DNA of 64,000 nucleotides from Nemopilema nomurai (lineage: Eukaryota > Cnidaria > Scyphozoa > Rhizostomeae > Rhizostomatidae): positions 1,116,001 through 1,180,000 of the forward strand of contig ML133426.1 in NCBI GenBank assembly GCA_003864495.1, read 5' to 3'. The first letter of the stretch is position 1. Each line of letters begins with the position of its first letter. The position numbers were made by a program, and so were the translations under genes. Shown here in pieces: positions 1 through 64,000 of the stretch. Below the pieces are notes generated by a model. That model saw only the letters and a program-made list of their open reading frames with translations. It did not search any database and was not told the DNA's origin.

Positions 1-871
1 AACAGAAAATCTGAATTTTGTCTGCATTTCCGAAACCGGCTTGAGAAGGCAACAAAGCTAGAGAAGTGCCAGAACTTGCAAGCCCATTGTGCATTTTTCT
101 TAATATGGTTGCTAACACAAGGAAAATTCAATTTTATATCCTGTTGGGCCAAAAATATTTCTTAAAATTGCATGAAATAGCGGAAGCAAGATGTTTGCAA
201 AATCAAAAAACTTATTATCTGAGACTCCTTAGACCATAGGAGTGCCAGGAAAATGACCTAAGGCTGAAAATGAAAATTAATTTCACAAAAAAATGTCATG
301 TCCAATCAGCATCTACTAGCCCCATTACAAAAGTCTAATTGAATGATTGAAAATATAAAAACCAAAATTTGTCAATAGTTTGGCAAGCAATATTTTCTTT
401 TCTTCCATTAGTCAGTCTTAATTGCTGGTAGTGCCTGTTTTGCCAAGAAAAGAAAGGGTTTGTTTTCTTTAAGTGAATTTTTTAGTTGTATGGCCCAGGG
501 ACTGAGAATTGGTTCTTCATGCAAAAGTATTAAGAATTCAATAAATGAGTTAAGCAAAATGAACAATCAATTGTTTTTTTAAATGTCTAACGATGGCAAA
601 TTTAATTTTTTCTCAAACACATTTGGCACACAGAGAGTTAGAAGAATGTTAGAAAGCATTCAACAACACAAGTGGCTCAGATGTAGATCGGTCATATACT
701 CATTAATCTGCTCACGCACAATCCCTTCGCAATCGCGTACAGCCAACTACCTTAAATTTACCTTTTATGACATTTAAAGGGAGACGTTCTTTCAAGTCGA
801 CTAATAATCGCTGGACTACATGTGCAAAAACAACAAAAAAGGGCCTAGGCACTTTTTGAAAAGATACTTAC
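1..871 (-). other. GINS1 intron 1, as far as visible
   Basis: AT-rich non-coding sequence downstream of the GINS1 exon 1 donor. No further GINS1 exon, RNA gene or repeat was recognised. A 64-codon open frame on the plus strand (583-777) has no recognisable content. Confidence 0.4.
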
Positions 872-946
872 GTCAAATGGTGGTAATGTTCCATCTCCTG
901 CTCTTTTTAACTGCTTTATTAGCTCCAGTGCCTTCTCTCCAAACAT
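872..946 (-). CDS. GINS1: GINS complex subunit 1 (PSF1), first coding exon only
   Basis: The reverse strand reads 25 codons from an ATG (946-944), beginning MFGEKALELIKQLKRAG and ending in PPFD, followed directly by a consensus donor GTAAGTATC (871-863). This matches the N-terminus of GINS1/PSF1 (human form starts MFCEKAMELI and has PAF at the same place). GINS1 is one of four subunits of the GINS tetramer, which with CDC45 and MCM2-7 forms the CMG replicative helicase. The exon ends in phase 0. I could not find exon 2 between 1 and 860, so the rest of the gene lies to the left of the window. The identification rests on 25 residues, but the match is close and the position at the protein start fits. 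Confidence 0.8.
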
Positions 947-3440
947 GATCAAGTTACAATTCCACGACTAAAACAACATCCACACATTATCAAACATTAG
1001 AATTTGCAAAACGCTTTCCCGCCAAAAAAAGGAAACCCTCCTTCGGGCACTGCCTCGTTTAGAAAAAAATCTTGGCCTGGGGGTCCACGGGGGTTATGCT
1101 AAAGCAAGTTTATCTCAAAAGGAAACAATTTTACTTTAACATTGCAGATTGTTGGCTATATTCGGTATCTTAGGCTTTAGAAAGCTACAGAACACTACTT
1201 ATATCGTTACTGTTGCAGAGCATGCAGAAATTGCAACATTAAATTATCGAAAAACAGAAAAAGGTGATGTTCTGGTAAGGATGTGCTAATCGAAGATTCA
1301 AGTTTCGTTTTTTCGTTATTCTAAAGGAGGCTATTTTTTATGAATGCAAAAGACTAGAAGTGATGTGGAAATTGATGAATAAAACACGATGAAGCATTCT
1401 CGTTCAACTGGGCCAAAACATCAACAGATTCTCAGGAAGAAGCTGTCATTTGAATCATTCCTCTCCAAATTTGACTCGAAGAAGATCAAAATTCCTTCGC
1501 ATATGAAGTCAATTAAGCATATCCAATAACATCTTTCATCCATGTAGTGATGTGAATTTGTATGTTCGTGACTTTATTTGTCGTGAGTTATGTTGTACCA
1601 ATATCGGAATCACGTGATGTTTGCTCTCTGGATAGAATCATTTCATAATTAAATAGAAAATCAAGCTATGAAAGGCGTTGGCTCCCATTGAGTAGGCTTC
1701 AATATTGAGTATAAATCACCACCCTGTTAAATGGGAGGATGAGGCAACATGTGTGTGTAAGTGAATTGAAATCCAGCAGGTGAATTTTGATCAAGCAATA
1801 TGTGAATGAACAAAGGGGCTTCTTTCAATGCAGTATACCTGCATAGGGTACTTTCTCTCTTTTGACCTTCCTATGACCCTTACATTCCATTCTTTTTAAT
1901 GAAAAAAGAAAAATAAATGCTATTATACTCCAAATTCTCGAATCATTATTTGATTTTATGAATCCCTAAGGGTGCAAAGCCCTGTACTGCTTATCAATAT
2001 GCTAAAACGACTGTAAATGCACGAACGAAAGCAGATGTTAACAATTACGCAGTCACTCTCCTTATGCAGTGTCTTCTGCTACCTTTTCGAGCTATGTCCC
2101 CACTCATACTCGCCCCCTTCTCTCTCTCGCTCTCTAACCACCACAGCAGAAACTCATCCCATAATCCCTCATTACACACACCCACAAAAGCATAGGCGTG
2201 ACTTTGCTTCTAAAGGCGATCTGCCTATTAGACTCACATCAAATTTGCTTGACTCAGCTGAAAATGGTTCCCTGCATTAATGAGCTTCAATTAACCCTAT
2301 ACCAACCTCTACCAATTTATCATTTACACCTTTCTCAATTACTCCCATCTCTTTTTCTTCTCTTAATAATGTACCTTTGTTCCCTCCTCTCTCCAACATC
2401 ACTTTAGTACTCTTTCTATCCGTCTAGTTGGAGTATTTTGATGCTTCATATCAATACAGTACATTCCACATTTCATCATTCCGCGCTTGAGAGATGAACT
2501 TACAGGGCCAACGCACTATTGTACTTCGCTTCTACAATTTTTAACTCAAATTTTCCATTTCCTATAATTTATTTAGCATTAGGCACAACTTTAGTTTTCT
2601 TACATATCCCTGCCGTATTACATGGTTCGTTGCATTGTTATACAGTTTAACAATTGCCCCTATAACAAGCTACAGTTTGCTCCCTCAAATAAGAAGCCGC
2701 TTCCTTCTGAATCATCAGAAAGCTTCTTATTTAAAGAGACCTTTTCATAATCAGGGTTGAAGTTTCTTAGGTACTAAAGGTAACATAGGTACCATTAAGT
2801 TAAACCAAGTTAAGTTAACGTATGTGAATGTACCGCGCTTGCATTTGTAGTATACATTACATACTACACAGTACAATTTTCTAGTATCATTAAAATGCAC
2901 TACGCAATGTTTTATTAATACTTTATCGGAAAATAGAGGCATTTTTGGCATTCGGGAATAAACTATGACAGACCTGAAAATTAGAATCAATTTACTTTCA
3001 GACCTACAACTGTTTCTTAAAGAAGGAGCCCCTACGCGTATTCTATTCACCTCATTGCTCTGTACTAAACTCATTGATAAACTCACTTCAACGCTTTTGT
3101 ACTATTCCTAAACCACGAATTTTGTTTTCTAAACAAGCATTTGTTGTCGAAAAGATAATATGCACTGCATTCTATCTGAGCCCCCGACCGTGACCGTCAA
3201 AAATTAATTTTTGAGTTTTTGTTGGTACCCTATCAGGCGAACGATTAGTGGAAGCAAGGAAACGACTGGGTGTCAACGAATTAAGTGCCTTCGTCGTGGG
3301 GTGGAGTTTTTCTTATAGGAAAATTGTTTTGATCTTCATGCTTGTACTGTTTGAATATTGGAAAGAGTGGATGTGGGGCTGTTTGGTTAAACTACAAGAA
3401 GGTTTGTAAGCTAGAGAGCAACAAGAATTTTCGCTTCACG
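947..3440. other. Intergenic, no gene recognised
   Basis: It lies between the divergent GINS1 and membrane-protein genes, so both promoters should fall here. Low-complexity CT-rich stretch near 2050-2400. The only structured element seen is the nested hairpin at 2687-2732. Scattered open frames (2017-2407 plus, 2751-3086 minus) look like chance. Confidence 0.4.
2687..2732. repeat. Nested inverted repeat (hairpin)
   Basis: AAATAAGAAGC (2687-2697) is perfectly complementary to GCTTCTTATTT (2722-2732). A second inner inverted repeat, TTCTGA/TCAGAA, surrounds a 4-base loop at 2711-2714. The two arms are separated by an asymmetric bulge (7 bases left, 1 base right). It could be a small foldback relic or a transcribed hairpin; neither is shown. 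Confidence 0.5.
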
Positions 3441-6400
3441 ATGCCAATGAAACTGCGAGATGGGAAACTTTATGAATCCCTTCCAACGTCGCAAATGTTG
3501 CTTCGAGATGGGAAAGTTCTGGACATCGAGCAGAATCTCTTAGTGGCAAAAAATGGAGTCATATTTGATATTCTTGATTCTGAGGACACGAGTTACAGGG
3601 GCAGCTCACCCAGAAAAAAATCCCCCGGTGATACCGAGGCGGGAAACGCGATCCCCATCAGCAAAGGGAAAACAAGGCCTAACTTGACCATGGATGCGTT
3701 AAGGCAACGGAAAACTCGTCGATCTGAGAGGCTAATGCAAGAAATCACGTCTGAGGTCATTGAGAAAATCGAGCAAACCTCCGAGGGCTCTTTGATTTCC
3801 ACCAATGCTCAATATAATGCCAAAGGAGGTTACCCGCAACAACAAGATGTGATGGCTGTTGAAGGAAACTTTTCATGGAAATCCAAGAGTGATGTAATTG
3901 ATGGCAACGCAGCAAAAGCACGATTTTATAAAAAGAAAAGTGAGTTCATAACATCAACTCCTGTAAACCAAGGATCATATCTCAGCCAGTCTTTAAATGC
4001 TGATGAAAGTTTCATGATTTCTGGGAGAAAAGTGAATAATTATGAAACTAACTCTCATAGTGCAATAAAAAGAGAATCAGGATATACTTTGATCCAGTCA
4101 AATTCACATCACAGAAGTGAATTGGAAACAACATCTGGTGAAAAACGACTTCAAGGGAGTATCGAAAGAAACCATAATGAGAGCTTTGAAGATAATGTGT
4201 TCCGAGACTTGTCAAAACCTATAATGTACAGTTCACAAATCTCTGAAGATGTATCAGAAATTGAGTCACTCCAAGACCAAACAGACTTTTCACCAGTGAT
4301 GCGAAGATCGTTTGCTCGCAAAAGCATAAACTATGATTCAAACATAAACCTGAATCATGCCAGGTGGAGCCAGTATCATGACTGGAGGCGACAATGGTAT
4401 CTGAATAGATGGAGTCTGGATGGGCAACAGAAATTGAATCACTGGTTTTATAGATTGGTTTATACAATAACAAGCATCACCCAGTTTATACAACAGACTA
4501 TTGTGACAGTAATGATGTTCGTAACAGCATCTTTTGCTAGTATTTGGTCTCCGAAAAGAGCAAGAAGAACAAGGGCCTCTGTCTCTGTGTTCAGCTTGTG
4601 AGTATCTTGCCTCTTGTCCTTTACCCTAAGTTGCATGCCTGTGAATAAGGTAGAAAACATAAGAAAAGTAAAGTTTGGGACATGTAAACTGGAAATGTGA
4701 GAAGTTAACATAACCAGAACAGGGCTTGTAGTAATAATGTCTGGCTTTGTACACCACACGTTACAGAAGGTTCAACACTGTCAAGCATATCCAAATGTCA
4801 AGGATATCAAAAAATAAGCCTAAAGTCTGTTTATGGAGTCTTGAAAGTTTGGTGCAAGGTGGCAGAGTTTGATTCCAATCTCTGAAGTTGCATGGGAGAT
4901 TATTGTGACAGGAGATTTTTGCTCAGCAGATGAAACTTTGTGACAGGTTGATTGACATGGTTTTACTTTTTCAATAAATTTAGGGTAGCAAGTCTTATTT
5001 CTCTTTCAGGAAGAGGTCATTTGTAGAAGTCTCAAGAAAGAGGGCAAAAGATGCGTGTGGCTTTTTTTGCAGACCAATGATTCTTACTGGTTTTATTGGC
5101 TTGTTCTTTGTTTTGCTTTGGCTATGGAATAGTCTGTTTTATGATGGTAAGTGAATTGCAATTGGGGCTTATTGCTATATAGACACTCAAAAGGCTTTCA
5201 AAGTTAGAGAAAGAAGTTTTAATAAAATTATTCGCAGCAGACTATTGTGGGAATATCCATCACATTTAGATGTTGGAACAGTCTCTCCCCTACTTACCTC
5301 TAAGTTTCAAATTTGGCTATTACATATATATCACCAATATAAATTGTTTTATATCCTCTTTTTCTCATACAAAAATTTAGTAATCTTCTTTATGTTTATG
5401 TTGCACTTCTCTATTTCATGCTAAGGTGAGACAGCTATTCATAACACATGCTTACTATTCCTCTACAACTTACTGGTTATCATTTTGCTCTTTTAGGTGC
5501 ATCAAGTTTCAACTTGACAGAATACAACATAAAGAATGCTAGATCCATTTTATTTGATGATAATAAAGGATTGAACCCAGCATGGTAAGTCCACATGCCT
5601 CTCATAAACAATAGGATAAACATATTATGTTCACATATTTCTTAATCAAAAACACTATAGACTCTTGATCTTTATGGTAAGACTCAGTCCTGAATTTAGA
5701 ATGCAGGCATGTTAGTCAATCAGCCACATGAGAAGTATGGCTTTTCTTAGTTATCTTCTTTTTTAATCTTACTTATGATTTTTTATGATGTCTTCACTCA
5801 GTGGAATCATTTATAATTTCAGTATTGGCCCAAAAGGCTAACATTTTTAAAAAGCTTTGGGCTACATCATCAAGTGCACTGAAGGTAGCATTTATTTTTA
5901 GGTTGGTTTCTCCACAAAGTCAGAATGTCCTTGATGCATTTGGCAATACATATCCTGCAGTTTTTTATGTCAGAAACCCAACTCAACATTCAAGGAAAAG
6001 GAAAGTTGATATTTTCAAGGTAGGCAATGCTACATCTTAAGATATTGGTCAATCACTGAAACTTCATCTTGGGGAAAAATCATTGGTTAATTAGCCTGGA
6101 ATAGGCAATGAAATTAAAGTCACACTGCCAAATCATGAAGCTGGATATGTGGCAGATTTTGTATGTGATGCTGTATATGGTATCAGGTAAAGCGATGTAT
6201 GATACTAGCAAGTGAGACAAAGCTCATATCAGAAACTGACTTCGAAGAAAACTTCAAATATAAGATATTAGCAACAACTCTAAACTTTTTAAGATGATAC
6301 AAGCACTTGTTTTGTATTTCAACCCTCTAATGGCGATGGTAATGCATATTATACTTTTTTGTATGTAAGTTTCATGTTTTCAAATCTTCTTTCTTAGACT

Positions 6401-8351
6401 TTGTCCTCAGCTGCTTATAATGTCATCATACCAGTTTATACAGGTAATACTTGAGTTTATTCTGAAACTTTTTCCAACTTTAAAATTAGTGTCTATGGAA
6501 GTTTTCACATTTTTGATAAGCTCTCGCCAAAATTCTATTGTATCATTCATTGGGTATACAATTTTTGATGCTGAAGATTTGCCTTTTAATCACAGCTCCG
6601 AAGACAAAACTGACAGAAGGCTGGAAGTGGACTAGTAAAACTTTCCATTCATCTTTGAAGTTTCTTTGGTCTGAAATTGGACTTTCTAAGTAAGTAAAGG
6701 CCAAATGTAATTTTGATTTTGGTTTCACACACTTTAAATTACTAGCCAACTGCTTTGTCTGTTTGTTTTGGTCTGATTTGTAGTTTTTGTTCCAAGCTTT
6801 TTTCCATTTTATGTGCAAATTTTTTGTCATTGTTCATCCTGTTTTTGCAAGAAAGTTAAATTGCATGATATTCTAGGACCATTGTTAGAGTTCCTTATCA
6901 ATAACTAATCGATCAATAACTCCTTTGTCAAATCGATCTTTTATGGCAGTCTACTTATTATTTTTATGTTTTTGGCATATAGTGATATACAAGACCTTGC
7001 AAAAGATTTATGTGCTGAAGGTATGATTTGAATTTTAAACCTCTATCTCTATGGCTAATGACAAACTGTCATGTTAAGGACTTTTAGAAACTAATTTAAT
7101 TGTGGACATCAAATTGGAAAAATTTTTAACAACAAGACCTTTTGTCAGTTGTGTTGCCTTGGTCCAAGGTAGAGAAGTATGTTGTTGCTGCAGTTATAGA
7201 TGTAATGTTCTTTTATCATGAAAATACACAAGGGACCCAGGCAACTTCAAATGTTGCATAATTTTTTAGGGCTGCCATTTGCATGTTAGAGTTGGTAGAA
7301 ACCAATGAACTGAAAAGGCAACTTAACTAATGGATTCATTCTAAAGATCTGCCTGATCCGTAGAAATGTTTATATTGACTGCTATAACTAAAAGTACAGA
7401 GAAAAAGCAATTCAATGTGAATGTCTCTAAATAGGTGAATATAAAAGGATCCTAGCCCAATTTTCAGTTGCCTACTGTTCTTATTGTTCTCAGAAAATAT
7501 GATCATCAATCATTTTTTTAAATATGGTTTCTCATGAATGACATACTTTGAAGAAACGTACAATCATTTTTCCTGATGAATCAAAGGCATGCTATATATC
7601 AGAAATTAACCCACAATTTGGCCAATTTTTCCACCCCTTACAACACCAACATAGAAATGTTAGATAAAGTAACCAAAGGAATTTAATTTAAAGAGCTGGT
7701 TTTTTGTGTTCTTTTATCCAAGGAAGCAGTCATTAAAAATCGTTTTGGTTTATCTTTGTCCAAATAGAGGCCCTCTTATCTTCCCATGTGTTTGGTGTTG
7801 CTGAACAACTTTTTGATTGCGTTTGCGTCTCTTCATTTAACATCAAACCTATCAAACGCAAATTAATACGGCCAAAACATCAAGTATATCAAATTCAAAT
7901 TAACAATTAACATTTTTATCATCCGTTTACTGTCTGCTTCGTTACCAGGCTACCCACCATCTGGCGTAATAATCGAATCAGATGAAGAAACTGACCAAAC
8001 TCTCAAGGTAATCCATGCTTTTCAGTTGGAATAAAGTTTGGCACAGTTGTCACTGAATCTGGCTTGTTTCTGATGCTTGCGTAAACTTAGAAAGCAGAAG
8101 CCAGGGCTGTATGTATTCCCTCCTAATATCAATACTACCCAAACTGCTGTACTAATGTAAGCACGTACCGACACTAACGTACCGCACTCTTTCCGCGATA
8201 GGTGAAGCAGTTTGAGGTTTGGACATGCAATTGCACCACAGTTAAGAATCCGGACGGATCAACATTTTCGTATACGCATGTTAGATGTCCGGTCTCATCT
8301 GAGAATACCCAGGTGGACGTGATCAGTTGTCTCCAGGCATTGAGAAAATAA
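3441..8351 (+). CDS. Uncharacterised membrane protein, nine exons, about 628 aa
   Basis: I do not recognise the family. Exons: 3441-4597, 5010-5146, 5497-5584, 5902-6019, 6398-6443, 6596-6689, 6983-7020, 7949-8007, 8202-8351. All have GT/AG borders and matching phases, totalling exactly 629 codons with the stop. The start chosen is ATG 3441 (MPMKLRDGK...); the frame stays open to an upstream ATG at 3342. Residues 1 to about 370 are polar, with a short repeat of the motif LRDGK (LRDGKLYES, LRDGKVLDI) and a basic RKTRRSERL stretch. A hydrophobic segment follows (QTIVTVMMFVTASFASIW), then KRARRTRA and a clear transmembrane helix in exon 2 (MILTGFIGLFFVLLWLW). The final 210 residues hold four Cys (CNC, RCP, SCL) near the C-terminus, suggesting a lumenal or extracellular domain. 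A long charged N-terminal part plus membrane helix plus small lumenal domain would suit an inner nuclear membrane or ER protein, but that is inference. No SUN, LEM or KASH signature is visible. Confidence 0.75.
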
Positions 8352-9501
8352 GCTGACCCGGTGGTGTTGCTGTGCTGTTGTTTTTCTATGTTTTCGATTT
8401 TGTACTAAATTAAAGTTGACTGTATCAATATTTATAAGAGTATGGACATTTTGTTGACTTGATCGTTTTGATATCTATTGTTGTATTGGGTTTTAATTCT
8501 TCGTTGCTTTTACTAAAATGATATTTATTCAATCAGTTTGGTGAATTTTGTGTTATCATGTAGGATCTTTATGTTGCACATTGGCCAGGAGAAATGAGGT
8601 GGGATTTGTCGCTTAGAATCCCATGAATGGACCTGTTATTCAATTTTTTCTCTTGGTATTTGAGAACTAAAACGAAAACGTGTCACGAAAGCTCCATTGG
8701 GAAAGCAGATTTTCGGGCCTAAATTCGAGAACCTTAGAACAGTTTGACCACGGAAATTTCCAAGAGAAGCAGTTTTGAGTGCCAGTATGCTGTCTCCTTT
8801 TAAGTGCCAGTTTGCTCGCTGCTGTTTCTTTCATTTTGTCTGACATCCATCACTTAAAGCTTGATGCAACTGCATATCAAAATACATATACGGATCATCT
8901 CAGTGACGGAGTAGATCACATTCTCCCTTACTCAGTCATGTAGAATCAGAGAACTAGTAGAGTCATGGGTTTTAGTGACTTAATTTATTCGTTTTTTCAG
9001 CTCTACTTGTTGTAATTGCTGTGCATTTATAAAAGATTATGAGAAATTAACTTGGTTTAACTAGGCCACATTCTAACTTTATGGAGGAATGCCACAGCTT
9101 CATGATAGAGGAGATGTCAAGCTTCAAAGAACTTAATCGATTAAGTCTCTGTTTAGGGGGGGGGGGGGTTGTGCTGAAGAGGATGAGAATAAAAACAATA
9201 TTAGTCGACAATTTATGGCTATGATCACAGCTATTGTGAAGAACGTAGTATTTGCAGTCATTATTCCACAGGACTAGCTAAGCTGACCTGCATCGACTGC
9301 AGATAACCCATTATGCATGACATTACAGTAGGTTAAGGATGTGTAAAAAATTTCAGTGAAAGGGCTAAGTGTTTAATGTAGATAGGCACTTGCAAGGGGG
9401 CGGTTGGTATGGAATGGAATGGCCCAAATAGTCCATCCATTTTCTGTTATCTGGGTCAGAACGAGGTTTCTCCAAGCGAGGTTCTGGAAAACATGTTAAA
9501 C
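8352..9501. other. Intergenic between the membrane-protein gene and DDX49
   Basis: No gene seen. It contains an uninterrupted run of G near 9158-9168. The DDX49 promoter should lie at its right end. An in-frame upstream ATG for DDX49 exists at 9409. Confidence 0.4.
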
Positions 9502-12500
9502 ATGGCGACGGACTCGACGTATCGAGAGTTTCGGCTTCTCGGTTTAAAAAACTGGTTGATAAAGCAGTGCAAGGAAATGGGTATAGTGAGTCCGACAGAG
9601 ATACAAAAGAACACTATTCCTGAGATACTTAAGGGCAGAAACTGTATTGGCTGCGCCAAAACTGGAAGTGGAAAGACAGCGGCCTTTGCCTTACCAATTC
9701 TTCAAAAGCTTTCCGAAGATCCGTTTGGCATCTTTGCCCTGGTTCTGACGCCAACGAGGTAAGCAGATTAACTGGTTTTGACACCAAAAATGCTTTATAC
9801 TATAATTGTAACTTGGATCTATAAACGTGGGAAGAATGATCTTTTTTCTTCTTTTTGAAGCCGCAATCGTGGAGCTCGAGTTTGTAGCTACAATCCTGGC
9901 CAAAAGATAGTGGACTGGCTGGCAAATTGCCGCCTTTTTAAAAAGATACACTCCCACCCCCCACAAGCAATGTTGAGATGCTTATTTCTACTCATTTCGG
10001 TAACTGATACTCTGGTATTTTCCAAAAAACCAACATTGCTGCAGGGGTGGGGGGTTTCTATACCATTTTCGGGATAAAATTGCAATCTTAGTGGTTTTTT
10101 TCTCCAGTCCACTAACCTTTTGGCCAGGATTGTCCTATGTAGCGGCAAAAAGGGGCATGCAAAGATTTGGGCCAATACACACTCAGATACTGTGAAATGT
10201 TGTCGGCATGTTTGCTTTTACCTCTATTTGTATAACGAGTGACTTGAATGCAAGTGTTGAGGTTTAAAAGATTTTCACATTCGAGGGGGTGGGGGCGGGA
10301 TTTTTGGGGTTTATAGGGTTTATAGGTGATATAAATAAATAAACTGGAACTACAACTAACATGTGTTTATGTGTCTTCTAGAACTATGTATAAGAATCAA
10401 AATTCGCAATTTGGAATTTTTAACAGTAAACCTAACTATACGCATGCGCTAATGTATAATGCTGGTAAAAGAAGCCGTTTGCACCGTAATTGGAAAATGA
10501 TTACGAGTTACCACGAGTTACCAACGAGTTACCGAACGAGTTACATTATACATTTACAAAGCTCAGTATGGATGTGAACGAGATACCAACGAGTTACCAC
10601 TTTCTTTATAAAATAGAATATATATATATTTATATAAAAAGTCATGGTAACTCGTGGTTTTCCCATATAAAGCCACTATTAGAAATGGTAACCCGTTATG
10701 GTAACTCGTTGGTGACTCGTTGGTAACTCGTTGGTAACTCGTGACAATTTGGAAATTACACATCGCTACCGCTCATTATCAGCTCTGCAAAGCAGCGAGG
10801 ACAACTCGGAATGTTTTTTTGTTCATCTGCTGGTATCTGATGGGTAAACTCAAATATTCTCCACCTAACAGCCATCATTCCATTCTCTTTCTCGTCGGAG
10901 GTATTCTCTCGTCATAGTGCCAAATAGCAAAGTCTGAAGCAAAACGCGTTGCGCACGCTATTTAACCCATACCAACCAATGATTTATAGCTAATTGACTA
11001 GGCAGGACCCCAACATCTATATTTCCCATGATAATTATGTACCCACCGCGCAGAGAACTATAAATCTTATTAATGTAGGCAAACATGCCGCGTCTCCTCA
11101 GATTTACTACGTCAGGTGCAGCATTTTGAATTTTTGAATTTTCATGAAGATTTAACACATATTACTCTAAAAGACCGACTTCCTAGTTTTTTAGGATTGG
11201 CGCCCATTTCTAGACCCCTAATAGCCCTTTCCGATACCCAATAAACCGCTATGATGGATTTTCATTTTCCTTCAAAATCGGACAATCCTGGCCAAAAGAT
11301 AGTGGACTGGCTGGCAAATTGCCGCCTTTTTTAAAAGATACACTCCCACCCCCCACAAGCAATGTTGAGATGCTTATTTCTACTCATTTCGGTAACTGAT
11401 ACTTGGTATTTTCCAAAAAACCAACATTGCTGCAGGGGTGGGGGTTTCTATACCATTTTCGGGATAAAATTGCAATCTTAGTGGTTTTTTTCTCCAGTCC
11501 ACTAACCTTTTGGCCAGGATTGTCCTATGTAGCGGCAAAAAGGGGCATGCAAAGATTTGGGCCAATACACACTCAGATACTGTGAAATGTTGTCGGCATG
11601 TTTGCTTTTACCTCTATTTGTATAACGAGTGACTTGAATGCAAGTGTTGAGGTTTAAAAGATTTTCACATTCGAGGGGTGGGGGCGGGATTTTTGGGGTT
11701 TTAGGGTTTATAGGTGATATAAATAAATAAACTGGAACTACAACTAACATGTGTTTATGTGTCTTCTAGAACTATGTATAAGAATCAAAATTCGCAATTT
11801 GGAATTTTTAACAGTAAACCTAACTATACGCATGCGCTAATGTATAATGCTGGTAAAAGAAGCCGTTTGCACCGTAATTGGAAAATGATTACGAGTTACC
11901 ACGAGTTACCAACGAGTTACCGAACGAGTTACATTATACATTTACAAAGCTCAGTATGGATGTGAACGAGATACCAACGAGTTACCACTTTCTTTATAAA
12001 TAGAATATATATATATTTATATAAAAGTCATGGTAACTCGTGGTTTTCCCATATAAAGCCACTATTAGAAATGGTAACCCGTTATGGTAACTCGTTGGTG
12101 ACTCGTTGGTAACTCGTTGGTAACTCGTGACAATTTGGAAATTACACATCGCTACGCTCATTATCAGCTCTGCAAAGCAGCGAGGACAACTCGGAATGTT
12201 TTTTTGTTCATCTGCTGGTATCTGATGGGTAAACTCAAATATTCTCCACCTAACAGCCATCATTCCATTCTCTTTCTCGTCGGAGGTATTCTCTCGTCAT
12301 AGTGCCAAATAGCAAAGTCTGAAGCAAAACGCGTTGCGCACGCTATTTAACCCATACCAACCAATGATTTATAGCTAATTGACTAGGCAGGACCCCAACA
12401 TCTATATTTCCCATGATAATTATGTACCCACCGCGCAGAGAACTATAAATCTTATTAATGTAGGCAAACATGCCGCGTCTCCTCAGATTTACTACGTCAG

Positions 12501-15500
12501 GTGCAGCATTTTGAATTTTTGAATTTTCATGAAGATTTAACACATATTACTCTAAAAGACCGACTTCCTAGTTTTTTAGGATTGGCGCCCATTTCTAGAC
12601 CCCTAATAGCCCTTTCCGATACCCAATAAACCGCTATGATGGATTTTCATTTTCCTTCAAAATCGGACAATCCTGGCCAAAAGATAGTGGACTGGCTGGC
12701 AAATTGCCGCCTTTTTTAAAAGATACACTCCCCACCCCCACAAGCAATGTTGAGATGCTTATTTCTACTCATTTCGGTACTGATACTTGGTATTTTCCAA
12801 AAAACCAACATTGCTGCAGGGGTGGGGGGTTTCTATACCATTTTCGGGATAAAATTGCAATCTTAGTGGTTTTTTTCTCCAGTCCACTAACCTTTTGGCC
12901 AGGATTGTCCTATGTAGCGGCAAAAAGGGGCATGCAAAGATTTGGGCCAATACACACTCAGATACTGTGAAATGTTGTCGGCATGTTTGCTTTTACCTCT
13001 ATTTGTATAACGAGTGACTTGAATGCAAGTGTTGAGGTTTAAAAGATTTTCACATTCGAGGGGGTGGGGGCGGGATTTTTGGGGTTTATAGGTTTATAGG
13101 TGATATAAATAAATAAACTGGAACTACAACTAACATGTGTTTATGTGTCTTCTAGAACTATGTATAAGAATCAAAATTCGCAATTTGGAATTTTTAACAG
13201 TAAACCTAACTATACGCATGCGCTAATGTATAATGCTGGTAAAAGAAGCCGTTTGCACCGTAATTGGAAAATGATTACGAGTTACCACGAGTTACCAACG
13301 AGTTACCGAACGAGTTACATTATACATTTACAAAGCTCAGTATGGATGTGAACGAGATACCAACGAGTTACCACTTTCTTTATAAATAGAATATATATAT
13401 ATTTATATAAAAAGTCATGGTAACTCGTGGTTTTCCCATATAAAGCCACTATTAGAAATGGTAACCCGTTATGGTAACTCGTTGGTGACTCGTTGGTAAC
13501 TCGTTGGTAACTCGTGACAATTTGGAAATTACACATCGCTACGCTCATTATCAGCTCTGCAAAGCAGCGAGGACAACTCGGAATGTTTTTTTGTTCATCT
13601 GCTGGTATCTGATGGGTAAACTCAAATATTCTCCACCTAACAGCCATCATTCCATTCTCTTTCTCGTCGGAGGTATTCTCTCGTCATAGTGCCAAATAGC
13701 AAAGTCTGAAGCAAAACGCGTTGCGCACGCTATTTAACCCATACCAACCAATGATTTATAGCTAATTGACTAGGCAGGACCCCAACATCTATATTTCCCA
13801 TGATAATTATGTACCCACCGCGCAGAGAACTATAAATCTTATTAATGTAGGCAAACATGCCGCGTCTCCTCAGATTTACTACGTCAGGTGCAGCATTTTG
13901 AATTTTTGAATTTTCATGAAGATTTAACACATATTACTCTAAAAGACCGACTTCCTAGTTTTTTAGGATTGGCGCCCATTTCTAGACCCCTAATAGCCCT
14001 TTCCGATACCCAATAAACCGCTATGATGGATTTTCATTTTCCTTCAAAATCGGACAATCCTGGCCAAAAGATAGTGGACTGGCTGGCAAATTGCCGCCTT
14101 TTTTAAAAGATACACTCCCACCCCCACAAGCAATGTTGAGATGCTTATTTCTACTCATTTCGGTACTGATACTTGGTATTTTCCAAAAAACCAACATTGC
14201 TGCAGGGGTGGGGGGTTTCTATACCATTTTCGGGATAAAATTGCAATCTTAGTGGTTTTTTTCTCCAGTCCACTAACCTTTTGGCCAGGATTGTCCTATG
14301 TAGCGGCAAAAAGGGGCATGCAAAGATTTGGGCCAATACACACTCAGATACTGTGAAATGTTGTCGGCATGTTTGCTTTTACCTCTATTTGTATAACGAG
14401 TGACTTGAATGCAAGTGTTGAGGTTTAAAAGATTTTCACATTCGGGGGGTGGGGGCGGGATTTTTGGGGGGTTTATAGGTGATATAAATAAATAAACTGG
14501 AACTACAACTAACATGTGTTTATGTGTCTTCTAGAACTATGTATAAGAATCAAAATTCGCAATTTGGAATTTTTAACAGTAAACCTAACTATACGCATGC
14601 GCTAATGTATAATGCTGGTAAAAGAAGCCGTTTGCACCGTAATTGGAAAATGATTACGAGTTACCACGAGTTACCAACGAGTTACCGAACGAGTTACATT
14701 ATACATTTACAAAGCTCAGTATGGATGTGAACGAGATACCAACGAGTTACCACTTTCTTTATAAATAGAATATATATATATTTATATAAAAGTCATGGTA
14801 ACTCGTGGTTTTCCCATATAAAGCCACTATTAGAAATGGTAACCCGTTATGGTAACTCGTTGGTGACTCGTTGGTAACTCGTTGGTAACTCGTGACAATT
14901 TGGAAATTACACATCGCTACGCTCATTATCAGCTCTGCAAAGCAGCGAGGACAACTCGGAATGTTTTTTTGTTCATCTGCTGGTATCTGATGGGTAAACT
15001 CAAATATTCTCCACCTAACAGCCATCATTCCATTCTCTTTCTCGTCGGAGGTATTCTCTCGTCATAGTGCCAAATAGCAAAGTCTGAAGCAAAACGCGTT
15101 GCGCACGCTATTTAACCCATACCAACCAATGATTTATAGCTAATTGACTAGGCAGGACCCCAACATCTATATTTCCCATGATAATTATGTACCCACCGCG
15201 CAGAGAACTATAAATCTTATTAATGTAGGCAAACATGCCGCGTCTCCTCAGATTTACTACGTCAGGTGCAGCATTTTGAATTTTTGAATTTTCATGAAGA
15301 TTTAACACATATTACTCTAAAAGACCGACTTCCTAGTTTTTTAGGATTGGCGCCCATTTCTAGACCCCTAATAGCCCTTTCCGATACCCAATAAACCGCT
15401 ATGATGGATTTTCATTTTCCTTCAAAATCGGACAATCCTGGCCAAAAGATAGTGGACTGGCTGGCAAATTGCCGCCTTTTTTAAAAGATACACTCCCCAC

Positions 15501-18500
15501 CCCCACAAGCAATGTTGAGATGCTTATTTCTACTCATTTCGGTAACTGATACTTGGTATTTTCCAAAAAACCAACATTGCTGCAGGGGTGGGGGGTTTCT
15601 ATACCATTTTCGGGATAAAATTGCAATCTTAGTGGTTTTTTTCTCCAGTCCACTAACCTTTTGGCCAGGATTGTCCTATGTAGCGGCAAAAAGGGGCATG
15701 CAAAGATTTGGGCCAATACACACTCAGATACTGTGAAATGTTGTCGGCATGTTTGCTTTTACCTCTATTTGTATAACGAGTGACTTGAATGCAAGTGTTG
15801 AGGTTTAAAAGATTTTCACATTCGAGGGGTGGGGGCGGGATTTTTGGGGTTTATAGGGTTTATAGGTGATATAAATAAATAAACTGGAACTACAACTAAC
15901 ATGTGTTTATGTGTCTTCTAGAACTATGTATAAGAATCAAAATTCGCAATTTGGAATTTTTAACAGTAAACCTAACTATACGCATGCGCTAATGTATAAT
16001 GCTGGTAAAAGAAGCCGTTTGCACCGTAATTGGAAAATGATTACGAGTTACCACGAGTTACCAACGAGTTACCGAACGAGTTACATTATACATTTACAAA
16101 GCTCAGTATGGATGTGAACGAGATACCAACGAGTTACCACTTTCTTTATAAAATAGAATATATATATTTATATAAAAGTCATGGTAACTCGTGGTTTTCC
16201 CATATAAAGCCACTATTAGAAATGGTAACCCGTTATGGTAACTCGTTGGTGACTCGTTGGTAACTCGTTGGTAACTCGTGACAATTTGGAAATTACACAT
16301 CGCTACGCTCATTATCAGCTCTGCAAAGCAGCGAGGACAACTCGGAATGTTTTTTTGTTCATCTGCTGGTATCTGATGGGTAAACTCAAATATTCTCCAC
16401 CTAACAGCCATCATTCCATTCTCTTTCTCGTCGGAGGTATTCTCTCGTCATAGTGCCAAATAGCAAAGTCTGAAGCAAAACGCGTTGCGCACGCTATTTA
16501 ACCCATACCAACCAATGATTTATAGCTAATTGACTAGGCAGGACCCCAACATCTATATTTCCCATGATAATTATGTACCCACCGCGCAGAGAACTATAAA
16601 TCTTATTAATGTAGGCAAACATGCCGCGTCTCCTCAGATTTACTACGTCAGGTGCAGCATTTTGAATTTTTGAATTTTCATGAAGATTTAACACATATTA
16701 CTCTAAAAGACCGACTTCCTAGTTTTTTAGGATTGGGCGCCCATTTCTAGACCCCTAATAGCCCTTTCCGATACCCAATAAACCGCTATGATGGATTTTC
16801 ATTTTCCTTCAAAATCGGACAATCCTGGCCAAAAGATAGTGGACTGGCTGGCAAATTGCCGCCTTTTTAAAAAGATACACTCCCACCCCCCACAAGCAAT
16901 GTTGAGATGCTTATTTCTACTCATTTCGGTAACTGATACTCTGGTATTTTCCAAAAAACCAACATTGCTGCAGGGGTGGGGGGTTTCTATACCATTTTCG
17001 GGATAAAATTGCAATCTTAGTGGTTTTTTTCTCCAGTCCACTAACCTTTTGGCCAGGATTGTAGTGTCTATCACATTTTTTTTATGCATTTAGAAAAAAT
17101 ATATTTCTCGGGGGGCCATGTTTTTTCAGGACTTATGATATTCAGAGGTGGTGAAAGTATCGGAACCTGGCAACGTAGTTCCCAGAAGTTTTCAGGGTGA
17201 AAATGTTAGCTAGAATTTTGTTGCAGCTGAACTTTTGAGACAAACCGTGATTCAGACTGAGATTATTGTAAGGACCAGAATATTTTTTCACAGAAAGTAT
17301 TTCTTGCACTATGTTATGAGAGTAGCATTGATCATATGTTTTGGTTAAATTGATTTGGTGCATGTTAGGACTCCATTCATTCCTTCTCCACTTGGCAGAT
17401 AAGGCTAATGTTGAATATTTCTGGTTAAATAAGATTACTCACTTACTTGCATTTATGCATCAAGGAAAGTTACATCTAAAACTTCTATCTAGGTCTACTT
17501 AGAGTCTCTTTCATATGAACGTATGATGAATTTCTTCAGCCAAATACAGTAACTGTTTTACTCTAAGAAATATATTTAGCTATAATGATACACAAACTTA
17601 CTATGTTGCTAGATTTTATGATGGTTCAGGAGCAAAATGTTCTTGCTGTATTTATTAAATGACTCAGTTTGCAATTGAATACCAAATAATCTACTGAGTC
17701 TCTGAAATGGGGCTCCATCAAATTTCAGGCAGCTGAATCAAAATTCTGTCAATTAAACCATTTTTTATAATCAGCTATAAATTGGCAGAGCTATCAACAA
17801 TCCCTGTATTGTTCAAGACACTCATTATAAGATGTGTCTCTACCATGCTCCCTCCTTTAATTTTCTTCTTGAGGAAGATCAGCCAAGGAATGGTTTTTGC
17901 CTTAACATCTATGTTGTGGCTCCAATAATGTCTTTAAATCATATTTGCTTTCCTGAAGTGATTAAAGACAACAAAACTTTCAATATTGGCAAATAGAGAT
18001 ATAAGCACATATAGAAAGTTTATTTTTTTACCCTGTACATTCTTGCAGATAGTTTTGTGGTGGATACTTAGGTTCCCAGAAAGAAAAATTTTTTCCACCT
18101 CTGAGGATATTCCATCAGTAAAATCAAAGGCTCAATTAATGTGTGTGCAAAAGAGATAAGAACCTCAAGTAAGCATTTATAGAAATAAATATGCTTGCTG
18201 GTGTGGAATAGTTTGAGAGTTGAACATACTCTCTCCTTTTGAAAGCCAGCAAATGTTAGAAATTGTTTTGCTTTGCACCCCAGAGAAAATTGAGTACCAA
18301 TTTTGACCTAGCTCTTGAGAACTTAATTTTACCACATCTTTTCAATTGGTGCTATTCTATTTTCTGTCAGTGTTTTTACTATTTTGCTTCAGTTCTTTGC
18401 ATCTGTTAGATAGACACACTTTAATTTTTGCCCTTCAAATTTTCTTCCCTTTGTCTGTTTCCTCTGAACACAAGGATTGATATTCCCAACAATCTTCAAG

Positions 18501-20901
18501 TGATCAATCACTCTTTTTCTAGATTTATGTTTAGTTCTCCCAGGAAAAACCCTTTTCAATGTTGCTTCTTCAATACTTGACAGGATACACTTGAATTATG
18601 AAACTTTTGTTTATACAAGATTTTCTCCATTTTCAAAACTTCTTCTAGTTTCAAACATGGTATCATTATGTTTCTTATTAATTTGGCTATCAGAATGTGA
18701 AGAAATCGAAAATTGATGTTTTCATCCAAAAAAGGTTTACCGTAACCTTAAGTAACTGTGATTGAAACTATGAACAAGCCTTTGGTCACACAACTGTCAA
18801 GCAAATTTTTCACTATAGTGCTCATTATCAGCTCTGCAATCAATCATTTTAAATTGTTTTGAATGCAAGCAGGTATAATGGATCTTTTTCATGGATAGAT
18901 AGCTCTTTTAATAGCTGCAAATTAAATTGATTGGTTATTTAGTTAATTTTCTCTGATTTTTCTGCAGTGATGTGTCTTTTACTTTTTTCTTTTTATTTAA
19001 ATTTTGAACTTTGAACCCATTGCATTTTAGAGAGCTAGCCTTTCAGATATCTGAGCAGTTTGAAGCCTTTGGCAAGTCTATTGGACTCAAGAGTGTGGTT
19101 GTTGTTGGTGGAATAGACACTATGAAGCAATCAATGGCTTTGAGTAGAAAGCCTCATGTTGTCATAGCAACTCCAGGCAGGCTTGCAGACTTGCTGAGAA
19201 CCACTGACACATTTGCACTGGATAAAGTCAAGTTTCTTGTTCTTGACGAAGCAGATCGTTTGTTTGAAGAAAGTTTCTCAGTAGATTTAAATGACATTTT
19301 AGAAAATGTTCCAAAGGAAAGACAGACACTTCTTTTCACAGCAACATTATCTGACCCTATTAGGGCATTGAAGGATTACACTGAAAAAGTACCATTCTTC
19401 TATGAAGTCCAGTCAGAGTAAGTATTCTTCATTTGTATCAATAGTCTGCTAGAATAATGACATTTTGGTCAGTAACTACATTTTTTTAAAGCTGTGTGAT
19501 ACCATGCTTTCCCTGCCATGTGACATTCTGCCTTCTTCTGTATTTCATCCCTGATTGTTTGCATTTTATACAAAAATCTGTTTTTTTATGTCAAAAACAA
19601 AAATAATTTATATTTACAATAATAGCAAGACTTGTTTTCAGATATGAAAATGAAGTTAACCACTCGCACATAGGCCGCACCTACAATTTTGAGGGGGCCA
19701 ATTGTGGAAAAATGTGCAGCTTTTATTTCATTAACACCCAATCATGCCTCCTTGTTTCAACTGTCTTATAGTTTTTGAAGTGCAACCAGCTATTTTTTGT
19801 CAGCTTTTGGTCATTTTCTAACATTTGCATGTTCGGTGGAATATAAGACCCAAAGCATGAGGAAGTTTACACGTGAAAAATTCCTAAAAATTTGATCATT
19901 TCCATCATTTGTTTTCCTTGTTTTTTGTCTCTAAACTGTGTGAAGTTTTTTATAGAAAGCCATACGATTATTGTGACATGCCCAAATAACAACAAATAAC
20001 ACCAAATAACAAACGTTTTGACAATATAACTATCTGATTATATAATATAACATTTTGGCAAGATGCTGAATATTTTTATTGTTTTATTTATTTCACCATT
20101 TACAGTTTTAAATAAGGTCAATAGCCGAAAGTTTAGATACATCATTATGAAGATACACAAATGAAATTGTTTCAACACTTTAGGCAACACTGCCTCTGGG
20201 GATGAAGCAAGTTATTCTTTATTGTATGTTTATGTTCCAGCGTTGCAACTGTGTCTGAACTGGACCAAAGATACGTTCTTGTGCCACCTGTAATGAAAGA
20301 TTCAATGCTAGTCTACATTCTCAGGGAGCATTCGGAAGAAAAGTCAGTGATCGTTTTTACCAGCACTTGCCGGAACTGCCAAGCGCTTTCACACATGCTC
20401 CGAAAAGTGGAACTTCCATGCGTGGCACTTCATTCGCTGATGTCACAAAATGACCGTCTATCAACTCTAGCGCGATTCAAAGGAGGTATAGTCAAGATAT
20501 TGGTTTCCACAGATGTTGCTAGTCGTGGACTTGATATCCCTGTTGTCGACATGGTCATAAACAGCAATGTTCCCGCGAACCCAACAGATTATATTCACCG
20601 CGTGGGTAGAACAGCAAGAGCTGGTCGAGGCGGCAAAGCAGTCACGCTTATGACGCAGTACGACATCGAAAGAATAAAAGCGATCGAAGAAAGAATCAAC
20701 ACAAAGCTGGAAGAGTTCGAAACGAACGAGAACGAGGCTGTCAAGTTGCTGAAGGCAGTGGCCGTCGTCAGACGAGAAGTGGAACTGAAATTGACTGACA
20801 GTAATTTTGGAGAGAAGAGGGAAATACACAAGCGGAAGAAGAAGATCCTAGAAAAAAGGGCTGCAAAGGCTAAAAAGAAAAGAAAAGTTAACGGAGAGTA
20901 G
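9502..20901 (+). CDS. DDX49: DEAD-box ATP-dependent RNA helicase DDX49 (Dbp8 type)
   Basis: Three exons, 9502-9758, 19031-19417 and 20241-20901, give 434 residues with consistent phases. DDX49/Dbp8 helicases act in nucleolar pre-rRNA processing. Motifs in order: Q-motif region (PTEIQ), Walker A AKTGSGKT near residue 55, PTREL across the exon 1/2 junction, VGG, TPGRL, DEAD (about 158-161), TAT (motif III, usually SAT), [18 protein letters not shown] and [13 protein letters not shown]. The C-terminal tail is short and lysine/arginine-rich ([17 protein letters not shown]); the protein is about 50 residues shorter than human DDX49. I chose ATG 9502 ([10 protein letters not shown]) because the DDX49-like part starts just after it; ATG 9409 would add 31 residues. 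A polyadenylation signal AATAAA lies at 21104. The oddity is intron 1, 9.3 kb long and mostly filled by the tandem array at 9890-17062. Confidence 0.95.
9890..10133. mobile_element. Palindromic MITE-like element P, copy 1 of 6
   Basis: The ends are inverted repeats: the left end ACAATCCTGGCCAAAAG plus TAGTGGACTGG recurs reversed at the right end (CCAGTCCACTAA...CTTTTGGCCAGGATTGT). A second inner inverted pair is formed by C-rich CCCACCCCCCAC...GCAATGTTG and its near-complement CAACATTGC...GGGGTGGGG. Other copies lie at 11282-11523, 12667-12908, 14054-14294, 15432-15674 and 16819-17062. Internal copies are bounded by GG...CC, whereas the outer ends of the whole array read CT at the left and AG at the right, so the outermost borders are distinct from the internal joints. 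No clear target duplication. Superfamily not recognised. Confidence 0.7.
10502..10743. repeat. Inverted block of GAGTTACC / GGTAACTC motifs (unit 1; repeated in every array unit)
   Basis: The left side carries about five copies of ACGAGTTACC or a close variant (10502-10600). The right side carries about seven copies of its reverse complement GGTAACTCGT (10644-10743). The centre is AT-rich (TATATATATATTTATATAAA), so the block can fold into a long cruciform. Clustered short motifs in opposing orientation resemble subterminal transposase-binding repeats. The same block recurs near 11890, 13275, 14655 and 16035. Confidence 0.8.
17063..19030. other. Right part of DDX49 intron 1
   Basis: AT-rich non-coding DNA. 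The one notable piece is 18820-18839, a 20-base exact match to the array spacer (GCTCATTATCAGCTCTGCAA), with weaker similarity continuing to the right. No gene seen. Confidence 0.5.
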
Positions 20902-22117
20902 ATGAAATTGTCTGTTTATGTATATTACAAATTTTTCTATGTATCTGTCTTCTACAAAAGCGAATTCTTAATGAAAAATGTGTAGGGTAGTCAAACATTG
21001 CCTTAAAATATCGATTTGGTGTATTTTCTAATGAGTTGCAATATGTCAAGATTCCTGTCATAAGCGATTTTTACCTCGTGTCACTAGATCAACATTGATG
21101 CACAATAAACTCTGGCGGCCACCCTGTCTGCTCCAACCCAGCTATCCTGCTTGTTCCCACGCAGCCATCCTGCCTGTCTAGACACTGTCCCACCATTATT
21201 GTTTTCGATATTGCCTTTAAGCGAAGTGGAAACTCTCATGAAAGGAAACGTTTCCTTTGCGATGTTTTAATTGGCGTATGAATGGATGTGCTGGTATGGA
21301 GTAATTAATAAAATTACTTTATAAAAAATGAACTGCATATGGCTTATCTAAATTGGTGTCCATAATTGTTTTTTCCTCTAAAATAATGGCCTGTCAAGTT
21401 TCGTCGTAGTTTTGTCTTACAACAAGTGCTTTGGAACCCTTGGATACTTTTAAATTTTCTCGTACTTTGAACGTTGAGGCTGTACATGAACATGAATCGT
21501 ATGTCCTAATGAACATAAGGATTGAGCCTAATTCTTTTGAACAAGGTTTTAATACTAATAGCTCTGCACTCACTTCTCTCTTACCAGAGTGCCATTTTTC
21601 TGCTACAAAATGGACTGTCGAGTACTCAATGCCTGTGTTTAGAAACGATCGAATGGGTGAAAACCTCTCTTACCACTTTTGTATAAACCAGAGTTTTACT
21701 TTTGTAAGTCATACAGGTTAGGTTACGAGTGGCAGCCACATACAGGTACCTCTAGAAGGCTGATACTACCAATCATAACCCGCCGCAAAAGAAGCAACAG
21801 TCAAGCGAAGGGTACTATTTAGTAAAATGATAAAAGTAATAAAAGCACTGATCCACTTTAGTCCCCCTTTTGAATACCCAATGCTCATAGAAGCAACATA
21901 CCCTATAGAAGCAACACGATACAGATCAATTCTAAATGAATTCCGTAATCGAAAAATTCCCCAGGACTGTTAGAATAAATCATTTTAAATAAACATGAAG
22001 GGATGGTTCCAAGGTTCCATAAAAATGTCCCAAGTTGGGTTTATGTACACGAATTAGGAATCCACTTGACACAAATTACGCACACCGTAGTTTTACCGGA
22101 CGTTTGTTGGTTTGAGT
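20902..22117. other. Intergenic downstream of DDX49
   Basis: It contains the DDX49 3' UTR and AATAAA at 21104. A 96-codon open frame at 21431-21721 has no ATG at its start and no recognisable domain. Nothing else identified. Confidence 0.4.
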
Positions 22118-22440
22118 TCCCTCAGCAGTGGCGTGCCGAAGGGGCTTTTGAGTGGGGGGGGGGGGGGGAGAGCTGTAACATGAGAAATTTAACGACAGGG
22201 TTGATTAATAATAGTTATTCATAGCGCACAAATTTTACACTCTAGCACCATAGTGGTTCCTTTGTGTCTAAGCTGGATATAATAAAAATGCAAATCTAAT
22301 TCTTCCCCGAAATGCCGACACTCTGTTGAACTTGTTTCAACTTTTACTGACAGGCAAAAAATTACCGACGGCTTCTCCAAAATGTGGGGAGGGTTGTGAC
22401 ACCCCCACACCCCCTACTTCGGCACGCCCCTGTCCCTCAG
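22118..22440. mobile_element. hAT-type MITE with 8-bp target-site duplication
   Basis: A 307-bp element (22126-22432) is flanked by the perfect 8-bp direct repeat TCCCTCAG (22118-22125 and 22433-22440). Its ends are inverted repeats CAGTGGCGTGCCGAAG and, reversed, CAGGGGCGTGCCGAAG, one mismatch in 16. CAG-starting termini with 8-bp duplications are the hallmark of the hAT superfamily. The element has no transposase, so it is non-autonomous. It holds a run of about 14 G near 22155. Confidence 0.9.
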
Positions 22441-23340
22441 CACTTTAACACGAAAGATACAGTTTTGCCAGCACTGTATCTATACATTTTGAGTTTTTTT
22501 GCAAACTTAAAGAGGTTTTTCTCCATTGATGCTATTTCATATTCAAATGTATAATTTGTTAAATTAATCCAGCTTCCAGGGTATTTTGGAATATGCCAGC
22601 TACGTAATTAACGGTTCAGTACTGCTTATTCGAATTCTCCATTGGACTTGAGCTTATAAAGATACACATGTATAAACAGCAATTATAGACAAGACGTATG
22701 TTCTTATAGATACATTAAATCAACCATGCATAGACAACAACAAAAATTAAACAACACGGTTGTTTTTAAAAGCTGCATCGCCAAGATAGGTTCGCAGATA
22801 TTGAGTGTCGTACTAAGACTAAAACGACTGTCGTTTGATATACTGTTGTCGCTTTTCATAGACCAAACTATTCCCGTATCTTTTAAAATCCCATGCACTC
22901 GAAAGTTTTGAAAGGCTGGTTATTGTCAAGGGGGAGGGGCTTATTGACCATTTTTCGTCTCCTTTTAATGCAGATTCAGACAAGCAAGCCTTTGCGTCTC
23001 TAAATGCAATGATTTTGCATGTTTAATTTCATAGTGCTTAGTTACAAAAATATTGTTTCCTTTTTATTCTGTGCTCATGACAATTGTCCTTTTGAAATAA
23101 TTCGATTACATTTTCTGTTCACCCCCTTACTTTTGTTTTCCCAGGCTTGCAATATATGTAGAATAGAATTATGGTTACGCCGAAAGAGCAATTAGGATGT
23201 ATTACTTTTTAGACAGGAAAATATATTTTTATCAGCACAATTAGCAAGCCAAATGGAACACTGTTGTCCCTAATTGATGCCTAAAGCTGTCCAATAAATC
23301 TGCTTAAGTGGTATTTTATGACTGGCAAAAAGACATAAAT
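22441..23340. other. Intergenic upstream of the Tyr/Lys-rich gene copy 1
   Basis: No gene recognised. A TATA-like ATAAATAATA occurs near 23335-23345, upstream of the presumed non-coding first exon of the next gene. Confidence 0.4.
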
Positions 23341-23655
23341 AATAATGCAGAGAAGCCTCTCTTCACTCGCCACAGCTGGTTCAGATATCTTTAGGAATCT
23401 AGTAAGGCAGCCGGGAAAATGTAAGTATTGGTGAAGTTATCTTTTTTCTTTTCAAATGACGAAGCGGTTACTTGGAACTTGTATATCGCCTCCGCTGATC
23501 TCTCATCAAAGAATTCATTGCTGTATCAAGTAAAACCAAAGATAATAAAATGGCATCCCGAGATGTTGTCAAACAACTCTTATTTCTGACAGGATTTATG
23601 TTTGATTGATAATTTTGTAAATAAATTGTATTCTTTTGCTTGATAGACTTCAAAG

Positions 23656-25199
23656 ATGAGGGTCCTGTTTCTCATTGCAATTTTGGGGACGGCTTTTTGC
23701 CTTGCACAAGGTGAGTTTAAAAGTGCTTCTTTATACGAAATCGTTGCTGTTTCCGGCGCTTGACGTTTATTTCTTTAAACTGCGAGAATGAACTGCGGAT
23801 AAACTTGGCAAGTGAATGTCTTGTGATTTTGCTGTAATATGGATACGAAACTGTCCAAACAGGATGATGGCGATTGTCAAAAGCTTGTAATACATGCAAT
23901 GTCATAGGCACATTTACTGCACTAAATGCCTTAACAAAGCCAAGCCAACGCCATCGGTCCCTTCCTTTGCAAAAACCGTACAAGTAGATTTTCACAGATT
24001 CTTACAGGTATCTCTCAATCATGTTGCCTATGAAACGCTTCTCGGAATCTTCGTCTGCATTTTCTTGGTATACGCATGCTTGGCTTTCAATGCGAACAAT
24101 GAACATAATTTTTTGTCCAAATACATTTGAAACTGTTTTTTCGGCAAAATTAAGTTTCTCAAACGGTTTCTTTGCCAACCAGGCGAAGAGGCTGCTCCAA
24201 CAGAAACAGAAGTTGCCTCTGCGGAGCAAAAACAAGACCAAGTGAGCGAAGATGCACCAGCCGCAAAGGAGGAGCAGCCTGCTGATGATAGCGAAGATGA
24301 TTCCTCTGAGGATCAAAATGAAGAGGAAGAAGATCCTGAAGCAGACATGGAAGAGGCAGAAGAGAATGAGGTTGCAGATATGCCTGAAGAAGAGGATCCA
24401 AGCGAACTTGATGGTTGGTCCTTTGACGGTTGCTTTCATTGTGTTTCTCTGAACTTTGTTCATGTGTCAAATTTTGTCAATCTTCTGTTGTCATAGTGCC
24501 TGAAACCCTCAATAGAAAGACAACCCATTTTTAAGCATTAGGCAGCTGAGTTATTTCTGTCCATTGAGTTAACCGCTTTCGTACACACAATTTCTTCCAT
24601 TCTTCTGCCTCAAATACCAAGCCCTGATTTCCTTTATTTCCGAAGGTGCCTTTATTTTCCTTTATTTTTTGGCAAAGATTGCAGACTTGTTGGACGCTCT
24701 CTCGCCTACATGCATCTTGCTTTTAAGTCGACCAACATAGAACACGGCTTTTAAGCTCAACAATGAGAGACACTGTTTTATCACCATTTCAGAGCCAGCT
24801 GGTAATGACGTCAGTGATTCCCAGTATTACCGTCACAAGAAGTGCCGTTGCAAACCGTGCAGATGCCACCGTTACAAGCTCTATTACAAGAAATATTACA
24901 GCAAATACTACAACCTCTACTACAAAAGGTACTATCAGGCCTATTACAAGAAGTATTACAGCCGATATTACAAGCTGTATTACAAACGGTACTACAGCCG
25001 ATACTACAAGCTGTATTACAAACGGTACTACAGCCGATACTACAAGAACTACTTCAACCGGTATTACAAGAAGTATTACAGCAACTACTACAAGAAGTAT
25101 TACTACGGCTATTACAAAAGATACTGGAGCAATTACTACAAGAAGTACTACGGAAAACGATGCCACCGTCGCTATCCAAAGGGAAGATGGGGAAAGTAG
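23656..25199 (+). CDS. Secreted acidic / Tyr-Lys-rich repeat protein, copy 1 (230 aa)
   Basis: Coding exons 23656-23710, 24183-24413 and 24793-25199 total exactly 231 codons. A non-coding exon probably ends at the donor GTAAGT at 23421 and joins at 23647. Residues 1-18 are a signal peptide (MRVLFLIAILGTAFCLAQ). Residues 19-95 are extremely acidic, about half Asp/Glu, with EEEEDPEADMEEAEE. Residues 113-120 are a tight cluster CRCKPCRC. Residues 126-217 are 23 uninterrupted tetrads of the form Tyr-Tyr-X-X (X mostly K, R, S, N), with an overlying 12-residue period in the middle (YYSRYYKLYYKR three times). The tail is basic with one Cys (RCHRRYPKGRWGK). I know no named family with this design. 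The intron 2 donor, GTTGGT, is weak. Likely roles, by inference, are a tyrosine cross-linked matrix, glue, skeletal or capsule protein, or a cationic antimicrobial precursor with an acidic pro-part. Confidence 0.85.
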
Positions 25200-26363
25200 A
25201 GAGTTTCAGTAGAGTGAACTTTCAATGCTGAATGTAGCTATAATGTAGAAGCTGAATGATAAACGACCTTTTGTCACTTGAATCGTTTTTGTTGTTGTCG
25301 TTATCCTTTTGATCCTAGTGTTGTTGATGTTGTTGCTTAACTAGTCGATCATCAAAGTACAGCAGGACTACAACATATTTTGCCTTCAGAATCTGAAGAG
25401 AAAGAGCATCGAAATTGTATGCTGTGCGAAGCTGGAGTTTCAAAATTACAACAGCCTCATATTTTAAGCGTATTGATAGAGATAAAAACTTTGAATTTCT
25501 CTGTTTCCGCTAAGCCCAAGCACAGTGACTACAAAGCAAGCACTCATTTTGTGGTATTTTCCTTTTCCCCTCTCGACATCTTCACATTTAGCAGTTTTCA
25601 TTTTCCCTGCTAGACATGGCTTGATTTAACGAAAAATACAAACTACCGAAGATGCACAGTAAGATCCTATACGTTGTCTATACAAGCTGCATCCTTGTTT
25701 GTGAAATCTTTAATAAAATTCGCTCAATGATCAGATGGTGATCCAAATGGGAGACCTTAAACGCTTCTTCGACTTCTTCACCGAATGATACGTTTGGTCT
25801 TGATTTCTATAGTTTCTATAAATTATTTTCCATTTACTTATTGTTGGTAAAGACTATACTGCACTAATTGCACGAATGCAAACACTGGCCGTTCTAGGAA
25901 CCTTACCACACGTTACCCAACCACGGTGACCACGGAGGTAGGGCAAGAGCAGCTGCATTTGTCACGGGGGGTAAGGTTAATGCAGCTACATTTACAAACG
26001 GAGGCAACCACAAGCATAACTTTGGGCGGAGAGCCAGTTTGATTAGCTCATTTGGAATTGATTTTATGATGCTGGAAGTGGTGTAGCAGGAAGGCAACCT
26101 CAGTGCCCTTGCGAGGACGCATCACACAAGAACGCTGAACTTCATTCTATACAGTTATTTTACTATTACTTCATGTAATAACACTATCGATTAAACAAAG
26201 TCATTAACAAACAATAAGAATAACAATAACAATATGAAGAATTTGAGAATAACAAACAAAGGGTGTTAGGAGGCCCAGTTTCTATGAACTGAGAATTTGC
26301 TTTGTTTACAGTGTGACTGAGAATTTTATTCTGCTAATGCGTTAAAGCAACTGATTCAAAAGG
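25200..26363. other. Intergenic between Tyr/Lys-rich copy 1 and the GPCR
   Basis: The 3' UTR of copy 1 should begin here; an AATAAA occurs near 25712. No coding content recognised. Confidence 0.4.
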
Positions 26364-27317
26364 TTAACCATTCCAGTACACTTGAGATCTTTTGCAAAGT
26401 TTTCTTGCTGCCTGCCTTATTTCGTTGCTGCGTAAATAGTATACGATGGGGTCCAGCAGACTAGTGGCGAGGAATGCGAAGCTGGTCCAGAGCCACGCGA
26501 TTTCCACTGCCTTTTCATCCACTGGGAAGGCGGTCAGCACTGTCAGAAGCACTAGGATGAAGTTGGGAGCGTAACATGCGAAGAAGCAGAGTAGGATCAG
26601 TGCTATGGTCCCAGTGTTCCGTCTCTCGCTTCTTCTTCTTGCGTTCTCAACTTTGTCGCGGTCTGTGTTGCGTGCAACGGGAGCTTGGCGCCGTCGCTGT
26701 GCCCTAATGACAAGGTAGATCTTCCCGTAACAGAAGAGTATCAGGACCGCAGGTATTGAGTAGTGGACGAGCCTCAAGGTGGAGTTAACCTGGTCCTTGA
26801 TCAAAGACTCATGGGTGCTTCGCGATACGTAGTAGTTCAAGCTGAATAGTCCTGGCATCACCACTCCGCAAGCCGTGGAAATACACAAGTGGGACTTGCA
26901 CGTGGCCCATGCGTGGTACCTGAACGGATAGCAGACCGCCACGTAGCGATCAAGGCTAATCAGGATAACAAAGGTGAAGGTCAGGCCGAAGAACATGTCG
27001 AATAACAAGTCAAGGGCCTCTTCCAGAGCCTTGTGGAAGTCTGCACCGGCCAGATGCAGTATCAGGTGGGTCAGGAAGATGGGCTGGAGAATCAAGCCGA
27101 CGCCCAGATCTGCTACGCACAGGGCACCAAGCAACATGTTTGACGGTGAGTGGAGGGACTTCTGCTTCACCAAAATGAATAAGAAGATCGAGTTTGCAGC
27201 CAGAGAAAGCAGCTCAAGAATGCCATCCAAGAACAGAAACACTGCGATACTCGCTGTCGAATATTCAAACATGCCATTTTGCGTGGAGCAGTTGTTTGAG
27301 TCAATCATACAATCCAT
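26364..27317 (-). CDS. Class A GPCR, melanocortin-receptor-like (MECA type), single exon
   Basis: A 317-residue intronless receptor with seven hydrophobic segments. The N-terminus is short with one glycosylation sequon (NCS). Signature residues: Asn in TM1 (AANSIF), Asp in TM2 (CVADLGV), DRY at the end of TM3 (SLDRYVAV), and DPIVYY in TM7 in place of NPxxY, followed by LRSNEIRQAARKLCK. Counting back from the DRY arginine, position 3.25 is Glu, so the usual TM3-EL2 disulfide is absent. A DPxxY motif together with loss of Cys3.25 is typical of melanocortin and related receptors, and large intronless sets of such receptors are known in cnidarians. The ligand cannot be inferred. A basic third intracellular loop (RAQRRRQ, ENARRRSERR) fits G-protein coupling. 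It lies in the opposite orientation to Tyr/Lys-rich copy 1. Confidence 0.9.
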   Translation of the reverse strand: MDCMIDSNNCSTQNGMFEYSTASIAVFLFLDGILELLSLAANSIFLFILVKQKSLHSPSNMLLGALCVADLGVGLILQPIFLTHLILHLAGADFHKALEEALDLLFDMFFGLTFTFVILISLDRYVAVCYPFRYHAWATCKSHLCISTACGVVMPGLFSLNYYVSRSTHESLIKDQVNSTLRLVHYSIPAVLILFCYGKIYLVIRAQRRRQAPVARNTDRDKVENARRRSERRNTGTIALILLCFFACYAPNFILVLLTVLTAFPVDEKAVEIAWLWTSFAFLATSLLDPIVYYLRSNEIRQAARKLCKRSQVYWNG

Positions 27318-28757
27318 TTCACTTCATTGGAACTCGTGAAACCAAAGTCGCCTTTTTGTTTTTCTTCTAAATCTAGTCCCTGGTGTTTTGCTGCCAGTAA
27401 AGAGCTGTATGTCAAAATTTTCTTTCAACATCTGTTCAAACCTGCATTAACAAGCGTTTTCCTTGTGAAGTTTTTTGGGGAAATATTCCACCCTGACGCA
27501 AACCCACTTCTAATTGGCTGCCTGATGTTTACCAGCTGACCCTTGTTTGCTTTCGATATTTACGCAATTACGCCATTTTTTCGAGGCTTCTGCAAATATG
27601 CTGGATTAATGTGCAAAATACGCACTTTGGAAGACGCCATTAGAGAAGGTTTTAACAGGTTGTGGAAATTAAACTCAAAAGCACAAAAGTGTTGATTGCA
27701 TTGAGCGAGCGTCACCAAGACGACACCCGCATCCTTTTCATAGCAAAGGAACTAAGTGGAACTAAAGGGCTGTCTTGCTGGGGACATTTTGCCAGTTTCA
27801 AGTAAAAGGCGTTCGCCGCCATAAACAAGTGGTTCTCTGAACAAATGTTTAAAGTTGAATTAGGGTAGTTGACTACTAGGAATATGGTTATCTTCTTTAA
27901 TACTTAATACGATGGACCATTTGTAACATGATTTTAGCAAGTAATAACGACAGAGACCATTGAACGGCTGAATTTGAGTCTTAGACTTAAAAGGAAACCG
28001 AATGGCTACAAATGAGTATTTCGTAATTGGTCAAGCCAATTTGTTTCCGTCACCGTAAAGTTTATCCTTCCTAATCACCAACGCGTACATCATTATTTAT
28101 CAAGAACCAATTTCAATGATTCCCTTCAAATTTTCTCTTACATTTCCTTCCTCCTTCCTTACAATGCAAAGAAAAGCTTGTTCATTCTCTCCTTTTTTGA
28201 AGTAGCTTAGCAAACATTATTATGGCAGTATTTAATGTTTGTATACATTTTTGAAAGGCAAAGTAATGAACTAAAAGGCCTGTTCGCGCGCCTTCCGCGA
28301 CTCGTATGATATGAATTATACAAATCACTATCTTGTCAGTGTTTCGTTAGGCGATCACTTTGGTGCAAGTCCCATCTTCAGGATGCATTGTCAAGGAACG
28401 CGTTACAAGATCTCTCGCATCCAAATTTTGACAAATTGATGCGAAATTATGATTTTAGCATAATTGAGGTCATAATGATGTTGAAATATTTTCTTCAAAT
28501 AATTCATTCAGTAAGCTTAACAGGGAAAAATTCATTTAACACAGAAAGGGCTATATACTCTCGAACTTCGGTCTCTTTATAAATAATATTGGAGAGCAAT
28601 GGTTTAACATTTATTTACTTATTTAATAGGGTATTACATAAATTTGACTTTATTTTCAACATCTTTCTCATTATGGTCAACATTACAAAAGTCCAATATG
28701 ATTAATTACACTACATCCAAAACTTGCTAAATACTGGCATTTCTGCAATACCAGAAA
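27318..28757. other. Intergenic between GPCR and SPIDR
   Basis: No gene recognised. The reverse complement of 28608-28655 contains AATAAA-type signals that could end the SPIDR transcript. Confidence 0.4.
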
Positions 28758-31348
28758 CTATAGCTCTAAGCTGAACCAGTCTAATCCTTTTGCAAATTTA
28801 ACCTCTTGTAATTCTATTATCTTGGAACAGTTTGGTGCATTGTCCTGTCTTTTGGACACAACACAGCAAATCTTTGGACCAAACTTCTTGCCAACAATAC
28901 AGTCAACATCATAACCATCAAAGTCTTCAGTTATCTGCATTGGCAGGTATTTGTAAATTGTTTCCTCCAGTAACTTTACACAAACAGCCAACTGACCTGT
29001 CAGGTTGTAGTTCAAGAGTACATCCAACTGAACATGAATTTTTTTCCCAGTTTGTTTGCCACAGCTTTGACAACAAAGATTTGTTTTGGCTTCTCTATCC
29101 TTAACTTCCTCTCCACATTTATCACAAACATACCAAAATGTGGCAGTTTCCTCATTGATCCCAGATACAATACCCTCAACTTTAACAAGTGTACCAATTC
29201 TACTGGTGGGAGACAGAACTGGGATGTCTGGCACTGGATGTCCTTTCAGTTTGGTCAATTTGCAGTCATCTAGTGCAAATGTTCCAAAACCTGATAATTC
29301 ACTAGATACAGTGACATTATCAAGAGAGGTTTGGTGTACAAGACAGATTTCTGAATATTTGTCAGCTATAACTTTATTGTTCTCTTTATCACTCAAAAGA
29401 TCTTTGAGTAGAAAAACATTTTCATAGTTCAGCAAAGAATCTGAGACAAACCTTGGAACAAAGCAGCTTGAAAGCTTTTCTAGAATAACCAATGAAGGTG
29501 GTTTATCCAGATTTGATGCCCATTTGTCCATTTGCTCAAAATCACAGAGCTTTGCGAGTGACAAGGAGTATGTTCTGGATAATGTTGTAGGGCTATGTTG
29601 ATAAACATTTGGCAAGAAACAATTGCATTTGGCAAATAAGGACACTCTCTGTGGTATTTGCTTTGATATTTCCATCTTTGCATCTTCTGACAGTTTTTCC
29701 TCAACTTCCCTTTCTCCAGATTGCTTTGCTTTTGGCATTGAAATCAAACTAGCAAAAGATGTGCCAAATATAAAACAAGGAACTGACATGCAAGATTCTT
29801 GTATTGTGTTGTCATGCTTGGCAAGAAGTGATAAAGTGGTTGGATCAAAGGCAGCATTCCTAATCTCCTTCAAATTGAAATTCTCAAACTGCATTGTTTT
29901 GCCAACTATAGAATAAATATCATAGTGACAATGAGTCCTGTAATTTTCTAAAGGATAACTCAGTAACGCTGCATTCTGGTTCTTATCCCAAAGCAGAAAG
30001 GAAACTTCTAAAAATTTCTGCTCCTTGGCCTTTTTTGCTTCCTTCTTGAACACATCAACAATGCTTTCATCTGATGTTGCAGAAAAATGATGGTGGCTAT
30101 TTCTAAAAGTAATGCTAGCCTTAATGACAGTAGCAACAAAGAATGATGGCTTGAAGAAACAGCAAGAAGAAAAGTTATCAATAAAGTTGATTTGCTTGTC
30201 CTCAGAAGTTTCATTGCTGTCTGCATCATGGCCTTGTCCTTCTTGACCAAACAGTAAAAGTGGTTTATTCTGATGGATATCATTCGTTTCTTTTACCTCC
30301 TTTTTTATTTTTTGAGCATCTTTTATAAAGTATGCACATAAAATGACTGGTGTAACTATTCCAACAACATTGACTATCTCAAAAGGTGGAAACACTTTCA
30401 GAATGTTGCCAACTGACAATTTCATTTCCTTAAACTTGTCATCAGGTAGTATAATACAAACAGTTTCTGATTGTGTATCAACAACAACACATATGAGGAC
30501 CATCAAAGAATACTGATTTACTGCTTGAGAAATCTGCAGTGTCAACGCACTTTCAATCCTTTCATTTTCTCCAGTTCCTGAATCCGATTTGGAGTGGTTA
30601 GCAGAGTGCTGCCAAAACACCAAAGATGACATCTCTCTTGCAGTAACTCTTTTTAACTGTTCCACCAGGCCTCCTTTATGAACCTTGATTTTTTCTTCTT
30701 TGAAGAGTCACAAAGCTTTACATTGTATGTACTATCTGCTTCAACCTTTCTCTCTAAGTCTTCTTTGGTTACTGATAGCTGGCTCTGTGTTGAATCTTCA
30801 ATGAAAAACATTACTTCTCCTGTTTTATCAGGACTCTTGGGGGAATCAAAGTTCTTTATACCTTTTGCATCTAATGCTGCATTATTTTGTTCTAACTTTC
30901 TTTTGGTCAATGGGGGATCCGCTTCAACGTCACTATCAGACCAATCTATCAAGAATTTCCCGTCCTCCTGTCGTGATAGATTAGCTGGGGCACTTTCGCG
31001 CCTTCTCTTTCTCCTACAAAGGCCTTTGTTTTTGTATTCAGTATCGGAACCGTTTTCTTCTGCAATTAACAACTTTGTGGAAAACGCAGTGTTTTTGCTC
31101 CCAACTTGTTCTTCTTCCGACGATGAAGAAAATTCAACAATTTGCTCTTCATATTTTCTAGAAAGGAATTTGCTAACCTTTTTTTTACTGTGTTCCTTTT
31201 CTTTTGGAGTGTGATTTGTAAACAGGTTTCTCCTTCGTTGTTTTGACGTACTGCCACTACTGACACCTCCAGTATATTTGCTGCGAGCTCTACCTTCGCC
31301 ATCTTTGGAGGAAATGGTACTTTTTAGCTCTTGAAATCTTCCCAACAT
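28758..31348 (-). CDS. SPIDR: SPIDR homologue (scaffold protein involved in DNA repair), single exon with one frameshift
   Basis: Two abutting reading frames make one gene: residues 1 to about 220 from ATG 31348, then the -1 frame from about 30688 to the stop at 28758, roughly 875 residues in all (human SPIDR about 915). SPIDR bridges BLM helicase and RAD51 in homologous recombination in the nucleus. Matches to human SPIDR include FLIDWSDSDVE in the N-terminal half, KGGLVEQ beside the frame change, and the C-terminal region with GIVSGINEETATFWYVCDKCG, a four-Cys zinc ribbon (CDKCG...CCQSCG), VLGKEFG-like VGKKFGPKICCV and IIELQEV. The change lies at or just after a run of six A (plus-strand T run 30689-30694); one extra A would restore a continuous frame. 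No intron is needed anywhere, unusual beside its intron-bearing neighbours. It could be a working gene with a sequencing slip, or a recent pseudogene. Confidence 0.85.
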
Positions 31349-31658
31349 TACGAATTTTGTGATAGCCTATCTGAATTTTGGCGGGAAATTCGGTCACACA
31401 AGTATTCCCCCGCAGTGCACGAAGCGACCAGCCAAAAAGAACTACCCCTAATAAACTTTCGTGAAAATACCATTAATTATTCTTAGTGAAATGAGGATTT
31501 GTGATTCTTAATATAATTTTGAAGCTTAAAATGTTATTGACCAAGCTAATGAAAAAAGTTGCGGGGTACTTCTAAAGGGGTACTTCTAGAGGGGGCTCTA
31601 CTTAACCATGCGCAGCATGTACACATGGAGGAGGAGAAGCATGTCAGTTTAACCTAAA
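31349..31658. promoter_or_regulatory. Shared SPIDR/GON7 divergent promoter region
   Basis: Only 310 bp separate the two start codons, which face away from each other. No TATA box is evident. The arrangement implies a bidirectional promoter for a repair scaffold and a KEOPS subunit. Confidence 0.55.
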
Positions 31659-32239
31659 ATGGCTGCTACAATACAACTCCAAAGTGGAGGGGTGTCCGTT
31701 AATCATACCTACGATGTCTCCGATGTCAATGGAGCTATATCAATGGCCAAATTGGTTTCAACTTTCAAAGAAATGCGCCAAGTTACGAACCAGATTTTGA
31801 ATAAATCTGCGGAAGCAGAAGGAAAGGGTAACAAAATGACCGACCGGGCTGGTTTGTGTTTCATTTTGTTTATATTTTATTTTGTTTATATTTTATTTTG
31901 TTTATACGAAAAATTCAATAGGGAACTTTAAGACTTTGAAATTCTGTTAGTAATATTATCATTATAGAGCTTCTGATGGTATCAAAAATGGGGTTGGGGG
32001 CAAATTTTAATACAAATGATGCGAAAAAGAGAACTACAAATTTTAGACAAGTTTTTCTAGACCGCGGTATTGATATACACTTATTAATTTTGAGGACTTC
32101 TTATTAACGTTTAGGTGAGAACTCATTAGAAGATGATGGTATTGAAGATGAGGATGACAGTGATGAAGAAGATATTGACAATGAAAATGAAGATCTCACG
32201 AATCATGAACCAGTTGCTAAAAAATTGAAAGGAGTTTAG
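31659..32239 (+). CDS. GON7: KEOPS/EKC complex subunit GON7
   Basis: Two exons, 31659-31827 and 32115-32239, join in phase 1 to give 97 residues (human GON7 about 100). GON7 is the small, largely disordered fifth subunit of KEOPS, which makes the t6A modification at position 37 of ANN-decoding tRNAs. The first exon reads MAATIQLQSGGVSVNHTYDV and then an amphipathic helix (KLVSTFKEMRQVTNQIL). The second exon is very acidic (EDDGIEDEDDSDEEDIDNEN) and ends AKKLKGV, the same order as in human GON7: a short beta/helix part, an acidic stretch with an xIDN motif and a basic C-terminus. Low sequence complexity makes this call less secure than the others. The 287-bp intron carries a 16-17 bp T-rich repeat, about three copies, at 31857-31906. 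Confidence 0.7.
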
Positions 32240-34522
32240 CAAGAGTAGCCACTTATGAAATTTAACCTTAAGATTTCTAGCCTGCACGTCTTTCAGCAGT
32301 TGAAAGTTTTAGCTTGTGCATCAACAATGACACATACCAGTATCATCAACAGTCTGATGTAGAATTGGTCCTTTTTAAATCTCTTGCAGACACTCGTTAT
32401 CTACTTCATCATTTTATGTTCAAATATCCTAGTTTAAAATATGTATAAGAAGTATAAGTATTGGTCTGCAAGCAGCTTTGTTAATAATCTTTTACCTTTT
32501 TTGGTAAATGCATTTTTATTGAGTAAGTTTGATAAGTGCATAGATTATGATTATTTTTATATTTTCATAATTGTAATTATTAGATGATTATTATGAATGC
32601 CAAGAACTTAGAAGTTAGCTTGTTTGAAAACTTTTTTAATGCTACCTCCAGAGCATACAAATTGCTTAAAGCAATTCATCACAACTGTTTTATCAACTAA
32701 CAAGAGCCCTTTTCTTAGAGTTCTTTGAGGTAGGGTTTGATGAAACTAAATAAATTGGGTTCCTGAATGGTGAAGCAAAGGCAAACTCTAGATATTTCAT
32801 CAGCCTTTTCTGGCAAAATTTTGAATTGTTAAGACTTTTCTGCCATCCATGCATATTATTTGGTCAACAAGGGGATTTAGAAAAATTGAATTTTTGATGA
32901 CAACACACTTATGTATTCTAGAGCCATTGTAAAAGTTTTTCACTTTACCTCAGAAGTATCATTTCTCACCAGCAAGTCTAATATATGCACTAACAAGCAT
33001 TTATACTTTATTCTTTGCCCCCTTTCCCCCTTTTTATAATTAAGCATCCTCTGCTACCATTGAAACAAATCATAGAGTGCTTATCCCCATAATGACAATA
33101 CGTTTAGTAACTTTCTCTGTGTTATTGAATTGTAGACATCCCTGTGCATTTAGTTACTAGATATATATTCTATTGGCAAATTGATTTTGCTGTAATTTCA
33201 ACAGGTTGAAAAGTCTATTATTGAGCAACACAAAACCAAATCTTTACTGTTTTGACGAGCAGTTTTCAATTATGTCCATACCCAGTTTTTATCACCCCAG
33301 AGCAGAGTACCCAAGACAACTGTGAAAGCTTTTGAGACTTTATGATCATCAATGGAAATAGCTATTCCCAAATGAACGTGTCTCGTTGTTTCGCAAATTT
33401 ATCATCCATTAAGTCTAGAAAGATCGTTAGAACTGCTTTCGGCTTATTCTTGAAATGGTATTTTCGAAGTGAGGTGTTTTTTTGCAAAATAGGACTTGAA
33501 AAGCACATTAAGAGGAATAACACTAAGTTTTCGAAATGCTTGTACATAGTTCCATAAACCCTATTATTTTCGAGGTTTTTGACGAAGCGGACAGTAGGAC
33601 CTCGATGATGCCCGTGCCTTTGACACTTGTTCCCGTTTGGTTAGAATAAATATAATCATAATAAATTGCATTTTCGCATCTTTCTGATGTCAGAGTCTAC
33701 TTTGATGGCTCGGAAAATTTTCGAATCAGTTCATTCTCAAAGGTCGGCCTTTGTTAGAAACATTGTACATTTGCGGGTGAAGCTATGAAGGAGCAGCGCG
33801 GACCATCAAAGGCGCTCGCACCTCGCGCGGTTGTCATCAGTAATTTTCGGATTAATGACACCTTGAGATCGAAAACTGGAAATCTAGCCCTTTGATTGGT
33901 CCAGCCCACAACTACGGTCTATAACTCATGAGATAGCGTATAGACGGCATTCGAACGTAGTCTTCGTATTTTCATTCTGGTTTTGGCGTGGATTTTCTGC
34001 TTATGATATGGAGGCTGTTTTTGATAAACATGTGATCTCGCAAATAACTGCTGTTTCATTGGGAATTCAAACCGGGTACTTGGAAATAATTTATGCGCAA
34101 GGTTTAACATAAAATCTTTCTGAAAGGGTTAATTCAACGGGCTTGTTAAATCAACGTTATCTTTGTAAACATTGTACAAGCCTTTCTTTACATATTTATG
34201 CAAATAGGTGTAAATGGATATTAATGCAAATTATGCCTCAGGATCAAGTGAATATTTTCGTTCATGGCCAAAAAAGGAACCGTTGCCAAGTTTTAAGATA
34301 CTGATGCTAAGAAAATGGAGACGGTACAACCGCTGTAGAATTAGAAATGACGAAAGATGATCTTTCTGGAAGGCAGTATGTCCGAGCAAAGCAAAAAGAC
34401 ACGTGATTGTTAATGCAGATTTTCTCCAAAAAAAACTTCTACCTCCTTTCATTCCGATATATAGAAAACAAAATTCTTGATAAATCGAGAAAAGTCAATC
34501 AAGTCCAGCTTGTTGAAGTTTT
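32240..34522. other. Intergenic between GON7 and Tyr/Lys-rich copy 2
   Basis: AT-rich, no gene recognised. It includes both 3' ends of the flanking convergent genes. Confidence 0.4.
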
Positions 34523-35753
34523 TCACTTTACCCAATTCCCTTTTGGATAGCGACCGTAATAGCATCGTTTTCCGTAGTACTTCTTGTAGTAATTGTTCCA
34601 GTATGTTCTGTAATAGCCGTAGTAATACTTCTTGTAGTAGTTGCTGTAATACTTCTTGTAATACCGGTTGTAGTATTTCTTGTAGTATCGGTTGTAGTAC
34701 CGTTTGTAATACAGCTTGTAGTATCGGCTGTAGTACCGTTTGTAATACAGCTTGTAGTATCGGCTGTAGTACTTCTTGTAATAGGCCTGATAGTGCCTTT
34801 TGTAGTAGAGGTTGTAGTATTTGCTGTAATATTTCTTGTAATAGAGCTTGTAACGGTGGCATCTGCACGGTTTGCAACGGCATTTCTTGTGACGGTAATA
34901 GTAGGGATCACTGACGTCATTACCAGCTGGCTCTGAAATGGTGATAAAACAGTATCTCGCATTGTTGAGCTAAAAAGCCGTGTTCTATGTTGATCGACTT
35001 AAAAGCAAGTTGCATATAGAAGAGAGAGAGCATCCAACAAGTCTGCAATCTTTGCCAAAAAATAAAGGAAAATAAAGGCACCTTCGGAAATAAAGGAAAT
35101 CAGGGCTTGGTATTTGAAGCAGAAGAATGGAAGTAAGTTGTGTATATAAAAGCCGTTAACTCAATGGACAAAAATAACTTAGCTGCCTAATGCTTAAAAA
35201 TGGGTTGTCTTTCATTATTGAGGGCTTCAGACACTATGACAACAGAAGATTGACAAAATTTGACACATGAACAAAGTTCAGAGCAACAAAATGAAAACAA
35301 CTGTCAAAGGACGAACCATCAAGTTCGCTTGGATCCTCTTCTTCAGGCATATCTGCAACCTCATTCTCTTCTGCCTCTTCCATGTCTGCTTCAGGATCTT
35401 CTTCCTCTTCATTTTGATCCTCAGAGGAATCATCTTCGCTATCATCAGCAGGCTGCTCCTCCTTTGCGGCTGGTGCATCTTCGCTCACTTGGTCTTGCTT
35501 TTGCTCCGCAGAGGCAACTTCTGTTTCTGTTGGATCAGCCTCTTCTCCTGCATTAATAAGAGGGTTCGAACGTACTGAAAAATTTGGTTTTTCTCATTGG
35601 TGGATTTGCAAAGGCTTCTAACTTTTGTTTTAGTAAAACACGTTTAATAGATTTTTCTGTCACTCGAACAAAAAATTCATGCAAGTAAACAAACTCACCA
35701 TGTACCAGGCAAAAAGCCATGCCAAGAACGGCAAGGAGGAATAGCGCCTTCAT
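34523..35753 (-). CDS. Secreted acidic / Tyr-Lys-rich repeat protein, copy 2 (231 aa)
   Basis: Coding exons 35753-35699, 35547-35317 and 34932-34523 total 232 codons with the stop. The structure matches copy 1: signal peptide MKALFLLAVLGMAFCLVH, acidic region, CRCKPCRC cluster, Tyr-Tyr-X-X tetrads and a basic tail (KRCYYGRYPKGNWVK). Exon 2 differs from copy 1 at 3 of 231 bases. Exon 1 differs at 15 of 55 bases, changing 7 of 18 residues. Intron 1 is shorter (151 against 472 bp) and not obviously alignable, whereas intron 2 is clearly homologous. A non-coding exon ends at donor GTAAGT (36137-36132) and joins at 35761, nine bases before the start codon. The two genes converge, with GPCR, SPIDR and GON7 between them. 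Function unknown; the same inferences apply as for copy 1. Confidence 0.85.
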
Positions 35754-36216
35754 CTTCGTAACTGTTCGTAGAAAAGAAGAAGTATTTAATGTCATGAGCA
35801 TTCAGAGCAAAGAAAACAAGAACAGTTTCGTGTGAAATTACTAATGGATTAACGAAATTTCAGTCGGTTTTCTTCAAGCGTTTTCGACATCAAACAAACA
35901 AAATCGATAGGTAAAAGATTAAAGGCATCGTTTTGTCCCTTTCCCCAATGCTGGATGGCAAGGCAATAGTGTCAAAGAACTGAAGTGCCAAGCGGATAGC
36001 TCAAAATGATAAATTATCTTCTTTAAGCGAGTAATCAACAGAAATCTTCGCATCTTCAAACAAATAACAAGCATTCTAAGGTTAAAGTTACATCAATCTC
36101 TTTGAAACGCTGTGCACAGTACGTCAAATTTACTTACATGACTTTGTGATGCAAATGACAGGTTGGCAGAAACGATCTGCTTCCAGCTGCTTGTAGGAAC
36201 ACTGCGATGTAAGTCT

Positions 36217-36224
36217 CTTTTATA
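36217..36224 (-). promoter_or_regulatory. TATA box of Tyr/Lys-rich copy 2
   Basis: TATAAAAG on the minus strand lies about 80 bases before the donor of the non-coding first exon (36138). Spacing gives a start near 36190 and a first exon of about 55 bases. A strong TATA box is in keeping with an abundant, cell-type-specific secreted product. Confidence 0.65.
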
Positions 36225-36239
36225 CCCAGCAATGAGCCA

Positions 36240-38851
36240 AAAATATTCATTTTCGATGATTAATGGGACAGTAATAAGTTCAAAATAAGGAGCCACAGGT
36301 TCTCATTAAGTATCCTATATATTGACTCTCCACATATGATACATTGTTGGAATCCAATTTTATGAGGTAGTTATAAAAAACTTTCAATTAGGAAAAAAAT
36401 GACGACAGTATTTAGGGAAAATGGCATGAATAGGCCTTTCTCGTTTTTGTTTTAATTGAATGTGATAATGTTCAATGTGTTTTGCAACAGGCACATCAAG
36501 AAGTGTTTGCATTCAAAGCCATTATACTCTCTCTGAAAAGACCACGAGCCTTAAATTGCGATAAACAAAATTTTAGAGCCTGCAGCACTGCATTGAATAA
36601 GAAAGCTTCAAAAGAATGTTTTATATATCATGTTGCTTTTTGTTTCAAGCATGGAAGCAACGTGCCTGCCTTTACTGTTTGTCGTTCGCTGTTAAAACAA
36701 TGCAGGCATAAGCATATTTAACGGAGATAAGATTATAAAGGCCAGCAATCGACAATAACTCTGTAATTCTGCAATATTCTTGCTTTTTCCGAAGGTAATC
36801 CTTTTGCATTGGGACAAAATGCACTATCGGTCGTTTGCAATATTTTCTTGAAAAAAAACGTAGCAACATTTCACTTACATTTTGAAAAGCAAGAAAATAA
36901 GACATAGCAACAGATTTATGTTAGTGTTATTCTTGGTGGGTTTGGAAACCAAACAGTGCGGAGAAACATTATGTGAGTGTCAGAAAGATAAGATGGGATG
37001 CCACTTTTTCAATAAACAAATTTCTATGGAAGGAGAATTGTTTGTGAACGACTAGTAGGAGTATAGAGTGAGGCTGTGGGATTGTTTGCAAATTTAAAAA
37101 ATTTCGAGTGTACGCTGTTGCAAGTCTTGGTAAAGTAGGTCATCTAAAAAGAATTATTTTGTGCTTTCTTTCCTAATGTTGACAAACTGCAGGTGCCTGG
37201 AAATCAAGACTTCTGAGCAAAGGTTTAGAGGAACAGGGACATAGAGGTGTTTTTATTTAATTAGTCGATTCTCAGCACCAGGAACAAAAATAGCACTCGT
37301 TAAAGCAGTTAATTGGCACTTGACTATCTACGTCAATATTCTGCGGGCGGGAAGATCTTTTTGGAGCAGAAATATTGAACGTTCATCAACTATACAAAGT
37401 GGTGGGAGAGTCGAACGGCGTTTGAGAAAGGATTCACTGAAAACTTCTTTGATTCCTAGGATACATTAGAAACCTCGCTGAAAAGAAAAAGCCAAGAGTA
37501 ATTTCAGTCCTACCCCTTGCAGCCCGAAACAGAATAAGAAAATATTGAAAAATGGCCACGAAGTTCCCAAATAAGGGACAGTGCAATTTTCTTTAAAGCC
37601 TGGTTTCCATATAGCCGTAAAACTGCCTACGACTGCTTTCTGCCACTTCCATCCCTACGGTATCGCCGGCAGAGAAAAACATGACCGGTGCAAAATGTTT
37701 TTCTGGCCCTTTGAAGCACGGGACTCAAACTTTTTATTGCCAAAACGCCATTGAGTATGTTAGTTGGAGTATCATGGTAGTTTGCAGTTTCTTTGAGAAC
37801 AACTAGAATTCATAAAATATTGCTAGTTATATTTATCAGTTATGTGATATTCATAATATATTTGAAACTACAAGGCAAGTGTATCCTCTTAAGAAGATGG
37901 CGACAGGGCAATTGTTTATTGCTTGACTGACTTAATAGGGGCAGGTGGATATTTTTACAAGCATCTTTTTCTCTACCGGCCATGTAGTAAAATAAATTTT
38001 GCACTGTCCCTAACTATTATTTTTCATAGCATTTGAAAATATATAGAAGACTATGGCTAGCAAAATTGTTTGATGAATTGGTTCTGTACTTTCAAACGAA
38101 CAGCATGGCTAGCTTTCATTTTCCTCCTATTGTGATCAATTGACCAAACTTGATTTGAAGAAAAGATTCTCGAAAAACGCGCAATGTTTCCAAAATTACG
38201 ACGTCAGTCTTTTTACGAACTAGTTTATCCAAAAATGGGCATCAACTCTTTCACTCAGTCTATCACACTTTACGGAACCAAGGAGCGCGTTGGTTGTCTT
38301 TCGTAAAAACGAGGATGATTTTGGAGGACACAGTTATCCTAGGCTTCCAAGCAAGGGCAAATTGCAAAGGAGGTTTTTTTCTAAATAAAGGGAGTTTACT
38401 AGAGATAGTTTGTAGAAGATCAAGGATGACTTCAAGAGGCGAAAACCATGATAAAAACTTCTATCTAAAATGACTTATATCTAAATATTTTCTGGGAATT
38501 CTTGCTTAAGGTATGCTAAGTAATTTATCAAGTCTGTTACCTTTTAAATTGTTTTGCGACAACATATCCTTAAAACCTTGTTTCTGCAACAGTTTTGTGC
38601 CTTGTTCAGTCCGAAACAAGAAACATTGCAGACTCAAAACAGCCCTTGCTAGTTACACGCTACAGGCTACTTAACCATGTTGTTTTTTCTCACATTTGAT
38701 TTCCATATTTGAAAGAAAGCTCATTACCTAGCAAATTTTTTAAATACTAGCAATACAATGCCATTCAAAAGGAAACAGAGTACATGTAAATTTGATTTAC
38801 AGCAAAGTTTAGAAAGACATTAGTAAAGTAATACAAAGCCATTCTATGTCC
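36240..38851. other. Gene-poor stretch
   Basis: No coding content recognised except shadows. It contains the possible inverted-repeat element at 37574-38011. Confidence 0.4.
37574..38011. mobile_element. Possible DNA-transposon relic with 13-bp terminal inverted repeats
   Basis: AGGGACAGTGCAA at the left end is matched by its exact reverse complement at the right end. A subterminal inverted pair, GCCGGCAGAGAAAAACATG on the left and GCCGGTAGAGAAAAAGATG reversed on the right, supports a common element. I see no target-site duplication. Confidence 0.4.
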
Positions 38852-39019
38852 CTATTTTCCTCTTGACATGTTAATGTAAAGAGCTTTCTTGGCATCCTTA
38901 GATTTTATCATTGCCTCAGCTTGATAAGTATCAAGTCCTCCATGGTATCCATTTAGACATCTGTAGCATTTATCACATGCCTGTCATGGCCTCCCACAGG
39001 GACACAATTTTAGACAAAA
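38852..39019 (-). pseudogene. Possible Cys-rich terminal exon interrupted by an in-frame TGA
   Basis: After a good acceptor (TTCTTTGTCTTAG), the reverse strand reads FCLKLCPCGRP, then TGA (38986-38984), then QACDKCYRCLNG, and continues 34 more codons to TAG at 38854-38852, ending in YINMSRGK. The Cys spacing C-P-C...C-x2-C-x2-C resembles a zinc site. If the exon begins instead at the AG before 38980, the TGA is avoided and a 42-residue terminal exon remains. I found no upstream exon and recognise no family. Confidence 0.25.
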
Positions 39020-39688
39020 CTAAGACAAAGAACTGGAGATATTTGGAACAAATTTTATAAAGGAAGAATTTGCAAAAAATGTGGGCTATGACCCCTGTAA
39101 ATGTTGTTATTTTCATGGGTGCACATTTCCTATCCAATTGCAAGCTCAAGGAGGATAATACTTTAGCTTGTTCTCTACAAGGAAATATATATCTTCTAAA
39201 TATGTTGCCATTTGATAAAAACAGGGAGGTTTTTTTAGAACCCTGATATTTAAAGTAAGTATATATATAGCTGAAATGTTATGAAGCAAAACTGGTGCAG
39301 ATTGAGAATTGAGAAAGTAAAAGGGGCACTATGTAAATTATATATATTTCAGTAAATTTAGCTGCACACTTATGGATGCACTTATGGATGCACTAACTGT
39401 TACTGGCATGAGCAAATAATTGGTTATTAACAAAGTGTATTAAGCTGAAGCAACAACCAACTAGAGCACAACATAAGAGCAAAGATAAACTGGTCTTGAT
39501 AGAAATAAACACAGGGCGTGCTGTTATAAACTCAAAATATATACACTTGATAAGGAATTCCTGTTTTTCCTGTAGCTCTAATTTAACCCAATTTACATAA
39601 ATTAATTTGAAAATTGAGTAAAATACATGTACAGAGCTAAATTGCAAAAGAATTCCTACTTTTGCAGAATACTTGTCTTGTGTTCGGT

Positions 39689-40948
39689 TTACTTTGCAGA
39701 TGCCAATGGGTTTCTTAACACAAGAATGACAGAGTCCCCCCGGAGAAACATCTTAGCTATGTAACGATCCTTGTTGATTGGCTTGGCCTTCTTTGTTCTA
39801 CTTGACTTAGGTACTTCAGTCCACAGCTCTTTGACATTCTCCAAAACCATGTTACAGTGTCTGTCAAAGGCTTTCACTCTACCAAGAAGTTTTCTGTTAT
39901 TTCGACAATTAATAAGAACCTGTGTGTTATTCTTTACCGACTGCATCAGTACTGACAGGGGACCAGTATTGAACTCTTCCTCTTCCCTCTTTGCCAGCTC
40001 CTCTGGAGTCATTTCTGACTTTGGTTTATTCATGAGCCTAGAGTTCAAAGAAACAATCAAAGTCAGCAACCACTTTCAAATACTATAAATATATATTAGG
40101 CATTTTTTCGAAAAATGCAAAATGACAGTGATTGGACATTCACATCCAATCAACCATCTCCTTACTGCCCTCAAGTATTTTTCATTTGCAACTGACTATC
40201 TATTTTGCCAGCTTTTGATCACTTTTCAACATGTGTCATACATTAAAGTACTTTGAGTATGTGAAAATTGTGGGTCTACTATTTTTTACTGCTAAGTTTT
40301 GTACCACAAAACATTTGTTCACAAAAGCTGATCTACATAACTTTCAGTCTAGTGTCATCAAGAACATTGAGCTATCTTACAATGCCAATAATATAATAAA
40401 GTGGAATACTGCAAACTCCCAAGGAAGATAGAACCAATCAACAGCGTTAACCACAAAAAAGTATGAAAGAGGAAAACTGACTATAAAAATGTGATTGTTT
40501 ATATGATTGCTTTATAACTTTTGAATGTTTCCCTCTTTTCAACCCCAATTTGCCTCTGTTGTTTTCCTCCCATATTCTTATGCAGTACTTTGCAGGAAAA
40601 TTTTCCATTAATTTAATTAGACTAGGAAATATGTGTTTGAATGCAAGAAGATCTACTTGAGAGACCCCTAAATGACATTTCTTTCCTCAACAAAATTTAC
40701 GGTTAAAGTGGTTCATAACCAAGAAATTTTACATCCAGAGGCATCAACAAAATCAACATGCAATTAGGATTATTTACTGTTTACAAGGTAATAAATACTG
40801 AAAATAATGTTTACAATGTAACAGGGAGATGATGGTTGTGAAGCCTTCAACCCCTCTGCTGATGAAGAAAATGAGTTCTTCGATGCGGTATATATATATC
40901 TTATATATTAAAAAAATATTTGTGACGAAAATTCTCTACTCACGACAT
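39689..40948 (-). CDS. SNRPD2: Small nuclear ribonucleoprotein Sm D2
   Basis: Exon 1 supplies only ATGTC (40948-40944) before a GTGAGT donor. Exon 2 is 40037-39689. Together they give 117 residues (human 118) starting [16 protein letters not shown]. Sm D2 is a core subunit of the heptameric Sm ring on U1, U2, U4 and U5 snRNAs. The Sm1 motif ([26 protein letters not shown]) and Sm2 motif ([15 protein letters not shown]) are intact and nearly identical to the human protein. Splitting the gene after the second codon is what restores the expected MSL start, which supports the tiny coding exon. The 906-bp intron (40038-40943) holds no other gene. Confidence 0.95.
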
Positions 40949-41244
40949 TGTGATCCTCAAGTGTTCTGATGCGACAGGATTTCCTCAGTTGCTTCTTCGC
41001 CCTTTCCAAAACGTTAGGACTGCGTTTTGAACTTTCTTGATGACAATCGGTTCTGTGCCTCTTCTTCATATCGAGGATCAGTATCAAAGCAGCTTTGTGA
41101 AACAACGACAACAACAACTCGTTTCGTTGGCCTAAACCATTGTAGCCCTAACTCGTGTTCTCGACGTTTTGAGGCCCGAAAGAGTTCTCAGGCCTACCAA
41201 ATTATTCCATATTTGAAGGTCTTGAGAATAATTGTAGCAGCAAA
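40949..41244. promoter_or_regulatory. Shared SNRPD2/PRPF31 divergent promoter region
   Basis: 296 bp separate the two start codons. Both products are spliceosomal snRNP proteins. No TATA box seen. The short shared space implies a bidirectional promoter. Confidence 0.6.
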
Positions 41245-44192
41245 ATGTCTTTGGCGGATGAGCTGCTTGCAGATCTTGAAGAAATTGATGATGACGATGA
41301 TGATAGAAGAATCGGTGAAGGTAGCGACTTGCCTTCAGATGACAAAAATGACATGGATGTCGACCAGCCAGATGGGAATGCAGCCACAAATGGTTCTGTC
41401 ACATCAGTGGCGAAGCTAAGAGACAGTGAAAGGTTGAAAAATATTTTAGGCAAGATGGATGAATTTTTGCAAAATCCCAGATCTAGAGAATCTGTATTGG
41501 GGCCAGTTGAAATGGACCCAGAGTATTTGTTGATTGTGGAAGCAAACAACTTGACAGTGGAAATAGACAACGAGCTGATGATTATTCACAAGTATTGTAG
41601 AGATAATTATTCTAAAAGATTTCCAGAACTTGATTCACTTGTACCAGGGGCCTTGGACTATTTAAACACAGTGCATGCCCTTGGAAATGACTTGGAGGCA
41701 AGCAAAATTGAGGGGCTGGAATTCTTGCCTGCTGCTACAAGGATGGTCGTCAGTGTAACTGCATCAACAACTCAAGGTGAAATACTTGACGATGCAGAAG
41801 TAAACCGTTTAGATGAGGCTTGTCTAATGGCAATAGACCTTACAGATGCAAAGATAAAAATTTTTCAATATGTTGAATCAAGAATGTCTTTCATTGCCCC
41901 AAATTTGTCCACAATTATTGGAGCACCCACTGCAGCAAAAATAATGGGAATTGCTGGAGGGCTTACTGTGTTGTCCAAAATGCCAGCCTGTAATATTCTT
42001 CTTCTTGGGGCTCAGAAGAAAACTTTAAGTGGTTTCTCTTCTACAAGCATTCTACCCCATACTGGTTTCATTTACTTTAGTGAGATTGTGCAGGTAAGTT
42101 GTTTACTGTTTTGAGCTATAGATGTATTCGATTGATGATAAGTTGGCCTAAAGAAGCTAGTCAGTTTTTCTGCACCTCTCAATCAAAATTTTAGACTATT
42201 TGAAAGAATATATATAAAAAGTAAACACTCCCATGAAGATCACAAATTTCAAAAGCTGCAAAAGTTAAATTGCCTTAGGTAGAACTGAACCCATGCAGAA
42301 GTCTTTAAATGGTTACTTTTTTGAATTTATCATCTGAGTAAAGAGGCGTAATAGTGCCTCACAGTAATTTGTGCCTCACAAAGTATATTTGTTATATGAC
42401 CAAAGGTTCTAAGGAACAAAAGTCTCATTTTGGATTTATTTTCATTGGTGCCAGGAAATAGCTATTTGTCTATTTATCTGAGAACGTAGACAGGCTTTCC
42501 TAACATTGTTTGTTGTTTTGATTGTTGTATAAAAAAATCATAAATTTCCGACCCCTTTTTGCTATAGGGGTTGGAAAATGCAAAAAGTCTGTAAAAAACT
42601 TATATGCACTTGCTTTAAGATATTTGCTTCATTTTTTAGCAAATTGCTGGGTTTGTGCCCATATGATTAAAAAGATTTATTCGTAGTGATCCACTAGAAA
42701 GTAGAAATGTTGGATTCCTGACATTCTTTATCTATTATTTATATATTAATTATTTAAATATTATTTATCTTTTTCACAGGGTTTGCCACCTCATTTGAGA
42801 AAAAAGGCAGCTCGGTTGGTTGCTGCAAAGTGTTGCTTAGCCGCAAGGATAGACAGCTTCCACGAAAGCTTAGATGGAAGTCTTGGGCAAAGGTTTCTGG
42901 ATGAGATTGAAAAAAAGATTGATAAAATGATGGAGCCACCCCCTGTAAAGGAGGCAAAGGCTTTGCCAAGACCTGATGATCCTGTTCGACAAAAGAGGGG
43001 TGGGAGAAGAGTCAGAAAAATGAAGGAAAAGTTTGCAGTAACTGAAATGAGGAGGCAGGCCAACAGGATGAAATTTGGTGAACTAGGTGAGGATATTTAC
43101 CAGAATGACCTTGGATACGGCATTGGTGCATTAGGGAAAGAGGGAAGCGGAAAAGTAAGGAATCCTACAATGGACAAAAAGACTCAAGTATCAATTTCAA
43201 AACGTTTGCAGGTAGATTGCACATATTATTTGAAGAACTTCTTTTTGCAATATAATGCTTGACTTTGCTATTTTTGTGTTAGTCATGACTGAATGCCAAT
43301 TCATTGAATACTAAGGTACTCTAACTTTTGCTCAAATTCAAAAGGATGGTTTAGCTGCAATTTTTATGAACAAGATGAATAGGTATTTATCCGTTTGTAC
43401 TAAAAGTAATACATTTGTCCAGTAGATGTTACCAACAATTGACATCTTTTACCTGGCCATCTGTAAGATCGCTATTAGGTCCCAGGCTTATTTATTTTTT
43501 TCACTCTTTAAGGGGGGCTTGAAAGAGAGGGGGCTTATTAGAGAGGCTTATGAAAGGCCCAAAGAAAAGAATCATGTTTTTTGCAATTTTTTGCTGAAAA
43601 AATATCATAGAAATATTCTCAAAACAGCTTGTGTTCATTGTGAAGGCTGCTAGAACATCAGAAGCACAACTGAAGAATGCAATTAGATATTTGAAGCATT
43701 ATAAGTAAAAACATTATCACTGAACTCCAAACTTGGGTTTTCAACATCTCTGACAAGGGGAGCATAGTAGATTGGGGAGCTTATTTGAAACTTGTGCTTG
43801 ATAAAGGGGCTTAATAGAGGGGGGGCTTAATAGAGAGGAGGGTTTATTTAAGCTTTTACTGTATGTCATGTTCTTTACTGAAATGAGATGAACTGAAAGG
43901 TTTAGCACAAGACAAAGTTTAATGTTTGCCTGTGTATTTGCAGAGAAACTTGGCAGCAATGGGACAGTCTTATGGTGGAAAGTCAACTGTTAGAGGACAA
44001 ATGTCTGTAAGAAACCAAATTTCTGCAAAGAGTCAAGTTGCAGGCACTGCTTCCAGTGTAGCCTTCAGTGCTGTTGATGGTCTAGAAATTGTTAATCCAC
44101 ATGCAGCAGAAAAACGGACACAGGAAGCTAATGCAAAGTACTTTTCTAACCAGTCTGGGTTCCTTAATGTTAATAAGAAGCCTAGAAACTGA
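41245..44192 (+). CDS. PRPF31: U4/U6 small nuclear ribonucleoprotein Prp31
   Basis: Three exons, 41245-42093, 42780-43211 and 43944-44192, all phase 0, give 509 residues (human 499). Prp31 binds the U4 snRNA 5' stem-loop with SNU13 and holds the U4/U6.U5 tri-snRNP together. In order: an acidic N-terminus (EEIDDDDDD), coiled-coil/NOSIC region (ILGKMDEFL...VEANNLTVEIDNEL), the Nop domain (LSTIIGAPTAAKIMGIAGGL, LLGAQKKTLSGFSSTS, LPHTGFIYFSEIVQ, RKKAARLVAAKCCLAARIDS), and a basic C-terminal region (KKRGGRRVRKMKE-like QKRGGRRVRKMKEK) ending with the conserved GTASSVAFS and LEIVNPHAAEK. No damage seen. Introns 1 and 2 (686 and 732 bp) hold no gene; intron 2 has four loose copies of GGGGCTTAATAGAGGG-type sequence near 43510-43850. 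Confidence 0.97.
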
Positions 44193-45438
44193 ATACTTTG
44201 CTGCCTTGTTTTTTATTCATAAAGTTTATTGTAAGGTTATTGTAAGTAATGTTTGTCAAATGATGTTCTAGTAAGTCTAGAAGTTATTTAATGCTGCCCA
44301 TCAAGTCTTATTCCAAAGCCACTTTTGAGCCTCCACTTTTTTCTTCTTCAGCAGAATGAATCGATAAGGTGATATAACAAATGTACGCTTTTCAGCAGAA
44401 CTTGTTTCCTGATAAGTTTGAAAAATTTTGTACACAGTAAAGAAATATTGACAGTCAAAGCTCAGGTGTTCTACATTTTTATTCATTTAGTCCTTTTTTG
44501 AGATGCTTTATCTTTAGTACTGAAGGTTTTTGCACAGTGTTATCTTTTGTTTCAATCTATCATATTAACAGCGAACCTAGTAAAACCACTTTTTAACTAG
44601 GTTTTTTGGTGAATATCTAATCAAGCTTAGTCATCACTACTGATCATTTCATACATTCTCCGATAAGAAACTGAATGTTCTGCTTTACTGGCAATGTTCT
44701 TTATTAAGTTGAGACTAGTTGGAAGTAATGCATTCCTTAGATTGAAGTCAAATGAGGTGCTTTTTTCCATCTTGTAGATAATTTCTATTGGCTTTATACA
44801 TATTGATCCCCATCTCCAGTAGTTCCTTATCTAATTTGACTTATTTTTAGCCAGAGTATTTTGTCTCTTTCAGTTTTTCTGGTACAATATAACAGAACAC
44901 ATCAATTATTGTACAGCCATAATTGATTTAGACAAATAGATATTTGATCAATTGTGATAGCATTGACATCAGGCTATTTTTAAACAGAAAATTGAGCTCT
45001 GCTGCTTTTGTTAAGCTTTATGTGGAGAATTAAGTAAGCCTTTCTGGTAAAAATTGATGGTATTTATTAGGAATGCTTGAACAGCAGATATAGGTGATGC
45101 CAAATTCAAATAAGAGATATAATCAAAGGTGTATGTTTGACCAAATCACATCATTAATAGCTAAACATTATATCATAGAGAATCTAAATAAATTCTTATA
45201 AACTCTCAATTGTTAGTCACCAACTGTCACACCAATAAACTGATGATTCTCTCTAATTACTTTTATTTCCTACAGTTTGAAGCCAAAGTGAACTATGCTT
45301 TCTGCAGACATTTTAATTGTGTCTTGAATAGCAGAATTATTACAGCCATAAAATTTATCACTAAAACGACTCCCTGAAAAGTACATTAAGATAATGCAAT
45401 CTCTAGAAGTTTAGAGTATGCAATGAAATCAAAAGCCA
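44193..45438. other. Intergenic between PRPF31 and the 45.4 kb gene
   Basis: AT-rich. The two flanking genes converge here, so both 3' UTRs fall in this stretch. No other feature seen. Confidence 0.4.
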
Positions 45439-47708
45439 TTAGTTCAAACTTTGCTTTTCTTGATTGACACAAACGGATACTGTTAATTGGTTATTGGCAT
45501 TATCTAAGTCTGGGCCTGTAATAAAAGTCGTGTTTTTTAATGCATTGCTCTGCCTCTGTCTTTGATGAGACTCGACAGTTCTCGAAAACACTTGATCAGT
45601 CGGGTGTACGTCAGGGCAGCGTCTGGGGTTCTGGAACTCCTTTCGTAGCTTATTCCTGGTGCTGTAGCGATCCATCATACTGTCTTCTGTCGTCGTGTCG
45701 TAGTTCTCATAAGCAAAGTTATTTATGCACAGCGGTCCCATGGGAATGGAGAAATCGGCAGGCTCGTTGAAGTCGTTCATGACCGTTGAATTCCCCACGG
45801 CGTGTGGCAGCTCAAATGCCTCGAACCACGATAGGCTGTTTTCGACATTGCTGTTCCAGTTTTGCGCCCTGGAATTAAAGAAGAATACAGTTACATTGAC
45901 AATTAGCTTCGAAATTTGCAAGAAATAAGCCTTGGACATTAATACCAAGCTTTTTCAGCAACAACGTCTAAATTCAAAATCACTCTAGTGATAACCTAAC
46001 TTTTTAAATTATTAGATATGTTCGTGGATTCAAGAGATTCGCAGGCTTCAGGCTGGCATTGCTTCGATTGCAGCCTTCTCACACTTTCTGATGATAAATA
46101 AACGTTATTAATCAAAGATCGTTAACAATATCTATCTCCCTTTGTTTATGTCTCTCTTCCAGGTAGACAAGATGGAACAAGAATGCTAGCTGTTGTTACA
46201 GATTTTAAAAGGATAAAATGTATTCGTCATCACCACCTTATACTTCTGTGCAACATTTTCGGTCTCTATATACTTTCGCCGCCCATCGTCAATTATCGTC
46301 AATCATAGTAAGAGGTCGGGTAGCAAATTCAAACACACCGTTTTTGTCGACTCTGCTTTTTCCAGAGGCAAATAAGAACAATGAGGGTGCCGATGACCAG
46401 GACAGTGATAATTGGAGTCAAAACTGTTACCATCCAGCCTCTACCTGGAAAGACAATTTGTTTCATTAGCTTGGCTTTTAAGTATAGCTTGTATTGCTAT
46501 TTAACTGCTCCGATCATATCAAAGATGGACAACAAGGTTTAAACTGAAGACTTCCTTCATATCCACAACCAATTGGATGCATTGACGCAACTTTTATCGC
46601 CATACGCTCTGTAATGACACGTTGAAATGGATTGGCACGCATTTTCGGCACGCATTTTCGGCACCAAACTTGGCGAGTGCTAGCTTTATATCAGGAAGAA
46701 GATCGCCACGCTTGTCTCAGCAAACGGCAAAAATGCGACTTGACTCACGTCAAATTAAATCAAAGAAGCGATGATCTGAAAGTTAAAAATGGTTCTTGGG
46801 CAATGCGCTCTCGGTTTGATGTCGAAATGGCGCCAGTTCTTCGATCCTCATCTTCAATTAATAGCTAGTTTCGAAGTTCTAAAATCATATGAAGCTATCA
46901 TTAGACTATTACGGAACAAGAAGAGACAAGTTAGTTAAAAACATTGCCAGTTAATTGTGTTGATAAAGCTTTTGCATCAAAGAAAGTCGTATTTGTCCGA
47001 TTTTCATGGTCTGGACTTGTGCTAACAAAATTAACAAACACGTCACTTCCTAGACAGGATGAGTTTTGGAAAATAAAACTTTTAAGTGCAGCTTAACGCC
47101 AATATTTTATGGAAAAAGGTACCACAACAGTCTAGTCTTTTTGCACATGCATAAATTAACTTTTCTTCAAGTAAGTCGCTTTATGTCGCGTTACATTTGC
47201 ATCTAATTGTATTTAGTTCGATGTGACAGGAGTCAAAACTTTGGAACTGACAAGACCTAGGCCTAGAAAAAGTCAAAGCATTCGAGCACTGGATGAAGTC
47301 AATTATGAAGCTAGAAATTTTGCATCATGATCAATCCCCAGCTAATCACCTGGATCTAATGCCAATGTTGTTAGTTTAGTCGTGTTTTTGACCTTCACTG
47401 AACTAAGCAGGCTTCCTATCGTGATCTGCGCGAAACTCTCTCCGAAAGCATTCACGTTACAACTTGATGTTGTGATGCTTATTGTACGCTGTACTGTTTT
47501 GACGCTCAGGTTGAAATGTCCCTTTGGACCTCTGGTGTTGGAAAATGTCTGCCAAAGTTCAGCTGTTTTCCCATTTTGGTCTCGGCCTTGCATAGGAGCA
47601 AAAGACGGCATAATAGATGTTGGTTTGTCCTCCAGTTTCCTCACAAAAGAAAAACTTCTTGAAAAATGTGGCCAGATTGTGCTTTGGTGGTCATTTTCGG
47701 ATATCCGG
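45439..47708 (-). CDS. 3' part of a single-pass membrane protein, family unknown
   Basis: Three exons chain with consistent phases: 47708-47350 (119 codons), 46444-46339 and 45868-45439 (stop). The 47.5 kb exon is Ser/Thr-rich with one Cys and looks extracellular. The middle exon encodes a transmembrane helix (MVTVLTPIITVLVIGTLIVL) followed by a basic stop-transfer stretch KKQSRQKR. The last exon is a 142-residue cytoplasmic tail with tyrosines in NFAYENY and DRYSTRN. The order suggests a type I receptor or adhesion molecule. The first visible exon begins in mid-codon after an acceptor, so more exons lie upstream, and I could not find them. I do not recognise the family. Confidence 0.6.
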
Positions 47709-48073
47709 CTGGAAGTGGGATGAATCATAGTTTTTTGTAGCCTAATATGTAGTTTGCTTTTGGAGCTTTTTCTGTTTGTTAAATATCAAGCCTCTCAGCA
47801 AAGCGCCAATTTAACATACTCCACACCTAAAGGAAGAATGTTAATCATTATAATAAGTCAAATCTGCAAAAGAAGTTTACTTTTGTAAATTTTCCCAATT
47901 GAAACCAAAGTTGTACTTCAAAACATGTTGGTTCTAAGGACATTGATATGCATTTCTTCATTTTTAACTTAATTAGCCACTGCAGCAGTAAGTTGGCACT
48001 ATGAGGGATTGGAAGGCCTTTAAACCTTTTTATTGTTCAAAAGTCCGAAGTATTTTGAATAACCCTTTGGGTT

Positions 48074-48532
48074 TCAGAGCTGATTAATGCCGCAGTAGTA
48101 AGTCTGGTACGGAACATTTGCTGCTTGGAGGGTCTCGTATCCTTGTGATAATGCAGGTATTGTTTTCTGGTATGCATTGGGACTAGCATACACGATAACT
48201 GTATCTAGGTCTTCGTTTTCTCCAGCATAATGCGATAACATGTAATATCTAAGCATCTGCAAGATATTAGGAATCGCCATTTGCACCAATGTGTTGGTAA
48301 TATGCCATTTTCCTGCTAAAGTGATGCACAGCGAAGAGGCCTTAATTGTTTGATCACTCAAGCTTGACTGGATGCATTCATCAGCGCCCGTTCAGCACTC
48401 CTGGAGCACAAAACTTACGATTAATACAAGGCTGACCAAAAAGTGTGATTTAAACAGTGCTAACCCATCACGGCCTTGCTTGAAAGTCGGCGATTCCAGC
48501 TTTTTGATGCCCGGCAGCTCTGAGTGAAGCAT
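48074..48532 (-). CDS. Small possible secreted protein; 51-nt intron or in-frame TGA
   Basis: From ATG 48532 one frame runs MLHSELPGIKKLESP..., through a hydrophobic stretch (HFLVSLVLIVSFVLQEC), to a TGA at 48394-48392, and then continues without interruption for 105 more codons to a TGA stop at 48076-48074. Immediately before the in-frame TGA lies a perfect donor (GTAAGT at 48418) and 51 bases later an acceptor (ATCCAG, 48368), with a branch-like CTGAT between. Removing these 51 bases deletes the stop in frame and gives 135 residues. Reading through would give 152 residues with a better signal peptide and a Cys next to the TGA. The product has several Cys and no recognised domain. It may also be a pseudogene or chance. 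Confidence 0.3.
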
Positions 48533-51500
48533 GCAGTCGGTCCAATTGACCTGCTTGGGCTTCCCGAGATTTCATGAATCTTTAATCACCTAGCTTCAGC
48601 GCTGTACAGAACTCTGCCCAATGGCCTAACGAGCTGTTAACTTAGGACCACTGTCTGCTGCCTTCTAGTTTAAAGGCAAAAGCAGTGTTTGCAATTGACT
48701 CCGTGTAAACCTACTTGTTTTTATTCAGCAAGGTTGTAAACGCTGTTTGTTGTTGTCCAGTCAACACGTGATGAAGTATGACTTGTGATATGTAGTCGGC
48801 TGTTCTCTTCGATTTTTTGTGAATATCATCGATGCATGGCGAGCTTTGATGTCAGCTTCTGTCAATAATAAGACGATCAAAGACTTGCCCAGTGTCATTA
48901 GAATTTTTAAAGCCCGTTTTAGTCTCCTTCTTTATCGTTTTCTTTCCTTGTCTTCATTCCTCGCACATGCAGCTCCCATTTTCGTCTGTTTTCAAAACAG
49001 CACCTGCGCATCCAATGAAAAGACTATTCTTTGCATTCGCTTCCTTGGTTATGTATCCATGAAGCACACAAGCTGCAGCTTGCGTCAAAGGACTCTTCAG
49101 CTGACTCATTAATTGTTTTTTTGCAAACGATTGGCCTTTCAAAACAACATGGAAAATATTTGACACGAAGATCAGAAGCTTGCAAACTTTACCGGCTTTA
49201 TTGCAGTAGAATAAAAAGTCAATCAACCGCATTCATGTTGATAATGCAGATTCTCTATCGCCTACACTACAATAATATAATATACATTATATGTTAAAGA
49301 TTAACCCACGCATGTATGAGAAATACAAAAGCTGTCTAGCCTATTAAAACAGGAGCAACAACAACTTATGGGGGATATTTAAGCTCCCCAGTTACTAATT
49401 CCTCCAAGAATGATGGATTACCTTGAAATAAACAGCAAAGTAGCAAAAATCACGTTCGCATTTATCAATGTAAATCTAACAAGCCTACAATTCCTCTTCT
49501 TAACTGTACCGTCTATGGTTTTAAGCCCATTGACCAGCAAAAATAAGAGCAAAACTTTGGTTTTAATTCAGCTCAAGCTGATCGAACAATAACCATGCAT
49601 GTGGCACACGCAGCGCCTTCAATCAAGTAATCACTTCAATACGTATAGTTATAGCGAACTAATTTCCCGAGCAACAAGCCGCGGCTTTTTAACTACATGA
49701 AAGTCACTTAAAGCAACGGAATGATGCAACACAAAAAAGATTTCCACTGCACAGAAGACTATTTGGAGGGTTTACGAAACAGTTGACCCGCTTGGAACTG
49801 TCAGCTCCGGACTTAAGTCCGGCAGAACAGAGCAGCGTCAGAAAATATTGCAAACTATTGAGGAACTTGCTTGAAACACGTGGATCTATGGTTTTTGGAT
49901 CGTTTGATATCTGGCTTAAATGGAATCTGAAATCAAGTTTTAGTCATGGATAAGGGAAATTACAATGATAATTAGACAACTTTGTTTTGCTGAGAAGCAT
50001 TCCCTCGGCATTGCTTGGAATTTTGCAAGTGAATCTTGTCACTCGATTATTTTGTTGCAGGTGCTTGGAAGTATTACATACAGAATTTAATTGATAAACG
50101 GTAGGAAGCCTAATTTCCTCAAATCAGATCGACTCGGCACAAATCAGAAAGGCAAAGAAAATGATAACATATTATGATAAATGCAACTAATATCCTTTTT
50201 CTTAATTTAGAGGGAAATAGCTTGTCAGAATATTTTGTTCGTTTCGCGTTTGCTAAGAAGTAAGATATGCGGGAAATTAGAGATAGGAGGTGTACTTTTT
50301 TCAAATCAGGTTGATTAAAAACAGATTGATTCAAAGCTGAAAGATAAACAAGGTGATTAAAATATACGATCATGCAACTAATTGTGCTTAACCTGGAAGA
50401 TGAAATGAGGTGCTGAATCACACTGGCAGTAATCCAATCTAGAGGCTTTTCTCAAACTTGAGCCGCAGCTTTGCCGCTGCGCAGGATTTCGCTCTAATAA
50501 ATCAGGATCACCTGTGCTAAGAAATGAGGACCACCTGTGCGAAGGCTGTTTGCCAAAACGATTGGATATCTGTGGCATCATTTCAGTCACACTGGCTGGT
50601 CCCTATCCATCTCAAACAATTTTAGGCTTTTTACTTGCCTGAAAACTTGGGCGTCGACAAGTGGGTTGGAGAGCAGAAGCGCCGACAAGACTCAATATCT
50701 AGAAGAGGGCGGCAATTGATTTGAATGTTCAGTGTTTGGTTAGTCAGTCAATATTATCCCCCCTTGAACTTTTAAAGGAAAAAATTAAAGGAATTAAAAA
50801 GGATTGAATATAGGGGTGATGACTGTTTCCCTGTGTTTTCCTCTCCCCGGTGCTTCTGTTTTAGAGAAGGGGGTCTTCCACTACGTGTAGGTATGATGTT
50901 CAACTAGCATTACGATGCAGTGCACTGCTAATGGAACAACTGCAATATTCTATGCATTCTAGCGGAGTCTAGTTCAAGGTACTGGGATGATCTCAAAGGG
51001 CTACGAAGCAGAAAGAGCCTGGAGCGGAGTAGCAAGAGCCTGGGGCGGAGTAGAAAGAAATATCACTCTCTTTTGATGACACTGACAGGACCTGGAAAAT
51101 GTTGCTGCAAAGCATGATGGGAAATTCAAAAATGGTCTGACTTGCTTCCTAGACCATTACAAAGCAGAAAAGCCAAACCATATCTTAAGCAAGGCAGGAA
51201 ACTGGTAAGTGCTTCTACACTTAATGACTATGGCTGGAAGCTTGCAGGCAGTAAAAGCGCGAAATCACCTAATCCCACCTAATTGTTGAGCGCGCCTTCA
51301 GCGTCAACACTGGCTAAGCTATTTTCTGCGTCGAATTTTCTGTCCACTATCCTTGCACGTGTTGCCTGATATTCACGGAATAAAAGCGTGGCGACTTCCG
51401 GATGACAATGCTCACGTGGTGACCTCGGTATAGGTTGTGTGGATTTTGCTTGGCAAGAAATGGCCTAACCAAAACGTAGCTAGGGAAATTCTATTGACGA

Positions 51501-54100
51501 AGAAGCCGCATGATCAATTGACGTAGCCGGGAATAGCGCATGCTCAGCCAAAGCTCTAACTAGCAAGAAAATATGAATGAAGCCAATTATATCTCAATTA
51601 AATCTTTCGTCTTTTTTGTCTCCAATCTCCTCTTTAAACTTTTATGCAAATGACAACGTAAATTCACTAAGATTTTTCACAGTAGCGGTGATGCTTTGAC
51701 GATCAAGACGAAACTTTAAACTTGAGGTCAAAGAGGAGATTTAAGTTGTGCTAAACTTCAACAAATAAATTGCGAGATAATTGAAAGATTGAGAGAGAAG
51801 TGATGGTATTATCAAAAGAAAATCCAAGCAAGTTGTCGGTTCTACTACATTTGGCGCCGATTTGTGGAAAGAGTAATTGAACTTGTATGTTTCTTGTGGA
51901 TTAATTTCCTGATTATTGTGAGAGTCTTTCTAGCACATTACTCACTCTTGCCACATTATCCTTTGATATGCAGCACGTACTAGAGATAGCGGCTCCAGTG
52001 TGAAGACCCGCGCGTTCACAGGACTGCTGCGGGCACAGGCGCTGCATAAGAGAATCAGAGGCTTGATGTAGACACGGTACCCTGAAGCGATCCTGTCAAG
52101 GCTAGAGCCTTGTCAATTTTCATGCCTCTTCGTGGGTTTTGATGACACGTCATTTGCTCTAAGACACGTAATGATGATGGAAGCTTCTTTACTACCTAGT
52201 ATGTTGGCATTGATATCTGATAGCTATATCAAGTGGTATCCACTAACAGCATGTTGAAAAGGCTTGTGATCTTGTTAAGGTGACGTAGAACAAGCTTTGT
52301 ATTTGTGGTAATGCAGTTAATTGGAAATTATACAGATGACTGAAAAGCATGCGTCAATACACAAGTGAAGAATAGTCCTTCTAGGGCAAAACATAAAACA
52401 AAGTTCATGTTCTACATTAGCAGTTTCCCAACCGCAATCATCAGCAAATCATCAACGTAAAGCCAAAAGCTTACAATGCTTTCCATGTATGTCATCCAAT
52501 GCCACTGTAAAAAGAACGCCAGCCAGCGCTAACGATACACATATGATACGAAGATCATTTTTAAGTGCAAATTGTAAAAACAGTGATGTTGATGGAAGAT
52601 TTTCCCGGTAGCGCGAAGGGATGAAATGGAGCCTACATTGAAATGAATTGAAGCCTTCATCCCTTGAAGGTCACTGTGTAGTAGTAGAAAAGGCGACAGG
52701 AACACCAATTTGGGTACATTAATTTAGAATAACAGAACTTTACTTTAAAGACATACGTATAGTCTACCTACCTATTAATAAACTTTATAAGATTCACTGA
52801 CACAAATTCGCTTTTTACAGACAAAAGCAGGGCCAGGGCTCTAAAAGCCTTCATTTTTTATGGTCAAGCAAAATTTAATGAAGCAACAAATGAAGTTATA
52901 TTCAACCTTGGCTAATAGTAACGCTTAAAACACAAAACGATTGCTGTTAAAGATTAAATTCCTGATCTTATGCTGTGGTAAGTAATTATTAATGGGATTT
53001 TGTTAACTGCTCGGAAAATTAATTGCATCTGGCAATTGCGTACTTTTTGCAAATGACCGTCTTTACTCTTGACTCTTGACGCGTGCTTTACTCTTGACCG
53101 TCTGCCGGCCACCAATTTGAAACGGGAGCAAAATTTTAGGCCATTGTGGAATCATATCTGCAGAGCCTGTCGTCAAGCGTGTCCACGTGACAACGCCCGC
53201 GTCTCCTATGCTATTGGTTGCTAGTCAAAAGGGTGTATCTTCAGTGCATTTCACATACAACGTACTGTATTCATTTTATTATACGTTGAGAGCAAAAGCA
53301 AAATGGCAAGTGCTCACAAAAGGGTGCTCAGTTATCGGCTTTACGCAGCCGGACACCCTATGTTTCCGATGATGCTGTTAAGAGCACAACGAAACCTAAA
53401 CGTTAAAGAGGAATGAAGGTTCAGGCGTGATGTTATCTCAGCCAAACTGGCGAATTCTTGTTCATCTTTAAAAGCGTTATCGTACAAATGAGAATCAGTT
53501 ACTTTAAACTTCAGAATATGTCATTGCTATATCCTCAGGGCACAAATATTTATAATTTTTTGCGTCTGCGAAGGAGAAGCGGCTGATTTTTTTGATTTCT
53601 TCCAGCCTAATGGAACTATTAATGGATGTCTTAGAAATTGTCTGTGGTTTATGGAGAAGTCTGGTCTGATTGTATCAACCATAAAAATAATTAGGGGAGG
53701 GAAAAGGTAAATAAAATTGTTTAGCAGGCAATACGCGTAACAAAATTGCTTATGAATTTGTGTGTGTTGTACAAACAGATCCTTTCCTCCAAACCAGGTG
53801 AAAACCTGCCTCTCAAATACTAGAACATATTAATATTGAGAGTAGCATATAATTAAAATCTATTTCGTGGTTCGGCTTCAAAAAAGTTCTTAACAACAGA
53901 GGAATTACCAGAAGCCTGATGGGCCAGAAGAAAAGGCAAATTTCTATGCGCGGGTATTTGTTTGTAGATGACAGAGTTGATAAAGTAAGGGGTGAAGCAA
54001 AGCCAAGGCTTTTGAACTAAGTTAATCTTGACAAAAACTTAAGACGGAGCAATGTAACTGATTCCTAAACCCTTATCCCGATTAACATAAGTTTAGTCTG
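48533..54100. other. Long gene-poor stretch
   Basis: No gene that I can support. Small features only: a 21-bp direct repeat (AGAGCCTGGAGCGGAGTAG type, two copies) at 51013-51053. Several 60-100 codon open frames (48954-49232 minus, 50378-50590 minus) lack splice or family support. Confidence 0.35.
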
Positions 54101-57100
54101 TTATTCAGTGACAGTCTTCTGGACCGTTGATGACGTAGGCATGACACTGGACTCCCATCCTGGCCTCACGGAGCTCTGCTTGAACACTTTGCCAATAAAG
54201 GGTAACTCGAGGTTCCGCCTGAACTTCGCATGCAGGAACGAGTAAATGATAGGGTTGATCAAGGTCGACATCTTGGCGAAAATGGCGGACACGGTTCCCA
54301 GGTGTTTTGGCACAGACGACACGTGCTTGAAGTAGGCCGCCCAGAAGGAGATGACGGTGTAGGGCGTCCAGGAGGCGACGAAGGCAGTGGACATGACAAT
54401 GGCTAGCTTCGTGTGTCGCTTCTCGGCACGCACGGTCTCCATCATGGCTTCCATTTGCATGCCGGCCATTTCGATGGCACGCTTCTGCATCTGACGGAGC
54501 TCCCTCTTGACACCGATGAAGGCAAACAGCATGATCCCCACTGGCAGCACGTAGCAGAAGACGTACAAGGCAGCGACGTAGCTCTGGTCACTGGCAGACT
54601 TACCGTTCCAGTTAATGGAACATCGCAGGTTGTCGTCCTCCAGTGCGTAGCTGGACCAGCCACAAAATGGAACGACCGCCCAGAACAGTGAAAAGAGCCA
54701 CGGGAAGGCGTTCGATGCCACCACCATCTTCTGGTTTCCATGGTACACTGTTGAGAAGTAGGGCTTGCAGATCGAGATGTAGAGGTCAAAGGCGACAACT
54801 GCCAGGTAGTTTATAGACACCAGTCCAAGAAATGTTATGAAGAACCCGGAGGCCTACAAAGGAAGGGCAAGCGTTTAGCACGGGCTATGCAGATATTTGG
54901 GTGCTTCGATTACTAGGATGCTTTCACAAGAAAGGGCAAGGTACAAACATAATTTTGAAAAAAGCTTCGACATTGCGTCAAAGGTTTTTTAAACTCTCTT
55001 ACTAGTTACTACAACGATTTCCTACTGGCAATGGAGGCTCGAAGTCTCCCTGGTCTTACAGAGGACGCGAAGTGTCCAGTTAACGGCTTTAACAAAAACG
55101 TTTTGGAGTTTCCACAGGAATTCCTGCATTAAAAGCGGTTTCTTGTGCTTCAGAACTGTGGTATTTTTGAAACATGAAACCAAACATGAAAGGTTCTCAA
55201 AATTCTGTTTTTCTTCAGTTAACTGTGCTGCATGTCACTTTTTAAAAGCAGGCTATAAAAGGAGCGCTTCTACCCCAACCCCCCTCCCGTTTCCTCATAA
55301 ATAAATGAATTGCATAGTCAATAGAGACATCATAGTTGCTTCACATTGCTTTTGTGGCGGGGCAGCATGAGCAGAGGCGGGTTAGGAATCAGTGTAGGAG
55401 GACTAAATTTGTATTAATTAGCATAATAATTATCACGTTAACCTCGTTTCCACCCCAATGTTGGTGGAGACAAAATAAGAAAATCGTCAAATGGAGGTAT
55501 TTGTTGCCGAAAATGTTTATTCGAAGTTTTGCGGCCCCTTGCTTGTAAAAAGCATATTTAGCTAATTTTTTTCTAATTTGGAAAATGAATTGTATAACTC
55601 GAACCAGAAACTGGGGGCTCACTTCTTGGTGTCCAAGCTTAAAGATCATATGCGACCATATAGCAGACTGCACTTAAAGGAACTTTTCTTTTGTCAATAA
55701 TTTCGAGAAAGCCGATTTGAGTGGCACTTCGAAACGGGAGGCTTAGACCTTCCATTACATGACCCGACTTCCCGATGTAATGATTCCAGAAGGTTTTAAA
55801 CTTTAAATGAGACCAAGCAGGGGGTTCATTTAGGCCTTTCCTGGTATACCAAAATATGCTTCCTGGCCTCCGTACTTTCGGTATCTAATGCAAAAATGCA
55901 ACATTACACTTTAAGTTACTCTCCGCTTTCATAGTTGTTTATTGGACGGGTGTTTCTATGTATAAAAGGGCGTTGGTCACGTTAACAGCAAAAGAAGAGG
56001 GCGTGGCTACCAAAAAAATTTTTGATTTGTGATTCATATCGCTCTAGACCTCCGTCTTTTTACTCATTTACAACCGTCAAAAAATATCCTGAATCCGCTC
56101 CTGTGTCTACATGCCTGAGTTGAGACCTTGGCTATTCGATGGATGTGAAGTTTTGTGACGTTTGATAACGTAGGTTCTACAGTGTTATTGACTTAGAGAA
56201 TGATATCTCAACACTTGATCATTAGTTGTCGCCAGTTGCGAACTGGACCATCGGGTAACGAGGGAAGTTCTCGATGGGCACTGGCCAAGGAAGAATTTTA
56301 AATATTAATATTAATATAAAATCTTAAATCTTGAAATATTGCAGTTCTGCGTCCGTTACCCGGGAAAGGCATCTAGAGCGATATGAATCAAGAGAAAGAG
56401 AGTTATATCGCATTCATTTACCAAGCATTTCGAGGCAAGAAGTTCAAAAGTTATCTCTTGAGAAGAAGCTCGTAAGAATTTTCTAGGCAAAGTGGCCTTT
56501 CATTGAGCATTTATAGGCTTAACAGCACAATGATATCATGTCAAATCATTGGCATATCCACTGAATGAAATATACGCAATGAGGAAGACAGAAAATACGT
56601 GCGCCAGAGGAAGGTCTTTGGCTTACCCGCATGGGACTTAATCATCATTGGTGAACGAGTCAAGTGACTCTCTCGGGAGCATTTCTAAAAGGCCCGTCCA
56701 ATGAAAATCTCTTGAAGATTACTTTTTGGGGAAACTCTCTTTGTTCACAATTTATGGTGACTACGCGTAAATTCTTTGGCGATGTAAGCACTTTGAACAC
56801 GAAGACCTCCCCATGAAAGTAAACATGACGAGGTCTCCTTTGAAATAAAGCAAAAATTCTTATGTGTTCCTTCCATTCAAAAGAACTTTATGTCGGAGAG
56901 AATGAATATAAAAACATGTTGCATTGAATGGCTGAGCAGAAAACAAGAAGAGATCTCATCACAAATCATAAGATTCTTCACTAAATACAAGATACCAACA
57001 GCAAATTGGGTTCCACCAATGGACTTTGGTCCGGGGACATAATTTCACTGGTAATTTGTTTATGAGTGGAAAACAGCCCATAACAAACAGTTGAATGTGT

Positions 57101-59194
57101 TGAATGTCCAGGGTACGGTAGCGGAACACAGGAAAGAGCAGGGAATATTTCGAATCGGTTCGCTTTCGACTGATGTCTAAATGAGCAGCCATAACATTCA
57201 TCTCGTCCACAATCGAACAAACGATATCAGTTTCACTCATTCTCATATTCAAAGCACTTAGTGTCTATAATTTTGACAAATATCTCAAATGAGACGATTA
57301 AATACAATGAAACATCTTTTCCTACGCACGCCTAAACGAATGCAAGAAGATATGCTTAGAAGCTTGGTTCTCTTGCGTCAAACAGGTCTTTATTCATAGG
57401 GAAAAAGGCTACTTTCGAATCCCAGTAAAGAGCAGTAGTCGCAAAACTATGAATATTACAAACAAAAAACCAGTAAGGATAATGAGAATGGTAATTTCGA
57501 CTTGTCACCGCTCGCTTTGATGGTACTGACTTTGCATTTATTGGATATGCTTAAGCCTTTGTCGAAACTAAGTACTTTGAAATGTAATCTTTTCCAAGTG
57601 CAGTTTAGAGGTAATCCGTTAAAAATTATAGAAAGTTTTAAGAACGTATTCCGTTTTAGTATAAGGACTACGCAATATTGTAGATTGGTTCCTTCTTAGC
57701 GCCTTCGTTCTTTAAGGTCATCTTTTCACCAGAGTTTGTCTCTATAAAGTATCCATGTTTAAAAAGAGAAGATTTCCTAGGTGTTCGTTAAAGAGTTCTA
57801 GAGCTTTACACAGCTTAAAACCATTCTAAATCATCAGTGATAGCCAATTCTAATTCGGTCTGTTGAATTAATTTTCTACTTATTATATTCTTATATCATA
57901 AGCATCGTAGCTACGTCTGTTGTGAGATTATATCATAACTTCATATGCGTAGCTACGTCTATTGTGAGATTATAGTCTTTGCAATTTTTTGGCAAAATGG
58001 CTTTGATGAGAACTCCGTTCCACAATTAACCTTCTTTATGGGCAACAGATTTGCAGCCTGTGAAACATGGAAAAGGCTGGATAAAAATCAACCGTTCTTT
58101 GCAATGCCAGAAACAGACGACAATCTAATGAAGGATATTAACTCTGAAAGTGGAATATTCAGTAAATGGCTAGAAATGGTTAATGAATGTATAATTTTTT
58201 CTTTCAGCTACAAAACGTTCGATGCCATTTCGGCAGAGCTATACCTGTCTATTGTGCATAGAACACGATGGGCGTAAGTTGTCGGTCTAAGTTTTACACT
58301 TAGTGCGTTCGCTAGAGCACAGGCGGTAAGGAATGTTTAAACAGTGTTCCAATGTTCACCAAACTGGCAAAGATCAGATAACTGCAAAATTCCAAGTAAA
58401 TTGACAAAAGGAGAAGCAAAATTTTTCCAGACCTGATTAAAACGAAGTTGATTCAAGCAATGCTTTTCTTGAGGCTTGCCTGTCCTTCATTTGAATAACC
58501 CTCTACCCAAGGTTTGCATCCCTGATTTTCCCTTGAGCTTTAAAGCTTAGCGAGGTACAAACTTTACTTAGACTTTACTAAACTTTGTTTTTACTTCACA
58601 CTGAGGTGCAATTCCAACTTTTTAAACAAAGATTTGCTTTGCTCAGGGTTTCAACATCAATAAACTTGGTAGCTTTCGTTCTCCATGGAAATAAATTTAA
58701 CTTGGCAAAAACGCCTTTGTGCATCAATTTAGCTTCTTCTAAGATAATCGTTAAATTTAATATGGACAAATGAGTCGGTTTGTGACATGTAGAGAACATG
58801 GCATGCTCCATAGCAATGCATGCAGGTGCCGAAGACTGTGAACTGCATTCCTTGTTTCGTTATGCAATGTGTCAATAACAAAAACAATCAAAGATATTTA
58901 CTTCATAGCTGCACGAAAAGAAAAGCAGTGAAGCTGAATAAAACTACCATAGTATGAGGCTTCTACCTTGCATGATGCTTCGCTGAACTTCCAATAGCCG
59001 TGTTGCGAGGAGTAGATCTCAAGCGGGTAGCCTAGTAGACATTGGAGAATGTCGCTGATGGCCATTCCTACCATCAAGATGTCCTTAAACGTTAGCTGGC
59101 TCTTGATCTTGGCAAAAGTGTAAAGAACAATTGCATTCAGCATAACAGCAAATACATCAGTGATGCTTAATGTGACCACGGTTATGGCAGACAT
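54101..59194 (-). CDS. Cnidarian opsin (class A GPCR with retinal-binding lysine), two exons
   Basis: Exon 1 is 59194-58967 (TM1 to the start of TM3), exon 2 54853-54101; both are phase 0, total 326 residues. Opsins bind retinal through a TM7 lysine: here Lys270 in FAKMSTLINPIIY. The conserved disulfide pair is Cys75-Cys154. The bovine Glu113 counterion position is Ser78, but Glu148 aligns with bovine Glu181 (GWSSYALEDD), the counterion of many non-vertebrate opsins. The D/ERY motif reads DLY (residues 99-101), so the near-invariant Arg3.50 is Leu. The tripeptide after NPxxY is HAK. The tail ends STVQKTVTE. An N1.50 (MLNAIVLY), D2.50 (AISDILQ) and TM6 SWTP are present. The N-terminus before TM1 is very short. 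The 4.1-kb intron contains no supported gene. Subclass (cnidops or anthozoan-specific opsin) needs a tree. Confidence 0.9.
54854..58966 (-). other. Opsin intron
   Basis: 4.1 kb, AT-rich. It contains a 30-odd bp direct duplication near 57907-57975 (GTAGCTACGTCT[G/A]TTGTGAGATTATA twice) and a plus-strand TATAAAAGG at 55960 with no gene apparent behind it. Open frames at 56959-57252 (minus) and 57945-58277 (plus) are not supported by family or by matching exons. Confidence 0.4.
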
Positions 59195-59236
59195 GCCTGC
59201 AGCTGAGAAGAAGGACTGCCGTCACAGATCCAACTT

Positions 59237-59246
59237 CTTTTATATA
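59237..59246 (-). promoter_or_regulatory. TATA box of the opsin gene
   Basis: TATATAAAAG on the minus strand, 43 bases before the opsin ATG. Normal spacing puts the transcription start near 59210 and supports 59194 as the true start codon and exon 1 as the first exon. Confidence 0.65.
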
Positions 59247-61462
59247 GAGAGGATGCTTAAATTATTCATTACAGAGGCAACAACTTCTCTCTTATTTTCT
59301 AGACACCTCTTGGATGTGCACTGAGAAATGCAATCATTGACCGGAAGATAACAGAGTATGTTCAAACTTGCTTGGAAGATCGAATTAAACAAACCTCGGT
59401 GTAGTTAGATAACTTACTCGCTTAAATGCCAGCTTTTCTAGTTTCGTTCAAAGTTTTGGGTTTGTATATCTATCTATGAAAGTTGCAAATTCGGCTTATT
59501 ACAACTAGCCCCTTTTTAATTTCTTCCAAATAAGAAAATATAATTTCGATAATGCATTCTATAATAACACTGTGTGTGCTTGTTTATGACAATAAATACT
59601 CATAACAACCTCTGCAAGATCCAAACACAGATATTAAGCATTAGCCTAAAATAAGACAGCAACAAAGAGGGTATGACATGAGAATGTCTTATCAATGTTC
59701 ATATTCTGATTCCGAATATTAGATCGAACATGCAAATTCATTGCGGATTGCTTTGATTGGGCGATTTAGCAATGATGTTTTGTGAGATTCATGTCCCAGA
59801 GCATTGGGTTGGATTTTGATGACGTAAGCTTGAAAGTTACTTCAGGTGCTCGAAATATTCTAATGGATGAAGGTTTGGGAGCAATAACTGTGTATCGATC
59901 AATATTGAGGCACAAATCATCTTTATGTTTACAAACAAATCAGAATCTTTTTGGCATCAGCTCATTTTGCGAATGATGAAATACTTTAAAGTGCTTTTGG
60001 AATTTTGTGGAGACTATCTGCTCTTCTAGAAGGAGTCTTTACCGGCAAATACCGGCGAAGAAGATTATTGTGATGGGCCTGGGCCTAATGACGAAAACAA
60101 TCGGAGGATGAAGATTGCATTTGTTCCGAAACTTTTCGCAAAAGACAGACGTAAGCCTAAATGTTGATCCACAGTGGAATGCTTGTTTTTGCTGGATTTT
60201 CAATAGTACAAATTCACTAAACCTATCATGTTAATGCTGCGATACCATTTAAGTTCACTTTAGCCATAAAACCGGATGTGTGCTCAGCAGTGTAGAAAGG
60301 AATAGAAAAATGTTTTTGTGTAGAAAAAAGCAGGTTAAATACTCTGTAAATAAGACACTGTAAGACACTGACTATGATTTCATTATTATACAATTCAGGG
60401 GTTACTGCTTAACCCTTTCATAATCTTCACATTTTGTCCCCATCCCCTCACTTTCAATACCAACCACCGGCCCTGAATTTTTACATCATATATCAATAAG
60501 TTTTGGTTCTCTGTACAATAACTGTATAGAAAAATTTCTTTGAAAATATTTTTATTGAGATGATTTCAAAATCTTGTTTCAAGTCTGGTTGTTCTGAGCT
60601 GATGCTCTGAACTGTAAGTTACTCAAACGCGTAGTACGTGTCAATGTATGCCTTTCTAGCCTCAAAAGGGTTTTCCTAATTTCGTGAATTATTAAAAATT
60701 CGGAAATCTCAATAATCAACGCACACAATCATGCTTTTTAGATCAGTATGAAAGTTAGAGGACGTGATGTGCAAGCTTTTGGTAATCGTAATTCCTTCAA
60801 AAATTGCGTTTACAAAGCTTTTCGAATACGTAAAACCAAACATTCAACAATTATTCAAAGAGCTGATAATTTGTCAGAAAAGTTAGTAACATAAAGTAAT
60901 CTAAAGCGGACTTTGATTTCGTGATAAACGAGTAGGTGATAATCAGACTTAACAATGCACGCTTGTTTCGTCTAATTTCTGACGTCACAGACTTCTAGCC
61001 ACCAATTTCTGTCCGCGTTTATGTGAAACCATGGAAGACTGCGAAATTCCGAATTTAAAACCCAATATCTAATGAACCAGATAGCTTAGCAAACTAGACG
61101 GAGGTTTGGAAATCTGTGCACTATACTGGATTAGAAATGCTACTAGTATTTTCGTGTCGCATGCTCCTTAAGGTCACGTGAAAGGGGGCCTTTAAGCATG
61201 GCTGACAGCAAGGCAGTTAAAATTCGATGGACATTGCCTATGAAGTTGATAGAGTGAAACACCGAGAGAAAAGCCTAAACACACCTCAGACACCGAGAAA
61301 AGAGAAGCGAAAACTGGGGGATTATCATTTTTGCAAAAGGTGAGCAAGAATATTTGCAAATCAATGAAGTGGAGACTCGCTCTGGCTCATGGTCCTCGTT
61401 CTCGTGAAAACTGTTCAACTAATGATTGACAGCAACAGCTTGGGACTTCCGACATCATTGCG
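59247..61462. other. Intergenic, no gene recognised
   Basis: AT-rich. A 34-codon open stretch after a good acceptor (59302, plus strand) could be a terminal exon but has no partner in a matching phase. Nothing else seen. Confidence 0.35.
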
Positions 61463-61758
61463 CCAACCTCAGTGTTCCAGCCTCAGTGTTCCAGCCTCAG
61501 TGTTCCAGCCTCAGAGGTCCAGCCTCAGAGGTCCAGCCTCAGAGGTCCAGCCTCAGAGGTCCAGCCTCAGTGTTCCAGCCTCAGTGTTCCAGCCTCAGAG
61601 GTCCAGCCTCAGTGTTCCAGCCTCAGTGTTCCAGCCTCAGTGTTCCAGCCTCAGTGTTCCAGCCTCAGTGTTCCAGCCTCAGTGTTCCAACCTCAGTGTT
61701 CCAGCCTCAGTGTTCCAGCCCTAGAGTTCCAGCCTCAGTGCGCCAACCTTAGTGTTCC
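61463..61758. repeat. 14-bp minisatellite, about 21 copies
   Basis: The unit is CAGCCTCAGTGTTC, with a variant CAGCCTCAGAGGTC. Variant order (T = TGTTC, A = AGGTC) is T3 A4 T2 A1 T8, then degenerate copies, so blocks of like variants sit together. The array starts and ends at GCGCCAACCTCAG / GCGCCAACCTTAG. Because 14 is not a multiple of three and the unit lacks stops, three overlapping open frames of 105-111 codons arise; none is a credible gene. Confidence 0.95.
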
Positions 61759-64000
61759 CTCCATATTATTTATTGGTCGAAATAATTAACCCTCTATTCA
61801 ATTCTTTATTTACCACCGATCTTTTCCGTTTTCAGCAGCTTTGATAAATAACATGGTTATAGTAGAAATAAGAGTTTTGCATGAAGTGACTCTACAATTA
61901 CACCCATTTTCTAGTAAGGGAAAAAGGAAAAGTTTAGCAATCTATATTCCAACTGAATGGCTCTCCTGGTTCTGGAAAATGTTAGTATCATATGGGAACG
62001 ATACAAAGCCCTGAATGAACAAGAAGCAACAGAACACTAACAAATGAAACACTTACAGGCAGCAAAAGGGGAAGAAGAGAACTGAAAGAAGGGGAAGAGT
62101 TTAGATGGAGAGAAGTATCTAGCGAATGAAGGGACATAAGTATATGCAAGTGGTAGAGAATTGTTGAGAGTGGAAACAGTGGAAGCACAGAGAGAAGAAG
62201 ACATTGAAATCAGGGAAGGGATGAATTGTAAACCAGCTATTAAGTCTAAGACATTAGCCCAAGACCAAGCCCAAAACCAAAGATTGAAGTGAAAACAGAG
62301 TGACATGCTGTTGTCTATACGTTTTGTATGAAGACAAGGTGTTGCCTAAAGGACAGAAGAAGGTTCAAAAGGTATAGACGGCGTAAAGGGTCAACGCGAG
62401 AAAGACAAAACGATTATTGAGCATTAAGAGCCTACCCAGGCATGGATGGCCGTGATCGGCTAAGGAAAAGGCTCGGTATTGTTACATTATGGATCTTCTT
62501 AGACTCGGCAGAACACCAGATTTTGTCACTGATATTAATGTGGACATGTATTAATGTAACTGAGATCGTGTGAAAGAGACCAGGGGCTGTGAAAAGGCCG
62601 AAGCGAGGCTTTCTCGGAAGACAGCTTGTGCTGCTTATCTTCTTCTTCACCGACACTCATCAGTAACGAACGACAGCCCGACATCTACGGTAAGCTTGAT
62701 TAGCCCAGTCATTGGTATGCAAATGGCGACTGACGTGTGTACTGTTAAGATCTTCAAAACCATCATGAAGTAAAGATAAGACTAGTTATGGTAAATCAAC
62801 TTAGTAGAAGATCTAAGGTTACGACAGCTGATTATTGATTGGTTTCCATGAGTCAGGAGAAGGATTTAAAGCAAAGAATAAGTGTATTAACAGATATGAA
62901 CAAAGTCTTAGCCCTAGGCACTTTTCTTTAAATTCATGTTGGTTGGTACAGTATGGAACTTTGAAGAAATCCAAGTTAATCGAAGCCAATTCACATTATC
63001 AGTCTTCACGTCAAAACCGTGCAATTTTTGCATAAAACATCGATATCACAAATTCATTACTTGTGAAGATCACAACTGAAGCTGAGTAATGTGAAATCTC
63101 TGCAGGTATCACCCATATGCATTTACATAAAGCAGGAGAGCATTTCATATTATCAGGAACCATAGTGCAATCAGTCAATGGGAAATATCGAAAAAACAGT
63201 TATAGAGTGATATTCAAGGTGACATAAAGGGGTTACAATTCATGCTTTTGATTAAGTGTGGCTGTTTATCACCAATTAACATCCACGTTTCCCTCTGCGG
63301 AGAGGAATGCCATGGCCTCTTTGTCTTCTTCACAACGTATATTTCTTCTTAATTCATGCCTTGTTAGGGATTGCTAGGATTCTTCCTTGCTGATTAGCAA
63401 AAAAGAGCAGCGTGCATTAATGCTGTACATTTGATTCCAATAAAGAAAATCCGCAGCTTCTTCGCAAAAACAGATTCTTCATCTAACGTGAGAAGATTTT
63501 AGGCAACTGGCCTTTACATTGAGAGCGGTTCACTCAAAACAAGAGGACACGAAGATCAGTCCAAAACACATAGTTAGAATATAATGACAATAACTGGCGA
63601 ATTCTTCCTACACAATGACACCGTAGTCGATGCGTAATGTTATCATCAGTTCAATTGTCTACGTCCTCAAACAGTTTCTTAGAGTTATTCTATGCTTTGG
63701 TCAACCAAGGATAGGCAGCATGAGGCTTCAAGCAGCAGATTTCTTCCCGGTTTCTAGCCGGTTTTCTAGCCCTCACCAGGGCGAAGAAGAACGAACAAGA
63801 CCCTAATTACAACGGTGTTCATGAACCGATAATTTGGTAAAAGTCATGGATGTTAAAGCGGGAAGCACCTGCATGGCCAATGGAGTTCGTAGTCATGTGT
63901 CATCAAAGAAGGCACTGACAAATAATCGATTAAATTGAGATTGTAAATAAAAGAATGCGCTTTCCTTTGAACAATGGATTTACTGCGGTCTACTTTGTGA
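61759..64000. other. Intergenic to window end
   Basis: No gene, RNA or repeat recognised. Purine-rich stretch at 62020-62300. Confidence 0.35.

Follow-up and report, generated by a model that had tools for sequence, protein, structure and literature searches.

A putatively secreted protein of the scyphozoan Nemopilema nomurai, encoded twice in the 64-kb window (the whole stretch of DNA analysed), joins an acidic block to a basic array of Tyr-Tyr-x-x tetrads of opposite and similar charge. Our tentative reading, to which we give somewhat less than an even chance, is that this charge-balanced block protein condenses, is cross-linked via tyrosine and forms an extracellular material. The gene structure, the constraint on the tyrosine frame, the charges and a set of database proteins of the same layout bear on this reading and on its rivals.

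Two inverted copies of a three-exon gene

The first copy, hereafter copy A, occupies positions 23656-25199 (+), from the ATG at 23656 to the end of the stop codon at 25199, and is split into three coding exons exactly as the first-pass annotation had placed them: start, stop, phases and splice sites all fit. Coding exon 1 (23656-23710, +; 55 nt, ending in phase 1) carries the ATG and a hydrophobic, signal-peptide-like leader followed by a GT donor; the leader was judged by eye and agrees with the signal peptide proposed earlier. Coding exon 2 (24183-24413, +; 231 nt between an AG acceptor and a GT donor) encodes the acidic block, and coding exon 3 (24793-25199, +) the Cys cluster, the Tyr-Tyr-x-x array, the basic tail and the stop. 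The junctions are of phase 1, and all four splice sites are GT or AG. The predicted product has 230 residues, in which leader, acidic exon, HKKCRCKPCRCH cluster, tetrad array and basic tail follow one another.

These parts correspond largely to those that had been claimed. The polyacidic segment is there, Asp and Glu making up 46% of an 85-residue block that holds no Tyr, with exon 2 alone contributing 231 bases. The Cys cluster was located ahead of the array, as HKKCRCKPCRCH at residues 110-121 (24834-24869, +; pattern match at residue 110), and is a candidate disulfide or metal site. The array itself spans residues 126-217 (24882-25157, +). The count of 23 tetrads proved right; 21 start with Tyr-Tyr, one with Tyr-Phe and one with Tyr-Trp. 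The basic tail follows the array, as claimed. The array is built of twelve-residue repeats with a 36-base period, and as it contains 19 distinct 12-mers, it is no perfect DNA minisatellite.

A second complete copy (copy B, 231 residues), overlooked by the first-pass annotation, lies inverted at 34523-35753 (-). Its coding exons encode a signal-peptide-like leader (35699-35753, -), the acidic block (35317-35547, -), which differs from that of copy A by 3 bases over codons 19-95, and the Cys cluster, array, tail and stop (34523-34932, -). The 23 tetrads of its array (34568-34843, -) comprise 21 exact Tyr-Tyr, one His-Tyr and one Tyr-Trp. The two copies share a tract of 94.7% identity, 24180-25197 (+) against 34525-35550 as inverted arms. 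This tract takes in intron 2; it sets in 3 bases upstream of exon 2 and runs into the stop codon. Over the 2.5 and 2.4 kb compared, the sole match beyond the tract at an E threshold of 0.001 is a stretch of 66 bases around exon 1 (77%), and 14 of the 19 leader codons differ, 7 of the 14 synonymously. The simplest account of this pattern would be that the gene was duplicated long ago and that gene conversion has recently acted on its homologous core, the conversion being probable. The conversion looks as if bounded by the coding edges. Between the copies, dN/dS is 0.32 over the whole coding sequence and 0.63 in the array, where 9 codons differ (7 nonsynonymous and 2 synonymous changes); on so few changes, recent constraint inside the array appears weak, which counts against the material reading.

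The array of copy A is open in all three forward frames and in one reverse frame, so the tyrosine frame needs independent support; this openness is also what could be said for a different reading, that another frame is translated or that the array is a minisatellite open by chance and no protein of the tyrosine frame. We regard that reading as extremely improbable. Among single-base codon differences between the units of copy A, the synonymous share in the tyrosine frame is 0.68 against 0.15 expected (a 4.5-fold enrichment). The two remaining forward frames have shares of 0.11 (0.26 expected) and 0.48 (0.25 expected), or enrichments of 0.4 and 1.9; as pairs of repeat units are not independent, these figures are a contrast between frames and not a probability. 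The corresponding enrichments of copy B are 4.0 for the tyrosine frame, and 0.5 and 1.9 for its two forward alternatives. The minus-strand frames, scored for copy A only, give 3.0, 0.2 and 0.8, and the frame at 3.0 has stops within its first 20 codons. Moreover, in both copies the exons of the leader, the acidic block and the array are joined through their splice sites and phases. In the first Tyr codon of copy A, bases 1 and 2 are invariant in all 23 tetrads, while base 3 is C in 12 and T in 11. Judged from these codon patterns, the tyrosine frame is under constraint, with the Tyr pairs as the conserved element. The second Tyr codon of copy A is nearly always TAC (20 of 21), in contrast to the first (12 TAC, 11 TAT), a bias that protein constraint does not explain.

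The surroundings of the two copies offer no functional hint. Ten open frames, selected from the 147 of at least 75 residues, were compared with Pfam; seven gave matches, to two 7TM receptors, a DUF4503 protein, an LSM protein, a Nop-domain protein, and the DEAD and Helicase_C parts of a helicase gene. One 7TM receptor exon (54104-54853, -) is presumably opsin-like, going by its motifs. Tandem units of ~1.39 kb (9890-17062) separate the DEAD part (9382-9759) from the Helicase_C part (20206-20898), four full copies being 99-100% identical to the first and two being partial; five of the units bear 11-base minisatellites in opposite orientations. A further minisatellite, with 21 copies of a 14-base unit, occupies 61463-61758. 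Rfam gave no match at the gathering threshold over the 64-kb window.

Relatives and the search for a named family

The assembly of N. nomurai (212.9 Mb in 226 contigs) was searched in six frames, and 150 of 283 candidates were scored, so that the counts are lower bounds. At least 14 places match, two of which are copies A and B. The other 12 regions were scanned for Tyr-rich open frames and yielded no basic Tyr-Tyr-x-x array, which speaks against a chance pattern; they were rejected as relatives, being low-complexity repeats or showing no open frame rich enough in Tyr to pass the threshold. The nearest of them (contig C51, L009, 3272-3538) is a Tyr-Phe-Ser-Thr repeat with the same four-residue period and without basic residues; a stop falls inside the match, and we read it as a minisatellite.

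Protein database searches, part of which scored 7,993 candidates sharing most words, returned at least ten proteins (P0001-P0010). Seven of them, the unnamed P0001-P0007, have a common architecture of leader, acidic block and basic Tyr-Tyr-x-x array. As in the window gene, their Tyr pairs are mostly four residues apart and the x residues are variable, with Arg and Lys; in contrast to the window gene, the acidic part of P0002-P0007 is rich in Gln and Asp. Inspection by eye of the nine proteins (copies A and B with P0001-P0007) showed (i) a Cys after the array in five of the seven database proteins, and in seven of the nine, (ii) a Ser/Thr/Ala-Gln step ahead of the basic part in eight, copy B being the one without it, and (iii) a Trp among the last five residues in six. 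When the exon 3 products of copies A and B were aligned with P0001-P0007, 13 columns were invariant, 12 of Tyr and one of Arg.

Whether this likeness reflects descent was approached through shuffled sequences, 300 for each protein from P0001 to P0007. No full shuffle reached the real alignment score for any of the seven. Shuffles of tetrad order reached it in 230, 5, 238, 126, 83, 9 and 136 cases, the real score being mildly unusual for P0002 and P0006 only and not for the other five. Shuffles of the acidic part did so in 27, 260, 259, 286, 21, 296 and 189 cases; the acidic parts of P0001 and P0005 weakly beat their shuffles and the other five of the seven did no better than theirs. With such tetrad-order and acidic-part scores, the architecture shared by the window gene and P0001-P0007 may come either from a common ancestor or from convergence. 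The three remaining proteins, P0008-P0010, which we read as probably bacterial, resemble the window gene in their Tyr/Arg-rich tails, whereas their N-terminal parts are unrelated; as the likeness is limited to the tail, it was read as convergence and they were dropped from later comparisons. The tail of one of them, P0009 (Pfam PF10609, PF01656, PF13614), is itself of the Tyr-Tyr-x-x kind, an indication that independent origins of the pattern are possible. Scans of prokaryote genomes (485 pattern matches) and of viral contigs (254) contained no relative.

No Pfam model scored above its cut-off for copy A or B, the best being BUD22 over the acidic part (18.4 bits, against a cut-off of 37), and none did for P0001-P0006. 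Among PDB sequences, nothing matched the window protein at E 0.001. The sub-threshold matches are to unrelated proteins (E 0.0076, 0.043 and 0.76, over residues 23-130, 65-158 and 63-104), the best being TFIIA at E 0.0076; they lie mainly over the acidic part, and one extends into the array. AlphaFold2, run on exon 3 with the nine-row alignment, predicted one long helix with a mean pLDDT of 54, a low-confidence model to be treated as unproven, and a PDB fold search with this model gave no match. Among the matches listed from the literature on tyrosine-rich proteins (coral, cnidarian, antimicrobial, podocyst and jellyfish), we recognised no paper as describing the protein. The first-pass annotation knew of no named family with this architecture, in line with the Pfam and PDB searches, neither of which placed the protein in a described family. 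No named family was found by these searches, and the way in which the protein works probably resembles known kinds.

Charge balance and the possible roles of the protein

When each chain is split at its charge minimum, a procedure that biases the result towards opposite signs but not towards equal amounts, the acidic and basic parts carry -37/+41 in copy A and -38/+39 in copy B. The values for P0002 to P0007 are -38/+30, -33/+29, -29/+27, -33/+28, -32/+24 and -30/+24, and the net charge lies between -7 and +5 in eight of the nine proteins. The exception is P0001, at -21/+57 (net +37), which remains unbalanced when its doubtful tail is left out (basic part +49); this imbalance counts against a charge-balanced material. 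Tyr makes up 39% of the basic part in copy A and 41% in copy B, and is absent from the acidic part. The charge balance agrees equally with a material and with the pro-part of an antimicrobial precursor, the two roles that the first-pass annotation had suggested.

On the latter reading, which we consider rather unlikely and yet the strongest of the rivals, the protein would be a cationic antimicrobial or membrane-active effector whose acidic pro-part masks the Tyr-rich polycation until it is cut after secretion. A leader, an acidic part and a cationic C-terminal part of opposite, similar charge are what it calls for, and the precursors of defensins, arminins and damicornin have the same layout. 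The Ser/Thr/Ala-Gln junction before the basic part, present in eight of the nine proteins, could be a processing point; however, the furin-type pattern RX[KR]R is absent from copies A and B. Six of the nine (copy A and P0002-P0006) end in Gly or Gly-Lys and could be amidated, whereas copy B, P0001 and P0007 do not, and C-terminal amidation was discarded as a trait of the whole group, since copy B ends in NWVK. Further points against an antimicrobial are that a strict tetrad array of 92 residues is long for a peptide antibiotic, that the helix modelled for exon 3 is of low confidence, and that copies A and B and P0001-P0006 match no antimicrobial Pfam family. If it were true, the protein would be an unusual Tyr-rich antimicrobial precursor.

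The twelve-residue repeats of copy A could also suggest a precursor of many short peptides released by dibasic cutting, in the manner of a neuropeptide precursor. Dibasic positions are frequent in the basic part of some of the proteins (12 in copy A, 11 in copy B, 22 in P0001 and 10 in P0005), but few in others (3 in P0003, 5 in P0006, 4 in P0007, and 7 each in P0002 and P0004), and as neither copy A nor copy B has Asp or Glu in its basic part, there are no acidic spacers between units. We hold such a precursor to be very improbable. A component of the wall, tubule or matrix of the nematocyst, the stinging capsule, is improbable to a lesser degree: the cnidarian host, the leader, the Cys cluster and the cross-linkable residues would suit it, while the Cys pattern of minicollagen domains (C...C...C...C...CC) is absent from both copies.

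The length of the array, its strict period and the absence of a furin-type motif lead us to prefer the cross-linked material over the antimicrobial, without certainty. From the parts of the protein, their charges and the constraint on the tyrosine frame, all read in the DNA, we infer secretion, condensation, oxidation and the tissue of use. The acidic half would pair with the basic half and so keep the protein soluble, or condensed as a droplet, inside the secretory granule. Once the protein is released, its paired tyrosines would stick to Lys and Arg through cation-pi and stacking contacts, and would then be fixed by oxidation, as dityrosine or DOPA, with the Cys residues contributing disulfide or metal links. 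The same genome contains 14 matches to tyrosinase-domain exons on five contigs, each above the curated cut-off and two with an internal stop. Such genes make the DOPA route possible and do not demonstrate it; that tyrosinases have other roles, for example in pigment, counts against taking them as support. Copies A and B match no glue or cuticle family of Pfam, a further point against a material.

The first-pass annotation had implied an anthozoan host, which is very probably wrong. Two published primers for the CTRL-1 gene of N. nomurai (PMC4963838) match the assembly exactly, on a single contig and strand and 2.3 kb from each other, which agrees with a gene of 2434 bases; with up to 2 mismatches allowed, the first primer has no second site and the second has five, each with 1 or 2 mismatches. 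No COX1 match was obtained in the assembly, and the absence of a GFP-family match is uninformative, since the control genomes had none either. With a scyphozoan host, a role in coral skeleton was rejected. The likeliest scyphozoan uses would be in the cement by which polyps attach, in the covering of polyps and podocysts, or in mucus. Jellyfish blooms are believed to be fed by polyps and dormant podocysts, reportedly also in N. nomurai (Kawahara et al. 2012); we know of no protein named for the covering of polyps or podocysts. A bolder proposal, which we find doubtful, is that the genes represent an animal family not previously described, in which an acidic exon charge-matched to a Tyr-pair polycation would make a one-protein coacervate setting by tyrosine cross-linking, and that this would be the first molecular candidate for scyphozoan cement or cyst covering. 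If true, one small protein would unite the two components of an underwater adhesive or capsule polymer, and its very simple four-residue code would lend itself well to testing how Tyr-Lys/Arg contacts and matched charges drive condensation and setting.

Comparison with known systems

Three kinds of known protein invite comparison. Minicollagens differ from copies A and B, which lack their characteristic Cys domains. The cnidarian precursors of the arminin and damicornin type have a leader, an acidic pro-part and a cationic C-terminal part, the same as in the window protein; unlike them, the window protein carries a 92-residue Tyr-pair array in its cationic part, and it matched no Pfam family. 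Mussel byssal (foot) proteins and the two-component cements of worms are likewise secreted, Tyr-bearing and often cationic; to our knowledge, neither group has strict Tyr-Tyr-x-x tetrads or a charge-matched acidic exon. The Pfam and PDB scans gave no match that would link the window protein to the mussel DOPA adhesives. Several byssal proteins of the quagga mussel, according to PMC6474901, have blocks of opposing pI at their two ends, a likeness to the charge blocks of the window protein that speaks for the material reading.
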